Assembly: GCA_029268615.1 (NCBI GenBank)
Contig: JAQWNM010000016.1
Location: 1-46,198, forward strand
Direction of reading: 5' to 3'
From: SAR86 cluster bacterium
Lineage (GTDB): Bacteria; Pseudomonadota; Gammaproteobacteria; Magnimaribacterales; Magnimaribacteraceae
Length of the DNA stretch: 46,198 bases
The notes under the pieces were generated by a model that did no database searches, had not been told where the DNA came from, and saw nothing but the letters and a program-made list of their open reading frames with translations. Positions 1 to 46,198 of this stretch are shown here, piece after piece. Each line of letters starts with the position of its first letter. Positions within the stretch are counted from its first letter, which is position 1. The translations under genes and the position numbers were made by a program.

Positions 1-206
1 TTCTAAAATATAAGTTTTCTAGAGATAAAAAATTTATTTTCCATGAGAATATGTCTTCCATTAATCTCATGTCTCATCTATCAGCAATTTTTTTACTTTC
101 AATATCGATGATATTTTTTTCATAATTGAATGAAAAACATTAAACCTTTTCATTTTTTTTAATCTGGGTTTTTGGATTCTTTGCTTTACTTTCTTTTGAT
201 TTATTT
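1..206. other. AT-rich stretch without a recognised gene
   Basis: Very AT-rich DNA with short hydrophobic reading frames that stop quickly. I see no RNA gene or clear promoter. The frame open from 144 onward may belong to a broken form of the small membrane protein that follows. Confidence 0.4.
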
Positions 207-356
207 ATGGAAGGCTTAGTATTTGAGTGGTTAGAATGGAATGGAACAACAAAAAACGATTGGTTTTTTGCTCTATGGTGGGGTTTTGTTGTGGTTTGGT
301 TTATATTTGGAGCAAAAACCTTACATGAAAAAGTTACAAAAAAGTTACAAAGTTAA
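207..356 (+). CDS. possible small membrane protein, perhaps a truncated gene end
   Basis: An open frame of 49 residues begins MEGLVFEWLEW, has one strongly hydrophobic segment (FFALWWGFVVVWFIFG) and ends in a basic tail (HEKVTKKLQS). The same frame stays open back to a stop at 141-143, and that upstream part (LIWVFGFFALLSFDLF) also reads like a membrane helix but has no start codon. It may therefore be the 3' remnant of a longer two-helix gene. I see no clear ribosome site. The composition is protein-like, which is why I prefer this frame to the overlapping 62-codon frame at 241-429. Family not recognised. Confidence 0.3.
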   Translation: MEGLVFEWLEWNGTTKNDWFFALWWGFVVVWFIFGAKTLHEKVTKKLQS

Positions 357-561
357 TACAAACTTTTTTGTAAACCTTTTAGATTGTAGGTTTGAGAGTG
401 GTAATCTATTGAGTGGGAATAATTTATAACCTTATAAGTTATTGTTTTCATTGAATATTTTAAGAAAAAGTTACAACAAACTAACAACAAGCTAGTAGTA
501 AGCATAGTTCACAACAAGTAACCCCTAGGAAAAGTTGAATAATTCAACTATTAGATTCTAT
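357..561. other. gene-free stretch with short repeated words
   Basis: Contains the words gtgggaataa (near 414), acaacaaactaa (473-484) and acaagtaacc (514-523). All three recur on the far side of the next gene, at 1347-1356, 1367-1378 and near 1434, in the opposite order but the same orientation. A short AT-rich inverted repeat (agttgaa/ttcaact) lies at 533-549. No gene is apparent. Confidence 0.35.
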
Positions 562-1269
562 TTAAATCTTTCTTTTAGAAGCTTTTTCTTCTTCAATTAA
601 TCTAAGTCTTTCTTTTTCGGCATCACTAATTTTACGAAATGGTTCTTCTAAATCTTTTAACTTCATTTTTATGAGTTCAAATTCTTCTAGATTGGAGAAT
701 TTGCATTGATAGTTCTCTAATTCAGAAATAGTAGTATAAACTTCTCCATCATTATATTCTCTTAGGTAATACTCAAAATAGTGCATATTATCTCTATTCA
801 ATTCTCTTTCCCATTTCTCGTAACCCCAAGAACCACTATTGGTATGATTCCATCGATACTTTTCCGGATAAGTATCTATTTCTATACATCCATCTTTTTG
901 CTGGTATGTAGATTTATTAGCTCCTGCCATGAACTGCAAATCCTCTCTGCACATTTCTGTTTTGGTTTTATCAAGCACTAAGAATATAAAATTTAATTCC
1001 GGATATGTTTTTATGTAGGGAATTTTTCCTTGAGCTTCTTTTATTATCCTTTTCTCTATTTTCTTAGATAATTTTAATTTTATTTTATCCAGCAAAAGAT
1101 CGTTTATAGAAAACTTTCCAGGTTTAAATTGTCTCCCTACAAAAGTCCCAATTTTCCCTTGTTCACATGCTAAATAAATAGAGTTAGTATCCAAATCAGA
1201 ATCCTCAGTCACTATTGCTTGGTTAAAGAATATGAGAAAAAACAAAACTATTGAAAACCTTTTATACAT
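562..1269 (-). CDS. secreted protein of unknown function, 235 aa
   Basis: I do not recognise the family. The N-terminus (MYKRFSIVLFFLIFF, then NQAIVTEDSD) looks like a Sec signal peptide, so the product should be exported to the periplasm. The mature part has a short motif YLACEQGKIG, four cysteines in all (one each near residues 35, 108, 128 and 190) and a highly charged C-terminus (about residues 195-235, rich in K, E and R) likely to be helical or coiled. It stands alone: no gene on the same strand lies within 180 bp on either side. Short repeated words flank it on both sides. It could be an accessory gene carried in by transfer, but the sequence does not prove that. Confidence 0.6.
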   Translation of the reverse strand: MYKRFSIVLFFLIFFNQAIVTEDSDLDTNSIYLACEQGKIGTFVGRQFKPGKFSINDLLLDKIKLKLSKKIEKRIIKEAQGKIPYIKTYPELNFIFLVLDKTKTEMCREDLQFMAGANKSTYQQKDGCIEIDTYPEKYRWNHTNSGSWGYEKWERELNRDNMHYFEYYLREYNDGEVYTTISELENYQCKFSNLEEFELIKMKLKDLEEPFRKISDAEKERLRLIEEEKASKRKI

Positions 1270-1454
1270 AATTAAATACTATAACAAACTTTGTAGTTAA
1301 GACTAGGGCAGAGTCTTTATCTATAAGGTAAACTTAAGAGATGAGGACAAGTAACCTTACTAAGTCACAACAAACTAAATTTAGTGTCCCTCAAACTCAT
1401 ACGCTATAAGGGCTTCTTTAAGGGTTAGTTAGGAGTGGGAATAACTAAACACAA

Positions 1455-1904
1455 TTATTTACGTTTTCTTGAAATTCTAGCCATGGTTGAGGTGCTTATT
1501 ACGCTTCCATCTTTTTTCAAAGATTCTGCTATTTTGCCTTCGCCTTCAGGAGCATAGATATTAAAGAGAACTAGCGCTCCGTTTGCTCCTCCTTGTTCCA
1601 TGTGTACATCACCTGGTTCTTTATGCGCAAAATCTCCCACAACTCTTACTCGCTTACCAAGCTCTTTTCCAGTTTCAATATCGATATCGGTGACATGAAG
1701 CTCGCCTTCTAGAACCAAAGAACTAATTTCTGCAGTATGCCTATGAAAATGACAATAACAATTTGGTTCCCACTTAACTAATATCTCCAAGCGCCCGTCT
1801 TCTCTCGCATCTAGAATAGCGTCAGAGTAATCTATGGGGTAATCAAAGTCTTCCCCCTCGGTGTAGCGCTTCCATTTAAGACTCTTGTCATTTAGCAGAT
1901 TCAT
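1455..1904 (-). CDS. cupin-domain protein
   Basis: Small single-domain cupin, 149 aa. The first cupin motif is seen as CHFHRHTAEISSLVLEGE (about residues 51-68), with two histidines and a glutamate placed as metal ligands. The second motif is PGDVHMEQGG (about 97-106), with a further histidine. This arrangement normally binds one divalent metal. The closest groups I know are small cupins related to dioxygenases such as 2,4'-dihydroxyacetophenone dioxygenase, or ligand-sensing cupins of the ChrR type; the substrate cannot be read from the sequence. The gene is monocistronic and has no signal peptide, so the product is cytoplasmic. A second cupin at 38311-38742 is a distant relative. Confidence 0.8.
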   Translation of the reverse strand: MNLLNDKSLKWKRYTEGEDFDYPIDYSDAILDAREDGRLEILVKWEPNCYCHFHRHTAEISSLVLEGELHVTDIDIETGKELGKRVRVVGDFAHKEPGDVHMEQGGANGALVLFNIYAPEGEGKIAESLKKDGSVISTSTMARISRKRK

Positions 1905-1978
1905 GAGGGCAGTCTAGCTTAGTAAGTGTATAAATGTAAATTCACTACACACCGGCAAAAATTATCATTTTACAATCA

Positions 1979-2143
1979 ATGCTTTGGGCAGAAGCAATTA
2001 TCAGCACTGCTCTAGTTGCTCCTAATGACTCTGGTTGGTTGTTATTGGCTGTAATAGCAATAATATCAATAGGTACTTTAAAAAAATGGAATCAACTCTA
2101 TCAAAAATGGGCAAGAGGAGTGATACACTTAGTTACAAAGTAG
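1979..2143 (+). CDS. possible 54-aa single-helix membrane protein
   Basis: ATG at 1979 opens a 54-residue frame ending in TAG at 2141-2143. The protein has a hydrophilic patch (PNDSG), one membrane helix (WLLLAVIAIISIG) and a basic amphipathic tail (KKWNQLYQKWARG). The frame looks more protein-like than the upstream extension of the lipoprotein gene in the same interval. I see no ribosome-binding site. Small hydrophobic proteins of this shape include type I toxins and membrane-stress peptides, but nothing here ties it to either. Confidence 0.35.
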   Translation: MLWAEAIISTALVAPNDSGWLLLAVIAIISIGTLKKWNQLYQKWARGVIHLVTK

Positions 2144-2199
2144 TTATAAACGAATTAGAGAGAATTTTTAAGCTCTTTGGAAGATTGGCTCATACGAAG

Positions 2200-3867
2200 A
2201 TGATTAAACCCATAAGCTATATTTTAATAATCATTTTTACGACAATCATTATATCGAGTTGCGGAGGAGGAGGTGCCAGTAATGATTTAACTCCCCCCAG
2301 CAATTTAGCAACAGCATCTATATCAGCAGATCTCACTAATGTATTTTTAGGAAATTCCACGGTAGTCTCATGGAATAGTACTAACTCATCTTCTTGTTCA
2401 GCCTCAGGATATTGGTCTGGCGATAAATCAACATCTGGCAGTGAGACTTTTGCTATGACAAATCAAGGAGATCAAGTTTTTACTATTAAATGTGGAGATG
2501 CATCCTCTAGTGTGACCGTCTCAGTAAGTTCAGAAGACTTTGAAGGTTCATGTATAAATCCACACAGTGCAAAAATTAAAGAATCATATCTAGGCGATTA
2601 TGAACTACCTATGCCTGAGAATCAGTTTAGAGAAAATCATCTAAAAGCAGTTGGATTAAAAGATTATGGAGTAGAGTGGATATACAATAATTACGAAAGC
2701 AAAGGCGCTAGCTGGATATCAGATTGCACTGAATCTGAATATGTTAAGTTAATGTATCGTACAACTTTACGTCAATTAAAAGAACATGGGGTAGATACTG
2801 CATGGGTATATAACTTTGGCTATTGGCAAGATTATCAAGCCGACACTTGGCAAATTAATCATGATCGCAAACACTTAAGTGATTGGGTTATAGAATATAT
2901 TGCAGAAACTGCACAAGACTTAGGTATGAATATGCATTATGCATGGCAATTCTTAGCATTAGATGATCAAAATAATTTTCTGTTTCCCTTCGATGGTATG
3001 GCATATGTTGATATGCCTTTATTAAAAAAGATAATGGATGCACATGAAGTATATATATTAGGTGAAGCAAGTAGACTTCAAGAATTAGATGTAGCATCTA
3101 TTTCAGCAGACTGGAGTGCTATGTGGTTGTGTTTCTGTGGACTAGAAAATGAGGCAAATCAAAATATCCGGGATGAACTTAAAAGTTATTATATGGAAAG
3201 AATGGGATCAATTGTTTCTCAAATTAAGGATAGATTCGACGGTGAAGTTTATGTAGGCGAAGGCATATTATGGAATGACTCACGTGTATTTGATCAAGTT
3301 GATGGCATTATTGGCAGCATACCAGGTAACCTGATTCGCGAGGACGAAGTGGCAAATGCTACAGTAGACTTAATAGAAGATCGTGTAGAAGAATACATTA
3401 GCCAATTAAATGACACTTGGACATGTAATACACAACAACCATGCTGGGAATATACAACATATCAACAACCTAAAGTTATATGGAATTTATTTGCTCAAAG
3501 TCATGCATCATTCTTAAACAAAGGTTGGATAGAAGATGGTTTTTGTACTGCTGGTGAGTATGAAGGAGTCTACTATGATGAATGTTTACAATACTATGTT
3601 CCTGCTGACTTTTCAGCGCAAGCAATCTTCATCGAGGGAATATTAAGAGCAATAGATAAGCAATCTTGGTTTGAGACTAAAGGAACCACAGCAAGCACAG
3701 CTTATTGGTTATCAGATACAATTATTCCTGAGGATGACCAGTACTCTAGAACAATAGAAGGCTTTCCAAATATCTCACAATCCATTAGAGGGAAACCAGC
3801 AGAAAAGATCATTAAATATTGGTATACAGGCGAATACGAAGCATATGACCCCATGTATAATCACTAG
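2200..3867 (+). CDS. lipoprotein with Ig-like domain and TIM-barrel glycoside-hydrolase-like domain
   Basis: I place the start at ATG 2200, because from there the product has a textbook lipoprotein signal (MIKPISYILIIIFTTIIISS, then C, followed by GGGG). The frame is open further upstream from a TTG at 2035, but that part is not protein-like. After the lipobox comes a linker, then an Ig-like domain of about 65 residues (SADLTNVFLGNSTVVSWNST to SSVTVSVS), then about 440 residues that resemble a TIM-barrel glycoside hydrolase: aromatic-rich strands such as VYNFGYWQDYQ and MHYAWQFLALDD, a possible acidic strand end VYVGEG, and a C-terminal SIRGKPAEKIIKYWYTG. I know the GKPAE...WY ending from GTA/GH113-like TIM-barrel proteins. 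A cell-surface carbohydrate-active enzyme is the likeliest role, with catalytic residues unproven. A pseudogene touches its stop codon. Confidence 0.6.
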   Translation: MIKPISYILIIIFTTIIISSCGGGGASNDLTPPSNLATASISADLTNVFLGNSTVVSWNSTNSSSCSASGYWSGDKSTSGSETFAMTNQGDQVFTIKCGDASSSVTVSVSSEDFEGSCINPHSAKIKESYLGDYELPMPENQFRENHLKAVGLKDYGVEWIYNNYESKGASWISDCTESEYVKLMYRTTLRQLKEHGVDTAWVYNFGYWQDYQADTWQINHDRKHLSDWVIEYIAETAQDLGMNMHYAWQFLALDDQNNFLFPFDGMAYVDMPLLKKIMDAHEVYILGEASRLQELDVASISADWSAMWLCFCGLENEANQNIRDELKSYYMERMGSIVSQIKDRFDGEVYVGEGILWNDSRVFDQVDGIIGSIPGNLIREDEVANATVDLIEDRVEEYISQLNDTWTCNTQQPCWEYTTYQQPKVIWNLFAQSHASFLNKGWIEDGFCTAGEYEGVYYDECLQYYVPADFSAQAIFIEGILRAIDKQSWFETKGTTASTAYWLSDTIIPEDDQYSRTIEGFPNISQSIRGKPAEKIIKYWYTGEYEAYDPMYNH

Positions 3868-4043
3868 ATGAGTTGAAGGCTATCTAACTCAGCAAAGATA
3901 CAATATGTATTTAGGTATTTAAAACTAAGGAAGATAGAAATAGGTTTATGGATGAAATTGCTGGAATGCTTAAAGATTATAGAGAAAAGTATTTCGAGTC
4001 TTTTTATACTTATAGGATTACACACCGTGTAACAAGAGAATAG
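3867..4043 (+). pseudogene. decayed paralogue of the 64-aa gene at 11070-11264
   Basis: Reading from gatgagttgaag at 3867, the DNA aligns with codons 17-64 of the small gene at 11070. The encoded string is DELKAI, stop, LSKDTICI, stop, VFKT, a one-base loss, then EDRNRFMDEIAGMLKDYREK and YFESFYT. Over the last 81 aligned bases (3930-4010 against 11181-11261) I count 67 identities. Two in-frame stops and a frameshift mean it cannot make the protein. The N-terminal 16 codons are missing, and the homology begins at the stop codon of the upstream lipoprotein gene, so the 5' part was probably lost by a deletion or recombination that joined the two. Confidence 0.75.
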
Positions 4044-4087
4044 AAGTTTATTGATCTTAAAGACATTCTAAAATTAAATTCTTTAAA

Positions 4088-5113
4088 TTAAACTGCTGGC
4101 TTTTCAGCAACAATCCTCCAATTTAAATCTGCAATTTTAGCTTTTTCAGCATCTGTCCATGCTTGTCCACCTGTTTGCAGTAATTCAAGGGATTCTTCTA
4201 CCCAGGGAGGTAAAATTCTAAATTTCTCAAGTAGTCGAATAACCTTCCTGATTCCAAAAATTAGATTTCTTTTTTGTTCACAGATTGGCCAAGCTGGTTT
4301 TTTTGAAGGCGCAGAAGTAAGAATTTTAAACCCTACTCTTTCTAAGGCAGCGCAAACGTCTGCCGGATACATTGACTGTGTAGCTGCTAGAGTTGGCAAG
4401 TATGTTTTATGCAAAGCAACATGCTCTTGGTTATTCCAGTCAAAATATGGTGAAAGTAAATATTCTGAACAGGCATATCTAGAGCCGGGTTTCAACACTC
4501 TATACATTTCTCTAGCGAAATCATCAAGCTCTTCTTTCTTAAAAAAAGGCCAGACAGCTTGTACTGAAAAACAGCCATCAAATGACTCTGAGTCATAAGC
4601 CAAAGGTTCATGATGATCCCCAACTTTAAAATCAAGTCTGTCGCTCATATTCGTTTCTGCAGCCCAGTTAATAGCATTTTCTATTTGATTGGGGTCAATA
4701 TTGTAACCAGATACTTTTCCGCCTGATAAAGTTGCAAGATAATGCGCTATTCGACCTCTACCACAGCCCATATCTAAAAGATGCGATGATTTTGAATTAC
4801 GAAGATTTAATTCCTGAAGTAAGGCCTGTTCACAGATGAGTTGATTGTCATATAGGCCTTTAGAATCATTGAACTGAGGTGGAATGTATAGCTTCTCTAA
4901 ATCAAAAACAGACAGCATATTATTTAAGACTTTATAATATGCAGCAACTGCTTTTGTCTCATCCGCGGTTTTAGTTTCCTCTCCAGCTTGCATGCTTTGA
5001 AAAAACTTATATGCATCAATGCAGCCTTGCTTATCTTCATCTGATAAAGTTGCTAGCCTTTTTAAACCTATAAAAGAAGTTTTGATTCTGTACAAGTTCA
5101 TGCAATAAATCAT
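4088..5113 (-). CDS. SAM-dependent methyltransferase, sterol C-24 methyltransferase-like
   Basis: Class I methyltransferase of 341 aa. The SAM-binding glycine loop is LLDMGCGRGRIA (about residues 112-123), followed by the acidic strand end GYNIDPNQIENA and the motif FDGCFSVQAVWPF. The N-terminal stretch (VAAYYKVLNNMLSVFDLEKL) and the C-terminal half (KTYLPTLAATQSMYPADVC) recall the sterol 24-C / tocopherol methyltransferase group (Erg6/SMT), which methylates polycyclic or prenylated lipids. Bacterial members exist, and many act on other terpenoids. No signal peptide, so cytoplasmic or peripheral on the membrane. The gene is alone on its strand and faces the preceding pseudogene. The start could also be Met-5 (5101). 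The methyltransferase call is solid; the substrate class is an inference. Confidence 0.72.
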   Translation of the reverse strand: MIYCMNLYRIKTSFIGLKRLATLSDEDKQGCIDAYKFFQSMQAGEETKTADETKAVAAYYKVLNNMLSVFDLEKLYIPPQFNDSKGLYDNQLICEQALLQELNLRNSKSSHLLDMGCGRGRIAHYLATLSGGKVSGYNIDPNQIENAINWAAETNMSDRLDFKVGDHHEPLAYDSESFDGCFSVQAVWPFFKKEELDDFAREMYRVLKPGSRYACSEYLLSPYFDWNNQEHVALHKTYLPTLAATQSMYPADVCAALERVGFKILTSAPSKKPAWPICEQKRNLIFGIRKVIRLLEKFRILPPWVEESLELLQTGGQAWTDAEKAKIADLNWRIVAEKPAV

Positions 5114-5406
5114 ACACTGAAAAAATAACCGTGTATAAAACTATAAAATTTAAAATGGTCTATATTTTTTGCTTCACTGAGAATAGTTTTAATTTTATCC
5201 AAGTCAAGGTGCTTTATATCTATTAAAATGTCATAGCCACAGTATCTAGAGAACTTTTTTATGAATTTAGCTTATCACTCATAGGATTGATGAAAAGATA
5301 AATAGATGTAAACTCTCAAATATGGATAGCTAGGAAAAAAACGATATAAAAAAGAAACAGGACGTCTCTATTTCAAAAACATAATCATCAAAAAATTTAT
5401 AGTTTA
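5114..5406. other. gap without recognised features
   Basis: AT-rich interval between two minus-strand genes. I see no coding frame with protein-like composition, no RNA gene and no convincing terminator. It should hold the promoter of the methyltransferase gene, but no clear -35/-10 pair stands out. Confidence 0.4.
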
Positions 5407-6189
5407 TTAATTATCTAGCATTGTGCTGTGATTCCACCAAGCTAGATCTGAGAAAGCTCTAAGATCTAATTCATGAGTCCAAGCTGATCTATGTTGATGA
5501 GCTAAATGAAAATAAGTTTCCGCAATTTCTTTAGGGAGCAAAAGACCATCGTTTTCCATGCCTTTTGTTTCTCTTAATTTTTGATACATTTCAGGGCCTA
5601 GCATTTTACCAAGAGTATCAGGAGCATCTACTGCTCCATCGACTACTATATGGGCGACATGAATACCACTTATGGCAAATTCAGCATTTAAAGATTGGCA
5701 CAACATTCTTCTTGCTCCCATGGCAGCTGCATGAGAATGTTGAGTAGCGTTTCCTCGCATAGCGGCAGTTGCCGAAGTTACTAAAATAGTGCCTTTCTCC
5801 CTTTCTTTCATTAGCGGGCAAAGAACTTTTGCGACCCTAAAGAGGCCCAGGCTAGCCATTCTCCAACCCCACTCAAATTCCTTATGGCTAGTATCTTTTA
5901 GGAGTTTCATGCCAGTTTGTGCTCCTAAGTTGTATACTACTACTTCAATAGGCCCTATGTCAGACTCAATGGAATTAATTAATTCTTCCAGCGCGTTATC
6001 TTCAATTGCATTAATCAAATATCCATTAGCTGAGCCACCATCATCTTCAATTCCTTTAACTAAACGATCTAAACCTTCTTGATCAGATCTTCTGCACAAG
6101 CAAGAGTGATATCCTTCGTTAGCAAACTTCGCAGCTACGGTCCCTCCGATGCCTGCCCCTGCTCCCAAAACTAAACATACTGATTTCAT
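5407..6189 (-). CDS. divergent short-chain dehydrogenase lacking catalytic Tyr and Lys
   Basis: Rossmann SDR fold with a nucleotide-binding loop LGAGAGIGG near the N-terminus and the structural NLGAQTG in place of NNAG. The start is taken at ATG 6189 rather than 6201, because GGAGAA sits just upstream of it; this gives about 260 aa. The active site is unusual. The Ser (VTSATAAMRG) is present, but where YxxxK should be the protein reads HAAAM, so Tyr is His and Lys is Met. The region GIHVAHIVVDGAVDAPDTLG is typical of a subgroup of atypical SDRs in which the Tyr is also replaced. It may bind a nucleotide without being a normal oxidoreductase. Monocistronic and divergent from the next methyltransferase gene. 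Confidence 0.8.
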   Translation of the reverse strand: MKSVCLVLGAGAGIGGTVAAKFANEGYHSCLCRRSDQEGLDRLVKGIEDDGGSANGYLINAIEDNALEELINSIESDIGPIEVVVYNLGAQTGMKLLKDTSHKEFEWGWRMASLGLFRVAKVLCPLMKEREKGTILVTSATAAMRGNATQHSHAAAMGARRMLCQSLNAEFAISGIHVAHIVVDGAVDAPDTLGKMLGPEMYQKLRETKGMENDGLLLPKEIAETYFHLAHQHRSAWTHELDLRAFSDLAWWNHSTMLDN

Positions 6190-6382
6190 AATTTTCTCCA
6201 TTACTTATTTTATCTCACTGAGGCGGTCTGTCTACCAGCTGAAATGAATGGAGCAAAGTAGTCACCAATTTGTTATAAGTTGAATAAATATTTCCTTCAG
6301 TGCTTGTACTTCTATTGCCTGATTTTATAATCTTGACTTCAATAAGACTTAGTATATTTGATAAACTAGCTGACAAATAATT

Positions 6383-7000
6383 ATGCAAAAAGCAACGGAT
6401 GTTTTTGGAGAATGGGCTGAAAAGGGCAAAGATAGAGGTATGGAAAGATCTCATGCAATACCCGTTGATGAAATGATAAGTTTTTCACTAAAAGAAAGAT
6501 CAAATATTAGTAAAAAGTTTAGTTTTTTAGATTTGGGTTGCGGAAATGGCTGGGTAGTTCGTAATGTTATCAGCAATATATTGTGCACTAGGTCAGTAGG
6601 CATTGATGGTGCTAAGCAGATGATCGCTAATGCTCAATCAAGAGGCAGTGATGCAGAATATATCCTCGCAAACATTGATTATTATAATTCGCCAGAAAAG
6701 TTCGATCTTATCCATTCTATGGAAGTATTATATTATTTAGAAGATCCTTACGAAGTAGTAAAAAGAATCTCAGATTCTTGGCTTAATAAAGATGGTAGAT
6801 TGATTGTAGGGTTAGATCATTATTTTGAAAATGCAGATTCTCATTCCTGGCAAGAAAAAGTAGGCACTCGAATGCTTATGCTAAAAGAATTAGAATGGGT
6901 TGAGATTTTCAAAATGGCTGGATTAAATGAAGTTAAAAGTTGGCGCTCAAACCAAAATAAAGATTGGGAAGGCACTTTAGTTATAACGGGTAAAAAATAA
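6383..7000 (+). CDS. class I SAM-dependent methyltransferase
   Basis: A compact methyltransferase of 205 aa. It has motif I FLDLGCGNGWVVR (about residues 49-61), the acidic end of strand 2 in VGIDGAKQMI, a post-I acidic residue in YILANIDYY, and a motif IV region FDLIHSMEVLYYLEDP. The last strands (DGRLIVGLDHYFEN, GTLVITG) complete the fold. No membrane segment, so cytoplasmic. Substrate unknown; the size and the LYYLEDP motif resemble small-molecule methyltransferases. The ATG at 6383 has no obvious ribosome site. A DoxX-like gene follows after 26 bp and is probably cotranscribed. Confidence 0.82.
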   Translation: MQKATDVFGEWAEKGKDRGMERSHAIPVDEMISFSLKERSNISKKFSFLDLGCGNGWVVRNVISNILCTRSVGIDGAKQMIANAQSRGSDAEYILANIDYYNSPEKFDLIHSMEVLYYLEDPYEVVKRISDSWLNKDGRLIVGLDHYFENADSHSWQEKVGTRMLMLKELEWVEIFKMAGLNEVKSWRSNQNKDWEGTLVITGKK

Positions 7001-7026
7001 TAATAATTTAGGAGAGATAAATAAAG

Positions 7027-7461
7027 ATGAATACCATATCTAATTTTTATGCTTTTCTTCAACTACCTGCTGGGTGGTGGAAAAAGCTCGTTTTATTAGG
7101 ATTGGCAGTTTTTTTTATCAACGTGGGAGTAGATCATTTTGTTAATCCAGAATTTTATATGTCAATTATGCCTCCAGCTTTTCCATTACATAAAGAGGCT
7201 GTTTATATCAGTGGTTTTTTTGAGGTTCTCGGAGGTGTTTGTGTTTTGATTCCACGCCTACGAAAAATAGCAGGCTGGGGATTAGTAGCTCTCCTAGTTG
7301 CCGTTTACCCTGCTAATATCTATATGGCAATTACACCCGAGGCATTTCCTGATGTTCCTGTTATTTTTCTCTATGTTCGACTTATATTTCAGTTTTTATT
7401 TTTTTATTGGGCTTTCTCAGTAACTAGACCAGCCTATAATGTAGTTGACAAAAAAAAATAA
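7027..7461 (+). CDS. DoxX-like inner-membrane protein
   Basis: 144 aa with four predicted helices: KLVLLGLAVFFINVGVDHF, an amphipathic second helix around VYISGFFEVLGGVCVLIP, WGLVALLVAVYPANIYMAI, and VIFLYVRLIFQFLFFYWAF. The pattern VGVDHFVNPEFY, then FEVLGGV, then PANIYMA is characteristic of DoxX/DoxD-like proteins, whose role is usually undefined. Some are thought to belong to redox or thiol-stress membrane complexes. A ribosome site (ggagag) lies upstream of ATG 7027. It probably shares a transcript with the preceding methyltransferase. Confidence 0.78.
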   Translation: MNTISNFYAFLQLPAGWWKKLVLLGLAVFFINVGVDHFVNPEFYMSIMPPAFPLHKEAVYISGFFEVLGGVCVLIPRLRKIAGWGLVALLVAVYPANIYMAITPEAFPDVPVIFLYVRLIFQFLFFYWAFSVTRPAYNVVDKKK

Positions 7462-7574
7462 CCTCACTTTACATAGAGGCAGTAATTAAAAAAATACAAA
7501 AACAAAAGTTTTAAGGATATAGATTAGTCAAAATTAAGTTTAAAAAAACATCAATAATTTAGAGAGGTAAATCC

Positions 7575-7826
7575 ATGATAGAAAATTATCTTCAGTATGG
7601 CCAATGGGTAATTCTAGTATTAAGTATTCTGAGTTTATATTTAGTTAGTTCTGTAAAACATGAAACAAGATTAAATGGTTATATACTTACAGGTCTCAGT
7701 AGATTCGCTGGTGCTTCAGTATTTATTTTTGTTGATTTATATGCCTTTGTTATTGCTAACTTAATACAAACATATATTGCTTTTATGGGATATTATAAGA
7801 ATAAAAAGGTAGGTGGAAAGGAGTAA
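7575..7826 (+). CDS. small membrane protein, 83 aa
   Basis: I cannot assign a family. The protein has two or three hydrophobic helices (YGQWVILVLSILSLYLVSS, then a weaker LTGLSRFAGASVFIFVDLYAFV and IANLIQTYIAFMGYY) and a short basic tail KNKKVGGKE. A good ribosome site (agagagg) precedes the ATG, which supports it as a real gene. It lies 113 bp after the DoxX-like gene on the same strand. The layout loosely resembles the small PnuC-like or YgjV-like membrane proteins that bacteria often leave unannotated. Confidence 0.6.
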   Translation: MIENYLQYGQWVILVLSILSLYLVSSVKHETRLNGYILTGLSRFAGASVFIFVDLYAFVIANLIQTYIAFMGYYKNKKVGGKE

Positions 7827-7949
7827 TAAATCTCTTTAAGATACTTAGTTATTGAGCGAGAATAATTTTTGATTGTCCCTCATTTCAGCTATTATCGGAC
7901 AAGGAAAATTTAAGAAATGGGTCAGAAAAATTTTAAATAGGGGAAAGTT

Positions 7950-8825
7950 ATGAAAGTAGGGTTGGCTTTTGCTAGTAGTGTCGCTTTTGATGGAGCAACA
8001 ACGTTAGAAATTTGTCGAAGAGCTGAGGCAGCAGGCTTTGAGTCTTTATGGTGTGGGGAGCATGTTATTCTTCCTGATGAGATTTATTCAAAATACCCCT
8101 ACACAGAAGATGGCAAGATTCCTGCTGAACCAGACACTCCTATTCCTGATCCGCTTATTTGGTTAAGCTTTGCAGCAGCAGCTGCTCCAAACCTTCGTCT
8201 TGGTACCTGTATTCTAATAGTGCCTCAAAGAAATCCTTTGATTCTTGCGAAGGAGTTAGCAACTTTAGATCAATTATCTGGCGGCCGCTTAGAGTTAGGA
8301 TTAGGAGTAGGTTGGCTTAAGGAGGAGTTTGAAGCGCTGGGTGTCCCATGGGAAAGAAGGGGTGCAAGAAATGATGAATACATAGAAGCCATGAGAGCGC
8401 TATGGAAAGAACCTCATGTAGAATTTCATGGTGATTTTATCGACTTTGGTAAAGTAACATGCAGTCCAAGGCCGGTAAATGGAGAAATTCCTATTATTGT
8501 TGGTGGGGACACAGATGCTGCTATAGCTCGTGCTGCCAGGATAGCAGACGCTTATTTTCCTGGAGAAGGAAATATTGATCGTCTGAAGGATTTAATTTCT
8601 AGAGTTAAAAAGGCTTGTGAATCAAATGGTAGAGATCCGGAAGCTATTAAGATTAATGCAATTTTTGGAACTCAAATGGCTGATCCCAAAGCAGGTGTCC
8701 AAGAAATGATAGAGGCAGGTGTTGACAGAATTATGGTACCGGCATTTTTCTTTGCTGGAGATGGAGGCCTTGATAGACTTAGTGAATTTGGTGAACAAGT
8801 CATTCCTATAGCGGAAGGTGAGTAA
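7950..8825 (+). CDS. luciferase-like (LLM) oxidoreductase, probably F420-dependent family
   Basis: TIM-barrel flavin or F420 enzyme of 291 aa. Recognisable segments are the start MKVGLAFASSV, RRAEAAGFESLWCGEHVILP (about residues 24-43), LRLGTCILIVPQRNPL, LDQLSGGRLELGLGVGWLK and PIIVGGDTDAAIARAAR. Together these fit the LLM-class F420-dependent oxidoreductase family (TIGR03619 type). Such enzymes transfer hydride to or from alcohols, imines or other small molecules. Whether the cell makes F420 or the enzyme uses FMN cannot be told from this window. A ribosome site (ggggaaag) precedes the ATG. The gene is followed by about 150 bp without a gene. Confidence 0.85.
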   Translation: MKVGLAFASSVAFDGATTLEICRRAEAAGFESLWCGEHVILPDEIYSKYPYTEDGKIPAEPDTPIPDPLIWLSFAAAAAPNLRLGTCILIVPQRNPLILAKELATLDQLSGGRLELGLGVGWLKEEFEALGVPWERRGARNDEYIEAMRALWKEPHVEFHGDFIDFGKVTCSPRPVNGEIPIIVGGDTDAAIARAARIADAYFPGEGNIDRLKDLISRVKKACESNGRDPEAIKINAIFGTQMADPKAGVQEMIEAGVDRIMVPAFFFAGDGGLDRLSEFGEQVIPIAEGE

Positions 8826-8973
8826 AGATATTTCTTTTAATAAAATTTTCTTAAAGTTATTTCTGGTTTAGATTCCTGAATATGGCACAAGCCATCAAGG
8901 AGTAAATAAATATAAAGGACAAGAGTTATTAGAATAAAATCTGTTGCAATTGAGTGATCAGAGTAGAGAAGAA

Positions 8974-9771
8974 GTGAAAAGACTAATACTTAGCAGAAAA
9001 GGTTTTGATGCTAAAGCAGGAGGAAGCGCTTCTCCAATCCTAGAAGATGGAAGAATTTTTTCTCTACCCATCCCTCAAAATTTTCCATCTCCTAAAAGGT
9101 ATAAAGATTTAAATTTTGATGGAATATCAGGAGCTCATTTATTAAAAGAAACTCAAACATCTCTTTCTCCTTATGACTATTGCCATTTCGATCCTATGCT
9201 TAATGAGGATATAGGTATTTTTGGACAGGCGAGATCATCCCAAACAGAATTAAAAAACAATAGAGTAAGTTCAGGAGATTTATTCTTATTTTTTGGATGG
9301 TTTAGAAATTTTCGTAATAAGGGGGATGATTTACATCATCTTTTTGGATGGCTACAAATCGAACAAGTTATTGAGGGCTCAAAAGAAATCAAATCCTTTT
9401 TGAAAGAAGCAAATATTGAGCATCCGCATGGATACGGAGATACATCAAGATATAAAAATAATACTATTTATGTTGGAAAAAGAAATCTAGATATCTTTAA
9501 GAAAAATAAATTTATTAAAGGGCATGGGTTGTTTAAATATACCCATGAAGATTTGATTCTTACTGAAAAAAGAAAGACAAGATCAAGATGGAAGCTTCCT
9601 AAAGAGTATTTTGCAAATTCAGAAAAACTATTTTTAAACAGACTCAAATGGCAAGATGAAGAAGAGTATAGGATTTTCTATAAGGGGTTTGGACAAGAAT
9701 TTATCTTAAATGCTGAAGAGAATCCAAAAATAGTAGATTGGGCATATTCTCTAATAGAAAAGCATGGATAA
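8974..9771 (+). CDS. Nmad3-type protein (nucleotide modification associated domain 3)
   Basis: 265 aa from GTG 8974, which has a purine-rich site (gagtagagaagaa) in front; the frame also extends to a TTG at 8944. The N-terminus LILSRKGFDAKAGGSASPIL with GRIFSLPIP, the central YDYCHFDPML and GQARSSQTELKNN, GDLFLFFGWFR, and the C-terminus GFGQEFILNAEENPKIVDWA match my memory of the Nmad3 family. That family was first described near DNA base-hypermodification genes of phages, and its members also occur as stand-alone bacterial genes. The biochemical role is unproven. No phage structural genes are nearby. The product should be cytoplasmic. The family assignment comes from motif memory. Confidence 0.65.
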   Translation: MKRLILSRKGFDAKAGGSASPILEDGRIFSLPIPQNFPSPKRYKDLNFDGISGAHLLKETQTSLSPYDYCHFDPMLNEDIGIFGQARSSQTELKNNRVSSGDLFLFFGWFRNFRNKGDDLHHLFGWLQIEQVIEGSKEIKSFLKEANIEHPHGYGDTSRYKNNTIYVGKRNLDIFKKNKFIKGHGLFKYTHEDLILTEKRKTRSRWKLPKEYFANSEKLFLNRLKWQDEEEYRIFYKGFGQEFILNAEENPKIVDWAYSLIEKHG

Positions 9772-9864
9772 ATTTCAACAATTAAAGAACTTTACTATTC
9801 AAACTGCCATTTATAAGGTTCTTCAATTAGGCTAATATTGGATGGCAATATTAAAGATAAAAAT

Positions 9865-11073
9865 ATGAGAATGAAAAGCTATACGATAATAATTATTTTT
9901 TCTATGTTTGTATTTGCGTGCTCTAATGATATCAATGAAGAGAGATTAATTTTTGTAAGTTCATTATTTACTGGCGAAGAGCAGTATGAGAATTTCAATA
10001 GAGTTTATGAAATTTTTCCTACAAGCAAATTATCTCCTTCAAATAAACCTTTAGTATTTAAAAAAGGAAATCCCTTAGAACTTCCTTCTAATTTTGTATT
10101 TAAAGATAAGTTAGTCAACGTAAACGACTATCTCTCTAGAACTGACACCTCTGCACTGGTAATACTTAAGGATGGAAAAATTAGTTATGAGAATTACTGG
10201 CTTACAGGAGGGGAAAGGGTGCACTGGCTATCTATGTCTGTTGCGAAGAGTTTTATTTCAGCTCTCATTGGCATTGCTATTGATCAGGGGTATATTAAAA
10301 GTATCAATGATGAAGTAACAGATTATGTCCCACAGTTAAAAGAATCTGCTTATGAAAATGTTCAAATAAAAGATATTCTGCAAATGTCCTCAGGAGCTTC
10401 ATGGAATGAAGATTACAGTGATCCTAATTCAGATATTAATCGCTCTTCCAAAATATTTGCCGTGGGCGGATCTTTAGATGAATTTACAGCAAGTTTAGAA
10501 AAAGAATTAAAACCAGGGTCTTTTAATCGATATAACTCCACAGATACTCAAGTATTGGGCATGCTTTTAAGAGAAGCAACTAAGACTTCTATAACAAAGT
10601 ATATGGAAGAAATGTTATGGCATCCTATGGGAGTCCAGGATAGTGGGTATTGGTTATTAGATTCAAAAAATATGGAGATGGTTTATGCTGGATTTAATGC
10701 CACGGCTCGTGATTATGCCAAACTTGGAGAACTCTACAGACTTGGAGGGATCATAAATAGTAAACAGATTATTCCAAGAGATTGGGTAAATGCGTCCATT
10801 AAACCAGATGCACCTCATCTCATGCCAGGAAGTAACCCGTTATCAGATTTTCCATTAGGTTATGGATATCAATGGTGGGTACCAGATCTAAGTGGTGATT
10901 TTTCTGCAATTGGTGTCTATAACCAGTTCATCTACGTATCTCCAGAATCTAAAATGGTGATAGTTAAGCTATCAGCAAATAGTAATTATGGAACTAGTAA
11001 AGATTTAAATGCTGTAAGTGAGTTAGAGACTATAGAATTTTTTAAAACTCTTATTAATTTAGGTAAAAAATGA
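9865..11073 (+). CDS. serine hydrolase lipoprotein, beta-lactamase class C / esterase family
   Basis: Start set at ATG 9865 (or 9871), giving a lipoprotein signal KSYTIIIIFSMFVFAC. The class C fold is shown by the nucleophile motif SVAK (about residues 125-128) within LSMSVAKSFISALIG, a YNS motif (about 223) in RYNSTDTQVLGMLLREAT, and the C-terminal GYGYQWWVPD with IGVYNQFIYVSPESKMV. These are features of the family that includes 6-aminohexanoate-dimer hydrolase and EstB-like esterases, so a periplasmic or outer-membrane-anchored esterase or amidase is more likely than a resistance lactamase. The next gene starts within its stop codon (ATGA), so the two are translationally coupled. Confidence 0.85.
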   Translation: MRMKSYTIIIIFSMFVFACSNDINEERLIFVSSLFTGEEQYENFNRVYEIFPTSKLSPSNKPLVFKKGNPLELPSNFVFKDKLVNVNDYLSRTDTSALVILKDGKISYENYWLTGGERVHWLSMSVAKSFISALIGIAIDQGYIKSINDEVTDYVPQLKESAYENVQIKDILQMSSGASWNEDYSDPNSDINRSSKIFAVGGSLDEFTASLEKELKPGSFNRYNSTDTQVLGMLLREATKTSITKYMEEMLWHPMGVQDSGYWLLDSKNMEMVYAGFNATARDYAKLGELYRLGGIINSKQIIPRDWVNASIKPDAPHLMPGSNPLSDFPLGYGYQWWVPDLSGDFSAIGVYNQFIYVSPESKMVIVKLSANSNYGTSKDLNAVSELETIEFFKTLINLGKK

Positions 11074-11264
11074 TTTGTATAAAAACAGAAATTCCAAAAG
11101 AGCTTTTTAATATCAATGACGAATTAAAAGCAATTTATCATAGTGAAAATACTTTTTGTATTTGGGTTTTTAACAAGAGGGAAGATAGAAATAGATTTAT
11201 GGATGAGACTGTTGGAATGTTCAAAGACCAGAGGGAAGAGTATTTTGAATCTTTTTATAGTTAA
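11070..11264 (+). CDS. 64-aa protein of unknown function, coupled to the serine hydrolase
   Basis: Not recognised. The ATG overlaps the stop of the upstream hydrolase by four bases, which argues for a real coupled gene. The protein is soluble and charged, with a possible beta-alpha layout: FCIWVFNKREDRN (strand then turn) and a helical C-terminus rich in E, R and F (FKDQREEYFESFYS). A clearly homologous but broken copy lies at 3867-4043. The third-position changes between the copies, with the C-terminal amino acids kept, suggest that the protein was once selected. Its function cannot be told from the context. Confidence 0.7.
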   Translation: MICIKTEIPKELFNINDELKAIYHSENTFCIWVFNKREDRNRFMDETVGMFKDQREEYFESFYS

Positions 11265-11285
11265 AACATCCTTTAATTTTATTAA

Positions 11286-12509
11286 ATGAAAAACTATGTA
11301 ACTAATTTAGAATGTTCAGTTACTAGTGAATCTTATCCTGCGGATAAAATTCATGGGCTATCTAGTTGTGGTAAGCCTTTGTTGGTTCGTTATGATCTTG
11401 AACAAATTAAGCGCGACTTAAGTAAAGATGAGTGGTGTGTTAGTTCGAAACCTGGTTTTTGGAGATACCAAGCATTATTGCCTGTTTCTCATGAGTCATC
11501 CCTAATTTCTCTAGGAGAGGTGATGACTCCATTAATTCCATTGCAAGTTAGCGCCTCATATATTGGTGGCAAGATCGGAAATATTATAGTTAAAGATGAA
11601 GGTAGGTTACCAACAGGCTCATTTAAGGCAAGAGGCCTAGCAGTCGCAGTTTCAATGGCTCATCAATTCGGACTCAAGCATCTTGCTATTCCAACAAATG
11701 GAAATGCTGGCGCTGCTTTGGCGGCATATGCCAAACAAGCAAAGATGAAGGCAACCGTTTTTTGTCCAGATGATACACCTGAGATCAATATTCGAGAGAT
11801 TCAACTTCAAGGAGCGGATACCTATTTGGTCAATGGATTAATCAATGATTGTGGAAAAATTGTCCTTGAAGGGAAAGAGAAAGCTGGCTGGTTTGATGTT
11901 TCTACACTAAAAGAGCCATACAGGATTGAAGGAAAAAAAACCATGGGATTTGAATTGGTAGAACAAATGAATTGGAAGTTACCAGAAGCTATTATTTATC
12001 CAACTGGGGGTGGTACCGGTTTAATAGGTATGTGGAAAGCTTTTCAAGAGTTAAAAGCGTTAGGTTGGCTAACAGGAAGACTGCCAAAGATGATAGCAGT
12101 TCAGTCTAATGGATGTGCTCCAATAGTAAGAGCATTTAATGAGGGCCTAGATCATGCTTATTTATGGGAAGATGCTTATACTATTGCTTCAGGTATAAGA
12201 GTTCCGGCAGCCATAGGTGATTTTTTAATATTAAAAGCCATTAGGGATTCAAACGGTTCTGCCCTAGGGGTTGACGATGATCACATAATCAAGGTAAGAG
12301 ATCATATAGCTAAAGAAGATGGGTTACTATTATGTCCTGAGGGAGCGGCTACTGCAGCCGGTTATCAATTAGCAATTGAGAAGAAAATTATTAGTCCTGA
12401 TGAACAGGTAGTTCTTTTTAATTGCGCTAGCGGACTTAAATATCCAATGCCAACAGTAAGTAAAAATATCAATTTAAATGACCCCATAAATTTTGAGCAA
12501 TTTGTATAA
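11286..12509 (+). CDS. thrC: threonine-synthase-family PLP enzyme
   Basis: Fold-type II PLP enzyme of 407 aa. The PLP lysine is seen in TGSFKARGL (about residues 105-113), the asparagine-rich loop in PTNGNAGAALAAY, and the phosphate-binding glycine loop in YPTGGGTGLIGMWKAF. The start LECSVTSESY and CGKPLLVRYDL correspond to the N-terminal zinc-ribbon region of a common threonine synthase subfamily, but only two of the usual cysteines remain, so the ribbon is degenerate. Threonine synthase converts O-phosphohomoserine to threonine. No thrA or thrB lies nearby, so a related activity is possible. It follows the 64-aa gene after 21 bp. Confidence 0.8.
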   Translation: MKNYVTNLECSVTSESYPADKIHGLSSCGKPLLVRYDLEQIKRDLSKDEWCVSSKPGFWRYQALLPVSHESSLISLGEVMTPLIPLQVSASYIGGKIGNIIVKDEGRLPTGSFKARGLAVAVSMAHQFGLKHLAIPTNGNAGAALAAYAKQAKMKATVFCPDDTPEINIREIQLQGADTYLVNGLINDCGKIVLEGKEKAGWFDVSTLKEPYRIEGKKTMGFELVEQMNWKLPEAIIYPTGGGTGLIGMWKAFQELKALGWLTGRLPKMIAVQSNGCAPIVRAFNEGLDHAYLWEDAYTIASGIRVPAAIGDFLILKAIRDSNGSALGVDDDHIIKVRDHIAKEDGLLLCPEGAATAAGYQLAIEKKIISPDEQVVLFNCASGLKYPMPTVSKNINLNDPINFEQFV

Positions 12510-12559
12510 GGAATTTATAAATTAATAAAATCACAAATAGAAATAATAAGGAGTAAAGA

Positions 12560-13378
12560 ATGAATTCTAAGAAAGTTGTACTAGTTTCAGGAGCTTCATC
12601 AGGTATTGGAGAAGTTGCTTCTCAAAAGTTTAAAGATGCGGGTTGGGAAGTTTATTCCGGTGCCAGACGAATAGAAAAAATGAAAGTATTGGAAGCTAGA
12701 GGAATCCACGCGTTAAATTTAGATGTTAGGTCTGATGAATCCATGAAAGATGGTGTGGATAAGATCTTATCAAAAGAAGGAAGAATTGATGCTCTAATTA
12801 ATAATGCAGGTTATGGCTCATACGGTTCTTTAGAAGATGTAGCTATGCAAGAAGCTAGACATCAATTCGAAGTTAATATCTTTGGTTTGGCACGTTTAAC
12901 TCAACTTGTTCTTAAAAGTATGCGTGAAAGAGGTCAAGGTAAAATTATTAATGTGTCTTCTATTGGCGGTAAGCTCGGTGAACCCCATGGATGTTGGTAT
13001 CATGCATCAAAATATGCAGTTGAAGGCCTAAGTGACTCTTTACGAATGGAACTAAAACAATTCAATATTGATGTCATTGTTATTCAACCTGGGGCAATTA
13101 AAACAGAATGGAGCAAGATAGCTCGTGAAAATATGCTCAAAACTTCTGGTAATACTGCCTATGGAGATCTGGTCAAGAAACATATAGATATGTTAGAGAA
13201 GTTTGATGGTAAAGCTTCAGAGCCCTCCCTTGTAGCTGATATTATTTTAAAAGCTTCTCTGTCAGCCAAACCTAAAACCCGATATGTAATAGGTAGTTCA
13301 TCCAGAGTCATGCTTTTTATGCGCAAAATTTTGTCTGATAAATTATTTGATAAGATGATGCTTAGTTATATAAATTAG
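12560..13378 (+). CDS. classical short-chain dehydrogenase
   Basis: 272 aa with every classical SDR landmark: VSGASSGIG near the N-terminus for NAD(P), LDVR, NNAGYG, the catalytic serine in INVSSIGGK, and YHASKYAVEGLSDSLRMEL carrying the Tyr and Lys. PGAIKTEW is the usual PG motif. The GARRIEKM after strand 2, with its basic residues, points to NADPH. The pattern resembles 17-beta-hydroxysteroid-dehydrogenase-like or DltE-type SDRs that act on hydrophobic ketones or alcohols. A good ribosome site (aaggag) precedes ATG 12560. It lies 50 bp after the threonine-synthase-like gene and may share its transcript. Confidence 0.88.
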   Translation: MNSKKVVLVSGASSGIGEVASQKFKDAGWEVYSGARRIEKMKVLEARGIHALNLDVRSDESMKDGVDKILSKEGRIDALINNAGYGSYGSLEDVAMQEARHQFEVNIFGLARLTQLVLKSMRERGQGKIINVSSIGGKLGEPHGCWYHASKYAVEGLSDSLRMELKQFNIDVIVIQPGAIKTEWSKIARENMLKTSGNTAYGDLVKKHIDMLEKFDGKASEPSLVADIILKASLSAKPKTRYVIGSSSRVMLFMRKILSDKLFDKMMLSYIN

Positions 13379-13409
13379 CTGTCAGGTTTTAACAAAGAGG
13401 ATTTTTTAA

Positions 13410-13438
13410 CCTTGATATGAATGTCAACATTGCCAAGG
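13410..13438 (+). other. stem-loop in the leader of the TPR lipoprotein gene
   Basis: Outer arms ccttg (13410-13414) and caagg (13434-13438) enclose an inner stem aatgt/acatt with a two-base loop. It sits between the SDR stop and the strong ribosome site of the next gene. There is no T-run, so it is not a standard terminator. Its role is unknown. Confidence 0.3.
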
Positions 13439-13478
13439 AATAGTACTTTATCTATCTACGCTTTCAGGAGGAATATAT

Positions 13479-15158
13479 ATGCTTAAGAATTTTTTTTGCA
13501 CCAGTGCCTTAATAATTTTATTTTTAGGTTGTGGAAATCAAAGTTCAACATTGAATGAAGAGGATCAAGTTCATGCTGTTTTAATTCCAGGGAGTGGCAC
13601 TTACAGTCGGAAAATCTCAACAAACAACACTAAGGCCCAAGCCTTTTTTGATCAAGGATTGCGTCTTGCTTGGGGTTTTTATTTTCCAGAATCTATTGCC
13701 TCCTATCAAGAAGCTTCACGCTTGGATCCTGATCATCCCATGCCTTTTTGGGGGATGGCGCATGCGATGGGACCAAATCCAAACTCTCGTTATGCAAGAA
13801 TGCCAGATGATCCTAAAGGAGAGGGTCTTAAAGCGATCAGAAAAGCTTTGGAAAGAATTGAGCTTGCCACGCCACTAGAAGCAAAAATTATTAAAGCGAT
13901 GTATGTATTCTATGATGCAGAATCTATACAGGATCCAAGAGATCGCGATCAAGCTTACTTATCTGAGATGCGAAAATTAAATAAAGAGTATCCAAATGAT
14001 CCTGATATAGCAGCATTGTATGCTGGAAGTTATATGTCAATTAGAAGATGGGACTATTGGGATAATAAAGGTAACCCAAAATCTGAGACTATTCCTGTTG
14101 CCCAAGCCTTAGAGTATGTTATGTCAAAAGATTTGTCTCACCCAGGTGTACTTCACTTGCATATTCACTTAATTGAAGCCTCTAGTAATCCGGAACGAGC
14201 TCTTTTATCTGCTAATTCACTTGAAGAAACAGTTCCAATTGTTGGTCATGTTGTTCATATGCCAGCGCATATTTATGTGCGTGTTGGTCAATATGGAAAA
14301 GCTATAGAAAACAATATTCGTTCTCAGGAGGTTGATAGGCAGTTAGCTAAAATATGGGGAGATCTACCTCTGCCAAATATTGGAACCTATCCTTTATCTC
14401 ATCGTATTCATGCTGGACATGCACTTGATTTCATTCGGTATGCAGCCACCGTACAGGGTAATTATAAAACTGCAATTGAAGCAGCTTGGCAAATGGCCAA
14501 TAGAATAACAGATGAAAGGGTTATGATAATGCAAGGTCAGAAGCGTGTTTCAGCTCCTTGGCTTGTACTCAAAATATTTGGTAAATGGGGCGAGCTTCTT
14601 AACCTAACTCCAGATTATCAAGGTACTCCTTACCTTGATGGAATTTGGTCTTATTCACTAGGCAGTGCTTATTTAGCTATGGGAAATATGGATGCAGCTT
14701 TAGAAGAGTTAGATAAATTACAAGCAATTGCTCAAGCTCCTGATGCAGACAAGTATAGGGTTGGCGCAACTCCTGCATCTGCAGTTTTAAGATTGGCAGC
14801 TTTTGGTCTTGAAGGAGAAATTCTAATGTCCCAAGGAGATTTACCTGGAGCTATTAAAGCATTTCGTACTGGAATAGAGATTGAAGATAAAAATAATTAC
14901 ACCGAACCTCCAGATTGGGCACAACCAATGCGTCATTATTTAGGAGCTGCCTTATTAAAATCTAATCAACCTGTTCAAGCTGAAGAAATTTATAGGCAAG
15001 ATTTGCTTTGGAATCAGAATAATGGCTGGTCTCTATTTGGCTTGCATCAATCTTTGGTTGCTCAGAATAAAACAGTTGAGGCTAATAATGTTTTAAAAAA
15101 ATGGGAAAAGGCCTGGGCTGAAGCTGATATTAGCTTAACTTTCTCTTACGTAGAATAA
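13479..15158 (+). CDS. TPR-repeat lipoprotein
   Basis: 559 aa. The N-terminus FFCTSALIILFLGCGNQSS is a lipoprotein signal with the lipobox LFLGC, so the product is membrane-anchored in the periplasm. Helix-turn-helix repeats of TPR type are visible at AQAFFDQGLRLAWGF, ESIASYQEASRLDP, AYLAMGNMDAALEELDKL, GDLPGAIKAFRTGIEIED and QPVQAEEIYRQDLLW. A histidine-rich segment around the middle (LHLHIHLIEASSN, then HVVHMPAHIYVRVG) recurs in this family as I remember it and might bind a metal. The ribosome site aggagg upstream of ATG 13479 is the best in the region. Role uncertain; probably protein-protein scaffolding in the envelope. Confidence 0.82.
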   Translation: MLKNFFCTSALIILFLGCGNQSSTLNEEDQVHAVLIPGSGTYSRKISTNNTKAQAFFDQGLRLAWGFYFPESIASYQEASRLDPDHPMPFWGMAHAMGPNPNSRYARMPDDPKGEGLKAIRKALERIELATPLEAKIIKAMYVFYDAESIQDPRDRDQAYLSEMRKLNKEYPNDPDIAALYAGSYMSIRRWDYWDNKGNPKSETIPVAQALEYVMSKDLSHPGVLHLHIHLIEASSNPERALLSANSLEETVPIVGHVVHMPAHIYVRVGQYGKAIENNIRSQEVDRQLAKIWGDLPLPNIGTYPLSHRIHAGHALDFIRYAATVQGNYKTAIEAAWQMANRITDERVMIMQGQKRVSAPWLVLKIFGKWGELLNLTPDYQGTPYLDGIWSYSLGSAYLAMGNMDAALEELDKLQAIAQAPDADKYRVGATPASAVLRLAAFGLEGEILMSQGDLPGAIKAFRTGIEIEDKNNYTEPPDWAQPMRHYLGAALLKSNQPVQAEEIYRQDLLWNQNNGWSLFGLHQSLVAQNKTVEANNVLKKWEKAWAEADISLTFSYVE

Positions 15159-15199
15159 TTAAATATAAATATTAGACCTTTCTGAGATAAAAACACATT

Positions 15200-15220
15200 G
15201 TTTAAAATATTAAAATAAAC
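15200..15220 (+). promoter_or_regulatory. inverted repeat upstream of the zinc-type receptor pair
   Basis: gttta (15200-15204) and taaac (15216-15220) form a dyad separated by 11 AT bases, 13 bp before the GTG of the small exported protein. Its position suits a metal-repressor (Zur or Fur type) operator, but the match to a known Zur box is poor. Confidence 0.2.
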
Positions 15221-15232
15221 GAGAATGCGCCT

Positions 15233-15505
15233 GTGAATTTGTTCAAGAAAAGAAATTTAATTATTTTAGCAGGGTTGATTTTTGTAACTTTTGCAGCCTT
15301 GGACCCTATCCACCATGATTACTCTGGTGATCAAAGTTCTAATATTGAATGTCACTTTTGTAATATTGAATTTTCAGAACCAGTTCAATCAAATATATTT
15401 GTAGATCAAGTTTTTCATACTAATCTTATAAAGATTAAGATAAGTGAAAATCTTTTTTCGTTTAACTCCAAAAACTTTTATTCTAGAGCACCTCCTAAAA
15501 TTTAA
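15233..15505 (+). CDS. small exported CxxC protein next to a metal receptor
   Basis: 90 aa from GTG 15233. A signal-like helix (LIILAGLIFVTFAALDP) is followed by a short mature region with HHDYSGDQ and the pair ECHFCNIE, that is CxxC with a neighbouring His. Small exported proteins with a CxxC and His pair (DUF2946-like) are often encoded beside copper or zinc TonB receptors, and this one lies 41 bp before such a receptor on the same strand. I infer a periplasmic metal-binding or sensing role. The family match is by architecture and position, not by strong sequence identity. Confidence 0.55.
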   Translation: MNLFKKRNLIILAGLIFVTFAALDPIHHDYSGDQSSNIECHFCNIEFSEPVQSNIFVDQVFHTNLIKIKISENLFSFNSKNFYSRAPPKI

Positions 15506-15546
15506 ATTCTTTATATTTTTAAATTTTAAATTTCATAGGAGGTATT

Positions 15547-17658
15547 ATGAAAAACTTAAAATATGCACTTTTAGTAATTAGTGCACTCATTACAAAAAGT
15601 ATATTCGCAGACGAGATTGAGGAGGTATTGGTGACTTCTTCTTTTATAGATCAAAAATTAAATGAAATAGAGAACCCTTTGCATGTTGTCAAAGGGGAAG
15701 AAATTTCTCAATCTATCCAAAGTTTGGGAGAGTCATTAGACAATCTCTTAGGAGTCGCATCAACAGACTATGGGCCAGGAGTGGGACAACCCATCATTAG
15801 AGGCATGTCTGGAAATAGAGTAAAAGTTCTCAATAATGGAATGGTAGTTAGAGATGTGTCGGGTCTTGGTGCAGATCATATTAATGATGTTGATTTGAAT
15901 AATATTCAACAAGTTGAGGTTGTAAGAGGCCCATCTTCGCTTTTATATTCAAAAGGAACTATTGGAGGAATAGTAAATTTAGTTGATAACACAATTGCTA
16001 GAAAAGATTTCCTAAGTTCAGATTTAAGGATAGGGCTAGAAGGTCAGTCTGTAAATGATGGCAACTCTCAGAATTTTTCTTATCAAAATAATTTGGGTGG
16101 ACTTAATATTAGTTTAGCTTATAAAGATTCACAATTTGGAAACTTTGATGTTCCTCATGGAGCTATCCTTCATACTGAAGATGAGCATGAAGAAGACTTG
16201 GGATACCTATCTAACTCTGATTATGAATCTACTCCCAAGAGATTTGGAATATCTAAAACCGGAGATTGGGGCTATATAGGAGTTTCTTTCAATAACATTG
16301 AAAGTCTTTATGGAATCCCTTTTCATGGAGAAGAACATGAAGAACATGAAGAACACGTAGAGCATGAAGGTGAAGAAGGTCATGAGGAAGAGGAGTATGA
16401 AGAGGAAAGGATCTTTTCCACTACAAATTCTGACGTTTTTAATTTAGAAGGTTCTTATATATTTAATAACAGTTCCTTAAAACAAGTGGATTACTACTTC
16501 AGAGATAGTGATTATTCCTTAACTGAGCAGCATGCTGAAGGAGAAGAGGAGCACGAAGAAGGACCTACCCTTTTTAAGAATAATGCAAAAGAATACGGCG
16601 CTATTTTTGATCTTACCAATGATTCATTTTCACAGAAAGTTGTTATCAATTTTGTAAAAGAAGATATTTTAATAATTGGCGCTGAAGCTTATATGAACCC
16701 TTCAAACAATGAAGAAAAAACTTTCGGCTACTATATTAGTAAAAAGCTAGATCTATTCCATTTAGATCTTGGCATAAGACATGACAAATTGAGTAGAAAA
16801 GGTTCAGTATCTCATAAAGAAGATAACGAAGAAGAGGGGCATGAAATGGAGTACTTTAATAGAGATATTAATAATACAAGCTTTGCTCTAAGTTTCGGGA
16901 AAGATATTAATGATTTCTTAGATATAAATTTAGGTATGTCTATTGTAGAAAGAGCACCTTCGGCAGTTGAGCTCTTTATGAATGGACCTCACCTTACAAC
17001 AGGAAGATTTGAGATTGGCAATACTAATTTAGAATCTGAGGAATCCAATAATATTGATTTGACCTTTAATTATGAAAATAATGGAATTTTTGGCTCCCTA
17101 ACTTTTTTTAAGAATGATGTAGATAACTACATTTATCTTTTAGATGAAACGGAAGAGGATCAGGAAGAGCACCATGAAGATGAGCATCATGAAGATTTAA
17201 TCTTAGCAAATTACCTTCAAAAGAATGCTGAATTTGATGGTTATGAGTTTGAGTTTGGTGTAGTTTTACCATTAGCAGAAGGCGAACTTAGTTTATCTTT
17301 TGGCCGTGATTCAGTATCTGGAAAATTTGATGATAGTAACAATATTCCCAGAATCGTACCTGCAAGAAATATCTATTCTGTAAGTTATTCAGAAAATGAT
17401 CTTGAACTCAAACTTGCTTTGAAGGATGTAGATAAGCAAGAAGATGTTGGTTTAAATGAGACATCAACAGAGGGTTACGAAATGTTAGATCTGAAGTTAA
17501 GCAAAGGATTTAGTCTTAGCGCGGGAACTAAATTAGATTTAATAATATTTGGGAATAACCTTTTAGATGAGGTAGCTAGAAACCACACATCTTTTGTAAA
17601 GAACGAGGTACCTTTAGCTGGCAGAAATTATGGAGTAAGATTTAATTTAAACTTTTAA
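15547..17658 (+). CDS. TonB-dependent outer-membrane receptor, ZnuD-like (probable zinc)
   Basis: 703 aa with a signal peptide (LLVISALITKSIFA), a TonB box region (EEVLVTSSF, residues 26-34), a plug domain (IRGMSGNRVKVLNNGM, EVVRGPSSLLYSKGTIGG about 124-141) and a beta-barrel ending in an aromatic-terminated strand (NYGVRFNLNF). Extracellular loops carry striking His/Glu clusters: about residues 258-287, about 325-335, near 410, and about 535-550 (EEHHEDEHHED). Histidine-rich loops of this kind define the ZnuD zinc receptor of Neisseria and relatives, so Zn(II) import across the outer membrane is the likely role. A strong aggagg site precedes the ATG. It is probably cotranscribed with the small CxxC protein upstream. 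Confidence 0.85.
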   Translation: MKNLKYALLVISALITKSIFADEIEEVLVTSSFIDQKLNEIENPLHVVKGEEISQSIQSLGESLDNLLGVASTDYGPGVGQPIIRGMSGNRVKVLNNGMVVRDVSGLGADHINDVDLNNIQQVEVVRGPSSLLYSKGTIGGIVNLVDNTIARKDFLSSDLRIGLEGQSVNDGNSQNFSYQNNLGGLNISLAYKDSQFGNFDVPHGAILHTEDEHEEDLGYLSNSDYESTPKRFGISKTGDWGYIGVSFNNIESLYGIPFHGEEHEEHEEHVEHEGEEGHEEEEYEEERIFSTTNSDVFNLEGSYIFNNSSLKQVDYYFRDSDYSLTEQHAEGEEEHEEGPTLFKNNAKEYGAIFDLTNDSFSQKVVINFVKEDILIIGAEAYMNPSNNEEKTFGYYISKKLDLFHLDLGIRHDKLSRKGSVSHKEDNEEEGHEMEYFNRDINNTSFALSFGKDINDFLDINLGMSIVERAPSAVELFMNGPHLTTGRFEIGNTNLESEESNNIDLTFNYENNGIFGSLTFFKNDVDNYIYLLDETEEDQEEHHEDEHHEDLILANYLQKNAEFDGYEFEFGVVLPLAEGELSLSFGRDSVSGKFDDSNNIPRIVPARNIYSVSYSENDLELKLALKDVDKQEDVGLNETSTEGYEMLDLKLSKGFSLSAGTKLDLIIFGNNLLDEVARNHTSFVKNEVPLAGRNYGVRFNLNF

Positions 17659-17695
17659 GTAAAATCATGAATTTAAATAGTATGACTATAATAAA

Positions 17696-18217
17696 TTGAA
17701 TATTTTTTATTTAAATCAGGATCCTAAGATAGCCGCTAAAGAGCACAATGATAAACATTGTGTCAAGATGATATTGGAATATGCCCAAATGTTATCTACA
17801 GCCCACAGAGAATTGGATGGGGATAAGAGAGCTGATGACTTATCAATGTATAAGAGAGCTCATTTGAACCATCCAAGTACTGTTTGGACTAGAGAAAATA
17901 AACCTCATTATGATTGGCTTTACAAATTGTTTGAAGCCTTATCTGATGAATATACTTTTAGGTATTCAAAAATACACACTACTGACAAACAGTTGAGAGA
18001 TATTTTAAGAGTTCCTCCAACGAATATTCCAAATGATAAGGATTTCAGACAACCACCTCAATGTATGCCTGATGAGTATAAGTGTGAAGATTCAGTAATC
18101 GCCTATCAGCAATTCTACATTGGAGAGAAAGCGCATTTTAGTGTATGGAAAAAGAGGGAAGTACCAGTTTGGTATGAAAGAATTAGATCTTGTAAATCTG
18201 TAACTAATCTAAAATAA
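17696..18217 (+). CDS. conserved protein of a family common in marine phages, function unknown
   Basis: 173 aa starting at TTG 17696; no ATG is available between it and the upstream stop at 17678, and MNIFYLNQDPKIAAKEH is where I expect the family to begin. Conserved-looking motifs are DKHCVKMILEYAQMLSTAHR, HPSTVWTRENKPHYDWLY, PPQCMPDEYK and KREVPVWYE. I remember near-identical patterns in cyanophage and pelagiphage genomes, annotated as hypothetical or DNA-repair-like. The many His, Asp, Glu and Trp residues suggest a metal-dependent enzyme. No other phage gene is adjacent. It lies 37 bp after the receptor stop and may have arrived by transfer. Confidence 0.7.
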   Translation: MNIFYLNQDPKIAAKEHNDKHCVKMILEYAQMLSTAHRELDGDKRADDLSMYKRAHLNHPSTVWTRENKPHYDWLYKLFEALSDEYTFRYSKIHTTDKQLRDILRVPPTNIPNDKDFRQPPQCMPDEYKCEDSVIAYQQFYIGEKAHFSVWKKREVPVWYERIRSCKSVTNLK

Positions 18218-18313
18218 TTAAAGAAAGCTTAGATATCATTAAAGTTAGTAAGTAAATTAAGATAATCCTGAATTAATAAGAGCTAAGCAGAAGAAGTAAG
18301 AAATTTATTGCTG

Positions 18314-19660
18314 CTAAGAGTTTCTCCATGCTCCCATTTTTAGAGAGATTACTAGCATTAAGCCAAAGAGAGTCATAGCTGTGGCAGCTGAATAAAACAC
18401 ACCTACAAGACCACTTGATAAGTAGTTTACAGAGACCCATCCACCTATAGCGGCAACTGCAAATCTTGCAGTTGTAGCTAATATAGGCCATCTCATTGCG
18501 TTTGCTCCTTGTGAAGCAAAGTAAAGAGATAACCCCAAACCTTGAAATGCAAAGCATAGTCCTACTATCTCAATGTATTGTTTGGTCACTAAATAAGTGG
18601 CTTGATCAGTTGCAAAAAAATGTATCCAATGATTAGAAGTCAAAGCAAGAATTAGACCTATTATTCCTGAAAATATTCCAGCAAATGAACCGCCAACCCA
18701 GCCTATCTTTTCAGCCCTTTCTATTTTTTTTGCACCTATATTTGTACCTACCATAGTTGTCATAGCAGACCCTATACCGAAAACTAATGGAATCATCAAA
18801 AATTCAATTCTTGAGCCTATTCCATATCCGGCAAGCGCTGAATCTCCAAACTGACCAACAAGGCCAGTAAGTACAAGAATTGTTCCTACTGTAAATATAG
18901 GTGCCAAAGATGCTGGTAGAGCAACACTAAAAATATCACTAAATAACTCTTTTTTAAAAGATAATTGGGAGAGCCTTAATTGAACTTCACTAGAGGTATG
19001 CAAAAGTTTTAAAACCATCAAGAGTGCTGTGAAAGCTCCAGTGAATATTGCAGATAAAGGAGCGCCAACTAAACCCAATTTAGGCATACCAAACCATCCA
19101 AGAATTAAACCTCCACCAAGAGTTATCTGGATTCCAGAACCTATTATCATAACCAGAGCAGGAAAACGCATATTTCCCATGCCTCTTAGAGCTGCGCTTA
19201 AAGTCCCTGATAACCAAATTAGTACGGCTCCAGATAAAAAGATCAAGCAATAAGAAAGTGATTCTTCTAATAATAACCCTGATCCCCCTAGAACCCCGAG
19301 CAAAATTTCTCCTCCAATAAGAAATATTGAGAAAAAGAGCAAACCTCCACAACTTGCTATTACTAATGAATGCCATAATAATTTTTCAGCTTTTTCTTTA
19401 TCTCTACTTCCTAAACTTCTGGCTAGTGAAGATGTTACTGCTCCACCAAGAGCTCCAAATGCCATCTGCTGAGTTAGCATTATTATTGGAAAGGCTAAAG
19501 CTACTGCAGCTAAAGAGGTAGTTCCAAGTTTACTGATAAACCAAACCTCTGTAAGCACAACAATGGCTTGTACAAAAAAAGCAATTGTATTCGGAGCAGA
19601 CATTCTTACCAGTAAAGGTAATACAGGATCGCTTAAGAACTCTTCCGTCCTAGAATGCAT
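18314..19660 (-). CDS. MATE-family multidrug/cation efflux transporter
   Basis: 448 aa with about twelve membrane helices in two related halves. Typical MATE features are PLLVRMSAPNTIAFFVQAIV at the start, WFISKLGTTSLAAVALAFPI, LRGMGNMRFPALVMIIGSGIQ, and in the second half VGQFGDSALAGYGIGSRIE followed by GIGSAMTTMVGTNIGAKK. It sits in the inner membrane and would export drugs or metabolites in exchange for Na+ or H+. The gene is monocistronic and convergent with the phage-type gene upstream, and divergent from the flavoprotein gene that follows. No ribosome site stands out at the ATG. Confidence 0.93.
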   Translation of the reverse strand: MHSRTEEFLSDPVLPLLVRMSAPNTIAFFVQAIVVLTEVWFISKLGTTSLAAVALAFPIIMLTQQMAFGALGGAVTSSLARSLGSRDKEKAEKLLWHSLVIASCGGLLFFSIFLIGGEILLGVLGGSGLLLEESLSYCLIFLSGAVLIWLSGTLSAALRGMGNMRFPALVMIIGSGIQITLGGGLILGWFGMPKLGLVGAPLSAIFTGAFTALLMVLKLLHTSSEVQLRLSQLSFKKELFSDIFSVALPASLAPIFTVGTILVLTGLVGQFGDSALAGYGIGSRIEFLMIPLVFGIGSAMTTMVGTNIGAKKIERAEKIGWVGGSFAGIFSGIIGLILALTSNHWIHFFATDQATYLVTKQYIEIVGLCFAFQGLGLSLYFASQGANAMRWPILATTARFAVAAIGGWVSVNYLSSGLVGVFYSAATAMTLFGLMLVISLKMGAWRNS

Positions 19661-19781
19661 TATTTATTTGTTATTGATTGGGAAGTTGAATATAGCATTA
19701 AATGTTGTCAGCGTGAACATAAGTCATAATGACCATCAGCAGAATAAAAGTCTAAAGCAGTAGCTTGTATTAATAGGTAAA

Positions 19782-21020
19782 ATGAATCTAATGAAAAAGA
19801 ATTTTGATGTCGTTATTCTAGGTGCTGGAGCTGCAGGATTAATGTGTGCAATAACTGCTGCTAAACGAAATAAAAATGTTCTGATATTAGAAAAATCTAA
19901 CATGCCAGGAAAGAAAATTCTTATGTCCGGTGGTGGCCGCTGTAATTTTACTAACCTTTACGTTGAACCAGAGCATTTCCTTTCAAATAACCCCCATTTT
20001 TGTAAAGCAGCATTGAAAAGATTCACCCCTAGTGATTTTATTTCTATGGTTGAAGAGCATGAAATAGCTTATGAAGAAAAAAAGCATCATCAATTATTTT
20101 GTATTAATTCTTCTAAGGATATTCTTAACATGTTGCTAAAAGAGTGTGATCAGTTAGGGGTAGAGCTATATACTGATATGGACACAGAAAAAGTAATCCT
20201 AAAAGATGAGGAAGGCCTAGATCCATTATATGAAGTAATTTCTAGACCCAATACCAATCCATCAGCTAAGAATATTTGTTTCGAGTGCAAATCTGTAGTT
20301 GTTGCAACAGGAGCTCTTTCTATTCCAACTTTGGGAGGGAGCGGTTTTGGATATGACTTAGCTAAGGAATTTCAATTGGATTTAATACCTAGAAGAGCAA
20401 GCTTAGTCCCCTTTATGTTCTCTGATAATATTAAAAATTTATGCGAAAGATTATCTGGCTTATCGGCTCCAGTAATAATTACTAGCAATAATAAAAATTT
20501 TTCAGAGTCAATGCTATTTACCCATCGCGGTTTGAGTGGTCCAGTTATTCTACAAATTTCAAATTACTGGAATCCAGGAGACCAGATTATTATAAACCTA
20601 CTTCCTTCAATTAATGCCTCTAAGGTTTTATTAGATGAGAAAGATAAATATCCCAAAACTCTTATTAGGAATATGTTAAATAACTATTTACCAAAGGCAT
20701 TGGTATTGGAGTTAGAAGAAATATTTTGGTTTGATTACAAAAATCATCCGCTTGCAGAAATTAGTAAAGAGAATATCCGACAAATAGGAAATCTTCTTAA
20801 TGCATGGAAGTTAAGACCTGCTGCAACCGAAGGCTATAGAACTGCGGAAGTAACATTAGGTGGAATAGATACAGATTTTATTAATTCTAAAACCATGGAA
20901 ATCAAAGATCATCCAGGATTATTCTTTATAGGTGAGGTAGTTGATGTTACTGGTCATCTAGGAGGCTATAATTTCCAGTGGGCCTGGTCTTCCGGTTATA
21001 GCGCTGGACTTGTGGCTTAA
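19782..21020 (+). CDS. NAD(P)/FAD flavoprotein, HI0933/BaiN family
   Basis: 412 aa. The N-terminal FAD dinucleotide fold is VVILGAGAAGLMCAITAAKR (about residues 10-29), followed by the family signature MPGKKILMSGGGRCNFTN (about 42-59). Further matches are VVATGALSIPTLGGSGFGYD, LFTHRGLSGPVILQIS, and the C-terminal FFIGEVVDVTGHLGGYNFQW with AWSSGY. This is the HI0933/YhiN/BaiN flavoprotein group, soluble and widespread, with a poorly defined substrate; one member reduces bile-acid intermediates. The start could be Met-4 (19791). The gene is alone, and the next operon begins 90 bp downstream with its own promoter. Confidence 0.92.
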   Translation: MNLMKKNFDVVILGAGAAGLMCAITAAKRNKNVLILEKSNMPGKKILMSGGGRCNFTNLYVEPEHFLSNNPHFCKAALKRFTPSDFISMVEEHEIAYEEKKHHQLFCINSSKDILNMLLKECDQLGVELYTDMDTEKVILKDEEGLDPLYEVISRPNTNPSAKNICFECKSVVVATGALSIPTLGGSGFGYDLAKEFQLDLIPRRASLVPFMFSDNIKNLCERLSGLSAPVIITSNNKNFSESMLFTHRGLSGPVILQISNYWNPGDQIIINLLPSINASKVLLDEKDKYPKTLIRNMLNNYLPKALVLELEEIFWFDYKNHPLAEISKENIRQIGNLLNAWKLRPAATEGYRTAEVTLGGIDTDFINSKTMEIKDHPGLFFIGEVVDVTGHLGGYNFQWAWSSGYSAGLVA

Positions 21021-21095
21021 CTTTGAGTTCATAAAGTAGGCATTTCATCTTTTTTTATTCTAAGAATTAGTTAAGTTAACAGAGTAGAATGCCTG

Positions 21096-21119
21096 TATAA
21101 TATACCCCCTATGGGTATA
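21096..21119 (+). promoter_or_regulatory. -10 box and CsoR-type operator overlapping the first start codon
   Basis: A perfect TATAAT lies at 21096-21101, directly followed by the inverted repeat tataccc (21101-21107) / gggtata (21113-21119) with a 5-bp spacer. The repeat includes the ATG at 21111-21113. Inverted G/C tracts flanked by A/T are the known recognition pattern of CsoR/RcnR/FrmR repressors, and a CsoR-family gene is the fourth gene of this operon. Transcription would start about 2-5 bases before the ATG, so the mRNA is probably leaderless; no Shine-Dalgarno is present. No good -35 is seen at 16-18 bp. Confidence 0.7.
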
Positions 21120-21716
21120 AAGTTTGTTTTTTTTTCAATCTTATTATTGATGTTGAGTCAGCTTGAGGCGCGGCCTATTTCATATTCTGGAGGCTCTACT
21201 CTCATGATGATATCTAATCAAATGCAGGATTCCGCTTACTACCACTACTCTCCTAATTATAAATTCTCAATAGGAATACAGAAAGTAAAAGATAAATATT
21301 TTAATTCAAGTTATTCGTACCTAAGGTTTACATATTTGCTTAATCGAAAAAATACAAAGGATTCTCAAAGAAACCTATATTTCCAATCTGGAATTTCATC
21401 AGATGGCATGGATAATTATTTTTATGGTACTCATGGAGACTGGGAAACAAGGAGGTTGTTTTCAGGATTTGGTTACAAAAAAACTGAAACTAAAAGGCAA
21501 GATTATTTTGAACAGTATTTTCAAGTTGGTATCGCACCCTACATTGGAGAATATGGCGACCTTCACACCTGGCTAATGCTAAAATCTAAAAATAACGAGC
21601 TAATCGATAATTGGGATACATATCCAGTTTTAAAAATGTTCAAGGGGAACGCTCTCATGGAGATAGGATACAGCGATTCATCAAAATGGGATGTTCATTT
21701 AATGTATAGGTTTTAA
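21111..21716 (+). CDS. exported protein of unknown function, first gene of the metal operon
   Basis: 201 aa. The start at 21111 gives a clear signal peptide (GIKFVFFSILLLMLSQLEA, cleavage before RPIS). The mature protein is rich in aromatic residues with alternating patterns (YSYLRFTYLL, NLYFQSGIS, LFSGFGYKKTE, YFQVGIAPYIG) and ends VHLMYRF with a terminal Phe. All of this suggests a small outer-membrane beta-barrel or a barrel-like periplasmic protein. Family not recognised. It leads an operon with a metal-binding protein, a MerT-like transporter and a CsoR-type regulator, so a role in metal handling at the outer membrane is an inference from position. Confidence 0.65.
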   Translation: MGIKFVFFSILLLMLSQLEARPISYSGGSTLMMISNQMQDSAYYHYSPNYKFSIGIQKVKDKYFNSSYSYLRFTYLLNRKNTKDSQRNLYFQSGISSDGMDNYFYGTHGDWETRRLFSGFGYKKTETKRQDYFEQYFQVGIAPYIGEYGDLHTWLMLKSKNNELIDNWDTYPVLKMFKGNALMEIGYSDSSKWDVHLMYRF

Positions 21717-21725
21717 GGAGAAAGT

Positions 21726-22139
21726 ATGAAAATTTTTTATTTTTTATTTTTAATTATTGTTTCTGTTTCAGCAACTGCTCAGGATCATGCAATGCATGAT
21801 ATGGATGCACACGGTCATGAAGGCCATCTGCATGACACCATGGTTGATGGCAAGCTTTTGGAGGTTGACTCTAAGAGATTTGATACCTTTGTATCAAATC
21901 TTAAGGGCAAGCAAGTGGCCATTATTAGCGTTAGTGGAATGGTTTGTGATTTTTGTGCCAGAGGAATTGAGAAAACATTTAGAAGGGACAAGAGTGTTTT
22001 AAAAGTGGATGTTGACCTAACTGGAGGCAAGGTTTTAATTGCATACAGCTCAGAAAAGAACATAGATTTTAAAGATATTAAAATGAAAATTATGTCGAAT
22101 GGACAAAATGCGACTGACCTTCAAATTATTGAATTTTAA
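21726..22139 (+). CDS. exported heavy-metal-associated (HMA) domain protein
   Basis: 137 aa with a signal peptide (IFYFLFLIIVSVSATAQ), a histidine- and methionine-rich N-terminal segment (DHAMHDMDAHGHEGHLHD, about residues 20-37), and an HMA ferredoxin-like fold carrying the metal loop GMVCDFCARGIEK (GMxCxxC, about 71-83). Such domains bind soft metals, mainly Cu(I) or Hg(II), between the two cysteines. Being exported, it resembles MerP or periplasmic copper chaperones. A good ribosome site (aaggagaa) precedes it, and the next gene starts two bases after its stop. Copper is the likelier metal because of the CsoR and PepSY neighbours, but mercury cannot be excluded. Confidence 0.85.
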   Translation: MKIFYFLFLIIVSVSATAQDHAMHDMDAHGHEGHLHDTMVDGKLLEVDSKRFDTFVSNLKGKQVAIISVSGMVCDFCARGIEKTFRRDKSVLKVDVDLTGGKVLIAYSSEKNIDFKDIKMKIMSNGQNATDLQIIEF

Positions 22140-22141
22140 TT

Positions 22142-22525
22142 ATGAGCAGTAACCAGGTTATTAATGATAAGTCAGCAAATTTTTTCTCATTATTTGCCTC
22201 ATCATCAACCTTAATATGTTGTGCTTTGCCAGCTCTTTTTGTGGCACTTGGAGCAGGTGCTAGCTTTGCAAGCTTAGTAAGCACTTTTCCATTTTTAATA
22301 ATTCTATCTCAGTATAAATTTTATATAACTTTTTTTGCTATTCTTATGATTTTTATTGCTGGTTATGTAAATTATAAAACCTATAAAATGCCTTGTCCTT
22401 CTGACCCTGAAAGTGGAAAAATCTGCATGCAAACTAGAAAGAGATCTAGAATAATTTATTATTTTTCAGTAGTAATTTTTCTCTTTGCTACAACTTTCAC
22501 CTACATCATTCCAAATTTTATTTGA
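22142..22525 (+). CDS. MerT-like inner-membrane metal transporter
   Basis: 127 aa with three membrane helices. The first contains the cysteine pair ICCALPALFVALGAGASFAS, as in MerT, where a vicinal Cys pair accepts metal from the periplasmic MerP. A second helix (FYITFFAILMIFIAGYVNY) is followed by a loop with two more cysteines (MPCPSDPESGKICMQ), also as in MerT, and a third helix (IIYYFSVVIFLFATTFTYII). Next to an exported HMA protein this forms a MerTP-like pair that would move a soft metal into the cytoplasm. No merA is present in the window. Spacing of 2 bp on one side and 3 bp on the other indicates tight translational coupling. Confidence 0.78.
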   Translation: MSSNQVINDKSANFFSLFASSSTLICCALPALFVALGAGASFASLVSTFPFLIILSQYKFYITFFAILMIFIAGYVNYKTYKMPCPSDPESGKICMQTRKRSRIIYYFSVVIFLFATTFTYIIPNFI

Positions 22526-22528
22526 TAT

Positions 22529-22789
22529 ATGAAACATCCTTGCCATAAAAACCAATTAAATAGTTTAAAGCGAATAGAAGGACAAATTCGTGGGATTGAA
22601 AAGATGATTGAAGATGGAAAATATTGCATTGAAATATTACATCAAATTAAAGCCGTTAAAAATTCAATAACTTCGGTTGAAGGCAAGATACTTAAGAGGC
22701 ATCTTAGAGAATGCGTAAAAGAATCTTTAAAAGGGGATAGTTCTTTTGATAGTAAGGTTGATGAGATCGTACAAATTCTTAAAAGATGA
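22529..22789 (+). CDS. CsoR/FrmR-family metal-sensing repressor
   Basis: 86-aa all-helical regulator. The start (MKHPCHKNQLNSLKRIEGQI, then RGIEKMIEDGKYC) is the family signature. The residues that sense Cu(I) in CsoR are all present with correct spacing: Cys33, His58 and Cys62 (YCIEIL, then RHLREC), and there is an extra Cys5/His3/His6 cluster at the N-terminus. It should repress its own operon by binding the G/C inverted repeat at 21101-21119 and release it when metal binds. Its last codon overlaps the next gene's ATG. The copper specificity is inferred from the ligand set. Confidence 0.9.
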   Translation: MKHPCHKNQLNSLKRIEGQIRGIEKMIEDGKYCIEILHQIKAVKNSITSVEGKILKRHLRECVKESLKGDSSFDSKVDEIVQILKR

Positions 22790-23463
22790 GATTTCTTATC
22801 CGTTATATTCATAAATATTTGAGTTTCTTTATTTCATTACAGTTATTGTTATGGACTATTTCAGGTATCTTCTTTGCATTTAATAAAATTGAGCTAGTTA
22901 GAGGCGAACAATACAGGCTAATTCCTAATTACTCTTTTAATCTCAGCAACTTCGATTTTGAAATTTATGACGCTATAAATGTAAAAGTTATGAAAAGACT
23001 AGGAGAAGATATTTTAGTAAGTAAAAGAGAACTAAATACTAAATATCTAGATATTGATGGTAAGTCGATTGCTAAAATTTCTTCAAAAGAAGCAAAAAAG
23101 ATAGTGCAAGACAGAACAACATTAAATCCTATAAGTGCAGAAGAGATAATAAAACAAAAAAATGGATCAGAATATAGGGGCAGAGAATTACCGCTCTATA
23201 AAGTATTGAGCAGTGACATTGATGATAAAGAAATAAATGTTTACCTCAATATGTATTCTGGTGAGATTGTTGCTATTCGGTCTTTTCAATGGAGTGTTTG
23301 GGATCTAATGTGGGGATTCCATATTATGGATTGGCAAGAAAGGGATGATATAAATAATTTACTCCTAAAGATATTTTCTATTCTAGCGTTGTTAAGTGCA
23401 ATAACAGGAATTCTCCTATTTTTTAAAGTTGATATTAATTCTGGAGTATCAACAGAAGAATAG
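22786..23463 (+). CDS. PepSY-domain membrane protein
   Basis: 225 aa, overlapping the csoR-like stop by ATGA. An N-terminal helix (YLSFFISLQLLLWTISGIFF) and a C-terminal helix (IFSILALLSAITGILLFF) bracket a periplasmic region of about 150 residues with a PepSY-like part (SSKEAKKIVQDRT, then VYLNMYSGEIVAIR). The motif WDLMWGFHIMDWQERDD before the last helix is typical of the PepSY-associated membrane family that includes iron- and copper-linked reductases. It is the last gene of the metal operon. A role in metal reduction or in assisting metal transfer is inferred from the company it keeps. Confidence 0.8.
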   Translation: MRFLIRYIHKYLSFFISLQLLLWTISGIFFAFNKIELVRGEQYRLIPNYSFNLSNFDFEIYDAINVKVMKRLGEDILVSKRELNTKYLDIDGKSIAKISSKEAKKIVQDRTTLNPISAEEIIKQKNGSEYRGRELPLYKVLSSDIDDKEINVYLNMYSGEIVAIRSFQWSVWDLMWGFHIMDWQERDDINNLLLKIFSILALLSAITGILLFFKVDINSGVSTEE

Positions 23464-23518
23464 TTAAATTAAATAAGTCTGATAAAGTATTGTTAAGATG
23501 TTAATTTAAGGAGATGGC

Positions 23519-24907
23519 ATGGATGCATTATGTAAAAAAAGTGCTACTGAATTAGCTGATTTAATTAGAAACAAAGAAGCGTCCAGTGCAGAAATTATCA
23601 GTGCTCACCTTCAAAGAGTAGAAGAGGTTAATCCTGATATCAATGCAATCACCACCGTTTTAGAAGATTCTTCAAGAAAGGCAGCTCAAACAGCAGACAG
23701 TGCTAGTAAAGAAGATCGACAAAGACCATTACATGGAGTTCCCTTTACTATTAAAGAAAATATAGATTTTCTTGGAACTCCCACAACCCATGGACTGTCA
23801 ATGTTAGCCGAATCGATACCTTTAAGAAATGCTCCTATTGTTGATCGTATGTTGTCAGCTGGAGCAATACCTATTGGAAGAACAAATATGCCTGAAATGG
23901 GAATGCGTCTTGATACAGATAACCCTTTAAGAGGTAGAACCTTCAACCCTTGGAATAAAGCTTTAACACCAGGAGGATCTAGCGGAGGAGAGGCAGCCGC
24001 TATTGCTACCGGGATGAGCCCTTTTGGTCTAGGAAATGATATTGGAGGCTCCCTTAGAAATCCAGCCTATTGTTGCGGTATAGCATCCCTTAACCCTACT
24101 CTGGGTCGAATTCCTTATGTGCATTCCATAGAAGGATTTAAAGACTTAGGTATCTCTCGTGCTTTTTTATCAGATGGTCCCATGGCTCGTTCAGTAAAGG
24201 ATTTACGAACGGGTTTATCAATAATGGCAGGAAGACATATTGATGATCCATGGTCAGTGGATAGCCCTTTAGAAGGGAAAGTTCCCGAAAAGCTAAAGGC
24301 TGGTTTGATAAAGGATATTACTAATTTTAATCTGCCTGATGCAACTAAAAAGGAAATAGATAAAGCTGGATCTATATTATCTAATAATGGATGGTCAATA
24401 GAAGAAGTGGAAGCACCAGAAGTTGAAAGAGTATATGAAGTTTGGGGATCTATAATAAATAATGGTCTAATGGGTAGTCTTCCTGATGAGGTTTTCAAAC
24501 CTGAAACAGCTGCTTATTTAAAACGTTTTTCTAAACCCTTTTTATCCAATGGGATCAATCTAGAGGAAGCTTTAATAGAAAGAAATAGACTTACAAAACT
24601 ATGGTCATCTTTTTTAACTGATTTTCAAGTTTGTATAGGACCTACTTGGTCAAATCTTCCTTGGCCTATTAACACAGACCTTGACCCTCAAAAAGGTGAT
24701 CAAGCTTTAAAGGATAGTTTTATATTTATAGTACCAGGAAACTGCCTTGGCTTACCATCAATTGCTTTGCCAATGGGCGTATCGGATAGTATTCCTACAG
24801 GAGTTCAAATCTATTCTGATTTATACAGAGAAGATCTATGCTTGCTAGCAGCAGAGGTTATTCAAGCTGAATCAGCTTGCCCAACTCCCATTGATCCGAT
24901 TATTTAA
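23519..24907 (+). CDS. amidase-signature hydrolase
   Basis: 462 aa with the complete Ser-cisSer-Lys triad of the amidase signature family: Lys79 in FTIKEN, cis-Ser154 in GGSSGGEAAA, and the nucleophile Ser178 in DIGGSLRNPA. Length and motifs match fungal/bacterial fatty-acid-amide-hydrolase-like and aryl-acylamide amidases more than GatA, and no gatB or gatC is nearby. It hydrolyses C-N bonds in amides; the substrate is unknown. No signal peptide, so cytoplasmic. A ribosome site (aaggag) precedes ATG 23519. Convergent with the DUF1214-like gene. Confidence 0.92.
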   Translation: MDALCKKSATELADLIRNKEASSAEIISAHLQRVEEVNPDINAITTVLEDSSRKAAQTADSASKEDRQRPLHGVPFTIKENIDFLGTPTTHGLSMLAESIPLRNAPIVDRMLSAGAIPIGRTNMPEMGMRLDTDNPLRGRTFNPWNKALTPGGSSGGEAAAIATGMSPFGLGNDIGGSLRNPAYCCGIASLNPTLGRIPYVHSIEGFKDLGISRAFLSDGPMARSVKDLRTGLSIMAGRHIDDPWSVDSPLEGKVPEKLKAGLIKDITNFNLPDATKKEIDKAGSILSNNGWSIEEVEAPEVERVYEVWGSIINNGLMGSLPDEVFKPETAAYLKRFSKPFLSNGINLEEALIERNRLTKLWSSFLTDFQVCIGPTWSNLPWPINTDLDPQKGDQALKDSFIFIVPGNCLGLPSIALPMGVSDSIPTGVQIYSDLYREDLCLLAAEVIQAESACPTPIDPII

Positions 24908-24927
24908 TACTCAATTAAAAAATCAAA

Positions 24928-24944
24928 TAGATTAGAAAAATCTA
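24928..24944 (-). terminator. weak AT-rich hairpin between convergent genes
   Basis: tagatt (24928-24933) and aatcta (24939-24944) can form a 6-bp stem with a 5-base loop. Read on the minus strand it is followed by tttgatttttt, so it could end the DUF1214-like transcript. The stem is low in G/C, hence the low confidence. Confidence 0.3.
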
Positions 24945-24950
24945 TAAATA

Positions 24951-26045
24951 CTAAAAGTCTTTTAGGTTAATAACCTCAGTTTCTGGTAATGGAAAAGTAT
25001 CTGAATTGACCCACCTTAATGTCATTGTTCCAGACTTATGATGAGCTACATCTAGCCAATTACTTACACCGTGATTTTTAGCGGATACTAAAACTATCAA
25101 CGAACCATCAGATTCTACCTTGGCACTGGAATTATTAATACAGATATCAAAATAACGAGAATCTAAAGACTCTAGCCAGTGATTATTTAAATGTAAGTTC
25201 CAATATTCACATGTTGGAATTTGAGTTTTGATAATGAGGCCTTGACCCTCATCTAGTGTCCAATGTCCATATATATAGTGAATATTAGGATCCCCGCCAG
25301 CATTTAAAAACATTGATTGTTCAATAGACGAAAATTGGTTAGGTTGCTCTTTAAATATTTTAGTCCAATTATTAAAAGTATTAGAAGTGCCTTTGACAAA
25401 ATTAACTGCTTTTTTTAAACCTTGTTCCATATGATGAATGGATAAATTAGGGGGCTTATCTATTCCATTTAAGCACTCAATATTAATGTTAGCTGGAGTC
25501 TCAGTTAATTTGTCTAAAAATGTTTGCCTTACTACCACAAAATTTGTACCTAATTCCATTGGCAGCCAATTTTTTTGTTTAGGTTTTTGGCTCAAAAAGA
25601 TCTCAAAATTTCCGTCATTATCAAAGAGCATATCTTTTGGTTCAAGTTCACCAGTTTTGGTCATGGTTCCATCTTCAGCATATCGGTTCTCATTAGTAAT
25701 AAAACTTAAATAGTGAACAGTTCCTTTATTCCCCCAAATTCTATAATTTAAGGACCCATCTATGGTGGCAGTTTGGTATAAGTTGTCTGGGTTATCACCG
25801 CCAAATTTAGCTGTTTCATGGCATAAAGAATAAAATTCAGGAAAATACTTATCATCCTTTTCCAGAGACATTTCTAATCCTGCCCTTAAGAGCCTTGTTA
25901 AGTATCTATAGCCCTCAGCACTATCAAGGAAAGGATCATTGAGTTCTTCAACTTTAATAATGGATCCTGCCTCTTTAAGAGAGTCACAAAATTCATTCCA
26001 TGAATTCCTTAGACTTAACTCTTCTTTTATTTCATAGGAACTCAT
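24951..26045 (-). CDS. DUF1214-like protein
   Basis: 364 aa without signal peptide or membrane segments. The start WNEFCDSLKEAGSIIK, with SAEGYRYLTRLLRAGLEM, then NPDNLYQTATIDGSLNYRIW, and the C-terminal part LDEGQGLIIKTQIPTCEYWN, LHLNNHWLESLDSR and WLDVAHHKSGTMTLRWV, are what I know from the DUF1214/DUF1254-type family, common in oligotrophic marine and soil bacteria. The biochemical role is unproven; members often lie near sulfotransferases, dehydrogenases and other catabolic genes, as here. A possible operator dyad (26049-26082) lies just upstream of its start, shared with the divergent nucleotidyltransferase gene. Confidence 0.7.
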   Translation of the reverse strand: MSSYEIKEELSLRNSWNEFCDSLKEAGSIIKVEELNDPFLDSAEGYRYLTRLLRAGLEMSLEKDDKYFPEFYSLCHETAKFGGDNPDNLYQTATIDGSLNYRIWGNKGTVHYLSFITNENRYAEDGTMTKTGELEPKDMLFDNDGNFEIFLSQKPKQKNWLPMELGTNFVVVRQTFLDKLTETPANINIECLNGIDKPPNLSIHHMEQGLKKAVNFVKGTSNTFNNWTKIFKEQPNQFSSIEQSMFLNAGGDPNIHYIYGHWTLDEGQGLIIKTQIPTCEYWNLHLNNHWLESLDSRYFDICINNSSAKVESDGSLIVLVSAKNHGVSNWLDVAHHKSGTMTLRWVNSDTFPLPETEVINLKDF

Positions 26046-26048
26046 TAT

Positions 26049-26082
26049 GATATATTATGCGAAACAGAGGTTTTCGTATATC
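26049..26082. promoter_or_regulatory. imperfect inverted repeat in a divergent promoter region
   Basis: Arms gatata + cgaaa (26049-26054, 26060-26064) pair with tttcg + tatatc (26072-26076, 26077-26082), leaving a 5-base bulge on the left and a 7-base centre. It abuts the start of the DUF1214-like gene and faces the operon beginning at 26167, so a shared operator is possible. Confidence 0.3.
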
Positions 26083-26166
26083 AAAAATGAAAGTAAATTT
26101 TGTTCATTAATATTTGAGTATGAATGCAGTGCAATTTTTTAAATCTTAAATAGGAGATAAATTAAA

Positions 26167-26556
26167 ATGTTTGATTGGCAGAAACCAACAGTTCAAATGC
26201 TAGGAAGATGGCAACCATGGCATGATGGTCACCAAGAATTATTTAAAAGAGCTATTGATAAGACTGGTCAAGTAATTATCCAAGTAAGAGATGTTCATGG
26301 AGCTTCTGGAGGCGATGGTCAAGAGGATAATCCTTTTGATTGGGATTTTGTTTGTAAAAATATAGAAATTGGTTTAGAAAAAGATGCTTATAGAAGAGGA
26401 ATTCATTACGAGATTATGCTCGTTCCTAATGTAGTCAACATCACTTATGGAAGAGGAGTAGGTTATGTTTTTGAAGAGGAAGTGTTTGACTTAGAAATAA
26501 ATGAAATCAGCGCAACGAAGATTAGAAAAAAGATGAGAGATCAAGGTAAATTATAA
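26167..26556 (+). CDS. cytidylyltransferase-like nucleotidyltransferase, small marine type
   Basis: 129 aa with the nucleotidyltransferase HxGH signature in LGRWQPWHDGHQELFKRA (about residues 12-29) and the second signature ISATKIRKKM near the C-terminus (about 115-124), equal to the usual ISSTxIR. Between them are IIQVRDVHGASGG, ITYGRGVGYVFEEE and PNVVNITYGRG. I remember this short form from marine phage and marine bacterial genomes. It should couple a phosphorylated small molecule to a nucleotide (NMN adenylyltransferase or phosphocholine cytidylyltransferase style); the substrate is unknown. First gene of an operon running to about 30089. The ribosome site aggaga is 9 bp from the ATG. Confidence 0.8.
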   Translation: MFDWQKPTVQMLGRWQPWHDGHQELFKRAIDKTGQVIIQVRDVHGASGGDGQEDNPFDWDFVCKNIEIGLEKDAYRRGIHYEIMLVPNVVNITYGRGVGYVFEEEVFDLEINEISATKIRKKMRDQGKL

Positions 26557-26568
26557 AACTCAATTATT

Positions 26569-27033
26569 ATGGATCCTTCTATTAAAAATATATTGGCCAG
26601 GGCAAGCATTGAAGAGCAGATCTATGCTTATGCAATTGCTTTAGATGACAAAAATTGGGAAGAGTTGAAATTAGTTTTCACTGAAGATGCTGAGACCTCC
26701 TATGGATCTAAAGATAGTGATACTCCTTTTAAATGTAAAAATAGAAAGGAAATAATAAAAATGTGTGAAGAAGGTCTATCAGACGTTGGTGTAACTCAGC
26801 ATCTATTTTCCAATTTAAGAATTAAAGTTATGGGAGATCGTGCAATTAGTGAGTCTTCTGCCTTAATTCAGCATGCTAGTAAAGACTCCAATGAGACTAA
26901 ATCTTATGAAATGTGGGGAGAGTATACCGATGAATGGGTTCTTATAGATGACACATGGAAGATAAAAAATAGAGAGTTAATTGTTTTAAAAGAATTTGGA
27001 AATATTAGTATTGAAGAACTTAATGAGGATTAA
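26569..27033 (+). CDS. SnoaL-like / NTF2-fold protein
   Basis: 154 aa. The layout is an N-terminal helix pair (RASIEEQIYAYAIALDDKNW), the FTEDAE strand, and a sheet ending in WGEYTDEWVLIDDTWKIKNR, which is the typical SnoaL-like ending. This fold occurs in cyclases, dehydratases and ring-hydroxylating dioxygenase small subunits. Tyr, Asp and His residues that could line the pocket include Y27, D32 and H86. It starts 12 bp after the nucleotidyltransferase and is followed at 15 bp by an SDR gene, consistent with a shared pathway for a small organic substrate. No more precise function can be given. Confidence 0.78.
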   Translation: MDPSIKNILARASIEEQIYAYAIALDDKNWEELKLVFTEDAETSYGSKDSDTPFKCKNRKEIIKMCEEGLSDVGVTQHLFSNLRIKVMGDRAISESSALIQHASKDSNETKSYEMWGEYTDEWVLIDDTWKIKNRELIVLKEFGNISIEELNED

Positions 27034-27048
27034 TCTGATTAGTCAGTT

Positions 27049-27834
27049 ATGAATATATCTACTTTATTTTCTTTAGAAGGGAAAACAGCAATAGTGACAG
27101 GAGGCTCAAAAGGAATTGGAGCTATGATTGCTAAAGGTTTCGTTGAAGCAGGCTGTAAAGTTTATATTTCCTCTCGTAGTGAAAAGGAATGCGATCAAAC
27201 TGCTAAGAAAATCTCTACTGAGCATGTAAAATGTAGTCCACTTCCAGGTGATGTTTCTTCCGTATCGAGTATAAAGGAATTGGTTGATCAATTTTCTAAG
27301 AAGGAGACTTCATTAGATATTCTTGTTAATAATGCTGGCATAGTTTGGCAAAACTCTATAGAAGATTTTCCTGAGGAAGGCTGGGATCAGGTATTAAATA
27401 CTAACTTAAAATCAGTATTTTTTATGACTCAAGCTTTATTACCTTTTTTAAAAGTTCCTGCATCATTAGAAGATCCTTCTAGGATTATAAACATATCATC
27501 AATTGCTGCTATCAGGACTAGCGGAATGAAAGATTATTCCTACCGAGTAAGTAAGGCTGGTATAAATCAACTGACACGCGTACTGGCTAAAGATCTTGGC
27601 GATTTTAATATCAATGTAAATGCTATCGCAGCTGGTTTCTTTAGCACAGGTCTTGCTATTGCTGCTGAACCGGATCCGGTCAAGAGGGAAATGTTTGCTA
27701 AATCAAATCCAATACCTAGAGAAGGGAATGGGGATGATATGGCTGGCATTTCTATATATATGGCTTCAAGAGCTGGTTCCTATATGACTGGAGAGATTGT
27801 TACTGTTGATGGTGGAAGAAGCGTATCTTTTTAA
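27049..27834 (+). CDS. FabG-like short-chain dehydrogenase
   Basis: 261 aa classical SDR: VTGGSKGIG for the cofactor (about residues 17-25), DVSS, NNAGIVWQ, the catalytic Ser in INISSIAAIR, Tyr/Lys in YSYRVSKAGINQL, the motif AIAAGFFSTGLA, and the C-terminal GEIVTVDGGRSVSF. The SRSEKECDQT stretch after strand 2 (Ser-Arg) favours NADP(H). The pattern is closest to the RhlG/gluconate-5-dehydrogenase subgroup of 3-oxoacyl reductase-like SDRs. It lies in the middle of the 26167-30089 operon with 6-15 bp gaps and probably oxidises or reduces the pathway intermediate. Confidence 0.9.
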   Translation: MNISTLFSLEGKTAIVTGGSKGIGAMIAKGFVEAGCKVYISSRSEKECDQTAKKISTEHVKCSPLPGDVSSVSSIKELVDQFSKKETSLDILVNNAGIVWQNSIEDFPEEGWDQVLNTNLKSVFFMTQALLPFLKVPASLEDPSRIINISSIAAIRTSGMKDYSYRVSKAGINQLTRVLAKDLGDFNINVNAIAAGFFSTGLAIAAEPDPVKREMFAKSNPIPREGNGDDMAGISIYMASRAGSYMTGEIVTVDGGRSVSF

Positions 27835-27840
27835 AGAAAT

Positions 27841-28905
27841 ATGGAAGAATTTAAATATCGCAAAAGTAAGGTATTGAATAAACCTAGGATCCTTATTTAT
27901 GGTGTTGGTCAATACGGAGTCACTGTTGCGAAAATTGCTCTAAAAAAGGGTTGGCCTATTGTTGGTGCGGTGAATAGAGCAGGAGAAAAAATAGGTCAAG
28001 ATTTAGGTAAAATCTTGGGTCTTGATAAGGAGTTAGGTATTACTATTCAGGATTGCGAGTTAGCTGATTACCTTAAAATGAAAGCTGATATTGGAATAGT
28101 TGCCATCTCAGATTATTTAAAAGATACCTTTCCTGCTTACAGGCATTTACTTAGTGCAGGTATAAATGTTATTTGTCATGGAGCTCAAGCTTCATTTCCT
28201 CAAGGGGTAAGTTCTGAAATCGCAGAAAAGATAGATATCTTAGCTAAGAAAAATAAAGTTACATTAACAGGAACTAGTTTATGGGACATGACTCGAGTAG
28301 GCGCTGGGTTATTGGTAACTGGACCTTGCACGGATATAAATGCTCTAAGTCATAAAAGTATTACCGATGTATCACAAGGAGGACTCCATGCTATGGATTT
28401 TTGTGGAGTTGGCCTTACAGAGAATGAATTTGCAAAAAGAATGAATGGAGAGGAAAGTCCTTTATCTGGTTTTCACACAGGAAATGTTTTGCATGTCCTT
28501 TATCAACTTGGATATAAAGTCAGTCAGATTAAGGAGCGGAATGAAGCTATATTTTTTAAGGAATCCATTTATTGTAAAGCCCTTGATAGAACTTTAGATA
28601 CTAGCACTACAGTAGGGACTCAGATAGTCTCTGAAATTCACACTGAAGAAGGAATTATAGCCACACTACATACAGAGTTACGATTATTATTACCGAATGA
28701 GAAAGAGTATGTTGAATGGAACGTTGATGGAATGCCCAATTGCTCGATTAGGGTAGATAGACGTAATTCCGTTTATCACTCAGCATCAACTCTTTTCAAT
28801 CGGATTCCAGATGTTGTCTCAGCTATGCCAGGCCTTCGGCTATGTTCTGATTTAGGTCCGATGCAACACACAGCTCTCATTCCAAACTTAAGACAAAATA
28901 CCTAG
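27841..28905 (+). CDS. DapB-like NAD(P)-dependent dehydrogenase
   Basis: 354 aa. An N-terminal Rossmann fold (RILIYGVGQYGVTVAKIALK, then GAVNRAGEKIGQDLGKILGL) is followed by ADIGIVAISDYL, the dimer/catalytic region INVICHGAQASFP, and GTSLWDMTRVGAGLL. This resembles dihydrodipicolinate-reductase-like proteins of the 2,4-diaminopentanoate dehydrogenase type rather than true DapB, which is shorter (about 270 aa) and has an SGTTG motif. It may act on an amino- or keto-acid. The gene begins six bases after the SDR stop, so the two are likely cotranslated. Substrate unknown. Confidence 0.75.
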   Translation: MEEFKYRKSKVLNKPRILIYGVGQYGVTVAKIALKKGWPIVGAVNRAGEKIGQDLGKILGLDKELGITIQDCELADYLKMKADIGIVAISDYLKDTFPAYRHLLSAGINVICHGAQASFPQGVSSEIAEKIDILAKKNKVTLTGTSLWDMTRVGAGLLVTGPCTDINALSHKSITDVSQGGLHAMDFCGVGLTENEFAKRMNGEESPLSGFHTGNVLHVLYQLGYKVSQIKERNEAIFFKESIYCKALDRTLDTSTTVGTQIVSEIHTEEGIIATLHTELRLLLPNEKEYVEWNVDGMPNCSIRVDRRNSVYHSASTLFNRIPDVVSAMPGLRLCSDLGPMQHTALIPNLRQNT

Positions 28906-28916
28906 GAGGTTAAATA

Positions 28917-30089
28917 ATGAATTCTATAAGTCACAATATTCTTGAGGGTGAAGATCTCATGTCGCGCGCGCGCGAATTAACTGGAATTGATCTTATTGAC
29001 GAAGAAGCAGTAGAACCTATAACTAGATTAGTAAACTCAATAAACGAAGAAGCAGATTTGCATGAGATTGGATGCGCTGCAAAGCAGAAAAAGTTATTGC
29101 GCATATTGTCTAACAGGCTAAGAATGCAACGAGATATTGCTAACCATCCAGAAATACTAGATCAAAAAATAAATGCTCCAATATTTATCCATGGCATGCC
29201 TAGGACTGGTTCAACTAAATCTCAAAAAATATTGAGTAAATCGGGTGATTTCAATTGGTTGGTTTTATGGATGACTTTAAATCCTTCTCTTATTACAGGT
29301 AGTAGAGATGAATCAACAAAACAAAGAATAGATGAGGGATTAGAATTTGAAGATTTTTTTGAACAAAATTCGCCAGAAAATAAAGTAGGGCATCAATTCC
29401 TTGCTATGGAACCAGAGGAAGATTCTTTTATCTTAGAGCATAGTCTGGTTACAAATATATTTCCGGCTTTTGCAAAAATGGACGCTTATGTAGAATGGGC
29501 TATGAGTAAGGATATTCGGATACAATTTACACATTTACGAGATACTCTGAAATATTTGCAATGGCAAGGTCTTGCTGACGAATCTAAGAGATGGATACTT
29601 AAGTGCCCTATGTACTATGGATTAGAGCACGAATTATTGGATATTTTTCCTGATGCCTATTTAGTTATGACTCATCGTGACCCAAAAATAACACTCGCTT
29701 CGTCAATGAAACTTTTAACATACTTTTATAAACCATTTAGTAACAGAGATATACAAGATCAAGTTCCAATGTATTTACATGGTCAAGCAGAGAGTATGGA
29801 AAGACATTTGGCTATACGTAAAGAGATTCCGGAACTTAAAATTATAGATATTGATTATAAAGAAATGGCAGATTCCGCAGAGACTGCAATTGAAAAAATA
29901 TATAATTTCTGTGGTATGGATTTACAAGAATCTTCCAAAAATAAAATGTTGGCCTGGGATTCTAGCAACCCAAGACATAAAAAAGGCAAACATGAATACT
30001 CCTTAGAAACATATGGCCTTACTGCAGAGATAATGGACGAAGTTTATTCCGAATATCTAAACCACTTTAAAGAAAAGTTTAATTGGTAA
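28917..30089 (+). CDS. sulfotransferase-family protein
   Basis: 390 aa. The PAPS 5'-phosphosulfate loop is APIFIHGMPRTGSTKSQKIL (about residues 93-112) and the 3'-phosphate-binding strand-helix is LVMTHRDPKITLASSMKLL (about 254-272); a conserved region WILKCPMYYGLEHELL lies between. This is the large bacterial sulfotransferase (Sulfotransfer_3) group, which moves sulfate from PAPS to hydroxyls or amines of lipids or small molecules. A strong aggagg site precedes the ATG, 12 bp after the DapB-like gene. A run of five CG dinucleotides (near 28964) lies early in the gene, unusual in this AT-rich DNA. Last gene of the operon. Confidence 0.85.
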   Translation: MNSISHNILEGEDLMSRARELTGIDLIDEEAVEPITRLVNSINEEADLHEIGCAAKQKKLLRILSNRLRMQRDIANHPEILDQKINAPIFIHGMPRTGSTKSQKILSKSGDFNWLVLWMTLNPSLITGSRDESTKQRIDEGLEFEDFFEQNSPENKVGHQFLAMEPEEDSFILEHSLVTNIFPAFAKMDAYVEWAMSKDIRIQFTHLRDTLKYLQWQGLADESKRWILKCPMYYGLEHELLDIFPDAYLVMTHRDPKITLASSMKLLTYFYKPFSNRDIQDQVPMYLHGQAESMERHLAIRKEIPELKIIDIDYKEMADSAETAIEKIYNFCGMDLQESSKNKMLAWDSSNPRHKKGKHEYSLETYGLTAEIMDEVYSEYLNHFKEKFNW

Positions 30090-30138
30090 TTTCAATAAAT
30101 TATACATAATAAGTTTTCTCTGAATTTGTTTAGGTGGA

Positions 30139-32196
30139 TTATTTAGATATTTCTTCTCTGATTGACTTCCGAATATAGTGCTGCAAACCTTCTATTTCTT
30201 TTACAGATAATTCCGGATAAGGAGGCATGCCTCGGTTGAGCAACGTGCCTTTGTGCAGAATTTCAATCATAGCCTCAAGCGATTCTGATATTTGTGAACG
30301 CAATAAATTTGGTGCGGCACCATCAGCTAGTAAAGCTGGACCATGACAGGCTAGACAACTTCGATTATAAAGCTCTTCACCCAACGTTACTAAATTTTCA
30401 TCTATTATAAAATCTGGAATATCTGTAATAGGTAGTCTGAATTTTTCTAATGGAGGTAAAGATTTATCAGCGTCTAAGGCAAAAGTTAGAACTCGACGTT
30501 TCTGGGAACGATAATCCCAACGAGGACCTTGACCGGAGTAGATAAAATCCTGCCAACCTACTAGTTGAGTTATATATTGTTTTCCATTTACTTTATAAGT
30601 TATTGGTTGGGCATTAATTCCATTTTGTGTATCGAAAGACCAGATTTTATTGCCAGAATCAGCGGTATAAACGCTTAATTCTCCAGTCGCTTGCCCCTGA
30701 ACTACTAAATTACCTGCTGTGGTCATCGTACCACCATTTTTAGTTCCGACCATATCAACCCTCCAAACCTCCTTTTGGTCGATTGGATCCCAAGCAGATA
30801 ACCAGCCGTTACTTTTAGGAGGAATAAGATCAGCAGGAGACATCCCCATTCCAGTTTCAAGGTAAAAATGATCTGAATATTTCCAATCTTCTATTTTAGA
30901 AGGGCCAACAACAGCTCCTCCTCTATTTCTTACAGGTAGGTAAACAAGTTTTGTATTAGGATTAAAAGACATAGCTGCAACACCGTGTGCTCCTGAAGCA
31001 TCGGGAGACATCATAAAAGGAGTATTATCCGGATAGCGAGCCATTGGATTTTCAATAGGACGGCCAGAATCAATATCAATCTTTTCGGCCCAATTTACAT
31101 TAGCAAAAGGTTCTGCGGATATTAACTCTCCATTTTTACGATCTATCACATAGAAAAAACCATTTTTTGGAGCGTGTAAGATAACTTTTCTAGAGATGCC
31201 ATCTATGGGTATTTCTGCAAGCTCTATATCCATAGCTGCATTATAGTCCCAGGTGTCTCCCGGATTACTCTGATAGTGCCAGATGTAATCACCTGTATCT
31301 GCATCCAAGGCTACTATTGAGCTTAAAAATAAGTTATCGCCTCCTCCAGGACTTCTAATTTTTTGATTCCATGGAGCCCCATTCCCTGTGCCAATATAGA
31401 CATGATTAAATTCAGGATCGTAGGCCATTGCGTGCCATACCGTTCCTCCTCCTCCGTATTTCCACCATTCTCCAGTCCAAGTTTTAGCTGCTAGTCTCAT
31501 AGCTTCATTTTCAAAACCATTTTTTGGATTTCCAGGAACAGTAAAAAAACGCCACGCTTTCTCTCCGGTCTCTATATTATAAGCAGTGACGTAGCCACGA
31601 ACGGGTCTAAAGTCAGCTCCCCCATGACCGATTATTACCTTGTCTCCTATTACATAAGGAGGGCCTGTTATATATCTACCATCATTTTTTTCGGTGGTAT
31701 TAGCAGACCATAATAATGTTCCTTTTTTAGCATCAATCGCTATTAATCTTCCATCAACAGTTCCAGTAAAAACTTTATTATTTGAATAAGCTATACCTCT
31801 TACACCCCAAGATCCTCTCAATTCCTCACCAACGACCTCATAAACCTCAGGATCATATCTCCAAAGCAGTTCGCCAGTCACTGCATTCATGGCATGAATT
31901 AAACTATGGCCGGTTGCAAAAAAAAGCACGCCATCAACAGCCAAGGGAGCAGCTACTCCGCTACTTGTAGAAGTTGGCAGGTCATAGAACCAAGAAAGTC
32001 CAAGCCGTTCTATATTTTCATCATTTATTAAATTCAATGGGCTGAAATGATCTTCTTTATAGGTTCTTCCATATCTTTCCCAATTACTTCCATCATCTTT
32101 AGGAGTTTTGTAGCCTTCTTCTTTTTGTGGACTACAAGAAAATAAGATAGTTAGTGAAAGAGTTAGATACGTTAAATAATGTTTATATAATTTCAT
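30139..32196 (-). CDS. PQQ-dependent alcohol-dehydrogenase-type lipoprotein with C-terminal cytochrome c
   Basis: 685 aa. The N-terminus ends in the lipobox LFSC (Cys21), so it is anchored in the periplasm. An eight-bladed quinoprotein propeller follows, with W-motifs such as HAMNAVTGELLWRYDPE, AIDAKKGTLLWSA and ALDADTGDYIWHYQ, and the active-site strand GDTWDYNAAMD (W316, D317, Y318, N319). The C-terminal cytochrome c has CLACH (614-618) and a likely axial Met in RGMPPYPE (Met657). It oxidises an alcohol or sugar and passes electrons through heme c. The vicinal Cys pair of classical alcohol dehydrogenases is replaced (GSWGVRGIAY), and the position that is Asp in lanthanide enzymes is Asn319, which suggests Ca2+ rather than a rare earth. 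Monocistronic; divergent from the receptor gene. Confidence 0.88.
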   Translation of the reverse strand: MKLYKHYLTYLTLSLTILFSCSPQKEEGYKTPKDDGSNWERYGRTYKEDHFSPLNLINDENIERLGLSWFYDLPTSTSSGVAAPLAVDGVLFFATGHSLIHAMNAVTGELLWRYDPEVYEVVGEELRGSWGVRGIAYSNNKVFTGTVDGRLIAIDAKKGTLLWSANTTEKNDGRYITGPPYVIGDKVIIGHGGADFRPVRGYVTAYNIETGEKAWRFFTVPGNPKNGFENEAMRLAAKTWTGEWWKYGGGGTVWHAMAYDPEFNHVYIGTGNGAPWNQKIRSPGGGDNLFLSSIVALDADTGDYIWHYQSNPGDTWDYNAAMDIELAEIPIDGISRKVILHAPKNGFFYVIDRKNGELISAEPFANVNWAEKIDIDSGRPIENPMARYPDNTPFMMSPDASGAHGVAAMSFNPNTKLVYLPVRNRGGAVVGPSKIEDWKYSDHFYLETGMGMSPADLIPPKSNGWLSAWDPIDQKEVWRVDMVGTKNGGTMTTAGNLVVQGQATGELSVYTADSGNKIWSFDTQNGINAQPITYKVNGKQYITQLVGWQDFIYSGQGPRWDYRSQKRRVLTFALDADKSLPPLEKFRLPITDIPDFIIDENLVTLGEELYNRSCLACHGPALLADGAAPNLLRSQISESLEAMIEILHKGTLLNRGMPPYPELSVKEIEGLQHYIRKSIREEISK

Positions 32197-32449
32197 ATTA
32201 TAAATATTTCAGGAGTTTTTCATTATGAATAATATTTGATATCTGACAAGGTTTATAATAATTTTAGGATTGCACTACTTATGATTTGATGTGGTTTATA
32301 TTCAAGGCCAGACTTAATATTTAACCATATACAAAGAAGGCAGTTGTCATTTCAAAATGATAAGAGTATAAAGGGGGGAGTAAATTAAAAAAACAATCAA
32401 GACTGTTTGTTTTTATAAAGAAATTTTTAAACATTAATTGGGGAAAATT
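32197..32449. other. divergent control region between PQQ dehydrogenase and TonB receptor
   Basis: About 250 bp with no gene. It contains a TATAAT near 32261, a small dyad around tcatttcaaaatga (about 32348-32361), a GGGGGG run near 32375, and an AT stem aaaca/tgttt followed by gttttta just before the receptor start. None is strong enough to name. It must hold promoters for both genes. Confidence 0.35.
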
Positions 32450-34726
32450 ATGATTTTAAAAGAAAGACTTATTTCATCTAGATTTATTTTAGGTGTCAAC
32501 TGGCTTACAGCTGCTATAGCAGTTTTAATGATATCTGCAATTGTTAAGACAGATATTATTTTCGCAGAAGAATCTACAAAAGTTTTGGAAGAGATCGTCG
32601 TAACTGCTACAAAGCGTAATGAGTCAATTCAAGATGTTCCAATAGCTGTTACAGCTATCCAAGGAGAATTGAGGGAATCCAGCGTTCGTCGTATGGACGA
32701 TATTCAAGGGTTTGCACCTAATATTTACATTAACAGAACACCGGGCATTGCTAGTGGCGCAGCAATTACTATCAGAGGTGTTTCTTCATCTGAAGTAGAT
32801 AAAAGTTTTGAACCAGCAATTGGCGTTGTCATGGACGGTATGTACCTTGGAACAGCAAGTGGTGTGCTTTTACAGAACTTTGACATTGAACGTATTGAAG
32901 TACTTCGTGGTCCACAAGGAACTCTTCACGGTAAAAATACTACAGGTGGGGTCTTGAATATTATTCGAACTCCTGTGAGTATGGAGTATGGAGCTAATCT
33001 TAAAGTGACTACTGGTGATAATGGTCGTCAAGATTTCAAAGCAGTGGTTCAACTCCCTCTTATTGAAGATAAATTAGGTATCAAATTATTCGCTGCAAAC
33101 ATTGAGCACGATGGTCATATATATAATACAACTCGTCAAGAAGATGTTGGGGGAGATGATATTAGGAATTATGGTTTTACAACTCTTTGGGAGCCTGATG
33201 ATAATTTTAGTTTGAAGATTCATCATGAGATTATGGAGGATAAGAGTATCCAAGGAGCTTATACTAATAGAAACCAAGTTGGTGAATTAGCTTGTACTAT
33301 TCAATTAATAGGTTTTGATCCTGCAGTAGGTTGTGAAAAGGATGCTAATGATGGTCCAGATGTTACTGAATCTGATGGTACAAATTTCAGTGATAATAAA
33401 TATGAGTCAACTATAGTTACTTCTAATTACAATACTGATAATTTCCTCTATACATATATATTTGCAAACCGAGACATGGATGAACAAAATATGCAGGATT
33501 TTGACGGTGCTCCAGCTCATCTTCTAAGAATGAACTACTTCAATGAATGGGAGCAAACTAGTCATGAATTTAGAATAACTTCGCAATTCTCTGAAACATT
33601 TGAGTTTGTTGCTGGTATTTATGACTGGAGTGTAGATTATGAACAAGCTTGGGATGTTTTTGATTTATTTTATCAACTGTCACGTTTAATTGGCTGGCAA
33701 GGTGGTGGCTGGGGAAGTGATGTTGCAAGCAGTAATGGTCAAGAACAAACAACTGACTCCCAAGCGGTATTCTTTTCAGGAGATTGGCGTATTAATGATT
33801 TATGGACTTTAACAGCTGGTTTACGTTGGACTGAAGAGGAAAAAGATTTCCTTGGAGGAAATGCTGGTGTTCCTTATTACCCTCTAAGAGGCGACCCAAG
33901 ACCTCCTCTTGCTAGTCCAGTGCCGTTTTATGGTAAATGGACTGAAACTACTCCAAAAGTTGGCTTTAAATATCAGCCTAATGACGACATGATGGTCTTT
34001 GGTTCTTACAGTGAAGGTTTTAAGAGTGGTGGTTTCTTTGGTCGCCAGGCGAACTTTAATATCGACCCTTCATATAATCCTGAATATGTTAAGAACTTTG
34101 AACTTGGTATGAAAAGTTCATGGCTAGAAGGAAGAATGATTTTTAATGCTTCTGCGTTTGTAGCTAAATATGAAGATAAACAGGAATCCATTCTAGTTCC
34201 GGTAGACCTAACAAATGTTGCAACAGTTGTGCGTAATGCTGCTTCATTAGATATGAATGGGATAGAGCTAGAGTTAATGTATCAGATTACAGATGCATGG
34301 AATGTTATGACGAATTATGGGCTTATGAAATCAGAATTTGATGAATATCTTGCTGATTTGAATGGAGATAATATTATTACTGATAACTCAGGTTTAACAC
34401 CTCGTAATACTCCCGAAAATACATTTGGTTTAACTACATCCTATACTATCCCAGTAGGAAACGGCGATCTTCAAACTAGATTATCTTATCGCTTCAGAGA
34501 TAAAATGGAAGCAAATGCTTCCAATGCTGCACTCGGAACCCTTGATAGCATTGATAATCTTAACGCAACTATCACTTACTCTTTTGATAATTATAGTATT
34601 TCAGTTTTTGGTCAGAATATAACTGATGAGAGAGAGGAGAGGTGGTCTACTATTGGTGGTTTAACATCGCGTGGATGGTGGAATGAAGGCGCTAGATATG
34701 GAATAGAGTTTTCAGCTGAATTTTAA
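32450..34726 (+). CDS. TonB-dependent outer-membrane receptor
   Basis: 758 aa from ATG 32450, which has a gggg-rich ribosome site; the TTG at 32438 is rejected. A signal peptide (LTAAIAVLMISAIVKTDIIFA) leads to the TonB box EEIVVTATKRNESIQDVPIA, a plug with ITIRGVSSSEVDKS, IGVVMDGMYLG and IERIEVLRGPQGTLHGKNTT, then GGVLNIIR, and a 22-strand barrel ending YGIEFSAEF with terminal Phe. The plug pattern is that of the large Sphingomonas/SAR86-type receptor family that imports siderophores, vitamins or complex organics. The ligand is unknown. It is transcribed away from the PQQ dehydrogenase and ends at a strong terminator. Confidence 0.93.
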   Translation: MILKERLISSRFILGVNWLTAAIAVLMISAIVKTDIIFAEESTKVLEEIVVTATKRNESIQDVPIAVTAIQGELRESSVRRMDDIQGFAPNIYINRTPGIASGAAITIRGVSSSEVDKSFEPAIGVVMDGMYLGTASGVLLQNFDIERIEVLRGPQGTLHGKNTTGGVLNIIRTPVSMEYGANLKVTTGDNGRQDFKAVVQLPLIEDKLGIKLFAANIEHDGHIYNTTRQEDVGGDDIRNYGFTTLWEPDDNFSLKIHHEIMEDKSIQGAYTNRNQVGELACTIQLIGFDPAVGCEKDANDGPDVTESDGTNFSDNKYESTIVTSNYNTDNFLYTYIFANRDMDEQNMQDFDGAPAHLLRMNYFNEWEQTSHEFRITSQFSETFEFVAGIYDWSVDYEQAWDVFDLFYQLSRLIGWQGGGWGSDVASSNGQEQTTDSQAVFFSGDWRINDLWTLTAGLRWTEEEKDFLGGNAGVPYYPLRGDPRPPLASPVPFYGKWTETTPKVGFKYQPNDDMMVFGSYSEGFKSGGFFGRQANFNIDPSYNPEYVKNFELGMKSSWLEGRMIFNASAFVAKYEDKQESILVPVDLTNVATVVRNAASLDMNGIELELMYQITDAWNVMTNYGLMKSEFDEYLADLNGDNIITDNSGLTPRNTPENTFGLTTSYTIPVGNGDLQTRLSYRFRDKMEANASNAALGTLDSIDNLNATITYSFDNYSISVFGQNITDEREERWSTIGGLTSRGWWNEGARYGIEFSAEF

Positions 34727-34749
34727 TTAAAACTTTATAAAGCTAATTT

Positions 34750-34792
34750 AAAAAGCGATTCGACTCGGTTAACCCGGTCGAGTCGCTTTTTT
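34750..34792 (+). terminator. strong Rho-independent terminator
   Basis: aaaaagcga (34750-34758) pairs with tcgcttttt (34783-34791); inside, tcgac (about 34760-34764) pairs with gtcga, and cgg with ccg, around a ttaac loop. The stem is about 17 bp with one T-G wobble and one bulge, and T's run on to 34792. The A-run on the other side would let it work in both directions. It ends the TonB receptor transcript. Confidence 0.9.
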
Positions 34793-34840
34793 ATGTTTCG
34801 TCTATAAGTTAAACTAGAAATTAACTTAATACATATAAAA

Positions 34841-35890
34841 GTGAGTATTTGGACTCCCGAAAAAGCATTTAATTGGTACAACAAACAAGATTGGCTTGTG
34901 GGGTGTAATTTTTTGCCAAGCTCAGCAATCAATCAATTAGAAATGTTTCAAAAGGAAACATTTGATCTTGAAACAATTAATAGAGAATTAGGATGGGCAA
35001 GAGATTTAGGTTTTAATTCTTTAAGAGTATATTTGCATGATTTGCTTTGGGAAGAGAAAGACGGATTTACAGAGCGATTGAATATTTTTCTTGATGTCTG
35101 TAGCAATCATCAGATTAAACCCATTTTAGTTTTATTTGATGATTGTCACTATCCATTTCCAAATCTTGGGAAGCAACCCCTCCCTATTCAAGGAGTGCAT
35201 AATTCTGGCTGGAAACAAAGTCCTGGTCATATGATTGTTAATGAAATCAAAGAATCAACTAATTCATCTCACATACAGAGACTAAAGAAATTCATTCAAG
35301 GAGTTTTAGAGATGTATTGTAATGATGAAAGAATTCTAATGTGGGACATTTATAATGAACCAGGTCAGTTTGGAATTGGAGAAAACTCTCTTAGATTATT
35401 AGAAAATGTTTGGGATTGGTCGCATGAAGTCAGGCCGTCTCAACCATTAACTTCTTGTCTTGAAGGCTCCATTGGTAAGCAAATCATAGATTTAAATAAA
35501 AATAAGTCAGACATAATCACTTTTCATGCTTACGAAGCAAATAAATTTGAGCAAATCATTAAGGATTTGCTTGAAATAGGGAGGCCTGTTATGTGCACTG
35601 AATATATGGCACGTGAGTATGGAACCACTTTTGAGTTTAGTTTACCTATATTAAAGAAATATAATATAGGTTCTTATAATTGGGGGTTAGTAGCAGGAAA
35701 AAGTCAAACCAACTTTAGCTGGGAAACTATTCTTAAAAGAAAAGAAAAAAAAGATAAGGGAGAATTCATAAAAGAAGGAGAATCATTAGATGAGCCTGAT
35801 CTTTGGTTTCATGATATTTTAAGGCAAGATGGCACACCTTTTTCTAAAAGAGAAGTTTCTTTTATTAAAAAGATACTTAAGAAGAAATGA
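34841..35890 (+). CDS. GH5-like cytoplasmic glycoside hydrolase
   Basis: 349 aa from GTG 34841. The barrel is recognisable by WARDLGFNSLRVYLHDLLWE, PILVLFDDCHYPFP, the acid/base glutamate in MWDIYNEPGQFG (about residue 173), FHAYEANKF, and the nucleophile glutamate in PVMCTEYMAREYG (about 252), followed by SYNWGLVAGKSQT. This is the clan GH-A (cellulase/1,4-beta-xylanase-like) layout. No signal peptide is present, so it works in the cytoplasm, perhaps on imported oligosaccharides or glycosides. First gene of a tightly coupled operon; its stop overlaps the next ATG (ATGA). Confidence 0.8.
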   Translation: MSIWTPEKAFNWYNKQDWLVGCNFLPSSAINQLEMFQKETFDLETINRELGWARDLGFNSLRVYLHDLLWEEKDGFTERLNIFLDVCSNHQIKPILVLFDDCHYPFPNLGKQPLPIQGVHNSGWKQSPGHMIVNEIKESTNSSHIQRLKKFIQGVLEMYCNDERILMWDIYNEPGQFGIGENSLRLLENVWDWSHEVRPSQPLTSCLEGSIGKQIIDLNKNKSDIITFHAYEANKFEQIIKDLLEIGRPVMCTEYMAREYGTTFEFSLPILKKYNIGSYNWGLVAGKSQTNFSWETILKRKEKKDKGEFIKEGESLDEPDLWFHDILRQDGTPFSKREVSFIKKILKKK

Positions 35891-36702
35891 AGCAAATTAT
35901 TAGCTTGTATCAGGTTGATGCTTTTACAAATGAGATATTTAAAGGAAACCCTGCTGCAGTATGTCCGATTGAAGAGTGGTTGCCGGATAGAACAATGCAG
36001 CTAATAGCTTCTGAAAATAATTTATCAGAAACTGCATTTGTTAATTTAAATACCTCGCCTTTTTCCATTAGATGGTTTAGTCCTATCTCGGAAGTTGATC
36101 TATGTGGGCACGCAACTCTTGCTTCGGCCAGAATTCTTTTTGATGAATATCTTTCCATAGAGGAAAGTCAAATAACATTTGGATCAAAAAGTGGAGAATT
36201 GAGAGCATTTAAAAAAGATGAATTAATTTATCTAGATTTTCCAGTTGATAATCCTAAACAGGTAGAAGAGCATCCTTTAATTTTAAAGGCACTTGGCATC
36301 AAACCTAAATATTTATTTAAGGGTAGAGATGACTTCTTAGCAATCTTTGAAAATGAAGAAATAATACAGTCAATTTATCCAAATTTTAATGTTGTTTCAG
36401 AATTAGATTCAAGAGGCCTGATAATTAGCTCTGTCAGCTCTAATGAAGATTTTATTTCAAGATGTTTTTATCCTAAGTTAGGGGTTGAAGAAGACCCAGT
36501 TACTGGTTCGGCGCATACTTTACTTACACCTTATTGGGCAAAAGTATTAAATAAAAGTAAATTAAGTGCTCGCCAATATTCTCTTAGAGGTGGACATTTA
36601 GAATGTCAGTTAAAAGGTAATAGAGTTTTACTTGGTGGAGGTTCTGTTAGGTATATGGAAGGAAAAATTGACTTACGATCTTTCCTAAATAATAAACTAT
36701 GA
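35887..36702 (+). CDS. PhzF-family isomerase-like protein
   Basis: 271 aa. The start YQVDAFTNEIFKGNPAAVCP is the family hallmark, with ENNLSETAFV carrying the conserved Glu (about residue 46), FSPISEVDLCGHATLASARI, and the C-terminal half beginning PKLGVEEDPVTGSAHTLLTP. PhzF of phenazine synthesis catalyses an isomerisation by proton transfer; most family members in other operons have unknown substrates. The gene overlaps its neighbours by four bases on both sides, so the three genes are translated as a unit. No other phenazine genes are present. Confidence 0.93.
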   Translation: MKQIISLYQVDAFTNEIFKGNPAAVCPIEEWLPDRTMQLIASENNLSETAFVNLNTSPFSIRWFSPISEVDLCGHATLASARILFDEYLSIEESQITFGSKSGELRAFKKDELIYLDFPVDNPKQVEEHPLILKALGIKPKYLFKGRDDFLAIFENEEIIQSIYPNFNVVSELDSRGLIISSVSSNEDFISRCFYPKLGVEEDPVTGSAHTLLTPYWAKVLNKSKLSARQYSLRGGHLECQLKGNRVLLGGGSVRYMEGKIDLRSFLNNKL

Positions 36703-37457
36703 ATATAGATAAGTATAAATACCCTATGGATGAACTGCCTATAGTTATTCAGGAATCATTAAGAGATGAAATATGTAATTTAGAATTTAGTGGATTTAAG
36801 GATGTTTATAAGAGTAATAAAGAATCTTCTTTTGCAACAAGAATCTACAGAAATGAAGATGGAGAGTTTCTAGTTACTTGTATTACTGATATGCCTGAGG
36901 TAACTCCAAAGATGATTGATTGGTGGTTTGGTTGGCACTTACCTCGAACAGAAAGATATAAATTATGGCATCCTCTAGCTCATGTTTCTTCTATCTTAAA
37001 AGAAGATAATTCTATTTATCCAACAGATAAAGAGAAATACATTAATAAGGATTCATATGTTAAGGAATACATAGGCAAAGATCTAAATCACCTTTGCATA
37101 AGCTTTGTAGACCCTCAAGAGTTTGGCTTTCCTATTCTAAATTCCGAAGAAGAAACAGCAATTTGTGCCCATGTTCAAGATTTAAAAAAAAGGTTATCTA
37201 TAGCAAGCCTAACTCATTTAGTTGCTAAATATACTGATGGGTCAAGGATGCAAAGAAGTTTTTGGTTAGGAGCAAATCTTAAGCATAGTAATAGTTTTTT
37301 AAACTTTCTATTTAACCGATTATTAAATAATAAAAAAATAAAATCTATTTTGTTGAAAGAAGTAATAACTAAGAATTTACTCTCCCATTGCGCTGAAGAA
37401 ATGAACCATTTATCTAAATTTCTACCCTCACTTTATCGAGACTTACATAAGTCTTAA
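36699..37457 (+). CDS. PhlG-like (DAPG hydrolase) C-C hydrolase family protein
   Basis: 252 aa. The central motif TPKMIDWWFGWHLPRTERYK followed by LWHPLAHV, and the C-terminal HCAEEMNHLSKFLP, match the PhlG-type fold as I remember it: zinc is held by His and Glu residues, and the enzyme cuts a C-C bond in 2,4-diacetylphloroglucinol. Here WHP..H and the HCAEEMNH segment could supply the ligands. A carbon-carbon hydrolase acting on an aromatic or acyl ketone is inferred. The ATG overlaps the PhzF stop. Soluble, no signal peptide. The substrate is probably not the antibiotic itself. Confidence 0.75.
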   Translation: MNIDKYKYPMDELPIVIQESLRDEICNLEFSGFKDVYKSNKESSFATRIYRNEDGEFLVTCITDMPEVTPKMIDWWFGWHLPRTERYKLWHPLAHVSSILKEDNSIYPTDKEKYINKDSYVKEYIGKDLNHLCISFVDPQEFGFPILNSEEETAICAHVQDLKKRLSIASLTHLVAKYTDGSRMQRSFWLGANLKHSNSFLNFLFNRLLNNKKIKSILLKEVITKNLLSHCAEEMNHLSKFLPSLYRDLHKS

Positions 37458-37479
37458 TAGCTCATAAGGACAGTTCTTA

Positions 37480-38217
37480 ATGTTAGAAATTGAAATTCTT
37501 ATTATTTTTTCTTTAATCTCTTTTGTTACTTCTTTTATAACTTCCATTGCAAGTTTAGGCGGAGGAATGATCATGTTGGCATCGTTGGCCCAATATTTCC
37601 CTCCTTCATCTTTAATTCCAATACATGCTCTTATTCAACTTTCAAATAATATTTCAAGAACTTTTCTTTTCAGAAAAGACATTGTCTTTTCCATCTTTAA
37701 GCCAGTTTTATATGGAAGCGTTTTTGGGTCTTTAATAGGAATTGCATTATTTTCTGCCATCTCAGAAGGAATTATTCTTCTATTAATAGGATTATTTATT
37801 ATATTGATGATTTATTCTCAGAATGTATTGAAAGTTGTCGGTAAGTTTCTTCCAAATTCAATTTGTGGACTCATTTCGGCATGCATCGGCATGCTAGTGG
37901 GAGCCAATGGGCCTCTTGTATCTGCATTTTTAGCAACTAAAGACCTAAAACCTAAAGAATTAATAGGGACACATGGCGCAATTATGGTAGCTCAGCATCT
38001 TTTTAAAATTATAGCTTTTATTTTGCTATTTAATTTTCTAATAATTCAGTATCTATTGTTGGTTATTTGTACAACTATTACAGGTTTTTTAGGGGCTTGG
38101 TTGGCTAAAGTTTATTTAGAAAAAATATCTAAAAATATTTTTGATATATTACTTAAGATCTTACTTGCCGGTTTATCAACTCTGCTAATAATTAAAGGAT
38201 TACTATTAATCTTTTAG
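37480..38217 (+). CDS. TauE/SafE-family membrane exporter
   Basis: 245 aa, seven to eight helices. The repeat-like ends of the family are visible: FVTSFITSIASLGGGMIMLA near the N-terminus (GGG loop) and ISACIGMLVGANGPLVSAF in the second half (GANGP loop), with PIHALIQLSNNISRTFLF between. TauE/SafE proteins export sulfonate- or sulfite-like or organic anions from the cytoplasm. It lies 22 bp after the PhlG-like gene and could export an acid released by that pathway. Confidence 0.88.
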   Translation: MLEIEILIIFSLISFVTSFITSIASLGGGMIMLASLAQYFPPSSLIPIHALIQLSNNISRTFLFRKDIVFSIFKPVLYGSVFGSLIGIALFSAISEGIILLLIGLFIILMIYSQNVLKVVGKFLPNSICGLISACIGMLVGANGPLVSAFLATKDLKPKELIGTHGAIMVAQHLFKIIAFILLFNFLIIQYLLLVICTTITGFLGAWLAKVYLEKISKNIFDILLKILLAGLSTLLIIKGLLLIF

Positions 38218-38310
38218 ATAATCTCTGAGATTTAGTGTGATTTTTGTTGAATTAGTTTGGCTATGAGTTTATGGTTATTTTGAACAAATAATAAATTGGG
38301 GAGGTTTATT

Positions 38311-38742
38311 ATGGGATTACCACAAGAGATAAATCCAGTTAACTCAGAATTAATGGATACTTTAGTCAAGGCATCAAAAATGGATTGGATGCCATATATT
38401 GAAGGGGAAGAAAGGGCATTTGTAAAGATCTTGTATATTGGCTCTGAAAGTGGAAATTGGGCTGTATTATTTAGATGGCTTAAAGGGTTTGCGGCTGATC
38501 CTCATAAACATCTTTCAGGTTCTCATACTTTTATTCTTTCTGGACAGTTAAAAGTAAGAGAAGGATTACTCAACGCAGGCGATTATGTTTATGAACCAAA
38601 TGGCATGCTTCATGATGAAACTAAAGCTTTGGAGGACACAGAATATCTTTTCATCAGCAATGGACCAATAATTTTCTTCGATGATGATAAGTTTACTGGT
38701 TATATGGGTTGGGAAGAATGGCAAAGGATACAAGATCAGTAG
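38311..38742 (+). CDS. cupin, 2,4'-dihydroxyacetophenone-dioxygenase-like
   Basis: 143 aa from ATG 38311 with a strong ggggagg site; the TTG at 38296 is rejected. Cupin motif 1 is PHKHLSGSHTFILSGQLKVR (about residues 58-77), with three histidines available, and motif 2 is AGDYVYEPNGMLHDE (about 84-98), with His. Members of this type include the non-heme iron C-C-cleaving 2,4'-dihydroxyacetophenone and acetylacetone dioxygenases, which cut diketone or acyl-phenol substrates. Following a PhlG-like C-C hydrolase, this suggests a shared substrate class. A possible -35 TTGAAT with a weak -10 17 bp later lies near 38249-38277, so it may have its own promoter. Confidence 0.75.
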   Translation: MGLPQEINPVNSELMDTLVKASKMDWMPYIEGEERAFVKILYIGSESGNWAVLFRWLKGFAADPHKHLSGSHTFILSGQLKVREGLLNAGDYVYEPNGMLHDETKALEDTEYLFISNGPIIFFDDDKFTGYMGWEEWQRIQDQ

Positions 38743-38777
38743 ATTCTTAAACTTATAAATTAGAGCAGCCTTCTTAG

Positions 38778-38806
38778 TTGCTAGAAATATATTTTATTCT
38801 TATAAT
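38778..38806 (+). promoter_or_regulatory. sigma-70-type promoter for the ATP-grasp gene
   Basis: TTGCTA (38778-38783), a 17-bp spacer, and a perfect TATAAT (38801-38806). This is the best promoter in the window. Transcription should begin near 38812-38814, leaving a leader of about 112 nt before the ATG at 38926. Confidence 0.75.
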
Positions 38807-38813
38807 AGACTTC

Positions 38814-38910
38814 AGCACCGATTTGAATCAGCTTGCGGGTGCTTTATAAATACAGCTAAATAGAGTTCTCTTTGATAAACCTGTTTAGTGAAAGCTGCAG
38901 GTTTTTTATT
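38814..38910 (+). ncRNA. structured 5' leader with terminator-like hairpin, riboswitch or attenuator candidate
   Basis: The leader begins with agcacc (38814-38819) pairing with ggtgct (38838-38843) around an 18-nt loop. It ends with aaacctg (38877-38883) pairing with caggttt (38898-38904), followed by TTTATT, which is the shape of an intrinsic terminator placed before the ribosome site agggaga (38913-38919). The segment cagctaaa (38853-38860) can pair with tttag (38884-38888) or agctg (38893-38897), both inside the terminator loop, so a pseudoknot or alternative fold is possible. I cannot match it to a named riboswitch class. Confidence 0.5.
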
Positions 38911-38925
38911 CTAGGGAGAATATAC

Positions 38926-39831
38926 ATGATCATTGTCATTCACGAAAACAAGGAATGGATCCCTCCATTCGAAGAAGCCTTCAATGTCCTTAATTTAAAA
39001 TATGAATTTTGGTATCTTCCTGAAATTAATCTCAATCTTCAGCAGATTCCTGAAGAAGCAGTTTATTATAATAGAATGAGCGCATCTTCTCATACTAGAG
39101 ATCATAGGTATGAACCGGAATTAGCCATTGGAATTTTAGAATGGTTAGAGAGATATTCAAGAACGGTAGTAAATGGATCAAGGGCGTTAGACCTAGAAAT
39201 AAGCAAAATTAGACAGTACCAAGAATTAGAAAAATATAAAATTCTCACACCCAAGACTTTTGCTACTGCTAGGATCAGTGAAATTATAAATGGAGCAGAC
39301 GAAGTAAATTTCCCTTTAATTTCAAAGCATAATAGAGCTGGCAAAGGATTGGGTGTATATAAATTTCATGACAAGGAAACACTTCAAGAATTTACCAACA
39401 GCAAATCATTTGAAAGTTCTCCTGATGGTATAAATCTTCTTCAACAATTTATACATGCTCCGTCTAATAAAATTATCAGAATGGAATTTATTAATTCTAA
39501 ATTTATTTATGCAGTTGAAGTAGATACCTCAGACGGGTTTGAACTATGCCCCGCAGACGAATGTCAGATTGATTCTAATTGCCCTACAGGTTCAGCACCT
39601 AAATTTAATATTCTAAAAGATTTTGAATTAAACAATCTGTCAAACTATGAAGCCTTTCTTTCTGATAACAACATAGGCATTGCAGGTATTGAAATTATTT
39701 TAGATGAAGATGGAGTGGTTTGGACTTATGATGTTAATACAAATACAAATTATAATTCTGCTGCAGAAGAAAAAGCTAATGAAAGTGCTCCTCTTAAAAT
39801 AGCTGAGTACCTAATGTCACTTGAGTCTTAA
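38926..39831 (+). CDS. ATP-grasp ligase, RimK/glutathione-synthase-like
   Basis: 301 aa from ATG 38926 with the ribosome site agggaga six bases upstream. The N-terminal pre-grasp part contains YYNRMSASSHTRDHRYEPEL and TVVNGSRALDLEISKIRQYQ. The ATP-grasp core follows, with the lysine in FPLISKHNRAGKGLGVYKF (about residues 144-162) and metal-binding acid/Asn residues in VVWTYDVNTNTNYN (about 268-281). A Cys pair sits in CPADECQIDSNCPTG. ATP-grasp ligases join a carboxylate to an amine; RimK-like members attach amino acids to peptides or cofactors. Substrate unknown. Monocistronic and evidently regulated through its long structured leader. Confidence 0.85.
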   Translation: MIIVIHENKEWIPPFEEAFNVLNLKYEFWYLPEINLNLQQIPEEAVYYNRMSASSHTRDHRYEPELAIGILEWLERYSRTVVNGSRALDLEISKIRQYQELEKYKILTPKTFATARISEIINGADEVNFPLISKHNRAGKGLGVYKFHDKETLQEFTNSKSFESSPDGINLLQQFIHAPSNKIIRMEFINSKFIYAVEVDTSDGFELCPADECQIDSNCPTGSAPKFNILKDFELNNLSNYEAFLSDNNIGIAGIEIILDEDGVVWTYDVNTNTNYNSAAEEKANESAPLKIAEYLMSLES

Positions 39832-40347
39832 ACTGAAGAAATAAATAAACTAACAATTCACGTAGATAGAGTAAATTAAAAAGAGAGTAATATAAGCTAA
39901 GCTAAGCATTAGAAATAATTTATGTCAGATAATGAATTTAAAACCACGGATATTAATACTAATAAGGTCTATGATGAGCCATCGGTATTTCAGTCTAAAA
40001 ATATTTTAAGAGAATCTAGAAGAAAAAATAAAATATAAATAGGAGAGGTACCAAAAGTTTGCATTTTAGATCCAGACGGAAATTTAATAGACCATCTTAA
40101 AAATAATCCTAAAGTTATAGGTTGGGCAATAAATTTAATATCTAAATATGGGTAATAGGATTCATAGATACGTTGTTACATATAATGAAGGCTGCGAGTT
40201 ATTTTAGATTGTTTGTTATTCATGAATTAATCATACCAAAGGAACTTAGACTGAATTTTTTTTTTGATAAAAAATTTAATATTCTGGCGACTTACTATTT
40301 ATTGTAGTAAGTTAAAATTAAGAATTGCAAACTTAGATAATCAAAAA
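39832..40347. other. loose region holding a broken gene and a hairpin
   Basis: Apart from the interrupted gene, this stretch carries a run of nine or more T's near 40256 and an 8-bp perfect hairpin: acttacta (40290-40297), loop of 7, tagtaagt (40305-40312). The hairpin lies 36 bp before the acyl-CoA ligase start. It lacks a T-run and may be a leader structure. The frame of the ligase is open through here, but its sequence is not family-like. Confidence 0.45.
39922..40155 (+). pseudogene. broken gene: nucleoside-phosphorylase-like N-terminus with Nmad3-like tail
   Basis: ATG 39922 opens a frame interrupted by one TAA at 40036-40038 and resuming to TAA at 40153-40155. Before the stop it reads YDEPSVFQSKNILRESRRKN, after it VPKVCILDPDGNLIDHL. 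I associate this combination with the N-terminal segment of a family annotated as nucleoside phosphorylase (low certainty). The last 17 codons (NPKVIGWAINLISKYG, stop) resemble the end of the Nmad3-like protein at 9721-9771: 34 of 51 bases agree by my count, with both stops aligned. A ribosome-like aggagagg follows the premature stop, so separate translation of the second half cannot be excluded. Confidence 0.5.
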
Positions 40348-42033
40348 ATGATACTTACTGCAAAAAATAGGATTCAAGATTTTACTAGTAGAGGCTGGTG
40401 GGGAAATGACACCCTTTATTCTTTGTTCGAAGCTGCTTTAGCTGAATGCAAAGACCAAGAAGGGCTTGTTGACCCAGAAAACCGATTTAATATTACAGGA
40501 CATTTACCCAAAAGATTAACCTTTCATCAGATACATGAAACCGTTGAGAAATACGCAAGTGTTTTTTATGAACATGGCTTGAGAAGAGACGATATTGTTA
40601 TTGTTCAATTACCAAATGTTGTTGAATTACCCATGATTTATTTAGCATTATCAAAACTTGGAATTATTTGTTCTCCCATTCCAATGCAATATGGTGCCTA
40701 TGAAATTAACAGCATCATCAGCGAGACAGACCCGAAAGCTTTTATCAGCATTCAAACTTTTAATGGAACTAAGCATGCTGAACAATTCTCCTCAGTTTTT
40801 TTAAATAATGAGATCAAGTTTTCGCTGGGCGGCGTAAATGATTTCATCGATCTGCATGACTTCCATCCTTCAGAAGAATCATTCAAGGCTCAGCAATCAT
40901 ATTCAAAGGAGAATCCAGTGTCAGCCAATGATGTTTTTACAATCTGCTGGACGTCAGGAACGACTGGAACACCGAAAGGCGTTCCAAGAAGTCATAACCT
41001 GTGGCTGCCCATGGCCAAGGCAGCTGCCTTTGTATCAGAGACGGAAGAGGGCGATACTCTATTAAACCCATTTCCAATGATTAACATGGCAAGCATTGGT
41101 GGTTTTTTATTTAACTGGTTGCTTTGCAAAGGTAAGCTCATCCAGCATCACCCCTTTGATTTAAATGTTTTTTTAGCCCAAATTGCTAATGAAAAGGTCA
41201 ATTATACAATCGCACCTCCAGCAATTATGAATATGCTCTTAAATAATCCTGGGATTCTTGATCAGCAGGATTTTAGTAGCTTGAGATCTATTGGATGCGG
41301 CGGAGCTCCCTTGTCCGAGTGGATGGTTGAGTCCTTTCAAAACAAATACAACTTAACTGTTCAAAATATCTTTGGCTCTAATGAAGGCGCAACCTTGCTT
41401 AGTGCTCGTAACGAGATTGAGGATCCACATTTGAGAGCTAAATATTTCCCACGTTTTGGTGTTAAAAATCTAGATTGGAGCAACCCTGTATCAAAATTAG
41501 TTCGAACTAAATTGGTTGATGTGGAAACTCACGAAGAAATTAATGAGTCCAATCAGCCTGGCGAGCTTCTCATTTCAGGTGCAACAGTGTTTGATGGTTA
41601 TTGGAATGCACCTGAGGCTAATGCTGAAGTTTTTGATGAGGAGGGGTATTTCAGGACAGGAGATTTATTTGAAATTTCTCCTAAAGACACGCAACAGAAA
41701 TATTATAAATTTTGTGGAAGATGCAAAGATTTAATTATTCGAGGTGGGATGAACATTTCTCCAGAGGAGTTAGACAATCTTTTGAGCTCACATCCTAAAT
41801 TATTAGAAGTTGCTGTAACGGGTTATGAGGATGAAATACTTGGTGAAAAAGTTGGCGTAGTTGCGGTTTTGGCTGTGGGCGAGACCATTTCTTTAGAAGA
41901 AATTATTTATTTTCTTAAAACAAAACAAATCGCCAAATATAAAATGCCTGAAGACCTGAGACTCATAGATGTCTTGCCTAAAAATTCAGTTGGGAAAGTT
42001 TTGAGAAGAGAGCTAAAAGATTTATTTAATTAG
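40348..42033 (+). CDS. acyl-CoA synthetase / AMP-dependent ligase
   Basis: 561 aa from ATG 40348. The adenylate-forming signatures are all present: the P-loop-like ICWTSGTTGTPKGVPRSHNL (about residues 208-227), IFGSNEGATLL, the TGD motif in EGYFRTGDLFEISPKD, the hinge CGRCKDLIIRGGMNISPEEL, and the catalytic lysine near the end in LPKNSVGKVLRRELKDL. These enzymes activate a carboxylic acid to its AMP ester and then to the CoA thioester. The N-terminal extension and GWWGNDTLY resemble 2,3-dihydroxybenzoate-AMP ligases and aryl/fatty-acid CoA ligases. It overlaps the convergent thiolase gene by 4 bp. Substrate unknown; an aromatic or apocarotenoid acid would fit the neighbours. Confidence 0.92.
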   Translation: MILTAKNRIQDFTSRGWWGNDTLYSLFEAALAECKDQEGLVDPENRFNITGHLPKRLTFHQIHETVEKYASVFYEHGLRRDDIVIVQLPNVVELPMIYLALSKLGIICSPIPMQYGAYEINSIISETDPKAFISIQTFNGTKHAEQFSSVFLNNEIKFSLGGVNDFIDLHDFHPSEESFKAQQSYSKENPVSANDVFTICWTSGTTGTPKGVPRSHNLWLPMAKAAAFVSETEEGDTLLNPFPMINMASIGGFLFNWLLCKGKLIQHHPFDLNVFLAQIANEKVNYTIAPPAIMNMLLNNPGILDQQDFSSLRSIGCGGAPLSEWMVESFQNKYNLTVQNIFGSNEGATLLSARNEIEDPHLRAKYFPRFGVKNLDWSNPVSKLVRTKLVDVETHEEINESNQPGELLISGATVFDGYWNAPEANAEVFDEEGYFRTGDLFEISPKDTQQKYYKFCGRCKDLIIRGGMNISPEELDNLLSSHPKLLEVAVTGYEDEILGEKVGVVAVLAVGETISLEEIIYFLKTKQIAKYKMPEDLRLIDVLPKNSVGKVLRRELKDLFN

Positions 42034-43265
42034 GCAGTTCCAACCACAAAGCTAACGACTGTCGTTGCGCTTCCACCAATATTAAGCGTGGATATATTTT
42101 TAGCATTATCGATCTGGTAGTCGCCTGCATTATTGGTGCACTGCTTGTAACAATCCAATAACATTCTCACACCAGTAGCTCCAACTGGGTGCCCTAATCC
42201 AATCAAGCCACCGCTAGCATTAATCGGAATTTTTCCTCGTATTTCAATATCACCAGACTCAATCGCTTTCCAGCTTTCCCCAGGTTTTGTAATACCAAAG
42301 TGATCAATTGCCATGTATTCAGTTGAGGTAAAGCAGTCATGCGTTTCAATTCCATCGATATCAGCAACTCCCTGCATGTTTGCTCTTGCAAAAGCATCAT
42401 CAATGGCTTTTTTTACATGAGGGAAGACGTATTCTTTATTCTGGCTAAAATCTATTTTTTCTTGATAGGTAATTGGGCCTGTTTGATGCCCCCATCCTTT
42501 GATGTATGGAATTGATTCAAGTTTAATTGATTTGGCTTCAGCATATTCCTTTGCCTTTTTTTCACTTGCTAAAAAGATAATGGCAGCACCATCAGTGATC
42601 TGACCGCAATCCATTTTTCTTGTTCGACCCTCAATTACCGGATTTGAATGGTCTGATCTAGTGAAAGCATCAGATTCAAAGGTCCAGCCCCTTGTTTGGG
42701 AATTAGGATTCTTTTTAGCATTAGCAAAGTTGATTTCTGAGATTTTTGAAAGATGATTCTCATCAATGCTATATCTTTTGTCATATTCATTCGTTAACTC
42801 GCTAAACATATGCGGCCAAGGGTATTGAACATCTTGGCATTCAAAGCCTGATCGCATTGCAGGGCCGCCAATATTTTGAGCAGCTTGTTCACCTGAAACA
42901 TTTCTCATTTGCTCGATCCCTAAAACTGCGGCAAGTTCATATCGCCCAGATTCAATTTCAGCACAGGCTGCTAATGCTGCGATGCTCCCTGAAGCACAAG
43001 CTGCTTCGTGTCTAGAAGATGGCAAACCAAAGAAATCAGGGTGTGAAGATACAAAAAAACCACCTAAATGACCTTGATTACAAAACAGTTCAGCTGTGAA
43101 ATTACCAACGTGAGCAACATCCACATCTTTTTGCTCTAAATCAACAGAGTTCAAGCCTTTAGAGATTGTGTCTTTGAAGACATCCAAAAGATCTAATTCA
43201 TTTCTATGCCAATTTTGGGCAAAGTCAGATTGATAGCCCCCCAGAATGTATACTCGTTCTTGCAT
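42030..43265 (-). CDS. SCP2-type thiolase / acetyl-CoA acetyltransferase
   Basis: 411 aa. The acylated cysteine is in SRHEAACASGSIAALAAC (Cys90), the SCP2-like HDCF occurs in IETHDCFTSTEYMAIDHFG, and the conserved C-terminal histidine in ASGGLIGLGHPVGATG. The lack of a second reactive Cys in a CxG motif is normal for SCP-2-type thiolases. It would cleave a 3-oxoacyl-CoA in a degradative pathway. It faces the acyl-CoA ligase, overlapping its end by 4 bp, so convergent transcripts share their 3' ends. Cytoplasmic. Confidence 0.9.
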   Translation of the reverse strand: MQERVYILGGYQSDFAQNWHRNELDLLDVFKDTISKGLNSVDLEQKDVDVAHVGNFTAELFCNQGHLGGFFVSSHPDFFGLPSSRHEAACASGSIAALAACAEIESGRYELAAVLGIEQMRNVSGEQAAQNIGGPAMRSGFECQDVQYPWPHMFSELTNEYDKRYSIDENHLSKISEINFANAKKNPNSQTRGWTFESDAFTRSDHSNPVIEGRTRKMDCGQITDGAAIIFLASEKKAKEYAEAKSIKLESIPYIKGWGHQTGPITYQEKIDFSQNKEYVFPHVKKAIDDAFARANMQGVADIDGIETHDCFTSTEYMAIDHFGITKPGESWKAIESGDIEIRGKIPINASGGLIGLGHPVGATGVRMLLDCYKQCTNNAGDYQIDNAKNISTLNIGGSATTVVSFVVGTA

Positions 43266-43366
43266 AATTTAATTATATGCATGATTCTTCAACATTCAAA
43301 AGAATAACCTAGATGAGCAAACGCACCAAAGTTGTAATAAACTTGAAAATATAAGCCTTGAAGCAT

Positions 43367-44284
43367 ATGCAAAATAATAAGTTAATAGATCAATTACGAT
43401 TACCTGTAATTGTGGCACCTATGTTTTTAGTCTCTGGACCAAAATTAGTTATAGCTAGCAGCAAAGCAGGACTGATAGGATCTTTCCCAGGGCCTAATGC
43501 AAGAACAACTGAGGAGCTTGAGGAATGGATGCAGCAAATCAATGGCTCTACTTCAAATCCATGGGCATTTAATATGATTGCTCACAAAACCTATGATCGA
43601 TTTGAGGAGGAATTAGATTTAATTAAAAAATTTAAACCGCAAATTGTAATCACAGCTTTAGGCAGTCCTGAACGAGTAATAGAAGCAGTGCATGCATATG
43701 GCGGTTTGGTAATCGCTGATGTTAATAATATTAATTTTGCCCGCCGTTGTGCCGATATGAATGTAGATGGAATGGCCCTAATCTGTCATGGAGCAGGCGG
43801 CCATACTGGCCATCTTTCTCCCTTCTCATTTACAGCATATGTAAGAGAGTTTTTTGATGGGTTAATAGTTTTAGCTGGCTCAATTTCCACTGGACAACAT
43901 ATCAGAGCAGCGAAATTATTAGGCGCTGATCTTAGTTACATGGGCACAAGGTTTATTTCGGCCCAAGAGAGCAATGCAGTTGCTGAATATAAATCTATGA
44001 TTATCCATTCAACTTATGATGATTTAAGAATGACTAATCTTTTTACAGGAGCAGAAGCTTATTATTTGAAAGATAGCATCATTAATAATAATTTAGACCC
44101 AGATAATTTAGATTCAAATACAGATGGTTTTAACGTTTCTTCTTCTCAGGATAAGATTAAGGCATGGAAAGATATTTGGTCAGCAGGACAAGGAGTCGGT
44201 TTAATTAAAAAGATAGAGAGCGTAGAATCTATAGTAGAGAAACTTGAGTCTGAGTTCTTGCAGGGAGCAGAGCATGGAAACTAA
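43367..44284 (+). CDS. nitronate monooxygenase / 2-nitropropane dioxygenase-like flavoprotein
   Basis: 305 aa from ATG 43367; the frame reaches a TTG at 43358. Typical segments are LRLPVIVAPMFLVSGPKLVI near the start, KAGLIGSFPGPNARTTEELE, MALICHGAGGHTGHLSPFSF (glycine-rich FMN and active-site region with His), and VLAGSISTGQHIRAAKLLGA with SYMGTRFISAQES, which binds the FMN phosphate. Such enzymes oxidise alkyl nitronates, but many relatives have other, unknown roles. Its stop codon overlaps the start of the carotenoid oxygenase by 11 bp, so they are cotranslated. Confidence 0.88.
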   Translation: MQNNKLIDQLRLPVIVAPMFLVSGPKLVIASSKAGLIGSFPGPNARTTEELEEWMQQINGSTSNPWAFNMIAHKTYDRFEEELDLIKKFKPQIVITALGSPERVIEAVHAYGGLVIADVNNINFARRCADMNVDGMALICHGAGGHTGHLSPFSFTAYVREFFDGLIVLAGSISTGQHIRAAKLLGADLSYMGTRFISAQESNAVAEYKSMIIHSTYDDLRMTNLFTGAEAYYLKDSIINNNLDPDNLDSNTDGFNVSSSQDKIKAWKDIWSAGQGVGLIKKIESVESIVEKLESEFLQGAEHGN

Positions 44285-45731
44285 AAAAACAAATACCATT
44301 CAATCTTCAATTAAAACTCATGATCATCCATATCTTAAAGACGCATGGGTGCCTAATTACGAGGAGTATGAAGTTACCGATCTAAATGCATTGGGTGATA
44401 TCCCTGAAGATATTGAAGGCGCTTATTACAGAAACACTGAAAATCAGGTTCATGAACCTATTGGCCGCTTTCATCCCTTTGATGGAGATGGGATGATCCA
44501 TTCAATTAATTTTGATAATGGCAAAGCAAATTATGTAAATAAATTTATTCGAACTGAAGGGTTTTTAGTTGAACAGGAAATGGGAAAATCTATGTGGGCG
44601 GGCCTGATGGAAAGAACAGGCTCATCTTTGCTTCCAGGATGGGGTGCACAAGGCGGAATCAAAGACTCATCCTCTACTGATATTATTGTTCATGGAGGGA
44701 AACCACTTTCAACATTCTATCAATGTGGAGAGGGGTATCAGTTAGATCCCTTGACACTAGAAACTCTCAACAAAGCATCCTGGGTGCCTTCAGGCGGCTT
44801 ATCAGCTCATCCAAAAGTCGATTTAGTAACAGGCGAACTTTTATTTTTTAATTATTCAAAACATGCCCCATTTTTAAATTATGGGGTGGTTGATAAAAAT
44901 CAGAATCTAAAACATTTTATTCCGGTTGAATTGCCTGGGCCAAGGCTGCCTCATGATATGGCTTTTAGTAAGAATTATTCGATCATCAATGATTTGCCTC
45001 TTTTTTGGGATCAGGAGATGCTTAAAAAAGGAATTCATGCAACCAGATTGCATGACTTGCCATCAAGATTTGCGATCATCCCAAGATATGGTAATCCAGA
45101 GGATATTAAATGGTTTGAAGCTGATCCAACTTATGTTCTGCATTGGAACAATGCATATGAGGTTGGCGATGAATTGATATTAGAAGGATACTTCCAAGAG
45201 CATCCTTGGCCAGAAAATTATGTAGATGCTCCAACGGGACTTGAGCGGATGATGGCTTTTTTAGATTTCTCTTTATTAAAACCCAGATTGCATAGATGGA
45301 AATTTAATCTAAAAACTGGAGTAACAACCGAAGAAGATATTTGTAATGAAACAATAGAGTTTGGTGTCATCAACCAGAACATTGCCGGTGCAGAGCACAG
45401 ATATACTTATAGCATGGTTCCTACTAAGGGGCATTTTACTTTTGATGGAATAACTAAACATGATCATCAAAAAAAATCTTTAAGTAAATATATTTTTCCT
45501 GAGCATGTTTTTATTAGTGAAGTTAGTTTTGCACCTAAAACCAGTGCAATTGATGAAGATGACGGTTACTTAGTAACTATCAGCAATGATGTTAATGAAA
45601 AAATTTCATCCTGTTTGCTGTTTGATGCGAAAGATATTGAAAAGGGACCAGTTTGTGAGATTCCTATGCCACATCAGATTTGCTCTGGAACGCATGCTAC
45701 CTGGGCTCAAAAAAGTGATCTAAAATTATAA
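44274..45731 (+). CDS. carotenoid oxygenase (RPE65/CCD family)
   Basis: 485 aa from ATG 44274, with a ggag site inside the preceding gene. Family landmarks: GAYYRNTENQ, GRFHPFDGDGMIHSINFDNG, SGGLSAHPKVD, PHDMAFSKNYSIIND, VLHWNNAYE, EHRYTYSM, and the C-terminal PHQICSGTHATW. Histidines in these segments are the expected four iron ligands. Such Fe(II) enzymes cut a C=C bond of carotenoids, apocarotenoids or stilbene-type phenols. No signal peptide. With an acyl-CoA ligase, two thiolases and a flavoprotein beside it, the cleaved product may be fed into beta-oxidation. The missing upstream 10 residues (from TTG 44244) lie inside the neighbouring gene and are not family-like. Confidence 0.93.
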   Translation: METKKTNTIQSSIKTHDHPYLKDAWVPNYEEYEVTDLNALGDIPEDIEGAYYRNTENQVHEPIGRFHPFDGDGMIHSINFDNGKANYVNKFIRTEGFLVEQEMGKSMWAGLMERTGSSLLPGWGAQGGIKDSSSTDIIVHGGKPLSTFYQCGEGYQLDPLTLETLNKASWVPSGGLSAHPKVDLVTGELLFFNYSKHAPFLNYGVVDKNQNLKHFIPVELPGPRLPHDMAFSKNYSIINDLPLFWDQEMLKKGIHATRLHDLPSRFAIIPRYGNPEDIKWFEADPTYVLHWNNAYEVGDELILEGYFQEHPWPENYVDAPTGLERMMAFLDFSLLKPRLHRWKFNLKTGVTTEEDICNETIEFGVINQNIAGAEHRYTYSMVPTKGHFTFDGITKHDHQKKSLSKYIFPEHVFISEVSFAPKTSAIDEDDGYLVTISNDVNEKISSCLLFDAKDIEKGPVCEIPMPHQICSGTHATWAQKSDLKL

Positions 45732-45735
45732 ATCT

Positions 45736-46198
45736 ATGAATCCTGTCTACATTGTTGATTCAATTAGAACACCTAGAGCCAGAGTTAAAAACGGTGGGCT
45801 CAACAAATTAAACCCATATGAATTATTGGATGTTCTATATAAAGACATTAGGCAGAAAAATTTTTTAGATTTATGTTCCATTGATGAAGTGATTTTGGGC
45901 TGCGTTACTCAATATGGTGAACAGGCTGGTAATATTGCAAAAGCTTCTGCTCTATATTCTAAGTATCCTGATTCAATTTCAGGACTAACTGTGAACAGAT
46001 TTTGTTCTTCAAGCTTAGATGCAATAAATTTGGGCTATTTAAAAATTCAATCTCAGCAAGCCAATAATGTTATTTCTGGCGGGGTGGAAATGATGTCTAG
46101 GATACCAATGCTTTCAGATGATGCTGCAATTTGGAATGATATAGAGATAGCTGGTCAGGCAAAGATTTTTTTAATGGGCAGCGGCGCTGATCTGATAG
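45736..46198 (+). CDS. thiolase, N-terminal part, cut by the window end
   Basis: ATG 45736 lies 4 bp after the carotenoid oxygenase stop and the frame runs open to the last base: 154 codons, no stop. It begins MNPVYIVDSIRTPRARVKNG and contains VILGCVTQYGEQAGNIAKAS and the reactive cysteine in VNRFCSSSLDAINLGY (Cys90), then ISGGVEMMSRIPML. This is the classical biosynthetic/degradative thiolase (acetyl-CoA C-acyltransferase) N-terminal domain, different from the SCP2-type thiolase at 42030. It probably belongs to the same operon as the carotenoid oxygenase. Roughly 60% of the gene lies outside the window. Confidence 0.88.
   Translation, partial: MNPVYIVDSIRTPRARVKNGGLNKLNPYELLDVLYKDIRQKNFLDLCSIDEVILGCVTQYGEQAGNIAKASALYSKYPDSISGLTVNRFCSSSLDAINLGYLKIQSQQANNVISGGVEMMSRIPMLSDDAAIWNDIEIAGQAKIFLMGSGADLI

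Follow-up and report, generated by a model that had tools for sequence, protein, structure and literature searches.

Upstream of a gene for an ATP-grasp ligase in a SAR86 cluster bacterium lies a 112-nt leader, preceded by a promoter-like site and ending in a terminator-like hairpin just before the ribosome binding site. A preliminary description of the 46,198-nt stretch of DNA analysed here (the window) had read it as a possible new riboswitch or attenuator of no known class, raising the question of what class it belongs to and what it would do for the gene behind it. The promoter TTGCTA-17-TATAAT, the agcacc/ggtgct stem and the aaacctg/caggttt terminator stem with its T tail lie where that description had put them (Table 1).

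Table 1. Features of the leader and of the gene behind it (window coordinates).
Feature	Position	Strand	Basis or remark
Sigma-70-type promoter, TTGCTA-17-TATAAT	38778..38806	+	10 of 12 consensus letters; -10 box equally placed before P1 in related copies
Stretch identical to the metY leader (L093)	38812..38907	+	96 nt
SAM-II aptamer	38814..38868	+	RF00521 match; covariation over 55 copies
P1, agcacc/ggtgct	38814-38819 with 38838-38843	+	sequence
GAUUUG; UUGC; GCUAAA	38820-38825; 38833-38836; 38855-38860	+	pocket letters
P2a	U38828-A38864, C38829-G38863	+	2 pairs
Predicted antiterminator, GCUAAAUAG (38855-38863) with CUGUUUAGU (38881-38889)	38855..38889	+	9 pairs, including two G-U
Intrinsic terminator, AAACCUG/CAGGUUU topped by UAGU-GAAA-GCUG and followed by six T	38877..38907	+	sequence; comparison of 37 leaders
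Terminator arms; six T	38877-38883 with 38898-38904; 38902-38907	+	sequence
Ribosome binding site, AGGGAGA	38913..38919	+	sequence; 3' of the terminator; complementary to 38865-38874
Predicted target gene, RimK/LysX-like ATP-grasp ligase, 301 aa	38926..39831	+	Pfam RimK PF08443; NCBIfam rimK_fam below cut-off

Assignment of the leader to the SAM-II class

A default Rfam scan of the window gave no match. With the cut-off lowered, a search of 261 nt matched the SAM-II riboswitch model (RF00521) to leader positions 38805-38876 over the full model length (30.6 bits, E 2.2e-5), and the match was retained when the whole genome (1.77 Mb) was searched (E 3.5e-5). The default scan had missed the leader because its 30.6 bits fall short of the curated score of 36 bits, a cut-off that is a reporting threshold and not a biological feature. 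As metY leaders of relatives score 36 to 44.7 bits in 6 of 35 genomes, the shortfall would reflect distance from the RF00521 seed, and we still file the leader as SAM-II. Matches to U6atac and RybB in the lowered-cut-off scan were far under their own cut-offs and were taken as chance.

The leader shares with SAM-II RNAs (SAM_alpha, the metA element) a single P1 stem, whose loop holds GAUUUG and UUGC, and an H-type pseudoknot P2 with GCUAAA as its 3' strand, recognised at the sequence level with the triplex predicted. It also has the promoter just 5' of P1 and the intrinsic terminator 3' of the aptamer, and its sister copies stand before methionine genes. Unlike them, it scores below the Rfam cut-off, has a P2a of only two pairs and precedes an ATP-grasp ligase, which is no known methionine gene. 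The pockets of SAM-II and SAM-V are described as nearly identical, SAM being held by three U of the third strand, UUG and UAAA (PMC6061858); in our own transfer of these letters to the window leader, the putative contacts in GAUUUG, UUGC and GCUAAA are all there. We consider it highly probable that the window leader is a SAM-II (SAM_alpha) riboswitch that acts by terminating transcription. The proposal of a riboswitch with a terminator and an antiterminator is thus supported, whereas the suggestion of a new class, made because no known one could be matched, gives way to RF00521: the leader is new as a member of a class already known, and one candidate for a new riboswitch class is removed.

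Conservation and covariation among related leaders

Taken by itself, the leader is unremarkable in folding energy (z = -1.34, equalled or bettered by 23 of 200 shuffles), and its promoter is at chance level, 14 promoter-like sites being found in 4 kb of this AT-rich stretch versus 19.0 expected. The case for the leader therefore rests on comparison, that is, on homology and covariation, which raise it above chance.

Sixty RF00521 matches were pooled from this genome and related ones: 55 with at least 21 bits and the core, and five with 20.2 bits or less and no core, mostly with no gene behind, which were dropped before counting. Two forms are distinguished among the pooled matches, A (GCACCGATTTGAAYCAGCTTGCGGGTGC) and B (RTCGTGATTTGATCCTATTGC..CGAY). 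The alignment comprised 55 aptamers, made up of the pooled core matches and three from ATP-grasp loci, with duplicates removed. Both partners vary in each of the eight tested pairs (six of P1, both of P2a); the fraction of paired cells is 93.6% and falls to 36-47% in slid versions, and the covariation score of 0.572, versus a shuffle value of 0.265, was reached by none of 500 shuffles. P2a is 92.7% paired with two-sided changes, its U-A pair in the window and in the metY twin described below replacing the C-G of most relatives, and GCUAAA is invariant (55/55). The conservation and covariation on which the preliminary description had staked its reading were thus found in 55 related aptamers. 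Counted against the assignment, 60% of SAM-II RNAs are said to have five P2a pairs (PMC6061858), versus two in the window.

The promoter gains from the same comparison. Just 5' of P1, 47 of the 55 copies have a hexamer that agrees with TATAAT in 5 or 6 letters, as compared to about 17% of shuffled upstream stretches, and the best -10 hexamer is 5-7 nt before P1 in 52. SAM-II RNAs have been described with a promoter a few nucleotides upstream of P1 and, in many, a terminator after P2 (Corbino and others, PMC1273637), and the -10 box of the window, 5-7 nt before P1, has this usual placement.

A predicted terminator/antiterminator switch

Of the 40 type-A copies, 37 lead into a terminator, ACCTGTTTAGCGAAAGCTGGCAGGT, with T behind it in most; the three leaders without it all precede OmpW. 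The aptamer strand GCUAAAUAGG of type-A copies is complementary to the 5' half of this terminator. For the window, cagctaaa (38853-38860) had been predicted to pair with two places in the terminator loop, and it is indeed complementary to uuuag (38884-38888) and agcug (38893-38897), the first pairing extending to nine pairs. Over the 37 leaders the terminator helix has 97.0% of its cells paired and the antiterminator helix 91.9%, versus at most 51.2% when slid. No two-sided changes occur in the antiterminator over these leaders because the invariant ligand pocket supplies one of the two strands. A simple terminator scan did not list the window hairpin (38877-38907).

In stepwise folding of the growing leader the antiterminator appears from about nt 38888, before the 3' arm of the terminator is made, with predicted hairpin energies of -8.0 for the antiterminator and -9.7 kcal/mol for the terminator; equilibrium folding of the entire leader without ligand, in which the terminator wins, was counted against the switch. 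Across 29 leaders of other Gammaproteobacteria, downstream pairing of the aptamer strand covers 7.2 bases on average versus 5.2 in shuffles, extending past GCUAAA with differing letters (GCUAAAG/CUUUAGC; GCUAAAGCG/CGCUUUAG), and 28 have a T run; only 9 of the 29 beat shuffles at p <= 0.03, and six have four pairs or fewer.

As the 5' half of the terminator is complementary to GCUAAAUAG, SAM binding should free the terminator, making a transcriptional OFF switch. The anatomy of such a switch, an intrinsic terminator excluding an antiterminator that uses an aptamer strand, is present, judged by sequence alone. Transcription would start about 7 nt after TATAAT, just 5' of P1. When SAM is scarce, GCUAAAUAG would pair with CUGUUUAGU once the latter is transcribed, occupying the 5' half of the terminator so that RNA polymerase would continue into the ATP-grasp gene. 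When it is plentiful, SAM would hold the H-type pseudoknot and consume GCUAAA and the P2a bases in the aptamer; with the aptamer closed, the terminator hairpin would form and transcription would stop in the T run near 38907, giving a short RNA. SAM as the ligand, the OFF direction and the start site are all predictions; the switch very probably stops transcription at plentiful S-adenosylmethionine. Altering GCUAAA would be expected to abolish the response, and altering CUGUUUAG to uncouple termination from SAM. Termination by SAM-II is an idea already published (PMC9373788, PMC2258182, PMC1273637); the metZ leader of S. meliloti, which differs in lineage and target, is likewise predicted to terminate in a SAM-dependent way, yielding a short RNA, the sRNA RZ (PMC9373788).

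A metY twin and other copies in the same genome

Five SAM-II copies are present in this genome, before metY (C9), the ATP-grasp gene (C16), an OmpW-like porin (C4), an AlkB/desaturase-like enzyme with a ferredoxin (C13) and metX (C7). The window copy is letter-identical to the metY leader over the stretch given in Table 1, and the flanks of the two differ, apart from a TATAAT box that is one base further away. The window leader would have arisen by copying of the metY leader, or have been evened out with it by gene conversion. A phage origin was discarded, with no match in phage records. The leader had also been said to be the only one of its kind in the window, which holds for the SAM-II class, as the single other match of model R1 inside the window has an E of 8.3.

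The C4 copy (L092:2278-2931), like those in L097, L098, L106 and L027, lies about 150-180 nt before a gene for an OmpW-family outer-membrane protein, and control may differ at the three relatives in which the terminator is absent. The C13 copy (L094:2418-3967) is a type-B SAM-II before the fatty-acid-desaturase/AlkB-like membrane enzyme and the 2Fe-2S ferredoxin; near it is a thioredoxin-like gene whose homologue in the relative L120 has its own SAM-II.

The ATP-grasp gene and its homologues

The structure model of the ATP-grasp protein (pLDDT 86) has ArgX, LysX and RimK as its nearest folds, at 14-19% identity, so its reaction is probably the coupling of an amino acid to a carboxylate. Cysteines C208 and C213 are invariant in the family and C219 nearly so, in a low-confidence stretch of the model (205-222) that is perhaps a metal or substrate site. 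The gene occurs in one of 35 genomes of the taxonomic family, the present one, and near full length in 6 of 203 of the order, the present one counted. A remnant of another ATP-grasp gene in this genome (L095:1845-2009; C5:141844-142008) has 55 residues at 80% identity with an internal stop, and adjoins a second DAPG-hydrolase-like gene, another such gene lying in the window at 36699-37457.

A SAM-II match at E <= 0.1 was found in 4 of 47 homologue loci. In three SAR86 relatives (G090, G091 and G095, with DNA identical to L052, L047 and L046) SAM-II is followed by metB and directly by the ATP-grasp gene, the metB of L046 being a cystathionine gamma-synthase above the NCBIfam cut-off. In the fourth locus, from an alphaproteobacterium (L082), RF00521 matched weakly about 137 nt upstream of the homologue (25.5 bits, E 0.0012 in 601 nt), with the third strand changed to AGUUG for AUUUG. 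These loci give modest, partly independent backing to SAM control of the ATP-grasp gene. Gene order, laid out for 41 of the 47 loci, revealed no single partner; PLP-enzyme genes (named by eye) neighbor some homologues. No confirmed relative of the protein was found in viral contigs.

Alternative readings of the leader

Control by the aptamer might instead be translational, either as the sole mechanism or as a second lock, the spacer 38865-38874 pairing with the ribosome site (38912-38921) after escape from termination. Ten contiguous pairs can form in the window, in a stem that is part of the minimum-energy fold, and a translational mode has been proposed for part of the SAM-II RNAs, the crystallised one from the Sargasso Sea among them (PMC9373788, PMC6061858). 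However, 25 leaders average 6.2 paired bases versus 5.3 in shuffles, with p <= 0.05 in only one of them (window p 0.15), and the ribosome site lies about 50 nt past P2a, after the terminator kept in 37 of 40 type-A leaders. With pairing hardly above shuffles, we leave a second translational lock as an improbable rival. Membership in SAM-V (RF01826), in another SAM class or in a new one with the GCUAAA core in common is more improbable still. SAM-V has the same pocket letters in a nearly identical pocket, occurs in marine bacteria (PMC6061858) and has a short P2a as in the window; but it is translational, its model has no match at the window leader at E <= 10 (genome best 19.7 bits, elsewhere), and the terminator here is of the type found with SAM-II. 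The long-loop SAM-II model RF01726 reached 14.1 bits (E 3.7) versus the 30.6 bits of RF00521. Hardly credible, finally, is an attenuator with a leader peptide: TTG at 38872 does open a frame running into the gene (38872-39831), with the same extension at the metY leader, but the frame has no regulatory-codon run and is not kept in most related leaders, where the first ORF starts at the gene.

A metY leader copied here recently might also sit idle, with no role for the ATP-grasp gene. This we judge unlikely. The 96-nt identity would be expected of such a copy, 43 of the 47 homologue loci have no match at E <= 0.1, and no SAM-II lies near the gene in two genomes of the same order (G120 and G075; L141 has little upstream sequence). 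Against it, the promoter, the aptamer, the terminator and the ribosome site are each complete, the three relatives have the gene downstream of a SAM-II-led metB, and a SAM-II-like element precedes the L082 homologue. Returning to a working SAM-II switch, its unusual target hints at a role of the ATP-grasp enzyme in sulfur or methionine metabolism. Tentatively, and knowing that it may well be wrong, we offer a joint reading in which the ligase would be an uncharacterised SAR86 sulfur/methionine enzyme that gained SAM control by two routes: in one family by standing second in a SAM-II-led metB operon, and in the present genome through a copied, complete metY switch that begins right behind the -10 box and extends to the T run. 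SAM-II leaders would then be movable regulatory cassettes marking unknown regulon members, here also OmpW and TonB outer-membrane proteins. We found no paper that brings together three or more of ATP-grasp, RimK, metB and cystathionine gamma-synthase.

Distribution and regulon in relatives

RF00521 matches at E <= 0.1 were found in 34 of the 35 family genomes, six of them above the cut-off, compared to 3 and 0 of 14 control genomes. Most SAM-II copies in SAR86-type marine bacteria thus escape default Rfam scans. Model R1 matched at E <= 0.001 in 119 of 202 genomes of the order and 80 of 185 of the class. This exceeds the distribution in a 2014 survey, which gives SAM_alpha only in Rhizobiales and Rhodobacterales (PMC4239095), yet gammaproteobacterial SAM-II was noted already in 2007 (PMC2258182). 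Among the papers found on SAR86 and riboswitches, none reports such a SAM-II leader, judged by title.

The interest of the locus lies in the target and the regulon rather than in the riboswitch class. Behind the sister copies are metY, metX, metB-like and homocysteine S-methyltransferase genes, and copies in relatives also precede genes for OmpW, TonB outer-membrane proteins, peroxiredoxin and a thioredoxin-like protein. In an abundant group, the ATP-grasp enzyme and outer-membrane proteins thereby become probable targets of SAM control; according to one report, SAR86 does not assimilate sulfate and uses organic sulfur sources (PMC11582366). We found no paper linking a SAM-II riboswitch to OmpW. 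In L129 (1619-4162), L130 (531-3065) and further relatives, a type-B SAM-II stands before a TonB-dependent receptor of about 850 aa, possibly a SAM-controlled uptake route. In other Gammaproteobacteria (L179, L183 and L180), SAM-II with the same terminator layout precedes metK-like and metF-like genes (named by eye). At L100 (207-2467), two SAM-II leaders occur in tandem, one before a 1-Cys peroxiredoxin and the next before a Cys/Met PLP enzyme.
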